Below, piece after piece: positions 1 to 40,916 of a stretch of DNA of 40,916 nucleotides. The notes beneath the pieces were generated by a model, which did not search any database, was not told where the DNA came from, and saw nothing but the letters and a program-made list of their open reading frames with translations. The stretch is taken from assembly GCA_022564515.1 (NCBI GenBank), contig JADFLH010000001.1, positions 1 to 40,916 of the forward strand, read 5' to 3'. Both the position numbers and the translations under genes were made by a program. Within the stretch, counting starts at the first letter, position 1. Each line of letters opens with the position of its first letter. This DNA comes from Nitrososphaerota archaeon (GTDB lineage Archaea; Thermoproteota; Nitrososphaeria; Nitrososphaerales; Nitrosopumilaceae).

Positions 1-549
1 ACTAACTACTGTTACTCTAACCCCGGTATTTTGCAATTCATGTTGCAAGCCTTCAGAAAAACCCAGCATAGCAAATTTGGATGCACAGTATGATGCTATT
101 CCTGGTAGTCCAAAGCTTGCTGCAACAGACGCTACATTAACTATATGACCAGAATTTTGTTCAAGCATTAACGGAAGAAAGTTTTTGATACAATAAATCA
201 TTCCAAAATAATTTGTTTTCATCTGAGCTTCAATGTCTTCAATACTAAGATCTGAAATTATTCCATAAATTGCAAAACCTGCATTATTCACTAAAATGTC
301 TATTTTACCAAATTTATCTAAAACAGATTTTGCCATCTGTTTTACTTGCAATTTTTGTGAAACATCGCATGTATAGATTAGTGTTTTTACATGAAATTTA
401 GAGAGCTTCTTCTCAACTGCCAGAAGTTTTTCTTCGCGTCTAGCCACAAGAACAATGTTTGCGCCTTTTTTTGCAAATTGAATTGCTGATGCTTCACCAA
501 TTCCACTAGAAGCACCTGTGATAACTACTACTTTGTTTTGGAAATCCAT
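1..549 (-). CDS. Short-chain dehydrogenase/reductase (SDR), C-terminus cut by window edge
   Basis: Reading leftwards from an ATG at 549, the 183 visible codons give a classical SDR Rossmann fold. Seen: the cofactor-binding TGASSGIG near residue 10, an ARREEKL segment where NADP(H)-preferring SDRs carry basic residues, NNAG near residue 89, and the catalytic YCASK with the upstream Ser of NVASVAAS. The family oxidises or reduces a hydroxyl or carbonyl on a small molecule; the substrate cannot be read from sequence. The frame is open to base 1, so roughly the last 60-80 residues lie outside the window. It is not the same gene as the second SDR at about 28.9 kb, although both have the same motif order. 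Family assignment is sure; function is not. Confidence 0.93.
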   Translation of the reverse strand, partial: MDFQNKVVVITGASSGIGEASAIQFAKKGANIVLVARREEKLLAVEKKLSKFHVKTLIYTCDVSQKLQVKQMAKSVLDKFGKIDILVNNAGFAIYGIISDLSIEDIEAQMKTNYFGMIYCIKNFLPLMLEQNSGHIVNVASVAASFGLPGIASYCASKFAMLGFSEGLQHELQNTGVRVTVVS

Positions 550-623
550 ATTATTCAAAAACTATTCTGAAAAATATAGTTTCCATTGAAAAATTTTCTA
601 TATAAAACCTCGTTGAATGGAAA

Positions 624-728
624 TTACTTGTCAGCCTTTTCTTCCGTTTGCAGCAATTCGATTATACCTTCACTTGTAACAACACCAAGTACTTTGTTAA
701 TTCTCTCTTCTTGGGATAACTTATCAAA
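624..728 (-). pseudogene. Orphan C-terminal coding fragment
   Basis: The minus strand has a 34-codon open stretch ending in TAA at 624-626. Its product looks protein-like (acidic and basic helix, SQEERINKVLGVVTSEGIIE), but it has no ATG, GTG or TTG start and is closed upstream by an in-frame TAA at 729-731. It sits in the gap between the SDR and the flippase-like gene. Composition suggests the tail of a once longer gene whose front has decayed, but chance is not excluded. Confidence 0.25.
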
Positions 729-800
729 TTAGTTCTGAACCCTAATTTTAGCTAGTATCAAACGTTAATTTGGAACAAAAAAGAAGTTAAGGATTGGTTT

Positions 801-1817
801 CTATGATATATCTGGTTTAGTGTATTTGCTCAAGGCTAGTTTTATCAACAAAAACCAAGTAACTCCAATTGGTACATAATAAGTTGCAATTCGCCAAGCA
901 ATGATAGAATTCCATTCTATGCTGTCTTGTGGTACATCAAAATTAAATGGATCAAGATTGTTTATGTATGCTACAATTCCAATTTCTGCTAATCCAGAGC
1001 CACCAATGGTGATAGGTAGGTTTCCAATTGCATTAGCACCCATAACAGCCATCACAGAATCAAAGGCACCAATGACATAACCAGTACCTGAAACAATTAT
1101 CATAAATGATATTCCGTAAAAAATCCAAGAAAGCATAGAAAGAGCAAAAGCATTTACAAACACTTTTTTAGATTCTTTTGTTCTAAGATTTTTTCTACTC
1201 ATTGTGCAAATTTCTTTCATCCACATGTCTGTTTGGCGAACAAGTTTTTCGCCTTTTTCTTTTCCAAATTTTGTTATAATATTTGAGATTCTTTTTGGTA
1301 CTTTGAAAGTTGTTTTTGCTGAAAGGAAAAAAAGAATTAGCCAAAGAATTGTGATAAAAACGCTGGTTACAAGAATAATTGTTGCTATTACATATGCGCC
1401 GTTAATTAGTGCAAGAATACCAGCCATAATAGATAACAATCCTCCCGCAAACACCTCAGTAACAATATCTAAAATTGCAATCCATGAAGCTTTTGATGCC
1501 GGTACTCCTTTTTTGTGCAGCCAATAGATTACAACAAATTCTGCTCCAACATACATTGGAGTTGTAAATTTAATGAACTCACTACCTATTCTTACACCAG
1601 ACATTTTCCAAATAGAATCAAATGAACCAAGGTAGTGCCTTGCTAGATAGCTGAATTTGATGCCTTGAAGACCAAGTTTTATCATCATTGCAGCTACGGC
1701 TCCCAGAAAGGGAATAATGCCAATCTTAAAAACATCCTCAGGCTTGATATCAAACTGAATACCGATAATGATGATGGGTATCATACTAATGGGAATTGCT
1801 AAAATTCTCCAATTCAT
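801..1817 (-). CDS. Flippase-like integral membrane protein (LPG synthase TM-region / UPF0104 family)
   Basis: A 338-residue polytopic membrane protein with about eight hydrophobic segments. The start (near residues 3-20) is a TM helix, followed by a conserved-looking block (GVRIGSEFIKFTTPMYVGAEF, residues about 75-95) and a late NLPITIGGSGLAEIG block. This layout matches the lysylphosphatidylglycerol synthase transmembrane-region family, whose archaeal members are proposed flippases or lipid-linked transporters. No synthase (aminoacyl transferase) domain is fused, so lysyl-lipid synthesis is not implied. It is divergent from the GPN GTPase gene, leaving only 57 bases for both promoters. Family confident, substrate unknown. 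Confidence 0.85.
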   Translation of the reverse strand: MNWRILAIPISMIPIIIIGIQFDIKPEDVFKIGIIPFLGAVAAMMIKLGLQGIKFSYLARHYLGSFDSIWKMSGVRIGSEFIKFTTPMYVGAEFVVIYWLHKKGVPASKASWIAILDIVTEVFAGGLLSIMAGILALINGAYVIATIILVTSVFITILWLILFFLSAKTTFKVPKRISNIITKFGKEKGEKLVRQTDMWMKEICTMSRKNLRTKESKKVFVNAFALSMLSWIFYGISFMIIVSGTGYVIGAFDSVMAVMGANAIGNLPITIGGSGLAEIGIVAYINNLDPFNFDVPQDSIEWNSIIAWRIATYYVPIGVTWFLLIKLALSKYTKPDIS

Positions 1818-1874
1818 TCGATGATTTGTTTATGGGTGCAAATATAAGCCAATAAAGAATAATTACGCAAAAGA

Positions 1875-2633
1875 TTGAAGTCAATTTTTCTTACTGGTAC
1901 AGCTGGCTCGGGTAAATCTTTGCTAACCTCAAAAATTTATGAGTACTATACCAGAAACGGTGCTTTTGCAGCAATATTAAATTTAGATCCCGGAGTAGAA
2001 ACTTTGCCTTACACTTGTGATATAGATGTTAGAGACCACGTAGATGTCGTATCCATTATGAAACAGTATGATCTTGGTCCAAATGGAGCCATGATTATGG
2101 CCAATGATTTGATTGCATCAAAAATAGATGATATACAAAACCAGATCAATGATGTCAATCCAGATTATTTACTCATTGATACACCTGGTCAAATTGAATT
2201 ATTTGCATATAGAATAAGCGGTCCATTTCTTGTTCAAAATTTAAATCTTGAAGAAAAAACGAGTATTTTTCTATTTGATGGTGCATTGATTACAACACCA
2301 GTAAATTTTGTTTCAATAGCATTACTTGCAACATCAGTCAAATTAAGATTCAAATTACCCACAATTAACGTTCTTACAAAAATTGATCTTATTGGTGGAA
2401 AATTAAAAGAGATCTTAAATTGGTCAACAAATCTTTCTGCACTCGAAAGTGCCATATCTAAGGAGGTTGATGGTGAAACATATACACTAACTACTACCAT
2501 ATTACGAAGCCTAAATTTAGGTGGATTTGCACAAGGATTAATTCCGATATCAAATGTCACTGACGAAGGAATGGTAAATTTGCAAAGTGCTTTAAGCAGA
2601 ACCATTAACTTGGGAGAGGAGGTAGAAGATTAA
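1875..2633 (+). CDS. GPN-loop GTPase
   Basis: A 252-residue P-loop GTPase. Seen: Walker A GTAGSGKS (residues 8-15), the family-defining Gly-Pro-Asn insert in DLGPNGA (68-70), the G3 motif DTPGQIE (about 102-108) and the guanine-specificity motif TKID (about 173). GPN GTPases dimerise through the GPN loop; eukaryotic relatives assemble and import RNA polymerase II, while the archaeal role is not settled. The start is TTG at 1875, because the in-frame TAA at 1860-1862 leaves no earlier start and the P-loop follows at once. The stop codon abuts the GTG of thrB, indicating co-transcription. Confidence 0.93.
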   Translation: MKSIFLTGTAGSGKSLLTSKIYEYYTRNGAFAAILNLDPGVETLPYTCDIDVRDHVDVVSIMKQYDLGPNGAMIMANDLIASKIDDIQNQINDVNPDYLLIDTPGQIELFAYRISGPFLVQNLNLEEKTSIFLFDGALITTPVNFVSIALLATSVKLRFKLPTINVLTKIDLIGGKLKEILNWSTNLSALESAISKEVDGETYTLTTTILRSLNLGGFAQGLIPISNVTDEGMVNLQSALSRTINLGEEVED

Positions 2634-3560
2634 GTGGCAGAGAGTGTTACAGTAAAAGCACCATCATCAACAGCAAATCTGGGACCAGGATTTGATGTGT
2701 TTGGTCTAGCATTAGATGCGTTTTTTGATGAAGTAAATCTTTCAAAGAAAAAGAGAAAGGGAATTAAAATAATAACCAACGATCACATTCCTACTAATCC
2801 AGCGAAGAATTCTGTTGGGCTTGTGGTTAAAGCTATGCAAAAAAAATTCAAAATAAATAATGGTGTAGAAATTAAAATCAAAAAGGGCATTCCTGTAGGT
2901 TTTGGAATTGGTAGCAGTGCTGCTTCAGCAGTTGCAACTGCCATAGCTTTTGATAAATTGTTCAAACTAAATCTTGAGCCAATTTCTCTTATAAAATATG
3001 CTGGAGAGGGTGAAAAAGCAAGTGCAGGTTCAATTCACTACGATAATGTTGCCGCATCTTTACTAGGTGGATTTGTAATTGTAAGAACAAATCCCCTTGA
3101 TGTTATCAAAATTGAGCCGCCAAAGAATCTTGCTTTGTGTATTGCAATTCCCAAACTAGATGTGCCTCCTAATAAAACGAAGGTTTCAAGAGGTGTTATT
3201 CCAAAAAAAATAAGGACTTCAGATAGTATTCAAAATCTTTCAAATGCAGCTGCCATTGTAGTTGGATTTATGAAAAAAGATCCAGAAATTATTGGAAATT
3301 CCATTAAAGATCTGATTGTGGAACCTGCAAGGAAACATATGATTCCAGGATTTAATCGTGTGAAAAAAAATGCATTGGCCTCTGGTGCATTTGGTGTTAC
3401 AATAAGTGGGGCAGGTCCTTCTGTTATTGCATTTGCAAAAAAATCATCAAATTTAAAGAAGATTTGTTCTTCAATGGAGAAAGGATTCTCAAAAGCAAAT
3501 ACGAGTTGTGAGACAATAATTTGTAAACCCTGTAAAGGTGCTAGAATAATCAAAAAGTAA
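2634..3560 (+). CDS. thrB: Homoserine kinase
   Basis: Homoserine kinase phosphorylates L-homoserine with ATP to O-phosphohomoserine, the step before threonine synthase. The 308 residues are the usual length. Seen: the N-terminal substrate region (SSTANLGPGFDVFG), the GHMP-kinase ATP loop GFGIGSSAASA (about residues 89-99), and the C-terminal GHMP motif GVTISGAGPSV. The GTG start at 2634 directly follows the TAA of the GPN GTPase, with a purine-rich GAGAGGAGG Shine-Dalgarno-like stretch inside the end of that gene, so translation is probably coupled. Nothing unusual is visible in the enzyme. Confidence 0.95.
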   Translation: MAESVTVKAPSSTANLGPGFDVFGLALDAFFDEVNLSKKKRKGIKIITNDHIPTNPAKNSVGLVVKAMQKKFKINNGVEIKIKKGIPVGFGIGSSAASAVATAIAFDKLFKLNLEPISLIKYAGEGEKASAGSIHYDNVAASLLGGFVIVRTNPLDVIKIEPPKNLALCIAIPKLDVPPNKTKVSRGVIPKKIRTSDSIQNLSNAAAIVVGFMKKDPEIIGNSIKDLIVEPARKHMIPGFNRVKKNALASGAFGVTISGAGPSVIAFAKKSSNLKKICSSMEKGFSKANTSCETIICKPCKGARIIKK

Positions 3561-3578
3561 TTTTTTGTAGTGAAAATA

Positions 3579-4262
3579 ATGAAAAAGGCGGTAGTTGTTT
3601 TTAGTGGAGGTTTAGATTCAGTCTGTACCTGTGTATATCTCAAATCAAAATTTGATCTATATGGAATATCATTTTCATATGGTCAAAGATCAAATCAAGA
3701 AATCAAATCTGCAAGAAAATTTACAAAAATTCTGGGGTTAAAGGAACACAAAATTATTGACCTTGGATTTATGAGGGATTTGTATGGCACAACTAATGTG
3801 CTAACCTACTCTAAACCAAAATTGCCATCACAATTCGAATATTCTATTGTTGTACCAATTCGGAATGCTGTTTTTTTGTCAATTGCTGCAGCATGGGCTT
3901 TTAGTTTAAAAGCAATATTAGTTGCATTTGGCGCACATGTGGGAGACAAAAATTATCCAGATTGTAGACCAATGTTTTCAAAAAAAATCGAAAGTGCTTT
4001 AAATGAAGGTGAGATTGATGGTATCAAATTAGGATTAAGAAGGGCTATAACAATATGGTCTCCCTATAGAGATAATCTATCTAAAAGCGATATGATAAAG
4101 ATTGGTTATAAAGTTCTAGGAAATTATGTTTTCAAAACATGGAGTTGTTATTCTAACAAAAAGTTTCATTGTGGGAAATGTGAATCATGTAATAATCGTA
4201 AGCTTGCATTTGCTACAGCTAAAATTCAGGATAGAACTAAATATTTGAATAAAGTTATCTAG
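3579..4262 (+). CDS. queC: 7-cyano-7-deazaguanine (preQ0) synthase QueC
   Basis: QueC converts 7-carboxy-7-deazaguanine to preQ0 using ATP and ammonia; in archaea preQ0 is inserted by TGT into tRNA position 15 on the way to archaeosine. Seen: the PP-loop SGGLDS at residues 6-11 of the ATG-started protein, and the C-terminal zinc cluster with four cysteines (CYSNKKFHCGKCESC). It is a stand-alone QueC without the glutamine amidotransferase domain of the crenarchaeal Gat-QueC fusion. ATG at 3579 places the PP-loop next to the N-terminus; a GTG at 3570 in frame would add three residues. Its stop at 4260-4262 touches the stop of the convergent next gene. Confidence 0.94.
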   Translation: MKKAVVVFSGGLDSVCTCVYLKSKFDLYGISFSYGQRSNQEIKSARKFTKILGLKEHKIIDLGFMRDLYGTTNVLTYSKPKLPSQFEYSIVVPIRNAVFLSIAAAWAFSLKAILVAFGAHVGDKNYPDCRPMFSKKIESALNEGEIDGIKLGLRRAITIWSPYRDNLSKSDMIKIGYKVLGNYVFKTWSCYSNKKFHCGKCESCNNRKLAFATAKIQDRTKYLNKVI

Positions 4263-4604
4263 TCAGTCACGATTTTGTAAAATTTTTTTCTTGAGAATAA
4301 AACCTCTAATTCCAATATACCATATAAGAAATATTGTGCCGGAGATGCCATAAAAAATCCAGTTTAGCATCCCTTCATCAGTTGTCAATTCCTCTTCAAT
4401 GGAACAATTTGCCACATGAGATACTTGTTCACATTCTACACCGTATCCCAGAATTATGTCCTGTAATGACATTGAAATTTGCCATCCAATCAAAAGAGCT
4501 ACTGCTAAAACAATGAAGAATTCAATGACATACCAAATCCAACTTGGAAATGATTCTTTAGGAATGTGAATATTATTGTGTGATACCACGAAGCTCATCC
4601 TCAT
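4263..4604 (-). CDS. Small membrane protein with two TM helices, function unknown
   Basis: The 113-residue product has two hydrophobic helices (about residues 22-45 and 82-102) separated by an acidic loop with two cysteines (VECEQVSHVANCSIEEE). The loop could face the outside and form a disulfide. The C-terminus is basic (ILKKKILQNRD). I do not recognise a family. It lies downstream of folE on the same strand with a 27-base gap, so it may be at the end of the queE-folE transcript; its stop codon abuts that of queC without a spacer. Confidence 0.7.
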   Translation of the reverse strand: MRMSFVVSHNNIHIPKESFPSWIWYVIEFFIVLAVALLIGWQISMSLQDIILGYGVECEQVSHVANCSIEEELTTDEGMLNWIFYGISGTIFLIWYIGIRGFILKKKILQNRD

Positions 4605-4631
4605 ATAGTGTATTTAATTTTTCAGTAGATC

Positions 4632-5210
4632 CTATAGAAGGGAGGTTTTGGGATTAGATTCATGAATCAATGAAATAATGACGTCTTTTTCTTTATTGTT
4701 TTGATAAATTCCTCTAAAAGCAGCAGAGGTTATCTTCGAGTCATTTTTTACTCCTCGCATCTTCATACAAAGATGCTCGGCTTCGGATATAACTATAACA
4801 CCTTTTACTCCTTTGGAAAAAAGTTCATCTGCTATGTTTTTGGTTAGACGTTCTTGAATTTGTAATCTTCTAGAGTATTTTTCAACAAGTCGAATTAGTT
4901 TTGAGATGCCAAAAACTCTTCCATTAGGTGAATACGCAATGTGGATTTTTCCAAAAAATGGTAAAATATGATGCTCACACATGGAGTAAAACCGTATGTC
5001 CTTTGCAATTACTACATCCGAGTCTTCTGAAAATTGAATTGAAAGTTCCGAGTCAGAATCATAGCCACCAAAGATTTCTTTGTACATTTCAGCAATTCTT
5101 TCTGGAGTCTTACGTAATCCTTCTCTTGTAGGATCCTCTCCTAATTCAATAATTAATTCTCTAACTAATTTTTTGATCCTTTCTTTATCCAATTTATCAA
5201 TTAGAAACAT
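4632..5210 (-). CDS. folE: GTP cyclohydrolase I
   Basis: The type I enzyme opens the imidazole ring of GTP to give 7,8-dihydroneopterin triphosphate, the first step toward 7-deazaguanines and pterins. The 192 residues are the normal length. Seen: the EDPTREGLRKTPERIAEMY signature near the N-terminus, zinc ligands in SMCEHH (Cys78, His81) and Cys148 in EAEHLCM, and the GTP-site motif RLQIQERLT. Many archaea use the unrelated MptA; Thaumarchaeota have this bacterial-type enzyme. The gene follows queE on the same strand with 67 bases between, and that gap has an AT-rich TTTAATAC element that could be its own promoter. Confidence 0.96.
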   Translation of the reverse strand: MFLIDKLDKERIKKLVRELIIELGEDPTREGLRKTPERIAEMYKEIFGGYDSDSELSIQFSEDSDVVIAKDIRFYSMCEHHILPFFGKIHIAYSPNGRVFGISKLIRLVEKYSRRLQIQERLTKNIADELFSKGVKGVIVISEAEHLCMKMRGVKNDSKITSAAFRGIYQNNKEKDVIISLIHESNPKTSLL

Positions 5211-5277
5211 TTGTGCTCATATTTGAAGTTAAGTAATGATTTTGTGCCTCTACTAAAAGTATTAAAAAAATAAATTT

Positions 5278-5991
5278 TCAGGGGGCTCCCATTAATTTCT
5301 GTAATTGTGGAATTATTCTTACGTAGTTATAATATGGATGAACAAGATCGTAGAGGTTTAGGAGGTGTTCTAAGCTTGGTTCTGAAATTCCATATGTTGG
5401 TTGGATGATAAATCCTGCAAGATCTTCTTTTGACACAACTTTGAAAATATCAGTTAACAGTTTCTTAAACGGTTCAACTTTGGTTTTTGAGCTGACAACA
5501 ACTTTGATGTAAGTGATCTTTTTTGAAGAAACACAATAACGAAGACAGTCAAGTGTGTTTTCAATAAGATTTGGATAATGTTTTGAATCAACAAAATTTG
5601 AATCTACAGTTTTAAACTCAATTTTTACATAATCAATAAAGGGTAAAACATGACTAAATTTGTTTGAATCAAAACAAGCTGATTCCAAATATGTTGGAAT
5701 TTTCAATGATTGAACATGTTTTGCCATCTCTGCAACAGCATCATGTTGGATGAGTGGTTCTCCTCCAGTAAAATTAACCTTGAAGGTTTTGTCCTGAAGC
5801 TCTTTGTCAATTAAACCACATGCTTCCTCTATAGCGTATTCTTTTCCAGAATCTAGAGGCAGAGCATCTACTGTATCACAATAAAAACAGGTAAATGGAC
5901 ATCCAGCAAGCCTAACAAAAAGGGTTTTAGTCCCATATAGAATTCCTTCCCCTTCAACTGAAGTGAATATCTCAAATAGTCTAACTTTCAA
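5278..5991 (-). CDS. queE: 7-carboxy-7-deazaguanine synthase QueE (radical SAM)
   Basis: QueE contracts 6-carboxytetrahydropterin to 7-carboxy-7-deazaguanine. Seen: the FTSVEGEG N-terminal family motif (residues 9-16), the 4Fe-4S radical SAM triad CPFTCFYC (C31, C35, C38; C-x3-C-x2-C), and the GGE motif in NFTGGEPL. At 237 residues it is a standard size. With folE downstream and queC close by on the opposite strand, three of the four steps from GTP to preQ0 are here; the CPH4 synthase QueD is not in the window. Confidence 0.94.
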   Translation of the reverse strand: MKVRLFEIFTSVEGEGILYGTKTLFVRLAGCPFTCFYCDTVDALPLDSGKEYAIEEACGLIDKELQDKTFKVNFTGGEPLIQHDAVAEMAKHVQSLKIPTYLESACFDSNKFSHVLPFIDYVKIEFKTVDSNFVDSKHYPNLIENTLDCLRYCVSSKKITYIKVVVSSKTKVEPFKKLLTDIFKVVSKEDLAGFIIQPTYGISEPSLEHLLNLYDLVHPYYNYVRIIPQLQKLMGAP

Positions 5992-6050
5992 TAAATTTCA
6001 CAAACCCTGAACATTATTTATTCAATTGTTCTAAAATTGATTCAGAGATG

Positions 6051-6245
6051 TTAATGCATGACTGGTTCTTTTGCGTAGAATAAACCAGTAATGAAAAATA
6101 CGGCGCCAAGAATTCCTATTAGGCTTCCAACAAATTCCACAGTACTTCCCAATTCGGCTTCTGCTGGAGCCCATAATAATGCAATTAATGCACCAACAAC
6201 CATCATTGGAATTCCAACGCCTACACAAATTGCTTTAGAAGCCAT
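6051..6245 (-). CDS. Two-helix small membrane protein
   Basis: A 64-residue protein made almost wholly of two TM segments (residues about 5-25 and 36-57), with a short acidic linker (PAEAELGSTVE) and a charged tail (YAKEPVMH). The overlapping open frame at 6031-6228 has an implausible Cys/Trp/Arg-rich product and is taken as a shadow. Small glycine-rich two-helix proteins like this are frequent in ammonia-oxidising archaea, but no function can be given. Confidence 0.68.
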   Translation of the reverse strand: MASKAICVGVGIPMMVVGALIALLWAPAEAELGSTVEFVGSLIGILGAVFFITGLFYAKEPVMH

Positions 6246-6287
6246 TCATAGATATCATCTCAAAAATGTATATGAAGTTTGTGATAA

Positions 6288-7082
6288 TTACAAGGTGGCT
6301 TTGTAAAGTTCTCTGATTATTTTAGTTAGTTCAACTTTCAATTCTTTAGCTTCATCGTAATTGCCATCAGCAATTTGTTTTTCGTAATCAGATAGCATAT
6401 GTCTTGCATCACTTAGCAACTCTTGATCTGCTCCTCTCTTATTGAGTCTATCAAGCATATCATTGAAGAATTTGATTGTTCTATCATCGATTGTTTGAGA
6501 AGCTAGTTTATGAAGTTCTTTTCTGATATCAGCAAGAACGTCTTTGAGCTCAGCTAGTGTTGCTTTTAGTCCTCTATCATCATTTTTTCTAATCTGTTGT
6601 GCTATTTGAGCAACTAGCTGATCAGCCTCAACAAAGCTAACTGATTGACTTCGTGCTATTGATTTTAGGGTAGAGATAAATTTTTTGATTCTCTCAAGAA
6701 CACTGCTATGATCCCTTTGAAGAGTTGATGATGATACAGCAACTGTAGATTGAAGTTCTTGAGTAGGTCTATCAGAAGAAATCATTTGAGTGATTCTTTT
6801 GAACATTTTCATAGCGTTTAGAAAATGTTGTTTTGCTGATGAAGGATCATCACTTTCTAATGATTTTTCAAGAAGAACGACTTCACGAGATGCCGCTTCA
6901 TATAATCTTTTTACCTCTTCTGATGTGTCTGAAGAAATTTGTTGTTCAACTTCCCTTTTTGCTTGTAGGACAATTTTTAGTAAAGTGTTGTAGTCAGTCT
7001 GAGCCACTGCAGAAATTGAAATTCCACTAAAGATCATGCTAGCAACTAAAACCAAAAGACCTAGAGATGTGACTTGATTCAT
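6288..7082 (-). CDS. Secreted all-helical protein, last gene of the winged-helix operon
   Basis: A 264-residue protein with an N-terminal signal peptide (hydrophobic residues 7-27, cleavage likely after AVAQ) followed by long amphipathic helices rich in Glu, Lys, Asp and Leu. The heptad-like pattern suggests several helical hairpins or a coiled coil; there are no cysteines or obvious catalytic residues. Its ATG overlaps the TAA of the upstream membrane winged-helix gene by one base (TAATG), so the two are translationally coupled. The context suggests it is an exported partner or ligand of that membrane protein. This role is inference. Confidence 0.75.
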   Translation of the reverse strand: MNQVTSLGLLVLVASMIFSGISISAVAQTDYNTLLKIVLQAKREVEQQISSDTSEEVKRLYEAASREVVLLEKSLESDDPSSAKQHFLNAMKMFKRITQMISSDRPTQELQSTVAVSSSTLQRDHSSVLERIKKFISTLKSIARSQSVSFVEADQLVAQIAQQIRKNDDRGLKATLAELKDVLADIRKELHKLASQTIDDRTIKFFNDMLDRLNKRGADQELLSDARHMLSDYEKQIADGNYDEAKELKVELTKIIRELYKATL

Positions 7083-8086
7083 TATTCACCCTCCAATTCT
7101 TGCTTTAGTTTGACTAAGTTTTGCATTTCTTTTTTTTCAATCTCAACAATGCCTTGTCTTTCAAGTCGTTTTACAGCTCGCCACATTGTAGTACGAGGTT
7201 GAAGGAATTTTTTTCGTAATTCACTTTCAAGGGCTTTACCCCCATTATTGAAAATGAAATTAATTATTTCTTTATCATCCTCTCTCAAATCTGGTCGAAA
7301 TTTGAAAATTGTTTCTGGAACAAGAAATTTCCCAGTTTCAGGAATTGTTTTGGTAATTTCAATTCTTGGAGATTTCTTTTGAGATCTTCGAAGGAATATT
7401 GCGCCAATTACGATAGCTGATACAACAGCACCCCCAATGAGAATCAATAAACTATCAAGTTCTGATTCTGTGGGTGATAATTGGGTAGTAGTTGGTGTTC
7501 CGAAAACATAGTTAACCTCAGAAGAACCGCTTGAAAGAAATAGTCTGGTTTGTTCATCAATAATCTCCATCCTAAGTGGTAATACATTCATGCCAATAAT
7601 AACAGAATTTTGTGGCATTAACAGAGTAAAATCGATAGGGGCAACTATTGTAAATGTCCAGATTCTTCCTTCCTTTGAGACTAAATCATGGATATCATAA
7701 TCTATTGAAATTGTAGATGAGCCAAACGTCTCAACATGGGCAGTTTTATCTGTTAAATCTGCAGATAGTAAAAAGTTGTTTTCACCAATTGCAACAAAGT
7801 TTTCAATTGAACTACCAAAAAGATTCACAGCAAAGTCTGGTTCTAAAGAATCAACTTCAGTTATAGAATAGACATGAGTAGAACCATCCGGATAAATAAT
7901 TAGATCTAGACTTCGAGTAGAGCTAAATGAGTTCTGAAGAGGAATAACCACGGAAACAATGATTATTCCTGCCAATAGAATAGGCGCCTTTGTCATTGTT
8001 GGGAAAATACCCTCAGTCCTTACAAAAAGCATTCCATCCTCTCGAATAGACTCTTGTCTATGATATTGAATGATTTCTTGGCTCAA
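7082..8086 (-). CDS. Membrane-anchored protein with extracytoplasmic sensor region and cytoplasmic winged helix
   Basis: The 334-residue product reads as a one-component transmembrane regulator. A short N-terminal tail is followed by a TM segment (about 33-53), a beta-rich extracytoplasmic region (about 55-205), a second TM helix (about 213-233), a basic stop (RRSQKKS) and a C-terminal winged-helix domain (about 262-330; REDDKEIINFIFNNGG, then LQPRTTMWRAVKRLERQGIV). The domain order resembles archaeal membrane proteins with a C-terminal MarR/TrmB-like wHTH. An internal ATG at codon 31 (7996) would place the TM directly at the N-terminus and may be the true start; I kept the longer form because it begins 3 bases after the upstream stop. 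Confidence 0.78.
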   Translation of the reverse strand: MSQEIIQYHRQESIREDGMLFVRTEGIFPTMTKAPILLAGIIIVSVVIPLQNSFSSTRSLDLIIYPDGSTHVYSITEVDSLEPDFAVNLFGSSIENFVAIGENNFLLSADLTDKTAHVETFGSSTISIDYDIHDLVSKEGRIWTFTIVAPIDFTLLMPQNSVIIGMNVLPLRMEIIDEQTRLFLSSGSSEVNYVFGTPTTTQLSPTESELDSLLILIGGAVVSAIVIGAIFLRRSQKKSPRIEITKTIPETGKFLVPETIFKFRPDLREDDKEIINFIFNNGGKALESELRKKFLQPRTTMWRAVKRLERQGIVEIEKKEMQNLVKLKQELEGE

Positions 8087-8089
8087 TTT

Positions 8090-8377
8090 CTAATACCTTA
8101 GATTCATAGATTCAACAAGATTCTGAAATCTTCTGAATTCTTGGAAGAATTCAAGTCCTTTAGTAGTAATCGTGAAGACTCTATTTCTGTCATTTTTTAC
8201 AGATTTTACTAATCCAGCTGTGACAAGCTTTTCACATTTGTCAAGTACTGCATAATGTGATAGGTTTGCTCTTCTGGATATAGCAGAAACAATGACGCCT
8301 TCCCGTCCGCCATTCGTAGTAACATCAAGGATATCACCCATGATACCCATTTCGGATCTGTATTGTTGTTTGGACAT
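8090..8377 (-). CDS. Winged-helix transcriptional regulator, first gene of operon
   Basis: A compact 95-residue wHTH protein. Seen: helix 1 GIMGDILDVT, the HTH core VSAISRRANLSHYAVLDKCEKLVTAGLV, a wing (KSVKNDRNRVFTITTKG) and a C-terminal dimerisation-like helix (LEFFQEFRRFQNLVESM). It fits the single-domain archaeal wHTH family common in Thaumarchaeota. It heads a three-gene operon, and its upstream region has a striking repeat array (8416-8456), consistent with autoregulation. Which genes it controls cannot be read directly. Confidence 0.86.
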   Translation of the reverse strand: MSKQQYRSEMGIMGDILDVTTNGGREGVIVSAISRRANLSHYAVLDKCEKLVTAGLVKSVKNDRNRVFTITTKGLEFFQEFRRFQNLVESMNLRY

Positions 8378-8415
8378 GAGTTACTATACGAATGCTTTGT
8401 TTATCAGGGATGTTT

Positions 8416-8456
8416 TGAAACTACAAAGCGGAACATAAAGCGGAACAAGTGTTTCA
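8416..8456. promoter_or_regulatory. Operator-like array: tandem repeat inside an inverted repeat
   Basis: Two head-to-tail copies of AAAGCGGAACA (8425-8435 and 8437-8447, period 12) are flanked by a perfect inverted pair, TGAAAC at 8416-8421 and GTTTCA at 8451-8456. The array lies about 40-80 bases before the start codon of the wHTH gene at 8377, overlapping where its promoter should be. The GC content of the repeat stands out from the AT-rich surroundings. It is a plausible binding site for the wHTH protein or for its membrane-bound neighbour. Confidence 0.5.
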
Positions 8457-8529
8457 CCCAAAAAAATTCAAAAAATCGTGGTTTTTTGATGCGGGGAGAA
8501 ACTTTAGTTTTTTTTACCAAAAATTGGTT

Positions 8530-8576
8530 TTTTAGGAATGAATTTTCTGTTTTTATAGTTTTACTTTTTCCTAAAA
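8530..8576. repeat. Nine-base inverted repeat in the divergent intergenic region
   Basis: TTTTAGGAA at 8530-8538 is perfectly complementary to TTCCTAAAA at 8568-8576 with 29 bases between. It lies in the 292-base gap between the divergent wHTH operon and the secreted-protein gene, on the side of the latter. It precedes a TATA-like TATATTAAG near 8606. It could be an operator or a chance product of AT-rich sequence. Nothing else gene-like is seen in this gap. Confidence 0.3.
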
Positions 8577-8669
8577 TTTTTCTTAAAAATTAACAAATTT
8601 AACAGAGTATATTAAGAACAGAACCATTTCTAGCCGTTCCTAATCAATACCACAAAACATCATTCATCC

Positions 8670-9320
8670 ATGATAAAATCTCAAAAGCAGAATTTACGTG
8701 CCGTTATAGGTATTATTTTCATGCTTACAGCCTCACCTCTAACTGTTACCTATGTAGACGCAGATCTCGCCAATGAAAATGTGGAAGAATCGATAAAATT
8801 TTCCACAGATAAAGTAAAATCAAAACAAGAAAAAAAAGAAGTGCTTAAAACAATTCTAACAGAAAAAGTCGTTGATGGAAAATTATTAGTACATCACTTT
8901 GAAGTATCTGAAGATGAAACACCAGAAGAAATTCGCAAAATCTTATTGTCTTATAGAGAAACTTGTGGTTGGGCATATGTAAAAAACAAATCATACAATG
9001 CAGGAATTGTCCTGTTTGATGGCAAGGTTATCAAAGTAGGAGAAAGAGATTCGAAATTAAGTTCTCAAGGAACTATAAAAAAAGGAAAAACTTTGGAATC
9101 TGATCTTTCTGGTAGAGCATATGATTCTCAGATTATCCTACATGGAAATGCATCAAATAATGACCTCATATATAGAATCGTGTTTTCAGGAAAAATAGCC
9201 CAAACAGAAAATGAGGATAGTTTAGCTATAGCATTCATTCACGCTGGATTAAAGAATCCTGAAATGGGAAATCCCATCAAATTTTTCCAGATGAGTTTAG
9301 ACCATGATGTAAGCATCTGA
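8670..9320 (+). CDS. Secreted protein of unknown function
   Basis: A 216-residue protein with a signal peptide (basic start KSQKQNLR, hydrophobic residues 11-27, then TYVDADLA). The mature part is mixed alpha/beta, Lys and Glu rich, with one cysteine (ETCGW). I do not recognise a family. It is divergent from the membrane winged-helix operon, and the shared control region (8378-8669) makes it a candidate target of that regulator. A TATA-like element near 8606 fits a transcript start near 8632. Confidence 0.72.
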   Translation: MIKSQKQNLRAVIGIIFMLTASPLTVTYVDADLANENVEESIKFSTDKVKSKQEKKEVLKTILTEKVVDGKLLVHHFEVSEDETPEEIRKILLSYRETCGWAYVKNKSYNAGIVLFDGKVIKVGERDSKLSSQGTIKKGKTLESDLSGRAYDSQIILHGNASNNDLIYRIVFSGKIAQTENEDSLAIAFIHAGLKNPEMGNPIKFFQMSLDHDVSI

Positions 9321-9442
9321 ATACAGTTCCATGGTTGAATCTTTCAGAACTTCAATATTGAAGGTATAACCATCTGTTTCATTTTTTATTAAAATTTGAT
9401 AAAATGATAATTTTTTTCCTATCATATGTTTAATAACATTCG

Positions 9443-9450
9443 TTTTATAC
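9443..9450 (+). promoter_or_regulatory. TATA box of the coiled-coil gene
   Basis: TTTTATAC, about 25 bases before 9471-9473. This predicts a nearly leaderless transcript starting at or just before the ATG at 9473, which argues against the in-frame ATG at 9464. Confidence 0.45.
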
Positions 9451-9472
9451 GATTCACATTAGTATGATTGAC

Positions 9473-10012
9473 ATGTTTGAGCGTTTTAGGAAAAAAGAGG
9501 ACAATGAAAGATTTGGTAGTGAAATGGTAGAAGAAAAGCTACAAGAGAATTTTGAACCAGAGCCAGAATCAGTAGAATCGATTCCAGAACCAAAACCCAT
9601 AACTGAGAATCAACCATCTGAACCTCAAACCACAGTTTCCTCCATTACATCAAGCAGCATTGGAATCGATGGTCTTATGGATAAGCGGATGAAGCTTGAA
9701 GAAGCTGTTGATTATGTTGGCGTGATGATTAAAAGTCTCAAAGAAAAAAGAACAAAACTTGAGAAAGATATTGAAGAAGAAACTGTTGATATTAAAAATC
9801 TCAAAGAAAAACTAGTCAAAGTGAGAGAATACATTAATGAAGAAAATAAAGGAATTGAAGATTTGACTAGAAAAAGATCCGAGGTGGAGAAAACAGCTGA
9901 TGAGGTTGGCAATGTTATCAATGAGCTAACAAACAAATTATTGGGTATCGATAATGTTATTGATACCGAAGGCAAAAAAATACAGAGCTTTAAAGAATCT
10001 AGACCTAAATAA
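9473..10012 (+). CDS. Coiled-coil protein with disordered acidic N-terminus
   Basis: The product has about 179 residues. A charged N-terminus (MFERFRKKEDN) is followed by a Pro/Glu/Ser/Thr-rich, probably disordered stretch (about residues 25-60). The rest is a long coiled coil (about 65-175) with repeating KEKRTKLEKDIEEE-like heptads. There are no enzymatic motifs or TM segments. It converges on a cdvB gene; coiled-coil partners of ESCRT-III-like proteins are known in archaea (CdvA), but this one lacks any visible PRC-barrel-like N-terminal domain, so it is not called CdvA. ATG 9473 is preferred over 9464 because of the TATA position. Confidence 0.7.
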   Translation: MFERFRKKEDNERFGSEMVEEKLQENFEPEPESVESIPEPKPITENQPSEPQTTVSSITSSSIGIDGLMDKRMKLEEAVDYVGVMIKSLKEKRTKLEKDIEEETVDIKNLKEKLVKVREYINEENKGIEDLTRKRSEVEKTADEVGNVINELTNKLLGIDNVIDTEGKKIQSFKESRPK

Positions 10013-10057
10013 GATTGCTTTTTCACTTTTTATGAAATAGTTTTTGTGGGTTTTGTT
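10013..10057. terminator. T-rich convergent terminator region
   Basis: Between the converging coiled-coil and cdvB genes lie several runs of five T on the plus strand. Archaeal transcription ends at such oligo-T tracts without a hairpin. The plus-strand tract is the clearer; termination of cdvB would use the A-runs just to the left. Confidence 0.4.
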
Positions 10058-10714
10058 TTACATAAAACGTGTAGATGAAGGTACTTCAGATTCTGTTGGT
10101 GTGTTTGGAAATTTGTCATCTACAGAACTTTCAGCTACTGCGGCTGCTTCTTGTAGAATTTTTTCTGATTCAGAATTTGTTGTCTCGTCCATACCAAATG
10201 TTGCGTCTCCTGAAAATGTCTCGGTCATAAGGCCTCCTAGCATTTCTGCCATTTTATTAATCTCCTGATCTGCACCTGGTATGAATTTTACAAGAGATGA
10301 TTTCATATTCTTTATTAAACCGATTGTTGGCATAATAGTAACAATTGTATCACCAAGATCATGTGCGGTGGATATTCTTAGTTCAATTTGTTCTAATGCC
10401 ATCCTAGCATTACCTAGGATTTTTGTAACTTTTCGAATTTCTACTAATTCGTTTGATAAAACTTTAGTGTTTTGAGTTTCGTGTTGTTGAGTTGCAATAA
10501 CAATTCGTTGAAAGATTTTTTCATCTCTCTCTTTTAACTTAGAAAGCATGTTATCCAGTTTAGCAATTTGTTTTTGTAGTCTTTGGATGGCCGTCTGAAT
10601 TCTTGGTTTTAATGGACCCTTTGTCTTAATTACATCATTTATCCTTTCAGTTATACCGGGAGTTGGTAGTTTAGACCATTTCTTTTGGAAGCTTGACACG
10701 GGTTTTTTCTCCAA
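10058..10714 (-). CDS. cdvB: CdvB paralogue, ESCRT-III-like (Snf7 family) protein
   Basis: A 218-residue protein with the archaeal ESCRT-III layout: a basic N-terminus (KPVSSFQKKWSKLP), a long helical hairpin (about residues 30-110, PRIQTAIQRLQKQIAKLDNML then a second helix), then helices to about residue 165 and a low-complexity acidic tail. CdvB-type proteins polymerise on membranes and drive constriction in division with the CdvC (Vps4-like) ATPase. Thaumarchaeota have several CdvB paralogues; this one stands alone, with no cdvA or cdvC nearby. The C-terminal tail carries no clear winged-helix; DDKFPNTP is the only stretch resembling a proline-based MIM2 motif. Family likely, paralogue assignment open. 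Confidence 0.82.
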   Translation of the reverse strand: MEKKPVSSFQKKWSKLPTPGITERINDVIKTKGPLKPRIQTAIQRLQKQIAKLDNMLSKLKERDEKIFQRIVIATQQHETQNTKVLSNELVEIRKVTKILGNARMALEQIELRISTAHDLGDTIVTIMPTIGLIKNMKSSLVKFIPGADQEINKMAEMLGGLMTETFSGDATFGMDETTNSESEKILQEAAAVAESSVDDKFPNTPTESEVPSSTRFM

Positions 10715-10802
10715 TTGTTAATTTTTAATTTGCGATGTGAAATATGATTCACAGAGAATTAAATTTCGCTAACAAAAATCTACAAACTACGTTTTATGAC
10801 AA

Positions 10803-10907
10803 TTAGACATTCAAAATTGTTATTCTTTGTTGGTGGATCTTCTTGATATGGTTATAAACAGTGGCTTCGTTGACAATGGCTTCACCACAATGAGGACATT
10901 TTACCAA
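10803..10907 (-). CDS. Mini C2H2 zinc-finger protein (34 residues)
   Basis: The minus strand encodes a single zinc finger: C-x2-C-x12-H-x4-H in CPHCGEAIVNEATVYNHIKK, with the second His in KKIH. The likely start is TTG at 10907, since the frame has no ATG before the first cysteine and a good TATA box (10932-10941, read on the minus strand) sits about 30 bases upstream, which predicts a nearly leaderless message. The protein could bind DNA, RNA or another protein. Plus-strand frames across this stretch give unconvincing products. The intact finger in 34 residues argues for a real gene. Confidence 0.62.
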   Translation of the reverse strand: MVKCPHCGEAIVNEATVYNHIKKIHQQRITILNV

Positions 10908-10931
10908 TTTATGATTGAAATTAAAAAAAAT

Positions 10932-10941
10932 GTATTTAAAC
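10932..10941. promoter_or_regulatory. Bidirectional TATA box
   Basis: GTATTTAAAC is close to the archaeal TATA consensus on both strands (TTTAAATAC on minus). Minus-strand use would start transcription about 10912, just before the TTG of the zinc-finger gene. Plus-strand use would start about 10962, before the ATG at 11042 of the next gene, and so rules out longer in-frame starts at 10949 for that gene. Confidence 0.5.
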
Positions 10942-11041
10942 ATTTACTTTGGGCAGAATTGATAAAAATTTCAAGCAAGATACATCACATAACTATGGCA
11001 ATTTTTTTATTTTAAGATTATTAGCTGATTTTGAGGTTCAA

Positions 11042-11476
11042 ATGAGGAACAGTTTGGGAATTTTTATTGTTATTGCAATAAGTGTGGTTATATCTGTTGG
11101 AATTTGGGCTTCAATACCAGTCCTACCAGAAGTGAATACAGTTTTTCATGTAACTTTAGCCGATCCCAAATTATATGAGGATGGAGTCTATTCTAATACC
11201 TTTAAAATCAAAAAAGGTGCATATGTATTCCGTTTTGTTCCAAGTGGCGACAGTCCACGAACACTAACAATATTATTGAATGGTAAAAATTTTCATTTTT
11301 TTGAAGATTTTGTATTAAAGGGAATACTTCATGAAATGGGAATTTCAGAGTTTTTTACATGGGAGTACGAGGGAGAAAATCGGATTAAAGTTACCGAAGA
11401 TACAGAATTAAAAATAACTATTGATCCCCATCAAAACATAATTGGTCCTGTTTCAATTGAACTAATTGAGGAGTAA
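11042..11476 (+). CDS. Membrane-anchored extracytoplasmic protein, unknown
   Basis: Starting at ATG 11042 the product has 144 residues: an N-terminal signal anchor (MRNSLGIFIVIAISVVISVG) and a mainly beta extracytoplasmic domain (about 35-144) with motifs KKGAYVFRFVPSGDSPRTLTI and a C-terminal strand (GPVSIELIEE). The domain has the look of a small Ig-like or jelly-roll lectin fold, but I cannot name a family. In-frame upstream sequence to 10949 would add 31 residues of poor character ahead of the signal anchor, and the TATA at 10932-10941 would start the transcript after 10949. I therefore chose 11042. Confidence 0.72.
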   Translation: MRNSLGIFIVIAISVVISVGIWASIPVLPEVNTVFHVTLADPKLYEDGVYSNTFKIKKGAYVFRFVPSGDSPRTLTILLNGKNFHFFEDFVLKGILHEMGISEFFTWEYEGENRIKVTEDTELKITIDPHQNIIGPVSIELIEE

Positions 11477-11488
11477 AAAATTAAAATT

Positions 11489-11580
11489 GGCGTGATCCCT
11501 CACTGCAGAACTTTGAGAGATTACCTCTCTTTATCAAGATACAATTCTTGAACGCTGATCTTGTTCTACGGGACCACGCT
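11489..11580. ncRNA. Candidate structured RNA with a branched fold
   Basis: A 92-base non-coding stretch has nested self-complementarity. Outer helix: 11489-11499 with 11570-11580, 10 of 11 pairs including one G-U. Inner helix AGAAC 11507-11511 with GTTCT 11563-11567. Inside it are two hairpins: GAGAG 11515-11519 with CTCTC 11525-11529 (five-base loop), and TCAAGA 11534-11539 with TCTTGA 11546-11551 (six-base loop). Together this is a closed three-way junction. The strand is undecided: minus-strand transcription would have a TTAAATAC box near 11638 and end in a T-rich run, while on the plus strand it could be processed from the upstream gene's transcript. It does not match tRNA, 5S or SRP RNA as far as I can tell. 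Confidence 0.45.
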
Positions 11581-11893
11581 ATTTAGTCGATAGATTTTAC
11601 AGCCATCGGCATCAATAATTATATGAATTTGAAGTATTTAATAGTTTTTGTAAATTTTTACAATAATTTATTGCTATTTAGAAAATATTTTGTGCCTAAA
11701 ATTGTATTCTGAAAAATGTTCCAAAGCTTTTTGACAATTAGTTCTTTTTTAATCAAAAATCAATCAATATCTATGAAACCCCAAAAATTATAGATTGCAA
11801 ATCATTAAACTCATCTCCAAAATGCTAAAATAATATCTCACTACACGTTTTACCAAGTGTTTTAGGATTTTTTGGTTTTACCTTAGATAATTT
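11581..11893. other. AT-rich gap without a recognisable gene
   Basis: No convincing open frame is seen on either strand. The left part could carry the minus-strand promoter of the RNA candidate (TTAAATAC around 11638 and ATATAAT around 11618). GTTTTACC occurs twice in direct orientation (11847-11854, 11875-11882) just beyond the end of the DUF5679-like gene. Confidence 0.4.
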
Positions 11894-12037
11894 CTATGGT
11901 TTTCCTATTCTAAAGACCTTAGTGCCACATTTGGGACAAGTTCCTTTTACTGCAGGTCTGCCATTTTTCAGCTTAACTTCCTTTGGATCTTTTATCTCTC
12001 TTTTTTCTCTGCATTTCATGCAATATGCTGTTGTCAT
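11894..12037 (-). CDS. DUF5679-like small zinc-ribbon protein (47 residues)
   Basis: The minus strand from ATG 12037 to TAG 11894-11896 encodes a tiny two-knuckle zinc ribbon: YCMKC at residues 5-9 and CPKCG at 34-38, separated by KDPKEVKLKNGRPAVKG, and ending in TKVFRIGKP. The arrangement matches the DUF5679 family found across archaea and some bacteria, whose function is unknown. A TATA-like element (GTTTTATA read as TATAAAAC on the minus strand, 12053-12060) lies about 20 bases before the start, so the message is nearly leaderless. It is divergent from the first tfb gene. Confidence 0.85.
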   Translation of the reverse strand: MTTAYCMKCREKREIKDPKEVKLKNGRPAVKGTCPKCGTKVFRIGKP

Positions 12038-12179
12038 TTCAATTCATCAAGAGTTTTATACTATTTAGAAAGTAGCGATAAATTTTGTTTAACTAATTGC
12101 AAAATGAAATTCCAGTCTTGACATTTAAACGATGTTTATTTATGAGAATTACTACAAAGTATATCGCTGCGTAATAGTG

Positions 12180-13085
12180 ATGGTTGAAAAGATTTCAGTT
12201 AATGCGAGATGCCCACGTTGTGGCAAGAATGCACTAGTTACAGATGTAGAGACAACTGAGATATTTTGTGGCATGTGTGGTTTTGTTATATCTGAACGGT
12301 TGGAGGATTCTGGTCCAGAGTGGAGGTCCTTTATAGGTGACAAAACCAACAAAGTCAGAACTGGTGATGGAACTTCTCTCACTAGACATGACCGGGGTTT
12401 AGCTACGATAATTGATCCTGTTAATCGAGACTCTACAGGAAAACTACTCTCAAATTCAATGAAGACTACCATTAAGCGTCTTAGAGTATGGGACAGTAGA
12501 AGTCAAGTCAGTACGTCTACACAAAGAAATTTTAGACAAGCATTTTCTGAGCTTGGAATAATCAAAGACAAGCTGACTCTCCCTGATGCTGTGGTTGAAA
12601 AAGCAGCATACATCTACAGAAAGGCAACTGAAAAAAAACTAGTTAGAGGAAGATCAATCTCAACGTTAATAGCTGCAACGTTATACACAGCATGCCGCGA
12701 TATGGGGATACCTAGAACTCTCAAAGACTTTGCTGATACCGCTAATATCAGAAGAAGAAATTTGGCAGTATGCTACAGAATGTTAGTTAAGGAATTAGAC
12801 TTGAAGATGCCAGTTGTGAACTCTATACAGTGCATTGCACGAATTGCAAGTGTAGTTGGGATCTCTGAAAAGTCAAAAAGATACGCAATCAGGATCCTCA
12901 AAAAGGCCCAACAAAATGAAATATTATCTGGAAAAGATCCAATGGGCTTGGCTGCCTCTTCATTGTATATTGCAGGGGTTAGGATGAGAGAGTCCTACAC
13001 ACAGAAGGAGATTGCAATGGCAGCTAGTGTAACAGAAGTGACCGTCCGAAACAGATGCAAAGCACTAAAATCATTGGATGTCTAA
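12180..13085 (+). CDS. tfb: Transcription initiation factor TFB (paralogue 1)
   Basis: TFB, the archaeal TFIIB, recruits RNA polymerase to TBP-bound promoters. The 301-residue protein has an N-terminal zinc ribbon (C11, C14, C30, C33), the B-reader/linker region (SGPEWRSF, then GDGTSLTRHDRGLATIIDP) and two cyclin-like repeats (about 105-195 and 200-295) ending in TEVTVRNRCKALKSLDV. An in-frame ATG at 12132 would add 16 residues, but TATA-like elements at 12124-12130 and 12135-12141 put transcription start after it, and the ribbon spacing equals that of the second TFB when 12180 is used. This is one of two tfb genes within 4.4 kb. Confidence 0.95.
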   Translation: MVEKISVNARCPRCGKNALVTDVETTEIFCGMCGFVISERLEDSGPEWRSFIGDKTNKVRTGDGTSLTRHDRGLATIIDPVNRDSTGKLLSNSMKTTIKRLRVWDSRSQVSTSTQRNFRQAFSELGIIKDKLTLPDAVVEKAAYIYRKATEKKLVRGRSISTLIAATLYTACRDMGIPRTLKDFADTANIRRRNLAVCYRMLVKELDLKMPVVNSIQCIARIASVVGISEKSKRYAIRILKKAQQNEILSGKDPMGLAASSLYIAGVRMRESYTQKEIAMAASVTEVTVRNRCKALKSLDV

Positions 13086-13149
13086 AATCTATTCTCAAGA
13101 CTAAGAATCTTCAACGAATTGAATTGTGTCAAAAGGATAGAACTGCTAG

Positions 13150-13275
13150 TGGCTCAATCAGAGTTTTGGTGAAGAAGAAAAAATTCCTCAAATTACAGAG
13201 ATCAGATGTATGTGTAGGAAGTGTAACTGTAAGAGAGTAGTGCCAATAGCATATCAATTTGTGACTTGTGCTTAA
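13150..13275 (+). pseudogene. Cysteine-rich gene remnant without a start
   Basis: After a TAG at 13147-13149, a 41-codon open frame ends at TAA 13273-13275. It has a dense cysteine knuckle (RCMCRKCNCKRVVPIAY) after a plausible acidic linker (FGEEEKIPQITEI). No ATG, GTG or TTG precedes the cysteines; the only ATG is inside the knuckle. A frame on the same strand at 13055-13240 overlaps the tfb end but has a less protein-like product. The knuckle looks like the surviving end of a small zinc protein, but it could be chance. Confidence 0.28.
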
Positions 13276-13345
13276 AAGACAGACATTAAGTTCATCCTAA
13301 AGTCAAAATAGGGGTTCTTATTGAAAATTACAATAATCGATTCAC

Positions 13346-13441
13346 ATGAAAGACGATAAAAAAATTTGCAAGTTAGAATATTTAGATACTACTCATCTAG
13401 AGACAAACGATTCAGAAGAATTCAGCGAGGAACAAGCTTAA
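13346..13441 (+). CDS. Possible 31-residue acidic peptide gene
   Basis: A short frame from ATG 13346 to TAA 13439-13441 encodes a hydrophilic acidic peptide (MKDDKKICKLEYLDTTHLET, then a Glu/Asp/Ser-rich tail). It ends 19 bases before the ATG of the Sm-like gene, so it could be a leader gene of the same transcript. There is no domain. Support is only the clean frame, start and position. Confidence 0.35.
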   Translation: MKDDKKICKLEYLDTTHLETNDSEEFSEEQA

Positions 13442-13460
13442 TACTATACAAGTGAACAAG

Positions 13461-13685
13461 ATGTCATCAGAAATTCACAATGTATTAAATGAATGGATTA
13501 AAAAAACAGTCTCAATTAAACTAACAAATGGTAATATTGTGAGAGGAACCCTAAAAGGCTTTGATCAACAAATGAATCTAATCTTAGAAAATTCCGAATA
13601 TAGTGTTGATAATAAAACACAAAGTCTTGGAAATGTAATCTTGCGTGCTGCTAACATAATAACTGTCTATCAATCTTTAACATAA
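13461..13685 (+). CDS. Sm-like archaeal protein (LSm)
   Basis: A 74-residue Sm-fold protein that should form a six- or seven-membered ring binding U-rich RNA. Seen: an N-terminal helix (NVLNEWIKK), Sm1 (VSIKLTNGNIVRGTLKGFDQQMNL) with the typical G-x-L-x-G-F-D-x-x-x-N pattern, and a short Sm2 (VILRAANIITV). In Sm2 the usual R-G is R-A. ATG 13461 is preferred; a GTG at 13452 would add only three residues. It is followed by a decayed zinc-ribbon gene on the same strand. Confidence 0.9.
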   Translation: MSSEIHNVLNEWIKKTVSIKLTNGNIVRGTLKGFDQQMNLILENSEYSVDNKTQSLGNVILRAANIITVYQSLT

Positions 13686-13760
13686 GTGAAATTAGTAGAT
13701 TTTACTGATGAAAAACCTCTACAAAATAATTCGATTTTAAGTAAGGTTTTTTGATTTATT

Positions 13761-13934
13761 GTGAAAGGAACAAGTTTTGACCTCGAACAAGAAAAATAGT
13801 CAAATAGCAAGAAGAAAGTTCGTTGTGTGAAATGTGATTCTAGTGATACATTTGTAATTTTTGAACATAGTTTTAATGGTCTAAGGGGACATTGTAGAGC
13901 TGGGGGAAAGCTGGCTAGAATCATAAAAAATTAA
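13761..13934 (+). pseudogene. Decayed zinc-ribbon gene: in-frame TAG and a frameshift
   Basis: A frame starting at GTG 13761 runs 12 codons to TAG 13797-13799 and then continues in the same frame to TAA 13932-13934. The downstream part is clearly protein-like: KKKVRCVKCDSSDTFVIFEH, then FNGLRGHCRAGG. A CxxC knuckle is expected to be paired with a second one after GHCRA, where the frame instead reads AGGKLARIIKN. Moving two bases at the G run near 13897-13903 gives a better end, GESWLES followed by TAA. Two lesions suggest a pseudogene of a roughly 55-residue zinc-ribbon protein. The alternative is a short real peptide starting at GTG 13827. Confidence 0.45.
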
Positions 13935-14025
13935 AATTTATTGATTTTCATAAATTATTTAAATACAGCACCCTACAAATTGCTGGTTCATTTAAACCAA
14001 TTAATAGCATTAGGAGAAAATTCTA

Positions 14026-14235
14026 TTGTTGAAAACAAAAAAGGCCAAACTAAAATTGATTATTCTACTTGCATCAATTTGGTTTGTTATAACATTACCT
14101 CTACCTTGGTTAATCAATAACCCTGATGTCTCAGAAGAATCATTTTACAATATATTGCCTATTATCATAGTAATGTCAATTCCATTTGTTATGCTTGGAA
14201 TAATATGGACATTAAAACCCGAACTCACAACTTGA
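14026..14235 (+). CDS. Small two-helix membrane protein
   Basis: The 69-residue product has a basic N-terminus (KTKKAKLK), a TM helix (about 10-32), a short acidic loop (NNPDVSEESF) and a second TM helix (about 43-63). A TTG start at 14026 is supported by an AGGAG at 14012-14016, nine bases upstream, and by TATA-like TTTAAATA (13958-13965) and TTTAAAC (13991-13997) before it. No family is recognised. Confidence 0.65.
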   Translation: MLKTKKAKLKLIILLASIWFVITLPLPWLINNPDVSEESFYNILPIIIVMSIPFVMLGIIWTLKPELTT

Positions 14236-14335
14236 AAGCATGAAATTCTACTCAATTAAGAAAGTGCCAATCTTCTTTTGAAACATCTTTTTGAATTACA
14301 AGTTTGTATGTATAATGATTTAATTTGTATCTATT

Positions 14336-15202
14336 CTAAACAAATTTTATCGTAAAAAGTGTCACTTTCTTTGGATCGTATTCAATAATTCCAAATTGGG
14401 GTGTTGTTATACCATTTTTGTTGTATCCTTCAGGACCGCTTATTCCTATTCGTATAAGATAGTTTGCAGATTGATTTATTGTGAATTCTTTCTTTTCAAG
14501 AGTAAAGTTTGCTATTTTTTCTCTTTGGGGTACGGTTTTAGTGAGAATTTCATCAATACCGGTTCTTGTTTGAACTATTACTGCTTCTTCATGTTGATGA
14601 CCACATAAAATAAGAAAATTATCAAGGCGTTTTCCTACTTCTGAAAATGCTGATGAAGGCTTGTAGTGATATCCTGCATAGCTGAAAAATTCAAAATTTT
14701 CTTCTGAAATTCTTTGCCAGCTTTTCTGATATAACCAGGCTTTTTCTCCTGCATCATTTGGAGTTATTTTGTCTGGATTTAAAGGTCCTCCATGTACGCA
14801 TAATAATCTATTTTTTTTATCAACATATTCTTGTTTTCCATATGTTCCATCTTTGTTTATTTTAAAAAATTCAATGTCCTTTTCGTCTAATGAGAGATGT
14901 ACGTCTATGCTTTCAAGTGAGCTTCCACTCACTTGTTTTCCATAAAGAAAAGCTTCATCATGATTTCCAATGACAGATTCTATTGGATAAGTTTCAGAAA
15001 GAATTTTTAATTTTTTAATAACTTCCTTTGGATGTGTCCCTCGTTCAAGAATATCTCCAAGATTAATTATCTTAGAAAATTTGCCATATTTTTCCCTAAA
15101 CCTATCTTGATGAACTACATCAAGAATTATTTCAAGTGATTGAATATCTGCGTGAATGTCAGAAAAAATTAGATCCATGGAGTCCTTTGTTCCCAGTTTC
15201 AT
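14336..15202 (-). CDS. Calcineurin-like metallophosphoesterase
   Basis: A 288-residue dinuclear metal phosphoesterase. Seen in order: DIHAD (15-19), GDILERG (about 49-55), GNHDE (79-83), a VHGG segment (about 137) and GHQHE (about 212). These supply the metal ligands of the PPP/calcineurin superfamily; the short DIHxD plus GDILxRG pattern is of the symmetrical Ap4A hydrolase or protein-phosphatase-like type. The substrate is undetermined. A second in-frame ATG at 15178 (MDLIFSDIHAD) is an equally good start and would place the metal motif near residue 7. Confidence 0.9.
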   Translation of the reverse strand: MKLGTKDSMDLIFSDIHADIQSLEIILDVVHQDRFREKYGKFSKIINLGDILERGTHPKEVIKKLKILSETYPIESVIGNHDEAFLYGKQVSGSSLESIDVHLSLDEKDIEFFKINKDGTYGKQEYVDKKNRLLCVHGGPLNPDKITPNDAGEKAWLYQKSWQRISEENFEFFSYAGYHYKPSSAFSEVGKRLDNFLILCGHQHEEAVIVQTRTGIDEILTKTVPQREKIANFTLEKKEFTINQSANYLIRIGISGPEGYNKNGITTPQFGIIEYDPKKVTLFTIKFV

Positions 15203-15293
15203 TTCAAATTTTCATATAAGAATAACATCGCTGACTCAATCAAGCTTGACTGATTTGCCTTTTAAATGGACTAGAAAAAGTTGGGGTGAGTCA

Positions 15294-15467
15294 ATGAATT
15301 TAATATTTTTTAGCATAATAGATCTAATGAAGGATTTTTTCAATGAAAATTTTTCTAGTTTGGAAAATGAAATTAATGCTAATTTTCTCATAGATGGATG
15401 GATGGTTTTTCAAAAATCAATTGAAGGGTTTTCTGGTACGGAAGGAGATATTCCATCAGCTCCGTGA
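15294..15467 (+). CDS. Small protein gene (57 residues), unknown
   Basis: From ATG 15294 the product is a 57-residue, mildly acidic helical protein (MNLIFFSIIDLMKDFFNENF, then a linker ending GTEGDIPSAP). A longer frame to 15156 would overlap the metallophosphoesterase gene on the other strand. The TATA-like TTTTAAAT at about 15260 predicts a start near 15286, which supports 15294. Its TGA overlaps the GTG of the next small frame (GTGA). Confidence 0.5.
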   Translation: MNLIFFSIIDLMKDFFNENFSSLENEINANFLIDGWMVFQKSIEGFSGTEGDIPSAP

Positions 15468-15628
15468 TTCTTTTAGCTGCGGGAGTAATTATTTTCCTTG
15501 GAGTCGCAGGTGAGACGAAGAATATACCACCTCCTGAAAATGTTGAAGGGGGTTATATGAAAAATGCTCCTCATGAAGGAGATCAAACCAGTAAAAACAG
15601 TTCACAAACTGTAACTAAATATGATTGA
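15464..15628 (+). CDS. Small signal-anchored protein (54 residues)
   Basis: GTG 15464 overlaps the TGA of the preceding small gene. The product starts with a hydrophobic segment (ILLAAGVIIFLGVAGE) and continues with a hydrophilic, Pro/Asn/Ser/Thr-rich tail (ETKNIPPPENVEGGYMK) to TGA 15626-15628. It looks like a membrane-tethered or secreted peptide and, with the previous gene, a two-gene unit. An alternative is one original gene split by a frameshift at the overlap. Confidence 0.48.
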   Translation: MILLAAGVIIFLGVAGETKNIPPPENVEGGYMKNAPHEGDQTSKNSSQTVTKYD

Positions 15629-15647
15629 TGTGATTTAGAGTGTAAAA

Positions 15648-16559
15648 TTATATATCAAGAGATTCTTTTAGCCCTTTGTAACGGTTTCTTATGGTAACTT
15701 CAGTTACATTTGCAGATTCTGCAATGTCTCTTTGTGTATTATTTTCACCGTGTTTTACACATGATAAATAAAGCGCTGCGGCGGCAAGACCCATAGGATC
15801 CTTACCAGCTGAAACTTCACTTTTTTGTGCTGCTTTAAGAACTTTGATTGCATAGCGTTTTGTTTTTTCTGCAATGTTAAGTCTGCTTGCGATTCTTGCA
15901 ACACACTGAATCGAATCGGTGACTGGCATTTTTAGATCCAATTCTTTTACAAGTAATCTGTAACATCTTGCAATATCTTTACGTTTGATGTTTCCGGCTT
16001 GTTCAACATCTTTTAAGTTTCTTGGAGTGGATGTATCACGACATGCTGCATATAATGCCGAAGCCATCAATGCTGAGATTGATCGTCCTCTGACAAGACC
16101 TTTTTCTAATGCCTTTCTGTAGATGTATGCTGCTTTTTCAATGACAGCATCAGAAATTGCCAGTTTATCTTTTAGTCTATTTAATTCGCTAAATGCTTGT
16201 CTAAAGTTTCTATCAACTGGTTCATGAACCTGGCTTCTACTATCCCATGTTCTAAGGCGTTCGATCGTACTTTTCATTGATGCCGTGAGTGGTTTGCCAG
16301 ATGCATCTTTGTTCACTGGGTTAATGATTGTTGCAAGACCCATATCATGCATGGTTAGCGATGTTGGAGCCCCGGCCCTAGCCCTGTCACCATGTTCATC
16401 TTGGGTAAATGATCTCCATTCAGGACCAGATTCTTGCAATTTTTCTGAAAGTACAAAACCACATTTTGAGCAGAACATCTCACCAGACTCGTTATCTGTA
16501 ACTAGTTTTCCTTTCGCACATCGAGGGCATTGTTCTTGATTAGTTGCTGGTCGTACCAT
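15648..16559 (-). CDS. tfb: Transcription initiation factor TFB (paralogue 2)
   Basis: This 303-residue TFB has the same plan as paralogue 1: zinc ribbon cysteines C11, C14, C30 and C33, the SGPEWRSF linker motif, a B-reader region with GAPTSLTMHDMGLATIINP, and two cyclin repeats ending TEVTIRNRYKGLKESLDI. The cyclin repeats are highly similar to paralogue 1, while the B-reader differs (RARAGAPTS against RTGDGTS). Multiple TFBs are normal in Thaumarchaeota and may serve different promoter sets. Upstream of ATG 16559 is an AT-rich stretch shared with the divergent gene at 16708. Confidence 0.95.
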   Translation of the reverse strand: MVRPATNQEQCPRCAKGKLVTDNESGEMFCSKCGFVLSEKLQESGPEWRSFTQDEHGDRARAGAPTSLTMHDMGLATIINPVNKDASGKPLTASMKSTIERLRTWDSRSQVHEPVDRNFRQAFSELNRLKDKLAISDAVIEKAAYIYRKALEKGLVRGRSISALMASALYAACRDTSTPRNLKDVEQAGNIKRKDIARCYRLLVKELDLKMPVTDSIQCVARIASRLNIAEKTKRYAIKVLKAAQKSEVSAGKDPMGLAAAALYLSCVKHGENNTQRDIAESANVTEVTIRNRYKGLKESLDI

Positions 16560-16707
16560 AATATCACGAATTTACATAATTCTTTGTAGATGGGATTTAT
16601 TAATCATCAACTTTTGGAACAGGACAACCACGACTAATTTATGAAAAGAGGTATTTTTTGGCAACATAGAAAAGTGCTCAGAACTTAGGAAGAAATGGGT
16701 TCAGAAG

Positions 16708-17649
16708 ATGAGATTTTTGAATATATTGCCCATTTTTTTGATGTTAATGATAGCGATCATTCCTTCAGTTGATGCTGCCATTATAAAACTGACCATGGAA
16801 GGGAGTATGGACATTCAGATAACTCATCCAGATTCCGCAATAATTGATAGAACGATTTTAATCTCTTTTCTAGTTGAAAATAATGGATGGGAAGACAAGC
16901 AGGATGTTATTTTTGTCTTTAGTCCAGATGATGTTATCATTCCAATTGAAGATAACGAAATTCAAATTGATAAAATTTCGGCGGGAGGGTCTTATGGAGA
17001 AACTATTGATTTTAGAATATTATCAGATGCTTCACCAGGATCTCACTTTGTAAATTTGGAATATTCACAAGTATTGCTTGCAAATAATGAAGAACCTCAA
17101 CCGCCAACACATGCAAATATTGCAATTCCTATTTTACTAAAAAAACAGCCTAAAGTTACAATTCATACTATGACACCAGAATCATTGTTTACAAACGCAG
17201 AATTTCCATTTACGGTTGAGATAATTTCTGAAGATATTGATATCAATGATGTAAAACTAGAGATTATACCTCCTAAGGATATTGACTTTAGGGGAGAAAC
17301 TGTGCATACCTTTTCTTCAATTCAACAAAATGTTCCAATATCTGTAACTTCTAGAATTATCACTCCTTCTCAGGAGATCAGCACGCAATACAAAGTTCCA
17401 TTTCAAGTTATAGTTACTTATACGGATGATGTTGGTCAGGAAAAAATTGATTCCAAAACAGTTTCCTTAGTAATGCGTCCTCGAACTTTCATGGAGCTAA
17501 CAATGGATGGTGGAATTTGGATAGGAGATTTTTTTATTGCTCCTTATGTTAGTCTAGGAACAATAATTGGGATTCCAGCAGGAGCAATTATCTCTCTTGC
17601 TATAAGAAGGAAGTATTATGACAAAAAACCAAGAAGAGGAAAAAAATAA
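16708..17649 (+). CDS. Exported beta-domain protein with C-terminal membrane anchor
   Basis: The 313-residue product has a signal peptide (FLNILPIFLMLMIAIIPSVDA), two beta-rich repeats (about 25-145 and 150-260) resembling CARDB/Ig-like domains, a C-terminal TM helix (about 280-300) and a basic cytoplasmic end (RRKYYDKKPRRGKK). This is a typical archaeal surface-protein topology with the bulk outside the cell. No binding partner can be inferred. It has its own divergent promoter region opposite the second tfb gene. Confidence 0.78.
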   Translation: MRFLNILPIFLMLMIAIIPSVDAAIIKLTMEGSMDIQITHPDSAIIDRTILISFLVENNGWEDKQDVIFVFSPDDVIIPIEDNEIQIDKISAGGSYGETIDFRILSDASPGSHFVNLEYSQVLLANNEEPQPPTHANIAIPILLKKQPKVTIHTMTPESLFTNAEFPFTVEIISEDIDINDVKLEIIPPKDIDFRGETVHTFSSIQQNVPISVTSRIITPSQEISTQYKVPFQVIVTYTDDVGQEKIDSKTVSLVMRPRTFMELTMDGGIWIGDFFIAPYVSLGTIIGIPAGAIISLAIRRKYYDKKPRRGKK

Positions 17650-17966
17650 GTCCAAATAATTGATATGTGAACAAGAAAATGCAATATCTTTTTCTAAGAG
17701 AGGCTTTGCCCTCGGAATTAGTGCTGTGTAGATAAGATGCAAGTGTATTTGGATATATACGATTTAAAAATTTTAGGCATCAGCATACATGGAAATTTCC
17801 CATGCTGTGGGAGTTTGTGCAAAAGCACTATATTCTTTGTATTTTCATCCTGAATTTGTTTTAGGACCGTACTCCCATCCATTTGAAATATAATTTATTA
17901 TTTGATTTACTAATATGAGTTTGTAAGATTGTTTAAGCTTAATTGTGAAGAGTCAAAATTTTGGTG
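17650..17966. other. 317-base gap with one possible leaderless mini-ORF
   Basis: The gap lies between a plus-strand gene end and the minus-strand end of the KamA-like gene. The only structure noted is a TTTAAAA box at about 17763, 26 bases before an ATG at 17789 that opens a 34-codon frame to TAA 17891-17893 (MEISHAVGVCAKALYSLYFH, then PEFVLGPYSHPFEI). The spacing fits a leaderless transcript, but coding is unproven. Confidence 0.3.
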
Positions 17967-19331
17967 TTAGGATTTGTCTAATTTTCTAGCTCCTGAATAT
18001 TTTTGGCTTAATTCATCCTCAAAGAAGAATTTTTCCTCAAAGGCAGGCTTTAGATCATCAAGCCAAATGGCGTTTTCATCGTATTCAGCAAAGAATGGTG
18101 TTGAAACCCATTCTGGGTTTCTTCCTTGCAAAAATTTCAAAACAATTACTTTTTTGTTATTTATTGTGACAATTCCATCAACCATTACTTTACCTGGAGT
18201 TGCAGACATGCTTGGTCCTCTAACAGTTCTGCCAAGACCACTTACTTGCTTGTAGGCATTTCTGAAAATTTCATAGGCTTTTACCAATGGAACGCCAAAG
18301 TAGTGCTGAGCTCCCGTATCTCTAACTACAAACATGTAGTATGGAATACAGCCTAGCTTGACTTGTTGTCTCCACATTTCGGCCCAAACGTCAGCATCTT
18401 CATTTATGTGAGCTAATAGAGGTGATTGTGTTCTAATTTGAGCACCAGTTTCTCTTACTCGTTTAATTGCAGCTTTAACGGATCCAGTTGAAAGCTCTTT
18501 GTGATGATTAAAATGAGCCATAAATGCTAGGTGTAATCCTTTGTTTGTTGTTTTTTCAAAAGCTCCTAGAGTTTGATCAGCATCGTTATCTGTCAAAAAT
18601 TTGTAAGGCCAAAATGCTAATGCTTTTGTTCCAATTCTGATAGTTTTAAGATTTGGAAGGTCTGCCTCTAATAATGTATCAATATATTTTTCAAAAATTG
18701 ATGCTTTCATTATCATTGGATCACCGCCAGTAAACAAAACATCTGAAATTTCAGGATGTTCTGTAAGATATTGAACCAGCTGTTCGCCTTCTTTCATTGC
18801 AAATTTCATTTCATCCATTGCAACAAATTGAGGCCATCTAAAACAAAAACTACAATATGCATGACATGTTTGGCTTTGACTTGGGAAGAAAAGACAGGTT
18901 TCTTTGTACTTGTGTTGCATTCCATAAAGTTTTGTGCCATCTTTGAGTGTTGGAACATTTAGTTCTAGCTGGCCTGCAGGATGAGGGTTTAGTTGGAGGC
19001 GAATTTCATTTGCAATGTTATTGATCTCTTTTTTATCAGCTCCATTTTTTAGAACATTAGCCATTTTTTCAAAATGTTTTTGTTGTAACATTTCTTTTTG
19101 AGGGAAAGTTAACACAAACATTGGGTCGTTTGGAATGTTGTTCCAATCAATTAATTGTTCTACTACATAGTTATTAGCCTTAAATGGAAGAACATTACCA
19201 ACTACCTCCATCTCAAATTGTTGCTGTTCAGAAAGTTTCTGAATTTGTGGAAGATCATGAAAATTAATTAAAGTATAAGATTTAATGCGTGGAGATTCTG
19301 TTTCACTCCAAACAGATTCTTGTAAAGTCAT
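17967..19331 (-). CDS. Lysine 2,3-aminomutase-family radical SAM protein (KamA-like)
   Basis: The 454-residue protein carries the radical SAM cluster CHAYCSFC (C156, C160, C163; C-x3-C-x2-C), followed by CFRWPQF as in KamA/EpmB proteins, and the FTGGDPM motif near residue 200. KamA uses PLP, SAM and a 4Fe-4S cluster to move an amino group from alpha to beta carbon. The substrate-binding Asp before GISHFR-like sequence is present (VVRDTGAQHYF), and a PLP Lys candidate is in SATPGKV. The classical DAPGGGGK context is shortened, so the lysine specificity is uncertain. The gene stands alone. Confidence 0.88.
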   Translation of the reverse strand: MTLQESVWSETESPRIKSYTLINFHDLPQIQKLSEQQQFEMEVVGNVLPFKANNYVVEQLIDWNNIPNDPMFVLTFPQKEMLQQKHFEKMANVLKNGADKKEINNIANEIRLQLNPHPAGQLELNVPTLKDGTKLYGMQHKYKETCLFFPSQSQTCHAYCSFCFRWPQFVAMDEMKFAMKEGEQLVQYLTEHPEISDVLFTGGDPMIMKASIFEKYIDTLLEADLPNLKTIRIGTKALAFWPYKFLTDNDADQTLGAFEKTTNKGLHLAFMAHFNHHKELSTGSVKAAIKRVRETGAQIRTQSPLLAHINEDADVWAEMWRQQVKLGCIPYYMFVVRDTGAQHYFGVPLVKAYEIFRNAYKQVSGLGRTVRGPSMSATPGKVMVDGIVTINNKKVIVLKFLQGRNPEWVSTPFFAEYDENAIWLDDLKPAFEEKFFFEDELSQKYSGARKLDKS

Positions 19332-19439
19332 TTAACAATATGGTTTCTTTTCCTTGTTAAAGGTTAGCAGGTCTGTTTCTACTATACTTCTAGCCTATCC
19401 AATTTTCTCATATGCCTACAAACAAGTAAAACCACTGAT

Positions 19440-19463
19440 AGAATACCCTAACCTTGGTATTCT
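19440..19463. repeat. Eight-base hairpin upstream of kamA-like and prs genes
   Basis: AGAATACC 19440-19447 pairs perfectly with GGTATTCT 19456-19463 around an eight-base loop, in the 230-base divergent gap between the KamA-like gene and prs. It could be an operator dyad or an RNA hairpin in a leader. Confidence 0.35.
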
Positions 19464-19561
19464 GGATTTTGAATTGATTCACAATGGTGAATAAGCATAG
19501 CTGAAGAAGACTAATCTATACTCCTCAAAAACTTAAGAGTGCCTATTTTCTCGTTGGTTTA

Positions 19562-20440
19562 TTGATAAAGTTTACTGTAATAGGTGGAAACGCTTCTCAA
19601 GATTTAGCAAAACGATTAGCAAAAAAACTCAAAGCAGCTTACATCAGAACTGAACTAAAGACTTTTCCAGATGGAGAAAATAAAATCACATTTAGTTCAA
19701 AACCTAAAAAAAGTAAAATCATAGTCGTTCAGTCAATTTATCCACCAGTTGATTCAAATTTAATTCAATGTCTATCGATTATTTCAAAGGCCAAACAATT
19801 CTCATCTAATGTAATCGCTGTTATTCCATACATGGGATATGCACGTCAAGATAAGGAATTTCTTCTTGGCGAAGTAGTAACAATTCAAGTAATTGCTAAG
19901 CTGTTTAAGGCGATAGGTGCCACAAAGATAATTGTCATTGATATTCACAGTCCAACAGGCTTGAAATATTTCAAAATTTCAGCAAAAAATGTATCAGCGG
20001 TAAGTGAATTGGTGAAATATTTTAAAAAATTAAAACTTAGAAAACCGCTTGTTGTTTCTCCTGATTCTGGTGGGAAAAATCGTGCAAAAGAATTTGCTAG
20101 ACTTTTAAAAACAAACTACATTACATTGAAAAAACAAAGAAACAGAAAAACAGGAAAAGTTAGGATAGTTTCATCAAATCTTAAGGAGGTAATTGGAAAA
20201 GATCTGATTTTGGTTGATGATATGATTAACACTGGAGGTAGCATTATTAAGGCAACAGAATTTTTGAAAAAACAAAAATGCCAAAGAGTTTTTGTTGCTT
20301 GCACTCATGCATTATTAGTTGGTAATGCTGAAAGGAAGATCAAAAAGTCTGGTGTTTCGCAGATCGTAAGCACGAATACTATACCCGGAAACACATCCAT
20401 TGTTGATGTTTCAAATATAGTAGCTAATACACTGATGTAA
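19562..20440 (+). CDS. prs: Ribose-phosphate pyrophosphokinase (PRPP synthetase)
   Basis: Makes phosphoribosyl pyrophosphate from ribose 5-phosphate and ATP for nucleotide, His and Trp synthesis. The 292-residue archaeal-length protein shows FPDGE (about 39-43), the flexible-loop region GYARQDKEF (about 97-105), the metal/ATP motif DIHSPTG (about 131-137) and the PRPP loop DDMINTGGSI (about 219-228). The only reasonable start is TTG at 19562; an AACTTAAGAG promoter-like element at about 19530 makes the message nearly leaderless. Its TAA overlaps the ATG of a 29-codon frame. Confidence 0.94.
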   Translation: MIKFTVIGGNASQDLAKRLAKKLKAAYIRTELKTFPDGENKITFSSKPKKSKIIVVQSIYPPVDSNLIQCLSIISKAKQFSSNVIAVIPYMGYARQDKEFLLGEVVTIQVIAKLFKAIGATKIIVIDIHSPTGLKYFKISAKNVSAVSELVKYFKKLKLRKPLVVSPDSGGKNRAKEFARLLKTNYITLKKQRNRKTGKVRIVSSNLKEVIGKDLILVDDMINTGGSIIKATEFLKKQKCQRVFVACTHALLVGNAERKIKKSGVSQIVSTNTIPGNTSIVDVSNIVANTLM

Positions 20441-20529
20441 TGCCGGAAAGCTTTTTTGATTTTTCAACTAAATTTTCCAAATCTAAACCCCGAAAAAAAG
20501 TGAAAAAACATTCTCATGAGTTAGATTGA
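20440..20529 (+). CDS. Possible 29-residue basic peptide coupled to prs
   Basis: The ATG at 20440-20442 overlaps the prs stop (TAATG), and a frame runs to TGA 20527-20529. The product (MPESFFDFSTKFSKSKPRKK, then VKKHSHELD) is strongly basic. Overlap coupling and clean termination support it; short length and no domain do not. The remaining gap to rnz (20530-20669) holds only its promoter and ribosome binding site. Confidence 0.35.
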   Translation: MPESFFDFSTKFSKSKPRKKVKKHSHELD

Positions 20530-20669
20530 AAACTTTGTTTCACTGTTACCTCATAAAAAGCGAATAGCTATAATGTGTAAAAAGGGGACTGAAAAAGGAC
20601 TCACCCAAGCCTAACAAAAAAATATGAAATCTATAGGCATAAAAGTTTGACAAGGAGGAACTTGGTGAA

Positions 20670-21569
20670 ATGAAACTTGTATTTTTGGGAACAGCGGGAG
20701 CACAGCCTACAGAAAATCGTGGTTTATCGTGTATGTGTTTGGAAAAAGAAGGAGAGGTTTTGATGTTTGATGCAGGAGAAGGCGCTCAAGTTTCTTACTT
20801 AGAGTCTGGATTGGGATGGAATAAAAAAATGAAAATTTTTGTTACGCATCTCCATGGAGATCATTGCATTGGAATTCTTGGATTGTTACAAACCATGACA
20901 CTGCAACATAGAATAGAATCTATAGAAATCTATGGTCCTAATGGAATTGAAGAATTTATTGCTGAAAACATCAAAATATTGAAATTTGGATTATCATTTC
21001 CCGTTGTTATTACCTCAGTTACAGAAGAAAAAATTGTGGATGAGAAATCCTATTCTATATTTGCATGCAAAGCTGAGCATTCTGTACCTACATTTTCATA
21101 TTTGTTTATAGAGAAGGACAAACCTGGAAGATTTTATCCTGAGAAGGCAAAGCAATTAGGAATTCCTGAAGGAAAATTATGGAGCCAGCTACAAAAGGGA
21201 CAAGAGATCAGGGTAGGAGAAAAAACATTCAAGCCTTCTGAAGTATTAGGCGAAAAAAGAAGCGGAAAAAAAATTGGGATTTCGGGCGATACAAGACCAA
21301 CAAAACAACTTGAAGAGTTTTTTCAAAATTGTGATTATCTTAGTTTTGATTGTACCTACTTGGATGAATTAAAAGACAAAGCCGTCGAAACGTACCATTC
21401 CACGGCAAAAGAAGCTGCAACTTTGGCAAAAAATGCAAATGTTAAAAATCTTATTTTAACTCATTTTTCTGCAAGATATAAAGACGAATCTGTTTTGGTT
21501 GAAGAGGCAAAAACTATTCATGATTCTGTGATTGGTGCAAAAGACCTTCTTGAAATTGAAATAAAATAA
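20670..21569 (+). CDS. rnz: Ribonuclease Z
   Basis: RNase Z cleaves pre-tRNA 3' trailers, leaving an end for CCA addition. The 299-residue metallo-beta-lactamase-fold protein shows [12 protein letters not shown] at the N-terminus, the metal motif HLHGDH (His60, His62, Asp64, His65), GDTRPT (about 207) and LTHFSARY (about 264). Length and the exosite-containing middle (about 150-195) are as in short-form tRNase Z. ATG 20670 is preceded by a strong AAGGAGG (20652-20658), an unusually good Shine-Dalgarno for this window. The sirtuin gene follows within five bases. Confidence 0.95.
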
Positions 21570-21573
21570 AATC

Positions 21574-22299
21574 ATGTTTGGCGCTATAGAAGAAAAACTA
21601 AAGAATAGTGAGAAAATAGTTTTTGTTACTGGAGCCGGAATTTCTCAAGAAAGTGGAATTCCAACTTTTAGAGGCAAGGAAGGATTATGGCGAAAGTATG
21701 ATCCAATGAAATTAGCAACAATTGATGCATTTTATGATGATCCAAAGTTGGTTTGGGAATGGTATGAGGATAGAAGAAGAAACATGCTTGCAGCAGAACC
21801 AAATCCTGGTCACAAAGCAATTGCAGAACTAGAAGAATATACCAAAGTTGTTGTTCTTACCCAGAACATTGATGGGTTTCACCAGAAGGCAGGCAGTACA
21901 AATGTTTTAGAATTGCATGGAAGTATAATTAGAATAAAATGTACTGTATGTGATTTCAAAGATGAAATTCACTCTAGATTTGAAAAATTTCCACCCAGGT
22001 GTAAATGTGGAGAGATCTTAAGACCCGATGTGGTTTGGTTTGGTGAAGCACTACCCCAAGATGTTTGGAGTGAGGCGATTACTCATGCAAATTCTTGTGA
22101 TGTCATGATTATTGTTGGAACTTCACTTGCGGTTTCTCCTGCAAATACTCTACCGATTTATGCAAAACAAAACAATGCTTTACTAATCGAAGTCAATCCA
22201 GAGAGTACTATAATGTCTGCAGATATGGATCTGTCACTAAAAATAACCTCTGCAAATGCTCTACCACACTTAGTTTCGATTTTTAAAAGATTAACATAG
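21574..22299 (+). CDS. Sir2-family NAD-dependent protein deacylase
   Basis: A 241-residue sirtuin. Seen: GAGISQESGIPTFRG (NAD site, about 21-35), TQNIDGFHQKAG (about 98-109), catalytic His in ELHGSI (about 117), the zinc ribbon cysteines CTVC and CKCG, and the VVWFGEALP and GTSLAVSPAN NAD-site motifs. A Tyr-x-x-Arg pair in EWYEDRRRN (about 65-70) matches the class III (SIRT5/CobB) signature that favours succinyl or malonyl lysine, so acyl groups other than acetyl may be removed. It follows rnz by four bases and is probably co-transcribed. Confidence 0.95.
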   Translation: MFGAIEEKLKNSEKIVFVTGAGISQESGIPTFRGKEGLWRKYDPMKLATIDAFYDDPKLVWEWYEDRRRNMLAAEPNPGHKAIAELEEYTKVVVLTQNIDGFHQKAGSTNVLELHGSIIRIKCTVCDFKDEIHSRFEKFPPRCKCGEILRPDVVWFGEALPQDVWSEAITHANSCDVMIIVGTSLAVSPANTLPIYAKQNNALLIEVNPESTIMSADMDLSLKITSANALPHLVSIFKRLT

Positions 22300-22403
22300 A
22301 CTGTAGTAAATCAGTACTAGATTTGTAACATAACTATGCAGATTTTTGATCATCATTTCACACAAAAAATACAATTGACAGTTCGTATCAAATAAAAAAA
22401 GAA

Positions 22404-22452
22404 AAGAAAGTAAGCATCGTTTTGTTGCAGGAGATCACTTTCTTACTTTCTT
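22404..22452. terminator. Inverted repeat at converging gene ends
   Basis: AAGAAAGTAAG (22404-22414) is perfectly complementary to CTTACTTTCTT (22442-22452), 11 base pairs with a 27-base loop. The right arm overlaps the last codons of the small membrane-protein gene. It lies between the converging sirtuin and membrane-protein genes, where a bidirectional terminator or mRNA 3'-end stabiliser would be expected. Confidence 0.4.
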
Positions 22453-22661
22453 CGGATGTGTACTAGCTGCTGTACTGCTATACCCCACGACAGTAGGGTA
22501 AATGCAATGGGAAAGATCCCGCTCGTTAAAGTGGGTGAAATTCCCATGATGTCTACACCGTTTGCGTACAATGCCAGTACTACTGGTAGGATGGTCAGTG
22601 CTATGACAGTCTTGTATTTTGAGAGGCTTGACTGGCCATATAGTTTTTCGATTTGTTTCAT
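22443..22661 (-). CDS. Two-helix small membrane protein
   Basis: A 72-residue product with a charged start (KQIEKLYGQSSLSKYK), a TM helix (about 17-34) and a second (about 45-66), with a short loop ISPTLTSG and a basic end (HIRRK). The overlapping frame at 22435-22671 has an improbable His/Arg-rich product and is discarded. Family unknown. Confidence 0.65.
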   Translation of the reverse strand: MKQIEKLYGQSSLSKYKTVIALTILPVVLALYANGVDIMGISPTLTSGIFPIAFTLLSWGIAVQQLVHIRRK

Positions 22662-22720
22662 TTCTATTCAAAATGGTAGATGATATGCAAGTATTTCAAA
22701 TGGGCCTAACTTTTAGACTC

Positions 22721-22772
22721 GTTCTAGTTCAAAACCTAAACTTTTTCACAAAAATTGTTCATGTTTTGAACC
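22721..22772 (+). promoter_or_regulatory. Paired operator-like repeats before the Lrp/AsnC gene
   Basis: Two imperfect copies of a 16-base element, starting GTTC and ending AACC, occur at 22721-22736 and 22757-22772, 36 bases apart (11 of 16 bases identical). Within them GTTCAAAAC (22727-22735) and GTTTTGAAC (22763-22771) form a perfect nine-base inverted repeat. The array lies 35-86 bases before the regulator's ATG and could be its autoregulatory site, since Lrp-type octamers bind phased sites. Confidence 0.45.
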
Positions 22773-22806
22773 TTGCCGCATTTTGTCTTATATCAGATTA
22801 TACTGC

Positions 22807-23355
22807 ATGATTGATGAGCTTGACCGCAAGATCCTCAACATGCTCATTGCAGACGGAAGGCAATCAAATAGAATCATGGTAAAAAGGCTTGCAGAGACAG
22901 GAATTCGTATTTCTGAGAGAGGTTTGGGAAAGCGAATTGCAAGGCTTGAAAGGCAAAAAATCATCACCGGCTATACCGCAATTGTCGATATGAAAAAGGT
23001 CAACTTGGGTGTTTCAAGACTCATCACCGTCAAACTGTCATCTCCTAAAAACTTTGTACAAAGACTTGGGGATATGAAACAATATCTCAAAGAAGCACCG
23101 TTTTGCGACTTTTCTGCAAGATCGGATGGTGAATTTGACTGGATTGAGTTGAAAATTTTCAATAATACGCATCAAGCTAACATGGAAGCGGACCTTTATC
23201 GTACATGGTTTGGCGATATCATCGATGACTATCGATCATACGACCTAGAAGTTTACAAGTTTGGGTGGCAGATATATGAAGAAAAGGATTTTAATTCCTT
23301 CATTCATGCAATGCAAAAAAGATCAGAAGAAGTACCTGTAATAAAGCTCAAATAA
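22807..23355 (+). CDS. Lrp/AsnC-family transcriptional regulator
   Basis: The 182-residue protein has the N-terminal HTH (MIDELDRKILNMLIADGRQS, recognition part RISERGLGKRIARLERQKII) and a C-terminal regulatory half (about 60-150). The Lrp N-terminus normally begins right at the LDxxDxxIL-type helix, so ATG 22807 is preferred over 22783, which would add eight residues. The C-terminal half is longer and less canonical than a plain RAM domain (GEFDWIELKIFNNTH), so its effector is unclear. A repeat array lies upstream. Confidence 0.88.
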   Translation: MIDELDRKILNMLIADGRQSNRIMVKRLAETGIRISERGLGKRIARLERQKIITGYTAIVDMKKVNLGVSRLITVKLSSPKNFVQRLGDMKQYLKEAPFCDFSARSDGEFDWIELKIFNNTHQANMEADLYRTWFGDIIDDYRSYDLEVYKFGWQIYEEKDFNSFIHAMQKRSEEVPVIKLK

Positions 23356-23483
23356 CAAAAAAACAAACTGCCTTACCTAGAAAAAATCCTATTTGGTACT
23401 TGTTACTCAGTTAGAGGAACAAAAATTGTCTATGTAATAATTTTAAAAATAGATGATCTAAGATTGTATGAATACACCGTTGA

Positions 23484-23870
23484 TTATGGTTTTGGAGTTT
23501 CTGTATTACCAGTTTTAGTAGAATCAGAACCATGTCTTTCTATAGATTCGTCATTTTTATTTTGATCATTTCCAATTTTCGCAAAGAAGACTGCTGCCTG
23601 AGTTGATTCACTTATTTCATTGAAATTTTCAGATAAAATATCAGTTGAGCTATCCTGAAAGTCCTTTACTTCGGCACTTACAGTTTCTACAACTCCACCA
23701 AATCTCGCTTCAACTGTTTGTACAGTTTTATCTGAAATTTTCCCAAAGTCGTTTTTTACTGAATCAAGAATTTCTAAAGAGGATTCTGAGAAAATCTGAT
23801 TAATTTCATTTGAGAATATGATTCCTCCTGCTAGTAAAATAACCCCTAATATGGCTAATTTAATCTGCAT
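23484..23870 (-). CDS. Signal-anchored extracytoplasmic helical protein
   Basis: The 128-residue product has an N-terminal anchor (KLAILGVILLAGGIIFS), then an amphipathic helical stretch (about 25-95; SVKNDFGKISDKTVQTVE and similar) and a polar, probably disordered tail (KNDESIERHGSDSTKTGNTE). No family known. A nearby AT-rich stretch before 23870 is its likely promoter. Confidence 0.65.
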   Translation of the reverse strand: MQIKLAILGVILLAGGIIFSNEINQIFSESSLEILDSVKNDFGKISDKTVQTVEARFGGVVETVSAEVKDFQDSSTDILSENFNEISESTQAAVFFAKIGNDQNKNDESIERHGSDSTKTGNTETPKP

Positions 23871-23955
23871 GTTGGCACCTCAAAAAATCATTATTTTATT
23901 ATAAAACTAAAATTGTTTAATCCAACTCGAAAATTCTTTACACAATAAAAGTGAG

Positions 23956-24357
23956 TTATTTGTATTCTGAGACAAGCCAATCAATTATCTGTTCTATTGA
24001 CTTAGAGGTCAAAATGATCTTAATTGGGCCTAGAGGAGATTCCTCTGCCTCATCACATAGCACAACAGTATTTGCATATGCTGCTTGTTTATTTAGATAA
24101 AGCCAGGTTGAATCATCACGGCGATTTTTGGTTAAACATCGTCTATAAACACGATGAGTTTTTCGTGAATGAATTACATCAAAAATGTTTGACAGTACTT
24201 CAAGGTTTTGAGAAGTGGCTTTCAAGGAATTATTACTTATATGAATTTCTATTCTTGGCAATACATTAGAAATTGCTTCTTTAACTTTTGGTGGATCCTC
24301 TGATGGATTAATTGTACAAAATGCATCTATTTTACATTCAAAATCTGGAATTTGCAT
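23956..24357 (-). CDS. UPF0201 family RNA-binding-fold protein
   Basis: The 133-residue protein fits UPF0201 (COG1931). The N-terminal beta-strand CTINPSEDPPKVKEAISNVL carries the family's P-[TS]-E-D-P-x-K-V motif (about 17-26), followed by RRCLTKNRR and LYLNKQAAY (about 87-95) and the C-terminal block SPLGPIKIILTS. The fold resembles ribosomal protein L5-like RNA binders; the target is not known. Its ATG immediately follows the TAG of the UPF0200 gene (TAGATG), so the two are co-translated; these families are neighbours in many archaea. Confidence 0.85.
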   Translation of the reverse strand: MQIPDFECKIDAFCTINPSEDPPKVKEAISNVLPRIEIHISNNSLKATSQNLEVLSNIFDVIHSRKTHRVYRRCLTKNRRDDSTWLYLNKQAAYANTVVLCDEAEESPLGPIKIILTSKSIEQIIDWLVSEYK

Positions 24358-24954
24358 CTACCGATTCCAGCTCTGAACAATCTCGTGGGCGGTTTCGATT
24401 AACTCCTCTTTAGTTAAATTATTGTTTGAAATGCTTTCATCTGCCAATGCAATAGAGGTGCTTATTCCTACACTAATCTCCCTAGTATCTCTTTTATCAA
24501 AAATATCTCTAGTTTTTGGATCATCTGATCTACCACGGTATTGCAGAAATTTAAAACGTGTGTCAGTTGATCCGTGAGTTGAAAGAATTTTTACAGTTCC
24601 AATTTTTCTAAAAACATCTATTTCGGAATTTGATCTCACTCCGTCAATTATTATCACATCAGAATGTGAATTAGTTATCTGTGATTGGATTAATTCGGCT
24701 ATCGCACCGGCTCCATTTTTTTCTCTAAGTTCAAGCATTAACTTTCCAAGATTTTGACTGGTTGGTTCAAGATTTCTTTTTTGTGCTTCGGTTCTTACAG
24801 CGTCCCCCATATTGATAACCTCAAATCCTTTTGATTTCAAACCAGTTGCGATTATGGTTTTCCCAGAACCTGGCATTCCAGTTAGACATACAATTAGCTT
24901 TAACAAGTTCGTTGAGGGTTCTATGAACTGTTCTATGAAGTTACCGGAAATCAT
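24358..24954 (-). CDS. UPF0200 family nucleotide-kinase-like ATPase
   Basis: A P-loop protein of up to 198 residues. Seen: Walker A CLTGMPGSGKT (about 23-33), the family motif INMGDAVR (about 47-54), ELREKNGAGAIAE (lid-like Arg region) and Walker B-like IIIDGVRS. UPF0200 is related to dephospho-CoA and adenylate kinases; its substrate is unknown. It is paired with UPF0201 downstream. The start is uncertain: the ATG at 24954 lies 27 bases from the divergent thpR ATG, and a TTG at 24906 would give the more usual N-terminus, just before the P-loop strand. Confidence 0.85.
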   Translation of the reverse strand: MISGNFIEQFIEPSTNLLKLIVCLTGMPGSGKTIIATGLKSKGFEVINMGDAVRTEAQKRNLEPTSQNLGKLMLELREKNGAGAIAELIQSQITNSHSDVIIIDGVRSNSEIDVFRKIGTVKILSTHGSTDTRFKFLQYRGRSDDPKTRDIFDKRDTREISVGISTSIALADESISNNNLTKEELIETAHEIVQSWNR

Positions 24955-24981
24955 TAAAAAGATACTGTAACACTTTTTGTT

Positions 24982-25521
24982 ATGCGTACTTTTGTAGCAG
25001 TTGAAATCAATAATGACGAGGTTTTAGAATCTATCAAGAAAATCCAGTCAGACTTGGATCTGAGAGCAAAACCTGTTGCGCTAGAAAACATACATTTTAC
25101 TTTGTTGTTTTTAGGTGAGATTTCTGAACAAATTTCATTTAAAGTTCAAGAGGCACTAAGTTCAATTAAATTTGTAGAATTTGATGTTGAATTTCAAGGA
25201 ATTGGGGCGTTTCCAAAAGTGAGCCAACCACGAGTAATTTGGGTAGGTACTGATGAAAAAGGAGGGAAACAACTTTGCAATCTAGCCTCACAGATAGAAA
25301 GTGCCCTATCTCCCTTAGGATTTCAGAGTGATAAGCCGTTCCGATCGCATGTTACAATCTTTAGAATTAAAAACAAGGTTAGGAACATTTCTGATAAGTT
25401 GACAAAATTTAGTTCTGAAAAATTTGGAATTCAACGGGTTTCTGAAATAAAATTTAAACAAAGTGTTCTAACTCCAGAAGGACCAAACTATTCTGATTTA
25501 CAAGTGATAAAGGCAAAATGA
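24982..25521 (+). CDS. thpR: RNA 2',3'-cyclic phosphodiesterase (LigT/ThpR family)
   Basis: A 179-residue 2H phosphoesterase with both catalytic HxT motifs: HFTLLFLG at His38 and HVTIFRIK at His123. Family members hydrolyse 2',3'-cyclic phosphates to 2'-phosphates or act on tRNA-half ends. A TTAAAAAG box at about 24954-24961, about 25 bases upstream, predicts a leaderless transcript starting at the ATG. Its TGA overlaps the cca ATG (ATGA), making it the first gene of a tRNA-related operon. Confidence 0.94.
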   Translation: MRTFVAVEINNDEVLESIKKIQSDLDLRAKPVALENIHFTLLFLGEISEQISFKVQEALSSIKFVEFDVEFQGIGAFPKVSQPRVIWVGTDEKGGKQLCNLASQIESALSPLGFQSDKPFRSHVTIFRIKNKVRNISDKLTKFSSEKFGIQRVSEIKFKQSVLTPEGPNYSDLQVIKAK

Positions 25522-26852
25522 AACAGGTTATAGAAAAAGCAAAAAGAGGTGTAATACCATCAAAAAAACTACAGCATGAGAAATCAAAAATAGCAAAACT
25601 TGCTTTTGATTCAATTAGAAAACAAGTACCAAAGTTTCCACAAATTTTAGAAGTAGAGTTTGGTGGTTCATATGCTAAAGGAACTTGGCTTCCAGATATA
25701 GGCGATCTAGATATATTTTTAAAATTCAAAGAATCAACTCCAAAAAAAAAATTTGTAGAGATTGCAAAAAAAGTTGGTTTTGATGCAATGAAAAAATTCA
25801 AACCGTATGTAAGGTATGCGGAGCATCCCTATGTTGAAGCACATATCAAAGGGACAAGAGTAAATGTAGTTCCTTGTTATGATGTTCAAAAAGGAAAATG
25901 GCAAAGTGCCGCCGATCGATCACCATTTCATACTGCGTTCATGCTAGAATCACTTACTGGTACAATGAAGAATGATGTAAGATTACTCAAGAGCTTTCTA
26001 AAAAATAATGATGTTTATGGTGCAGAGATTGCAAAACAGGGATTCAGTGGCTATGTAGCTGAAGTTTTGATTTGGAGTTTTAGTAGTTTTGAGAATGTAA
26101 TTAAAAAAATTGCAAAAATTAAACAAAATCAAGTTATAGGTCAGGCCTCAAAAAAATTCGAAACTCCAATAGTAATTATGGATCCAATTGATGATAACCG
26201 AAACCTAGCTGCTGCCATTTCAACAGAGAATATTGGAAAATTTGTACTGGTTTGCAGAGAATTTTTGAAAAAACCATCTAGTTTATTTTTTAAACCAAAA
26301 GTAAAGGTGGATTCTAAGAAAAATTTGGAAAATTTGTTGGTGGTGAAATTCAATTACAAGCCTAGAAGCCCAGATACAATTTGGGGTCAAATTAAACGAG
26401 CGGCTAGTACTTTGGCAGTTCAGATGAAAATTGAGGGGTTCAAAGTCCTACGAAATGGAGCAGCTGCAGATGATCAAAAGGAGGCATGTTTGTTTTTTGT
26501 TTTACAGTCATTAGAAATTGAAAAAGATATGATCAAAGAAGGTCCTGAATTTTTCAGCGAGTCAGATTCTGAAAAATTCATTAGAAAAAATTCCAAAAAA
26601 AGTAAAATCATGTGGATTAATAACAATGGAAAAATTTTAGCCTTACAAAAAAGACAAAACAATGATGCAAGAGTATTTCTTCATGATCTTCTAAAAAATA
26701 ATATTAACAGTTCAGGAATTCCAAAAGGATTAAAAAATGATCTAAGGAAAAATTTTAAAATCATTCCTGGAAATAGGGTTTTAAACAAATCAATTAAAAA
26801 GGCACTATTGGATCTTGTCTCAACTGATGCAACAATCTTTTCTTCCAATTAG
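25518..26852 (+). CDS. cca: CCA-adding tRNA nucleotidyltransferase (class I)
   Basis: Adds CCA to tRNA 3' ends without a nucleic acid template. The 444-residue archaeal (class I) enzyme shows GGSYAKGTWLPDIGDLDIFL, in which Gly-Gly-Ser (49-51) and Asp63/Asp65 form the nucleotidyltransferase centre, then the RVNVVPCYDV strand with the third carboxylate context, PFHTAFM (about 139) and VRLLKSFLK. The gene overlaps thpR by four bases and its end overlaps the following kinase gene, forming a tight operon. Confidence 0.95.
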   Translation: MKQVIEKAKRGVIPSKKLQHEKSKIAKLAFDSIRKQVPKFPQILEVEFGGSYAKGTWLPDIGDLDIFLKFKESTPKKKFVEIAKKVGFDAMKKFKPYVRYAEHPYVEAHIKGTRVNVVPCYDVQKGKWQSAADRSPFHTAFMLESLTGTMKNDVRLLKSFLKNNDVYGAEIAKQGFSGYVAEVLIWSFSSFENVIKKIAKIKQNQVIGQASKKFETPIVIMDPIDDNRNLAAAISTENIGKFVLVCREFLKKPSSLFFKPKVKVDSKKNLENLLVVKFNYKPRSPDTIWGQIKRAASTLAVQMKIEGFKVLRNGAAADDQKEACLFFVLQSLEIEKDMIKEGPEFFSESDSEKFIRKNSKKSKIMWINNNGKILALQKRQNNDARVFLHDLLKNNINSSGIPKGLKNDLRKNFKIIPGNRVLNKSIKKALLDLVSTDATIFSSN

Positions 26853-27585
26853 AAAACTATCCCAAAAACCATATTCTTACATCCTTGGTTTTCCAAAAGC
26901 TACCAAAAAACAATTGCAATCAAGAATTAATGAATTAAGAAAATTAAAGATTAACGGTATAGCTTTTGAAGGAACCTCATTGATTGGAACGCTTTATGTT
27001 CTTGGCAAGGGTTATGTTGGAATTGTTGTCCTAGGAAAATGGAAAAACAAAAAAGTTGCAGTAAAAATTCGCCGTACAGATTCACAAAGAGAAAGAATGA
27101 AAAACGAAGCTAAATTACTAAAGATTGCTAACAAAAAACATGTTGGTCCAAAAGTTATAGAAAGCAGTAAAAATTTTTTGGTTATGGAATATTTAGATGG
27201 AAAGAAAATTTTTGACTGGATTAAAGAGTTAAACGGAAAAGGTCGTACCTCAAAATTAAAATCAACAGTTAAAAAAGTTCTAGAAGATTGTTATAATCTA
27301 GATGAGATGGGACTTGATCACGGTGAGTTAAGTAGAATCACAAAACATGTCATAGTAGGGAGAAAGACTACCTTGATAGATTTTGAAAGTTCAAGCACAA
27401 AGCGAAGAGTTTCGAATGTCACTTCAGCTACTCAAGGAATTTTCATTGGTTCTGGCATAGTAAATGAAATAAAAAAAATCTACAAAATTCCATCAAAAGA
27501 AAAGATCATTAAGGCATTACGTATTTATAAAAAGGAACAAACACGGGAAAGTTTTGAGAACGTGTTAACTGTGTTAAAGCTGTGA
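26827..27585 (+). CDS. RIO/Bud32-like protein kinase, COG2112 type
   Basis: A protein of about 252 residues with a kinase fold resembling RIO and Bud32. Seen: a glycine-rich loop (VLGKGYVGIVVLG), the ATP-anchoring Lys in VAVKIRR (about 83), the hinge FLVMEYLDGKKI, a catalytic-loop position reading LDHGELSRITKHV, and a metal-binding IDFESS. The HGEL replaces the usual HGDL, a substitution typical of COG2112, so activity may be weak or special. ATG 26827 is chosen over the TTG at 26815; either overlaps the end of cca. The substrate is unknown. Confidence 0.82.
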   Translation: MQQSFLPIRKLSQKPYSYILGFPKATKKQLQSRINELRKLKINGIAFEGTSLIGTLYVLGKGYVGIVVLGKWKNKKVAVKIRRTDSQRERMKNEAKLLKIANKKHVGPKVIESSKNFLVMEYLDGKKIFDWIKELNGKGRTSKLKSTVKKVLEDCYNLDEMGLDHGELSRITKHVIVGRKTTLIDFESSSTKRRVSNVTSATQGIFIGSGIVNEIKKIYKIPSKEKIIKALRIYKKEQTRESFENVLTVLKL

Positions 27586-27586
27586 A

Positions 27587-28198
27587 ATGTCCCTTAACAT
27601 AGCAATTAGAGTCCTGAAAAAGGATCCAAAACTAGCCAGAGTTATCAATTCTGTTGGAAAATATCAACTAAAAACATCTAGGAATCATTACAAATTACTA
27701 GTTGAGACAATAATAACACAACAATTGGGAGAGTCAGCTGCAAAATCAATTTCTAAAAGATTTCGAGGTTTGTATGATAAACGATTTCCAAGACCTAGTG
27801 ATGTTATAAAAACCCCAGAATCCAAGATCCGAACAGCTGGTCTTTCAAGAATGAAGATAAAGTACATCAAGGAGCTTTCAAAAAATATTGAAGCAAAAAA
27901 ACTGAAAATACATTCTCTTTCAAAGCTGTCTGATGAAGAGGTAATAACTCAGCTAACGCAAGTCAAAGGGATAGGCCGTTGGACTGCTGAGATGTTTTTG
28001 ATTTTTTCGTTAGGAAGAATGGATGTTTTACCAGTGGGGGATCTTGGATTACAAAAGGCTGTACAGCTTTTGAGTTCTTCCTCAAAGCTTCCCACTGCTA
28101 ATGAGATTGAAAAAATGGCTGAGAAATGGAGGCCCTATAGAACTATAGCTACATGGTACCTTTGGAAAAGTCTGAAAAAATTTGATGCAATTGGTTAG
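27587..28198 (+). CDS. AlkA-like HhH-GPD DNA glycosylase
   Basis: A 203-residue base-excision-repair enzyme. Seen: LLVETIITQQLGESAA (early helix), LSRMKIKYIKEL, then the helix-hairpin-helix VKGIGRWTAEMFLIFSLGR (about 127-145) followed by the catalytic Asp in PVGDLGL. The pattern matches 3-methyladenine glycosylase II (AlkA/MagIII branch), which removes alkylated bases by direct hydrolysis; there is no Fe-S cluster cysteine set as in EndoIII. Its ATG lies one base after the kinase stop, at the end of the thpR-cca operon. Confidence 0.92.
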   Translation: MSLNIAIRVLKKDPKLARVINSVGKYQLKTSRNHYKLLVETIITQQLGESAAKSISKRFRGLYDKRFPRPSDVIKTPESKIRTAGLSRMKIKYIKELSKNIEAKKLKIHSLSKLSDEEVITQLTQVKGIGRWTAEMFLIFSLGRMDVLPVGDLGLQKAVQLLSSSSKLPTANEIEKMAEKWRPYRTIATWYLWKSLKKFDAIG

Positions 28199-28343
28199 AG
28201 TGAGTAAAGAGTATGAAAAATTTTGAGGCTTAAATTATAATATCAAATATACAATTCAAAATTTAGCTGATTTTTGAATAAGTAAAAAATCAACTTTTTT
28301 TATCTAACCCTTTTTTCCCATTTTTTCAAGAAGTGTAAAAACT

Positions 28344-28430
28344 ATGAATCTTAAAAATAGCATACAAAAGCGAGTCATAGAATACCAAATCAAGCAACTA
28401 AAACAAGAACTCAGTCGAATGAAGGAATAA
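28344..28430 (+). CDS. Possible 28-residue helical peptide
   Basis: ATG 28344 opens a frame of 28 codons to TAA 28428-28430 with a highly helical, basic, heptad-like product (MNLKNSIQKRVIEYQIKQLK, then QELSRMKE). It is followed directly by an oligo-T tract (28431-28449), as for a terminated transcript. The preceding gap (28199-28343) has no other gene. Confidence 0.4.
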   Translation: MNLKNSIQKRVIEYQIKQLKQELSRMKE

Positions 28431-28449
28431 TTTTTCCTCATTTTTTTAT
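28431..28449 (+). terminator. Oligo-T terminator
   Basis: TTTTT followed by CCTCA and seven T just after the stop of the 28-codon frame; archaeal termination signals are such T tracts. It would also end read-through from the thpR-alkA operon and protect the opposing tRNA gene. Confidence 0.4.
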
Positions 28450-28517
28450 TTAGTCCAAATCCTAATTGTCCTCAATCTAATTCATACTCTTTTTGTCAAT
28501 CAATTCATGTGAAAATA

Positions 28518-28595
28518 TGGTGGGACCGGCAGGATTTGAACCTGCGACCTCTAGCACCCCAGGCTAGCATCATAACCAATCTAGACGACGGCCCC
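28518..28595 (-). tRNA. tRNA-Pro (GGG), CCA encoded
   Basis: The minus strand from 28595 folds as a tRNA. Acceptor GGGGCCG pairs with CGGTCCC (one G-U), followed by discriminator A and an encoded CCA at 28518-28520. The anticodon stem CTAGC/GCTAG encloses loop CTGGGGT with anticodon GGG (Pro). The T arm is GCAGG-TTCAAAT-CCTGC. No intron is present. GGG reads CCC and CCU codons. The 5' end is only about 56 bases from the ATG of the divergent zinc protein gene, so the two promoters overlap. Confidence 0.95.
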
Positions 28596-28651
28596 TATGC
28601 TTGAGGAAATTAGTGAAATTATTAAGTCGTGGGACAGATAATGAAGGGTTG

Positions 28652-28864
28652 ATGAAGAATTGTTCTATTTGTCATAAAATATCGGCTACTGGTGAGGATC
28701 ATATTGATTGCATACAAAAACGAAAGGTGGAATTAGATGATGAGTATTTCAAACAAAAAATTCCAGAAAAATTAGACATGGCAAAAAATATTGAGGATCT
28801 CAGTATAGAAATAAGAGCGCTTTTAGAACATATGGCTAAACGCAAAGAAAACAAAGTAGAATAA
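28652..28864 (+). CDS. Small zinc-knuckle protein (70 residues)
   Basis: From ATG 28652 the product has a zinc-type motif CSICHKISATGEDHIDC (residues 4-20: CxxC, H, C) and then a charged helical region (KRKVELDDEYFKQKIPEKLD and on). Starting at TTG 28601 would add 17 residues but would need a promoter inside the tRNA gene; 28652 leaves space for it. Function unknown. The stop abuts that of the convergent SDR gene (28864/28865). Confidence 0.72.
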   Translation: MKNCSICHKISATGEDHIDCIQKRKVELDDEYFKQKIPEKLDMAKNIEDLSIEIRALLEHMAKRKENKVE

Positions 28865-29605
28865 TTATCGTTCTTGAGTTGTTGGCCTTACAAGTACTTC
28901 GTTTACATTAACATGAACGGGGGAGTCAACTACATATAAAATTGCATTTGCAATATCTTCTGCTTGTAACACTTGCATCTTCTTAGTGCTATCTACAAAA
29001 CTTTGTAATGATTCATCAGTGATGGTATTAGTTAGTTCTGTTGAAACCACGCCTGGTTCAATGCAGCTAACTCTAATGTTTGATCTTGGGCTAAGTTCTT
29101 GGCGTAGTCCCTCACTAAAGGCTGTTACAGCATGTTTTGTAGCACAGTATACACTTCCAGCAGGAAATACAATTCGCCCAGCTACAGAGGAAATATTAAC
29201 AATATGTCCTGATTTTTTTTCTCTCATATGAGGAATAACAGCTGCTGTACAATATAGAACTCCTTTAATATTCACATCAATCATTTGTTCCCATTCATCC
29301 ACTTTGAGGTTTTTCACAAAACTAAGAGGCATAATACCTGCGTTATTTACTAAAATGTCAACTGTGCCCCATCTTTTCAAAACAGAATCAACAAAAGAGT
29401 CACAATCTGATTTTTGTGTGACGTCTAGTTTTTGAGAAAATACTTCACCGCTATTTTCCTTTATTTCATTCTCCAATTTTGAAAGTTTATCAATTCTACG
29501 AGCTCCTATAGCTACCTTTGCTCCAGTCTTTGCAAGGACGATAGCTGTTGCATATCCAATTCCGCTACTAGCACCAGTAATAATTACCACTTTATCTTTA
29601 ATCAT
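28865..29605 (-). CDS. Short-chain dehydrogenase/reductase (SDR)
   Basis: A complete classical SDR of about 246 residues. Seen: TGASSGIG (NAD(P) site), ARRIDKL after beta-2, LDVT, NNAGIMP, the catalytic set ISSVAG plus YCATK, and PGVVSTELT after the active site. The pattern is that of the NADP-dependent 3-hydroxy acid dehydrogenase (YdfG-like) group, but the substrate is not certain. An ATATTTAC element at about 29641-29650 on the minus strand predicts a start near 29620, so ATG 29605 is preferred over 29629. Confidence 0.9.
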   Translation of the reverse strand: MIKDKVVIITGASSGIGYATAIVLAKTGAKVAIGARRIDKLSKLENEIKENSGEVFSQKLDVTQKSDCDSFVDSVLKRWGTVDILVNNAGIMPLSFVKNLKVDEWEQMIDVNIKGVLYCTAAVIPHMREKKSGHIVNISSVAGRIVFPAGSVYCATKHAVTAFSEGLRQELSPRSNIRVSCIEPGVVSTELTNTITDESLQSFVDSTKKMQVLQAEDIANAILYVVDSPVHVNVNEVLVRPTTQER

Positions 29606-29731
29606 TGAAGAAATCCACTTACTCAGCATCCTCTCAGAGAGTAAATATGTTTTTTCGAAAATTCAAAATTTTCAATTTTTTGAACAAATTTTTAGAGTTA
29701 ATTTATTAGGTTAAAGTGAATTATTAAATTT

Positions 29732-29959
29732 GTGAAACTAGAAAAGTGTGCCTATTGTGGCGAAATAACCGACATGCCCTTTGAGTGTAATTATTGTAAA
29801 GATCCTTTCTGTTCAGAGCACAGACTTCCTGAAGAACATAGATGTGTAAAATTAACATCTATTAGAGCCAGCAAGTTTGGCCAGAAAAAAATAATACGTG
29901 ATGAAGGTCCAAATAAACCAAGTCTTTTTAAAAGAATATTTAGAAAATTCAAAGATTAG
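29732..29959 (+). CDS. AN1-type zinc-finger protein
   Basis: The 75-residue product is a single AN1 finger with perfect spacing: C6-x2-C9, C19-x2-C22, C27-x2-H30, H36-x-C38 (CAYCGEITDMPFECNYC, then DPFCSEHRLPEEHRC). A basic tail follows (KRIFRKFKD). Archaeal AN1 proteins are of unknown function; the eukaryotic ones bind ubiquitin pathway or proteasome partners. It starts with GTG 29732. Confidence 0.9.
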   Translation: MKLEKCAYCGEITDMPFECNYCKDPFCSEHRLPEEHRCVKLTSIRASKFGQKKIIRDEGPNKPSLFKRIFRKFKD

Positions 29960-29963
29960 ATTA

Positions 29964-30239
29964 TCAGTATTTTAATTTGGTTGGCTGAATCTTTATTCTT
30001 CTTGCTTGATAAAATAACACAAATGCCAAAGCAAACATAACAATTGAGGTAAGCCAGTGTGGAGTTATCAAAGTAATATACGCAATACCAAATCCCAACA
30101 TTACTATTCCTTGAACAACTAATTTTATCCATGAAGAGATTTTTGCAGCTCTTCCAATCATTTCAATGATAAAAAGTGCTACAACGGGATAGATGGTAAG
30201 AAGAAGAAAATCAATTATATCTACATCCAAATGTGACAT
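29964..30239 (-). CDS. Small membrane protein with three TM helices
   Basis: The 91-residue product has hydrophobic segments at about 10-27, 37-57 and 60-80, with charged ends (MSHLDVD, RRIKIQPTKLKY). It is 28 bases downstream of the GINS gene on the same strand, possibly co-transcribed. Function unknown. Confidence 0.68.
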   Translation of the reverse strand: MSHLDVDIIDFLLLTIYPVVALFIIEMIGRAAKISSWIKLVVQGIVMLGFGIAYITLITPHWLTSIVMFALAFVLFYQARRIKIQPTKLKY

Positions 30240-30267
30240 TTTGTATCTGATGAGTTTATGGTATAAT

Positions 30268-30825
30268 TTAGTCTTCCAACCGAACCTTCATGGCCATGTT
30301 TTTTGCAATTAATACATGAGCATTTTCATATGGTAGAGTAGCAATATCCTCAGTTTTGAATGGACCGTATTTCTTAAGATCTGTGCCAACAATTTGTTCC
30401 ACTTCTTTGAGAAATCTTAGTACAATTGATTTTGTTTTGTGATTTTGTGATATTGATTCAAGAAATTTTGATCTTCCATTTAACGTAGCAGAAAGAATCA
30501 TTTCTGTTCTTTCTCTGATTTCTTCCTCCCCATCTAGCACAAACTTTTCTTCATCAAGAAGATTTGAAAAGTCTAGGTTTTCTGAACTTTTTGCCTTTTC
30601 TAGGCGGATGTTTAGGAGAAGTGATGTAAGATTTGTAATGATATTAACTAGATTCTCTTTGATTTTTGCTTCTATGTTATCATACTCTTCTCTTTTTAAT
30701 TTCCCGATAAAATTAGAAATTAAAGTGTAAAGATTAGGGTCTATTTCTTGTATAGCCTCATTTTCAGTGTCGCGTAAAACAATAGCATGCAATGAATTGA
30801 TATCAATTTTTGTGGAACCAGACAT
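30268..30825 (-). CDS. Archaeal GINS complex subunit, Gins51-like
   Basis: A 185-residue protein with a long helical A-domain (about 1-130; ERTEMILSATLNGRSKFLES) followed by a C-terminal B-domain ending YGPFKTEDIATLPYENAHVL, as in archaeal Gins51/Gins15 with A-then-B order. GINS binds Cdc45/GAN and MCM in the CMG replicative helicase. The gene is separated from glnA by a short divergent promoter region. Confidence 0.85.
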   Translation of the reverse strand: MSGSTKIDINSLHAIVLRDTENEAIQEIDPNLYTLISNFIGKLKREEYDNIEAKIKENLVNIITNLTSLLLNIRLEKAKSSENLDFSNLLDEEKFVLDGEEEIRERTEMILSATLNGRSKFLESISQNHKTKSIVLRFLKEVEQIVGTDLKKYGPFKTEDIATLPYENAHVLIAKNMAMKVRLED

Positions 30826-30880
30826 TTCTTACCTAATCCTTAAATGTTGTGTGTATTTGTGTTAGCTTGAAGGTATTAAA

Positions 30881-32341
30881 TTGCCGTATAAGGTTAGTCA
30901 AGGAAAGCCAATTCAGGTAGTTTATTCTATTGATGAGGTTTTTTCAAAGATTCAGCATGAAGCGATAAAGTTTATTGATTTACAATTTACGAGTTTGACA
31001 GGAAGGTTTCACCATACAACAATCGCAACTGATACATTTACAGCACAACAAATGAGGGAGGGCTTGCCAAAACTTGATGGTTCTTCTATTGTGGGGTTTA
31101 CCACCATTGATGATTCTGATCTTGTCATAAAGCCAGATCCAAATACCTATGCTGTAATTCCCTGGATGACTGTGAATAAAACAGCAAGATTGTTGTGTGA
31201 TGTTTATTTGGGAATGGGAAGAGGACGTTTAGAAAGAGACCCAAGAGGAATTGCACAAAGAGCAGAAAACCATCTAAAGGAACAAGGATTTGATTACAGT
31301 GTCTGGGGTCCAGAAATTGAGTTTTTTGTTTTTGATAAAGTTCATTGGGATGTCTTAACTCCGTACAAAGGTCAGTCATATTCAATTGAATCCATCGAAT
31401 CTCCTTGGAGTACTGAAGGAACAGGCTATCCAATGGGACTTCAAGAGGGGTATTATCCCAGTACACCGTCTGATACGCTTACTCATTTTAGAAATGAGTG
31501 TGCAGATATTTTGAATACATATTTTGGAGTTTTGTGTGACACCCATCATCATGAGGTAGCTACGGCTGGTCAATGTGAGATAGACATCAGACACGATTAT
31601 CTTACAAATGCTGCTGATGCGACTCAGTCATACAAGTTTGTTATTCGAAACGTCGCAAAGCAACATGGGAAGGTAGCGACCTTAATGCCAAAACCCATTT
31701 CAATGGACGCTGGATCTGGTATGCATACAAACGTAAGTTTATGGAATAAGAAGAAAAATATGTTTTATGATCCAGATGACGATATAGAGTTAAGTCAAGT
31801 TGGCAGATATTTTTGTGGGGGCATACTTGAACATGCAAAAGCATTGTGTGCATTTGCGAATCCTACTACAAACTCTTACCATAGACTTGTGCCCGGTTAT
31901 GAGGCTCCAGTTTACATAACATGGAGCGGACGTAACAGATCAGCAATTGTTAGGGTTCCATTGCATTTCAAAGGTGAAGAATATGCGTTTCTTAAGCGAT
32001 TAGAGTTTAGAGCCCCCGATCCTGCTTCAAATCCATACGTGGTTTTTTCATCAGTATTAGCTGCTGGGTTGGATGGAATTAAGAAGAAAATTGATCCGGG
32101 AGACGAAGTGCGTGAAGATATTTACAAAATGACAAAAGCTGAACGTAACAAAAGAGGAATTGAAATCTTGCCTTCTAATCTTGGTGATGCCCTAGATGAG
32201 CTTGAAACTGATAGAAAGTTCCTGATTCCCATATTTTCAAATGATATAATTGATAAAATTATAGAGCTTGAAAGAAAAGATCAACATGAGATTTCCATTA
32301 GGCCTCATCCTCATGAATTTTACCTTTATTTTGATGTCTAG
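30881..32341 (+). CDS. glnA: Glutamine synthetase type I
   Basis: Condenses glutamate and ammonia with ATP. The 486-residue dodecamer-type enzyme shows GPEIEFFVF (first metal Glu, about 145), HHEVATAGQCEID (about 220-235), GSGMHTNVSLW (about 280-290), the PTTNSYHRLVPGYEAP loop and the second metal site in RLEFRAPDPASNPY. In a nitrifying archaeon it is a main ammonia assimilation route. The Tyr of the bacterial adenylylation loop (NLYDLP) is not seen. Start TTG 30881; no ATG in frame nearby. Divergent from the GINS gene. Confidence 0.96.
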   Translation: MPYKVSQGKPIQVVYSIDEVFSKIQHEAIKFIDLQFTSLTGRFHHTTIATDTFTAQQMREGLPKLDGSSIVGFTTIDDSDLVIKPDPNTYAVIPWMTVNKTARLLCDVYLGMGRGRLERDPRGIAQRAENHLKEQGFDYSVWGPEIEFFVFDKVHWDVLTPYKGQSYSIESIESPWSTEGTGYPMGLQEGYYPSTPSDTLTHFRNECADILNTYFGVLCDTHHHEVATAGQCEIDIRHDYLTNAADATQSYKFVIRNVAKQHGKVATLMPKPISMDAGSGMHTNVSLWNKKKNMFYDPDDDIELSQVGRYFCGGILEHAKALCAFANPTTNSYHRLVPGYEAPVYITWSGRNRSAIVRVPLHFKGEEYAFLKRLEFRAPDPASNPYVVFSSVLAAGLDGIKKKIDPGDEVREDIYKMTKAERNKRGIEILPSNLGDALDELETDRKFLIPIFSNDIIDKIIELERKDQHEISIRPHPHEFYLYFDV

Positions 32342-32347
32342 TTCTAC

Positions 32348-32626
32348 CTAAAATCTTCCAGTAATTTGGAATATGAAAAAAAGAGAAATTCCAATCAATG
32401 CAAATCCCCCTCCCAGAAAAATTTCTCTTCTACTTTCTGAAGTAACTGCTTTGAAAACTAAAACTCCTCCCGCAAGACCTACAAACAAAATTATCACTCC
32501 AATTACCACGTTATCAAAACTCGTATCAGTAATCAATGGATGAAAAAAGCCAGAAAGTAATGCAAAAAATACTACTAAGTAAATGTATTTTACACTAGCT
32601 AGGGTTTTAGAGCCAAGCTTACTCAT
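32348..32626 (-). CDS. Small membrane protein, three TM helices
   Basis: The 92-residue product has TM segments at about 13-31, 39-59 and 70-88, with a polar linker (TSESRREIF). The end lies six bases from the end of the convergent glnA gene. No family identified. Confidence 0.66.
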   Translation of the reverse strand: MSKLGSKTLASVKYIYLVVFFALLSGFFHPLITDTSFDNVVIGVIILFVGLAGGVLVFKAVTSESRREIFLGGGFALIGISLFFIFQITGRF

Positions 32627-32682
32627 TAAATCACGTAAATTTGGTAATCAAAGTTTTGATGAGATTCATAAATCTTGTGAAA

Positions 32683-34386
32683 TTACATCATGCCGCCCAT
32701 GTCAGGCATGCCGCCACCCATTCCTGGCATGCCACCTGGCATGCCACCTGGCATACCGCCACCCATTCCGCCTTCAGCACCTGGTGGGGGACCTGAAGAT
32801 TTAGCTGAGGCAACAACATCATCAATTCTAACAATCATGCATGCAACTTCAGTAGCAGCAGTGATAATTTGGTTTTTCACTGATAGTGGTTCGATGATAT
32901 TACTTGATTGCATGTTAGTAAGACTACCTTTCACTACATCAATTCCAATCCATTTTTCTCCTTTGATTTGTTTTGAGCGCAAGGAAGTAAGAGTGTCAAT
33001 AGCATCCATGCCTGCGTTTTCAGCTAATGTCAGAGGAATTATTTCTAATGAGTCAGCAAATTTTTCAGCTGCTAACTGTTCACGTCCCTCTAGTGATTTT
33101 GCCCAACTTCTTATTTTGGTTGCTACAAAAGTTTCAGGAGCGCCACCACCAGCTACAATTGAGGGGACCTCCATTACATCTTTGATAACCATTAAAGCAT
33201 CATGCACTGATCTTTCAACCTCGTCGACCACTCTCTGAGAACCGCCTCTTAACAAAATAGTTACAGATTTAGGATGTTTACATCCCTCAACGAAAACCCA
33301 TCTATCTTCTTCAATTTTCCTTTCTTCTACTATTTCAGCCGATCCCAGATCTTTTTCAAATAAATCGTCTAGGTTTGTTACAATTCTTGCACCAGTTGCT
33401 TTTGCTAATTTGGTAAGATCACTTTCTTTGATTCTTCTAACGGCCAAAACTCCTGCTTTTGCGAGGTGGTGTTGAGCCATATCATCAATGCCTTTTTGAC
33501 AAAAAACAACGTTTGCTCCAGAACCAATAACTAGATCTACCATCTTTTTTAGCATCAAATGCTCTTCATCAAGAAATGCTTTTAGTTGTTGGGGGTTTGT
33601 GATGTTAATTTTTGCGTCGGTTTCAGTTTTACTTATTTCTAGGGCGGTATTTATCAGAGCGATTTTTGCATCTGTAATTGTTTTTGGCATTCCTCCATGA
33701 ACTATCTCTTTATCAAGAACTATTCCTTGTATGGTTTTAGAATCTAATATTGAACCTCCTGCTTTCTTTTCTACTTTAATGTCATCAATATCAACGGAAA
33801 ATTTTTCCCCATCCTTATTTGCTACTGCAAGAACGGCTTTTACAGTAAAATCTGCTAACTCATTTGAGACCTTGCTGACAAGTTTTGTTTGCATTGCGGT
33901 TTTAGCTACTTTAAGCAAGATGTGTTTATCATTGGGAGTGATTTTCTCCGAAATTTCTTGTAAATATTGTAGCGCTTTTTTTGCTGCTTTTCTATAACCG
34001 TCCACAATTATTGTTGGATGGACATTTTGGTTTAGTAATGATTCCGCATTTTCCAGTAGCGAGCCAGCAAAAATAACTACTGATGTTGTTCCATCGCCTA
34101 CTTCACTATCAGTAGTCTTTGAAATTTCCACAAGGATTTTCGCTGCAGGGTGTTGGACATCGATTTCTTTGAGGATCGTTGCGCCATCATTTGTGATAGT
34201 TACATCGCCCATAGAATCTACAAGCATTTTATCCATTCCAAGAGGGCCTAGACTAGTACGAACAATCTCTGCAATAATCTTAGCAGCTTGAATATTGTTT
34301 TTTTGAGCCTCGCGGCCCTTCTTTTCAGTAGTACCTTCTTTAAGCAAAACAATTGGTAGGCTTCCTCTTGCAGTTTGAAGACTCAT
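32683..34386 (-). CDS. ths: Thermosome subunit (group II chaperonin)
   Basis: A 567-residue archaeal chaperonin. Seen: the phosphate loop region LGPLGMDKMLVDSMGDVTIT (about 45-65), the ATPase motif GDGTTSVV (about 96-103), the apical protrusion-region block, and the GIDV block of the second equatorial part. The C-terminus is a Gly/Met-rich tail ending DMGGMM. It folds substrate proteins in a double ring. The gene is opposite glyA, with a divergent promoter gap of about 94 bases. Confidence 0.97.
   Translation of the reverse strand: MSLQTARGSLPIVLLKEGTTEKKGREAQKNNIQAAKIIAEIVRTSLGPLGMDKMLVDSMGDVTITNDGATILKEIDVQHPAAKILVEISKTTDSEVGDGTTSVVIFAGSLLENAESLLNQNVHPTIIVDGYRKAAKKALQYLQEISEKITPNDKHILLKVAKTAMQTKLVSKVSNELADFTVKAVLAVANKDGEKFSVDIDDIKVEKKAGGSILDSKTIQGIVLDKEIVHGGMPKTITDAKIALINTALEISKTETDAKINITNPQQLKAFLDEEHLMLKKMVDLVIGSGANVVFCQKGIDDMAQHHLAKAGVLAVRRIKESDLTKLAKATGARIVTNLDDLFEKDLGSAEIVEERKIEEDRWVFVEGCKHPKSVTILLRGGSQRVVDEVERSVHDALMVIKDVMEVPSIVAGGGAPETFVATKIRSWAKSLEGREQLAAEKFADSLEIIPLTLAENAGMDAIDTLTSLRSKQIKGEKWIGIDVVKGSLTNMQSSNIIEPLSVKNQIITAATEVACMIVRIDDVVASAKSSGPPPGAEGGMGGGMPGGMPGGMPGMGGGMPDMGGMM
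32690..32785 (-). repeat. Short tandem codon repeats encoding the Gly/Met/Pro tail
   Basis: Near-identical 12-base units such as GGTGGCATGCCA recur in the last codons of the thermosome gene, encoding GGMP repeats. The repetition creates a long GC-rich block and open frames on the plus strand that are artefacts. Confidence 0.8.
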
Positions 34387-34450
34387 ACTCGGAAAAAATT
34401 TGATTCCCTTATTATGTTTTAGTATGATCCCGTGACTATTGAATCGGTGT

Positions 34451-34458
34451 TTTTAAAT
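34451..34458 (+). promoter_or_regulatory. TATA box of glyA
   Basis: TTTTAAAT, centred about 25 bases before 34479. It includes the ATG at 34457 and so speaks against that codon as a start; it supports ATG 34481 as the start of a nearly leaderless message. Confidence 0.5.
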
Positions 34459-34480
34459 GGGGAAAATAAATTGGCAGAAT

Positions 34481-35803
34481 ATGATCAAGTCCTCAAATAG
34501 AGAATCATACAACAAAGTTTTCACAATGTTAAAAGACCATAACAAGTTGTTTGAAAATTCAATTCCATTAATAGCAAGTGAAAATATTCCCAGCCCTGCT
34601 GTTCGTGAGGCAATAATTTCTGATTTTGGAAATAGGTATGCGGAGGGATGGCCTGGCGAGAGGGTCTATGCAGGTTGTGTGTACATTGATAAGGTTGAGT
34701 TTGAATGTATGAGGCTTGCAAAAAAAATCTTCAAGGCCGAATTTGCTGATGTTAGACCCATATCTGGAGTTGTTGCAAACCTTGTTGTTTATTCTGCCTT
34801 TACTAATCCAGGAGATATTATGCTTGTTCCGTCCATTCCTGCTGGAGGACACATTTCTCATGGTAAAAAAGAACATTCAGGAACAGCTGGCCTAGTTCAT
34901 GGATTAGAAATAGAATTCTACCCGTTTGACGCTGAGGAAATGACAATTGATGTAGATAAAACAAAGAAAAAGATACAAGATCTCAAGAAGGCCAAGCATT
35001 TACCAAAGATGGCAATGTTTGGAGGATCATTATTCTTATTTCCACACCCAGTAAAAGAGCTCTCAAGCTTTCTAAAATCATATGGAATGCATATCAATTA
35101 TGATGCTGCTCATGTCGCGGGTTTAATTGCTGGGGGAATGTTTCAAGATCCTCTCAGAGAGGGAACTGACACTGTTACTATGAGTACACATAAAACATTG
35201 TTTGGTCCTCAAGGGGGGCTGGTATTGAGTTTTGAAAAATATGCAGAGGCTATTAAAAAGGCAACATTTCCAGGTCTTACTAGTAATCATCACATTCACC
35301 ACATGGCTGCAAAAGCTATAACTTTTGCAGAAGTATTGGAGTTTGGAAAAGATTATGCAAGACAAGTTATTAAAAACGCAAAGGCACTAGCAGAATATCT
35401 TAATGGTTTTGGTTTTAAGGTACTTGGGGAAAGAAGAGGTTTTACAAAATCGCATCAGATTGTATTTAGTGTTTTAGATTATTCAGATGGAGGTAAGATT
35501 GAAGTTGAGTTAGAAAAAGCAAACATTATCGTAAATAGGCAACTGATACCAGGCGATATCAGGGCGGGCAGAAACTACTTCCATCCTGGAGGAATTAGAC
35601 TTGGAACGTCTGAAATTACAAGGCTTGGAATGCGCCAAGCCGACATGAAAGATATTGCATCATTTATCAAACAAATAGTTATTGATAAAAAAGATCCAAA
35701 GAAAATTCTCTCTAAAATTAAATCATTTCGAAAAGATTTTCAAAAAGTGCATTATTGTTTTGACAAAAAGTTAAGTGCTTACGAATACGTTAAACTAAGA
35801 TAA
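34481..35803 (+). CDS. glyA: Serine hydroxymethyltransferase
   Basis: PLP enzyme interconverting serine and glycine with one-carbon transfer. The 440-residue protein shows LIASENIPSPAVREA (about 30-45), NRYAEGWPGERVYAG, HINYDAAHVAGLI (PLP Asp/His context) and the Schiff-base Lys in MSTHKTLFGPQGG, then GGIRLGTSEITRLGM. It is of the archaeal short type. ATG 34457 would add eight residues but lies within the TATA box. Convergent with DP2, only two bases between stops. Confidence 0.95.
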   Translation: MIKSSNRESYNKVFTMLKDHNKLFENSIPLIASENIPSPAVREAIISDFGNRYAEGWPGERVYAGCVYIDKVEFECMRLAKKIFKAEFADVRPISGVVANLVVYSAFTNPGDIMLVPSIPAGGHISHGKKEHSGTAGLVHGLEIEFYPFDAEEMTIDVDKTKKKIQDLKKAKHLPKMAMFGGSLFLFPHPVKELSSFLKSYGMHINYDAAHVAGLIAGGMFQDPLREGTDTVTMSTHKTLFGPQGGLVLSFEKYAEAIKKATFPGLTSNHHIHHMAAKAITFAEVLEFGKDYARQVIKNAKALAEYLNGFGFKVLGERRGFTKSHQIVFSVLDYSDGGKIEVELEKANIIVNRQLIPGDIRAGRNYFHPGGIRLGTSEITRLGMRQADMKDIASFIKQIVIDKKDPKKILSKIKSFRKDFQKVHYCFDKKLSAYEYVKLR

Positions 35804-35805
35804 AA

Positions 35806-38800
35806 TCACTGTCTAGCATAATCAGTCAGCAAAGCTTGATCACCATCGCTTTTTCCAAAAACTAAATCGATTTCATCAGATAAAGCTTTAATTCTTCCTT
35901 TTTGATACGTGTTCATGTTATATTTTTCAATCAGACGTTTGGCAAACTTTAGATACTTTTCTACTGAGCCTCTCGTAATTGTTTGAATTAACTTATTACC
36001 ACATATACAATGTTGTAAAAGTGGTAATCTTCTGTAGCTTCTACTACAAGCTGTACATCTGAAACTCTGCCTGGCATATGCTCTTAGGTTTCCCATGATG
36101 TCTGGTATAAGATGTGTTGAAATCACATTAGACACAATTTCGTTTGTATCTACAGCATCTATGAGATCAGCATTTTTTATTTGCATATCAAATTTGTCTA
36201 GCATAGAACCAAGAGTTGAGTATGCACTTCGTGACTTTGAGGATGTAAGTTTAGAAGTTTGATGAGTAAAATGATAGTCATAAAATTGTTCTTTTGTTTC
36301 TAATCTGGATTTTATGATTTCCACTGAGGTGACATCAGATGCTTTTTGTTGGGATATGGTTGATTCAAAAAATGATAGTGGGAAAAATTTTGTTACTTCT
36401 AGATTGTGTGCTTGTGGCTGCGATTCATGGGGCAATACTAAAGGCTGAATAAGTAGAGGGGCATCCATTAGTCCCCCAATTCTATCTGATAGAAATTGTC
36501 TTGAAAAGTTCAAAAGACTATCCATTAAGAGCATAATTGAATCAGCGTCTCCATCTGCATCACGTCTTTTTGCAGAATGCCAGTTGGGGGTAGCAAAGCA
36601 AACATGAGTATCTGAAAAACCAATAATTCTTCCAACAATTCCAACAGAAGTATGTGGAGCTAAACCAATTATAAGATGACCAATTAACTCCTCTATGTTT
36701 TTTATATTATAGAATGCAGGTTTACCATAAAACTTATTCAATTCGTCATCAATATACTTGGATATTTTAACAAGGTATTTTCCACTTTCAATTGGAATAA
36801 TGACATCCTGCATTCGTAGTTCTACAAATTGGTTTGAATTAGAAAGCGATTCGCCATTTAGATCGTGAGTATAACCAAGTTCTTTTAATTTCTGAATTGA
36901 TGTTCCAATCCATGAGGGTTTGAAATGAGTTAATGGGGAATTTGTTACGTCGAGTCTAACTGTTCCATCTTTGAAAACTGTTAGACCATAACTCTGTCTA
37001 ATCAGTCCTTTTTCAAGGGGTTCTGCAATTCTATCTTGATTAATAAGTTCTTTTACGCCCTTGAATGGTTCTTGTACTCTTTTTCCAATTTTTTCTTGAA
37101 TGGTTTTTAAGTTGTTTTTTAGTGGAAATGGTTGATAAAAATGGGTTAGAGTATTTTTTTTACATTTTTCACAAAATAATGAATTCAGAGTATTTCTGCA
37201 GTTAGGACAAACGTAAGCAACCGATGTCTTTTCATTACATTTGTGACATTTTATGCTGATTGAGAGCTCGTTACATTTTGTGCAAATTCGATTGAAAATG
37301 TTTGTGTAAAAATTGGGGTGGTTTGATGCCTTTATCAAGTCACGAGTTGCTCCCCCTTTGAGTCCTACTGGAAAGAGCACATGAACTGGGGGTTTCATTT
37401 GTCTTGGAGCAGCTTTTTCAGGTCTGCCGATTCTTACTCCAATAGATGTTGAGAATTTATTACGTAAAATGATTCCAGATGTTTGAGAAATTATTTTTGG
37501 GACAGGAAGTGATTCTTTTTTGTTAATTGGTGTTCTAAAAAGTAAATTAAAAAAAATTTTTGCTTCTATTCCCTCTAAAACTATACTAGTGTCCTGAATT
37601 TTATGAGGAACCCCAAGATTTTCTAAAATTGGTTTACACGTAATTGGGTATTGAATTGATTTTTCTTGAATTGTAGTTGGTTGTAAAATTTCATAAAACT
37701 CTTCTAATGAAATTTGTTCCCAAAAATAGAGGTATTTTGGATGCAGTGGAATTTTGAATTTAAGAGACAGGTCTAATGCTTCATCAAAGGTAGGTGTTTT
37801 CTCAAGAAATTGTGTAATGAATTCATTCTGAAACTTGCCCTCTTTTATTATCTTTCTCAGTTCTTCACTCCAAAATTCTTCTACAAACCCCGAAGGAACT
37901 AACCTTGCGTTGTTTTCTAAAAAATCACCAAAAGAGATTAAGATATCACCGAGATGTAGAATTTTTTCAATATTATTTTTAATACTAATTCCATGTGATA
38001 CATCTTTTATTTTCACTACATCGCCATTCTTGAGTCGGACAATTGGGGTTTCGATCGAGTCCACAAAAGCTACGGTCGCTCCTTTTCCAGGCATGTTAAG
38101 TTTTACTTGTGTGCCAACAACAATTGTATGGTTTAAAATTTCAGCGATCACAGGATGAAAACCAACTGCAGCAAAGCCAGTATTACACGCACGACCGTAT
38201 CTTAATCTAAATCCACCCAGTTTGTTTGCCATGGATAAAACCGACCTCCCCGTGATGACATCGCTCATTCTTTTTGCGGCTGCTTCCCCCTGATCGTTTT
38301 CTGTTTGAATGGCCCCTCTTAGATCATTAAGCCAATCCCATCCATCAAGATTATAAAGCTCGATTCTTTTCACAAGTTTTTTGGATCTTCCAATCAATCC
38401 ATCATTGAGTATGCGTAATGCTCCTCCCCTAACTCGATCTGTTTTGATTCTAGTCATGTTTTTATGATTAAGAACTTCGTAAGGATCGGTATCTACTCCA
38501 TCAAGCTCTACTGGAAGATTTGAAATGGTTTTGATAATATCCTCGTCTAATACATGAAATTGAAAGCTGCCTACTTCTCTTTCATAGATTCTTAATTCTT
38601 CAACAAATCTTCCAGTTTCATCGTCAAATGAGTTTGCTTGATATTTTGCAAGATTGGCAATTTTCCTTACATGATCAGCTATTAGCATTGTGACTGCAGA
38701 TTCTGTTCCGCCTGCTGAACGCATGGGTCCTGCAATTGAAATAGACAAATACTCAGAACCGTCTTTGTTTTTCTTTATTTTTACCTCTGAAATTCCTTGA

Positions 38801-39192
38801 AGAGGGGCAATTGTAACTCCTTCAGTGACAATGGCAAGTCCAACACGGACTGCCGACTCTAATCTTTCTTCAAGGGAGGAGTTTGGTTGAATGTATTTTC
38901 CCAAAGCAATGTCTTTTGAAAGAATTAGAGCAGAAAGCTCTTTTCCATGTGTTTTAAGAAGCTCCCTTAAAGGTTCGACGATATCAATATCGTGCATTTT
39001 AGCAACACGGTCAGCCAAATCAAATGCTATTTTCGGTTCAATTATTCCTGAAGAATCTACAAGCGTAGATTTAGCTTTAGCTGCTTTTTCAAAAATATGA
39101 TAGGTTTCTTTTGAAAGTTTTGAATAATATTCTGAATAATAATCAGGAATGTCAACAACTATAATTCTGGACAAGGCACTGTTTTGAGACAT
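35806..39192 (-). CDS. polC: DNA polymerase D large subunit (DP2)
   Basis: The catalytic subunit of archaeal family D replicase. The 1128 residues are the usual length with no intein. Seen: the SIAGPMRSAGGTESA segment (about 150), a basic KH/loop region, cysteine clusters CTKCNELSISIKCHKC, CPNC and CEKC (about 640-690), the double-psi beta-barrel catalytic motif DADGDADS (about 875-885) with the metal-binding aspartates, and a final zinc module CTAC...CICG (about 1050-1070). The DP1 subunit is not in the window. The start lies eight bases after the GGGP synthase stop, so the two are probably co-transcribed. Confidence 0.97.
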   Translation of the reverse strand: MSQNSALSRIIVVDIPDYYSEYYSKLSKETYHIFEKAAKAKSTLVDSSGIIEPKIAFDLADRVAKMHDIDIVEPLRELLKTHGKELSALILSKDIALGKYIQPNSSLEERLESAVRVGLAIVTEGVTIAPLQGISEVKIKKNKDGSEYLSISIAGPMRSAGGTESAVTMLIADHVRKIANLAKYQANSFDDETGRFVEELRIYEREVGSFQFHVLDEDIIKTISNLPVELDGVDTDPYEVLNHKNMTRIKTDRVRGGALRILNDGLIGRSKKLVKRIELYNLDGWDWLNDLRGAIQTENDQGEAAAKRMSDVITGRSVLSMANKLGGFRLRYGRACNTGFAAVGFHPVIAEILNHTIVVGTQVKLNMPGKGATVAFVDSIETPIVRLKNGDVVKIKDVSHGISIKNNIEKILHLGDILISFGDFLENNARLVPSGFVEEFWSEELRKIIKEGKFQNEFITQFLEKTPTFDEALDLSLKFKIPLHPKYLYFWEQISLEEFYEILQPTTIQEKSIQYPITCKPILENLGVPHKIQDTSIVLEGIEAKIFFNLLFRTPINKKESLPVPKIISQTSGIILRNKFSTSIGVRIGRPEKAAPRQMKPPVHVLFPVGLKGGATRDLIKASNHPNFYTNIFNRICTKCNELSISIKCHKCNEKTSVAYVCPNCRNTLNSLFCEKCKKNTLTHFYQPFPLKNNLKTIQEKIGKRVQEPFKGVKELINQDRIAEPLEKGLIRQSYGLTVFKDGTVRLDVTNSPLTHFKPSWIGTSIQKLKELGYTHDLNGESLSNSNQFVELRMQDVIIPIESGKYLVKISKYIDDELNKFYGKPAFYNIKNIEELIGHLIIGLAPHTSVGIVGRIIGFSDTHVCFATPNWHSAKRRDADGDADSIMLLMDSLLNFSRQFLSDRIGGLMDAPLLIQPLVLPHESQPQAHNLEVTKFFPLSFFESTISQQKASDVTSVEIIKSRLETKEQFYDYHFTHQTSKLTSSKSRSAYSTLGSMLDKFDMQIKNADLIDAVDTNEIVSNVISTHLIPDIMGNLRAYARQSFRCTACSRSYRRLPLLQHCICGNKLIQTITRGSVEKYLKFAKRLIEKYNMNTYQKGRIKALSDEIDLVFGKSDGDQALLTDYARQ

Positions 39193-39200
39193 TTATTATC

Positions 39201-39956
39201 TTATCTCTTAGGGCTTTGAATTGCTTTTGTTATTTGTTCCAGTTTTTTGAGATTGCCACCTTTTTCTAAAAAGGTTCCAATAACCAGTGCGTCAGCTCCA
39301 GCCTTAACAATGTTTTTTGCGGTTTTAGCATCTCTAATTCCGCCCCCTACAATGATAAAGCCATCAAAAATGCTTCTAACTGTTTTAACCATTTCTGGTC
39401 TTACACTAGATTTTGCGCCCGAGCCTGCTTCGAGATACACGAATCTCATTCCTAGAAACTGAGCTGCTAGTGAATAAGCTGCTGCTATGTTTGGTTTATC
39501 AAATGGAATACCTCTGGCCGAACCTACAAACCATGCCGAGGAGCCTTCTCCTATTATTAAATAGGCCGTAGGCAAGGGCTCTAATCCAAATTTCAATACT
39601 GCTGGTGCTCCAAGTGCCTGAGCTTGAGAAACAAAATATGGGTTTTCGGAATTAAGAAGAGAGCTAAACAAGATTGCGTCAGCCCCAGGAACAACACCGG
39701 TAATGTTGCCTGGAAAGAGAATTAGTGGGATTTTTACGGATTTTTTTAGGTTTTTGATAATCTTTGTCATCTCGATTTGATCAGTCGTTGAGGAGCCTCC
39801 TACCAATATTGCTGAAGCTCCAATTTTTTCAACTTTTTTTGCAAGGGAGATTGCTTTGGTATTTTTTGAAATTTCAGAATCTATAAGAACAAAAATTAAT
39901 GCTTTTTTTTTCTTTAATTGTGATTTTAGGTAATTCTCAACATAATTACTAGCCAT
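39201..39956 (-). CDS. Geranylgeranylglyceryl phosphate synthase
   Basis: Makes the first ether bond of archaeal lipids from geranylgeranyl diphosphate and glycerol-1-phosphate. The 251-residue TIM-barrel protein shows FVLIDSE (about 22-28), VGGSS (53-57), LFPGNITGVVPGADAILFSS (about 80-100), LEAGSGAKSSV (about 174-184) and VGGGIRD with GTFLEKGGN at the end (phosphate-binding sites). It is group II-like by length. Followed by the DP2 gene. Confidence 0.95.
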   Translation of the reverse strand: MASNYVENYLKSQLKKKKALIFVLIDSEISKNTKAISLAKKVEKIGASAILVGGSSTTDQIEMTKIIKNLKKSVKIPLILFPGNITGVVPGADAILFSSLLNSENPYFVSQAQALGAPAVLKFGLEPLPTAYLIIGEGSSAWFVGSARGIPFDKPNIAAAYSLAAQFLGMRFVYLEAGSGAKSSVRPEMVKTVRSIFDGFIIVGGGIRDAKTAKNIVKAGADALVIGTFLEKGGNLKKLEQITKAIQSPKR

Positions 39957-40021
39957 AACTGTCGTTTGAAGGGGGCTCTTTAAAGTTTAATTAGAATATT
40001 GGTATACAGATTTGTATAGCT

Positions 40022-40384
40022 TTGCCAGAGGGGGAAAGAACAAATTTTAATAATATTATAAGGAATATTATCAAAAAATCATTGTTTACTGAAAGACAAA
40101 TTGAAATTATTCTAAATCAAAAGAATCTTTCCCAAAACAAGTTTAACATAACAAAAGGGGCATATTACAGGCAGGTAAGTCAGTCTAGGCGTAAGTTAAT
40201 GGCTTTATTCTATTCAATTGTTTTGTTTCGTAGTTTAGGAATATTATTGCCAGATGATAATGATGTGATGTCAAAGTTATCAGAGAGAATTGTGGTGATA
40301 AAAGATGGTGATGTTTTTTCAGAAAGAGAAGAGCAGATCATGGTTGTGATAGATCGTCTCATAAGTCAAATCTGTGAGATGTGA
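40022..40384 (+). CDS. Probable HTH DNA-binding protein
   Basis: The 120-residue product looks helical, with an HTH-like part TERQIEIILNQKNLSQNKFN, then TKGAYYRQVSQSRRKL (about 23-58; the second part reads like a recognition helix), and a C-terminal helical segment (SEREEQIMVVIDRL). Start is TTG 40022 (MPEGERTN). No family certainty; regulator by inference. A short gap with no gene (40385-40507) follows. Confidence 0.6.
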   Translation: MPEGERTNFNNIIRNIIKKSLFTERQIEIILNQKNLSQNKFNITKGAYYRQVSQSRRKLMALFYSIVLFRSLGILLPDDNDVMSKLSERIVVIKDGDVFSEREEQIMVVIDRLISQICEM

Positions 40385-40507
40385 TTTCATGCAAAACCGT
40401 CCAAGAAATCTAGTTTTTTTCGTGATTGATGATGATGTTTTTGTTAGTGTAAAATGTGAAATTATCTTGTTCTGTCACAATAAATCACAATTCATTAATC
40501 AAGTGTG

Positions 40508-40916
40508 ATGTTAGTAGAAATCCCCGATCCTGAAGTGATTTTAGGAATTTTGGCAGCGTTTTTTGTTGGACTCTTTGGTTTGTATTTCTATTTTAAGATT
40601 AAACCATACATAAAATTCAAGCCTAGCACAAATGATCCCCCCTATCAGGAACGGTTAGAATATTATGAAAAGCAGTTAATTGATATGAAAATTCGTTTAG
40701 ATGCTCTTGATTTAGAGGATATAAACACAAAGTTGTACGATTCTATACCTAAATCTAATCAAGTTGTCGAACAGTTGTCCAGTAGTGAAGCTAATAAAGG
40801 CAAGCGTGAGGTTGTTGAAAAGAATCACTCTCAGGAAGAACGCTTACCAAATATGGGCTATCAAAATGTTACAGAATTTGTCCTAGGATTAATCACAGAC
40901 AGAACAATGACATCAC
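40508..40916 (+). CDS. Signal-anchored protein, C-terminus beyond window
   Basis: From ATG 40508, 136 codons are visible and the frame is open to the edge. An N-terminal TM helix (about 10-30, ILGILAAFFVGLFGLYFYF) is followed by a polar Lys/Glu linker with coiled-coil character (YYEKQLIDMKIRLDALDLED), and ends in NVTEFVLGLITDRTMTS, which looks like the beginning of a DNA-binding winged helix. If so, it would be a second membrane-tethered transcription factor. The domain itself lies outside the window. GTG 40505 is an alternative start. Confidence 0.6.
   Translation, partial: MLVEIPDPEVILGILAAFFVGLFGLYFYFKIKPYIKFKPSTNDPPYQERLEYYEKQLIDMKIRLDALDLEDINTKLYDSIPKSNQVVEQLSSSEANKGKREVVEKNHSQEERLPNMGYQNVTEFVLGLITDRTMTS

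Follow-up and report, generated by a model that had tools for sequence, protein, structure and literature searches.

A 92-base segment at positions 11489–11580 of a 40,916-nucleotide stretch of DNA from a Nitrososphaerota archaeon (the whole stretch analysed, hereafter the window) raises the question of whether an RNA is encoded there and, if so, on which strand, within which limits and for what task. The preliminary description had proposed an undescribed, non-coding structural RNA with a three-way junction, either transcribed from the minus strand or cleaved from the upstream mRNA. The four mutually compatible helices that it had placed within the segment were confirmed at their coordinates by direct reading of the window: an outer helix (11489–11499 with 11570–11580) with 10 of 11 positions paired, which on the plus strand includes one G-T pair and one A-C mismatch, an inner helix (11507–11511 with 11563–11567), and two hairpins (11515–11519/11525–11529 and 11534–11539/11546–11551). 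The segment folded with −28.5 kcal/mol (z −4.5) when read as plus strand and with −36.4 kcal/mol (z −6.3) when read as minus strand, and in both cases none of 200 dinucleotide-shuffled sequences folded as well. On the minus strand the A-C mismatch becomes a G-U pair and the inner helix, P2, is lengthened to 7 pairs. These two changes, together with the agreement of all homologues, indicate that the minus strand is the right one.

A blastn-type search of 101 genomes using window positions 11470–11660 (minus strand) as query produced matches in 41, about 28 of them near full length. In the alignment of homologues, conservation reached 5′ beyond the segment, up to a TTAAATA box, and the 3′ end ran into the oppositely oriented neighbour gene. 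The 92 bases correspond to a 3′ domain alone, to which the conserved unit adds window positions 11581–11612 and the box at 11635–11641. The RNA is a minus-strand unit of about 138 nt, from 11612 to ~11475, both ends being inferred from sequence. The segment appears to be the 3′ domain of a free-standing transcript, most likely leaderless; this is an inference from sequence alone, without transcript data. The features of the locus are as follows.

11635–11641, minus strand: TATA-like box, TTAAATA, read directly.
11583–11612, minus strand: mini-ORF of 9 codons plus stop, ATG CCG ATG GCT GTA AAA TCT ATC GAC TAA (MPMAVKSID, stop).
11587–11608 (limits approximate), minus strand: P0 hairpin within the mini-ORF, supported by shuffle controls and by pairing in alignment A4 (see below).
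11570–11579, minus strand: 5′ strand of P1 (GCGTGGTCCC), partner of 11490–11499, beginning 3 nt past the stop codon.
11490–11499, minus strand: 3′ strand of P1 (GGGATCACGC), partner of 11570–11579.
11563–11569, minus strand: 5′ strand of P2 (GTAGAAC), contiguous with P1.
11505–11511, minus strand: 3′ strand of P2 (GTTCTGC), partner of 11563–11569.
11500–11504, minus strand: bulge AGTGA between P2 and P1, on the 3′ side only, seen directly.
11534–11551, minus strand: P3 hairpin, variable, with two-sided changes in every counted pair.
11515–11529, minus strand: P4 hairpin, GAGAG-GTAAT-CTCTC, supported by pairing in A4.
11474–11488, minus strand: T-rich 3′ end (ATTTTAATTTTTTA), a putative terminator, seen directly.
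10949–11476, plus strand: convergent neighbour ORF of 175 aa, outside the RNA, without Pfam match.

On the minus strand, then, hairpin P0 lies in the 5′ arm and is followed by P1 (10 bp), P2 (7 bp) and a three-way junction with P3 and P4. P2 is contiguous with P1 on the 5′ side, the 3′-side bulge usually measuring 3–7 nt in homologues, and P4 consists of GAGAG, a loop that across the family is mostly GNAAU, and CUCUC. In an alignment of 28 sequences, 91.8% of pair cells were standard pairs, and two-sided changes were found at 19 pairs, amounting to 78 cells, versus 8.8 ± 1.8 pairs and 15.4 ± 3.8 cells in shuffled controls and 7–22 cells in slid alignments. Alignment A4, which contains 52 distinct and more divergent sequences, showed 90.5% standard pairs and two-sided compensatory changes in 30 of 35 pairs, with 225 cells carrying such changes versus 56.5 ± 8.1 after shuffling. 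By helix, P1 was paired in 98.6% of A4 cells, with two-sided changes in 7 of its 10 pairs, P2 in 94.9%, with such changes in 7 of 7, and P4 in 96%; every counted pair of P3 showed two-sided changes in both alignments. P0 was weaker than the other helices (about 69% of A4 cells paired). Over 78 distinct ORF segments, the mean folding z was −2.5 when dinucleotide shuffles served as controls and −2.7 when codon permutations did.

The alignments used for covariation were fitted to a covariance model and lean towards structure. Even so, covariation is strong, since the changes lie far above both controls and single-sequence folding provides independent support: minimum-energy folds recovered P1 and P4 in most homologues, usually together with P2 and P3. 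RNAalifold on a first, sequence-only MAFFT alignment returned just 12 pairs and −7.1 kcal/mol. This weak result is attributed to length differences that misaligned the 3′ strand of P1, and the alignment was resolved by setting the structure by hand on a cleaner subset and realigning with a covariance model. Comparison thus shows a coaxial P1/P2 stem followed by a three-way junction with P3 and P4, and in our judgement the existence of a structured RNA family is, on present evidence, nearly certain. A likeness to 16S rRNA was also considered. The sequence GGATCAC in P1 resembles the 3′ end of 16S rRNA, and the idea was dropped, as covarying changes in relatives (GGATTAC, GGTTTAC) lead P1 away from that sequence.

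No family of Rfam 15 reached its gathering score near the locus. When matches up to E ≤ 5 were admitted, snoR135 alone appeared at the segment, with 13 bits versus a gathering score of 45, which is noise; no match overlapped the RNA in the loci of eight diverse relatives. Neither RNase P RNA (RF00373) nor archaeal SRP RNA (RF01857) matched the locus, and the genome carries its own copies of both elsewhere (C77:11359–11637 and C33:44935–45246, respectively). ARAGORN detected in the window a tRNA-Pro only, at another place, and no tRNA or tmRNA at the RNA. Regarding H/ACA features, judged by eye and with Rfam only, the bulge between P1 and P2 interrupts just the 3′ strand, and P1 is not followed by an ACA box. 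No published description of the RNA was found in the openly licensed literature searched.

The distribution of the RNA was surveyed with covariance models. Model R1, built from 12 sequences, detected it, in 1–5 copies, in 221 of 250 genomes from the window's family, the Nitrosopumilaceae, and among high-quality genomes of this family in 126 of 131 (about 96%). A broader model, R2, applied to 400 genomes of the class (82 genera), gave 1–6 copies per genome in the matching family and no match at E ≤ 0.001 outside it; a single weak hit outside the family, in genome G090 (E 0.05), is not believed. Within the family, R2 revealed no clear RNA in genera g4, g7, g10 and g13 (e.g. G006, G009, G012 and G015), including genomes more than 90% complete, where the RNA may have been lost or be too divergent. 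An exact pattern combining the P4 core and the P2 3′ strand occurred in 86 stretches of the contig collection searched, and the named records containing the exact core pattern were overwhelmingly from Nitrosopumilus, Nitrosarchaeum and other thaumarchaeotes. Regarding carriage by viruses, the exact core pattern had no match in IMG/VR, and one member that was searched had none in INPHARED phages. One high-scoring copy (L200:5933–6069) lies in a contig assigned to a 'Hyphomicrobiales bacterium' MAG (DT_98); misbinning is likely, because the same project also includes a Nitrosopumilus MAG (DT_77). A divergent class of paralogues was also observed (L095:4073–4202, L096:3958–4087 and L097:4057–4180, all on the minus strand, and L222:1501–1625), having another P4 (AG-AAUG-CU loop), a longer P1 and the same nine-codon ORF, mostly with TGA stops.

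The 5′ arm of the RNA contains an ORF in 128 of 131 distinct sequences, of nine codons in 125 and of eight in 3, the latter being shorter by exactly one codon. It starts with ATG (122) or GTG (6) and stops with TAA (75), TAG (38) or TGA (15), and the stop ends 2–5 nt ahead of P1, mostly 3 or 4. Such an ORF was present in 121 of 123 real upstream windows versus about 1% of shuffled-window trials. The three sequences without a standard ORF comprise one cut by the contig end (L141), one weak match (L211) and one that lost its stop (L089). In this last case (L089:1501–1627) the stop is changed to CGA, and the ORF would run 12 codons into P1. We consider it very likely that the 5′-arm ORF is conserved as an ORF.

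What is conserved in this ORF does not appear to be the peptide. In the ORF alignment the start and stop columns are maintained and every interior column varies; the 78 distinct nucleotide ORFs encode 73 distinct peptides, with no invariant residue besides the initiator M, and along a minimum spanning tree of near sequences 95 nonsynonymous versus 20 synonymous changes were counted, a ratio of about 1.3. These observations argue that the peptide is not what is kept. The ratio is not a clean test, for the P0 hairpin constrains codons and limits synonymous change. With that bias acknowledged, comparison shows that frame, length, start and stop are maintained and the peptide is not. Conserved readthrough of the stop into the structured domain was examined and rejected: the ORF frame was open in 13% versus 16% and 16% for the other frames. 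The gap between stop and P1 is not fixed modulo 3, and in none of the three frames is a continuation past the stop conserved.

A TTAAATA-like box ends exactly 22 nt ahead of the start codon in 116 of 128 RNA genes, and a weaker peak of such boxes, at 21–22 nt, is seen ahead of protein genes in these loci. From this correspondence it is inferred that the transcript is most likely leaderless. At the other end, TTT occurs within 20 nt of the end of P1 in 95% of copies, with a mean of 8.9 T per 15 nt. At the main locus the RNA and a short-protein gene converge, an arrangement seen across genera with homologues of that gene. For most copies examined, the gene that follows lies on the opposite strand, a minority (L103, L104 and L115) having a same-strand gene within about 500 bp downstream. 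Second and third copies (several paralogues) sit in other, unrelated neighbourhoods yet keep box and ORF. The mostly opposite-strand neighbours and the differing neighbourhoods of paralogues indicate that the RNA is a free-standing unit and not a leader.

Other genes were noted around the main locus. In the window, an Lsm (Sm-like) gene (13452–13685, plus strand) and a TFB gene (12132–13085, plus strand) lie 1–2 kb from the RNA, with a DUF5679 gene on the same side, opposite the convergent neighbour; in many genera an Lsm gene is again found close to the main locus of the RNA, and it is a possible partner. A Snf7/ESCRT-III-like gene (10058–10714, minus strand; below the Pfam cutoff, E 2e-5) is conserved in other genera downstream of the convergent neighbour of the RNA.

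Set against these results, the initial proposal of an undescribed structural RNA with a three-way junction held, given the lack of Rfam matches, the strong covariation and the near-universal presence in the family. Shuffled sequences did not fold as stably on either strand (0 of 200), and helix covariation across relatives exceeded shuffled and slid controls. That no tRNA, 5S, SRP or RNase P RNA signatures had been recognised agrees with the lack of Rfam matches and with the RNase P and SRP RNAs located elsewhere in the genome. The proposed minus-strand transcription from a TTAAATAC box is supported by sequence evidence, in the absence of transcript data. The alternative origin, cleavage from the upstream mRNA, is not supported, since that mRNA is plus strand, and is also countered by the paralogues that retain box and ORF in unrelated neighbourhoods. 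The 92-base extent held in part, as it covers the 3′ domain of a unit of about 138 nt. The label 'non-coding' is inaccurate for the whole transcript, the nine-codon ORF at its 5′ end having been overlooked.

How might such an RNA work? Our favoured reading, to which we assign slightly less than even odds, is that of a leaderless RNA on which one ribosome would halt against the intact fold and which would act in trans; the ribosome mechanism is inferred, with no transcript or ribosome data. Transcription would begin at or beside the ATG; a ribosome would load on the 5′ end, open the P0 hairpin and translate nine codons, and would terminate with P1 standing where mRNA enters the small subunit. 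The stop codon would then occupy the A site, placing the start of P1 about 10–12 nt from the first P-site base. A distance of 10–12 nt from the P site is close to where the ribosome starts unwinding mRNA. The 27-nt ORF and its stop would just fill one ribosome, so that the structured domain would stay folded while the 5′ arm occupies one ribosome footprint. Selection would act on the act of translation, or ribosome placement, and not on the peptide; selection for ribosome placement fits an ORF that is fixed in length and frame but not conserved in its peptide. Acting in trans, the RNA would most likely be a regulatory or RNP RNA engaged with the ribosome, its folded domain, with the conserved P4 loop, being presented to a protein partner; partner and target are unidentified. 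This docking geometry is inferred from what is generally known of ribosomes, and the start site, the 3′ end and translation itself are predictions from the sequence. Counting against the favoured reading are L089, with its lost stop and 12 codons into P1, and the same-strand downstream genes at L103, L104 and L115. A bolder reading, in which we place rather less trust than doubt, is that this is a new class, a ribosome-docked RNA, in which a leaderless mini-mRNA would have a fixed nine-codon ORF for the sole purpose of parking one ribosome beside a fold that would then regulate translation or recruit a partner in trans.

Among the rival explanations, a micropeptide gene survives best and remains possible. 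In this case the 9-aa peptide would be the product, e.g. a signal, and the structured part a stabilising 3′ UTR. In its favour, the ORF is real, preserves its frame and retains start and stop in 128 of 131 sequences; some residues recur, among them K-D at positions 3–4 and a final D; and the nonsynonymous excess could reflect diversifying selection. Against it, nothing but the initiator M is invariant among 73 peptides, the structured domain is better conserved than the peptide and covaries throughout, and a hairpin is under selection inside the ORF. Slightly less likely is a base-pairing sRNA, whose 5′ arm or loops would pair with target mRNAs and whose 3′ domain would stabilise it or bind an Lsm protein, the ORF being a by-product of mRNA-like origin. 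The free-standing gene, the occurrence in a genome of several paralogues that diverge and differ in their 5′ arms, and the Lsm gene near the main locus in the window and many relatives agree with this. However, a by-product ORF would not retain nine codons, frame and all three stop types.

Two further alternatives are considered very unlikely. A leader-peptide attenuator, or another cis-regulatory element of the adjacent gene, would account for the succession of short ORF, folded RNA and U-run, which recalls bacterial attenuators, but here and at most copies examined the gene downstream lies on the other strand, copies adjoin unrelated genes, and no competing antiterminator fold was seen among individual folds. 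A divergent housekeeping RNA (RNase P, SRP, 5S, H/ACA, C/D or tRNA-like) would explain near-universality in the family and a high degree of structure, but the RNase P and SRP RNAs are at other places in the same genome, there is no credible Rfam match at the segment (E ≤ 5) or in divergent members, no tRNA or tmRNA lies at the locus, and the RNA occurs in 1–6 copies, carries an ORF in its 5′ arm and has no ACA box that could be seen. Finally, a plus-strand RNA derived from the 3′ UTR of the convergent 175-aa gene is likewise considered very unlikely: the plus strand also folds (z −4.5), directly after the stop codon at 11476, but box distance, ORF, GU-tolerant pairing and T-rich end are all conserved on the minus strand, and paralogues occur elsewhere without the 175-aa gene.

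By analogy, the RNA resembles a mixture of tmRNA, dual-function sRNAs and the ribosome-associated sRNAs of Haloferax volcanii. tmRNA is a small RNA that joins a short variable ORF (about ten codons) with a stop near stable helices and acts on the ribosome, in all of which the new RNA, as read here, would be alike; unlike tmRNA, it lacks a tRNA-like acceptor domain and receives no tmRNA call from ARAGORN, and in place of a resume codon and pseudoknots it has an ATG or GTG at the 5′ end and a three-way junction. Bacterial dual-function sRNAs of the SgrS and RNAIII type similarly combine an ORF and a structured or regulatory part in one small RNA, but their encoded product is functional, whereas the new RNA keeps ORF length and frame and not the peptide, and translation of its ORF is supported by comparative evidence only; there is no homology between them, and the criterion of a conserved peptide is not met (73 peptides from 78 ORFs, with the ratio biased by P0). 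In Haloferax volcanii, ribosome-associated sRNAs are reported to show ribosome occupancy by Ribo-seq, most without evidence of a protein product (PMC12482152). They too are archaeal small RNAs with a link to the ribosome, which for the new RNA is only inferred, but they belong to another lineage and are not known from that report to share a fixed-length ORF or fold (PMC12482152). Tan1, an abundant ncRNA of marine Euryarchaeota (229 nt, with five homologues in Candidatus Thalassoarchaea metagenomes), is likewise an uncharacterised structured archaeal ncRNA of marine plankton, and differs in length and host (PMC5069720). Bacterial leader-peptide attenuators likewise have RNA helices and a U-run after a short ORF, whereas the new RNA has no same-strand downstream gene here and at most copies. 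To our knowledge, a covarying fold and an ORF of fixed length that does not depend on its peptide occur together in no known family. We regard this as a new kind of RNA, or as a variant of dual-function sRNA if any ORF-bearing sRNA counts as one kind.

Archaea of the Nitrosopumilus type rank among the sea's most abundant cells, and little RNA-level regulation appears to have been described in them. Present in about 96% of the family's high-quality genomes, often as multiple copies, and missing from Rfam, this structured RNA is a strong candidate for a core role. Selection on ORF length and frame without conservation of the peptide would point to translation itself as the signal, which is unusual. 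If the bolder reading is true, ammonia-oxidising archaea would possess in this RNA a translation-coupled regulator common to the lineage.
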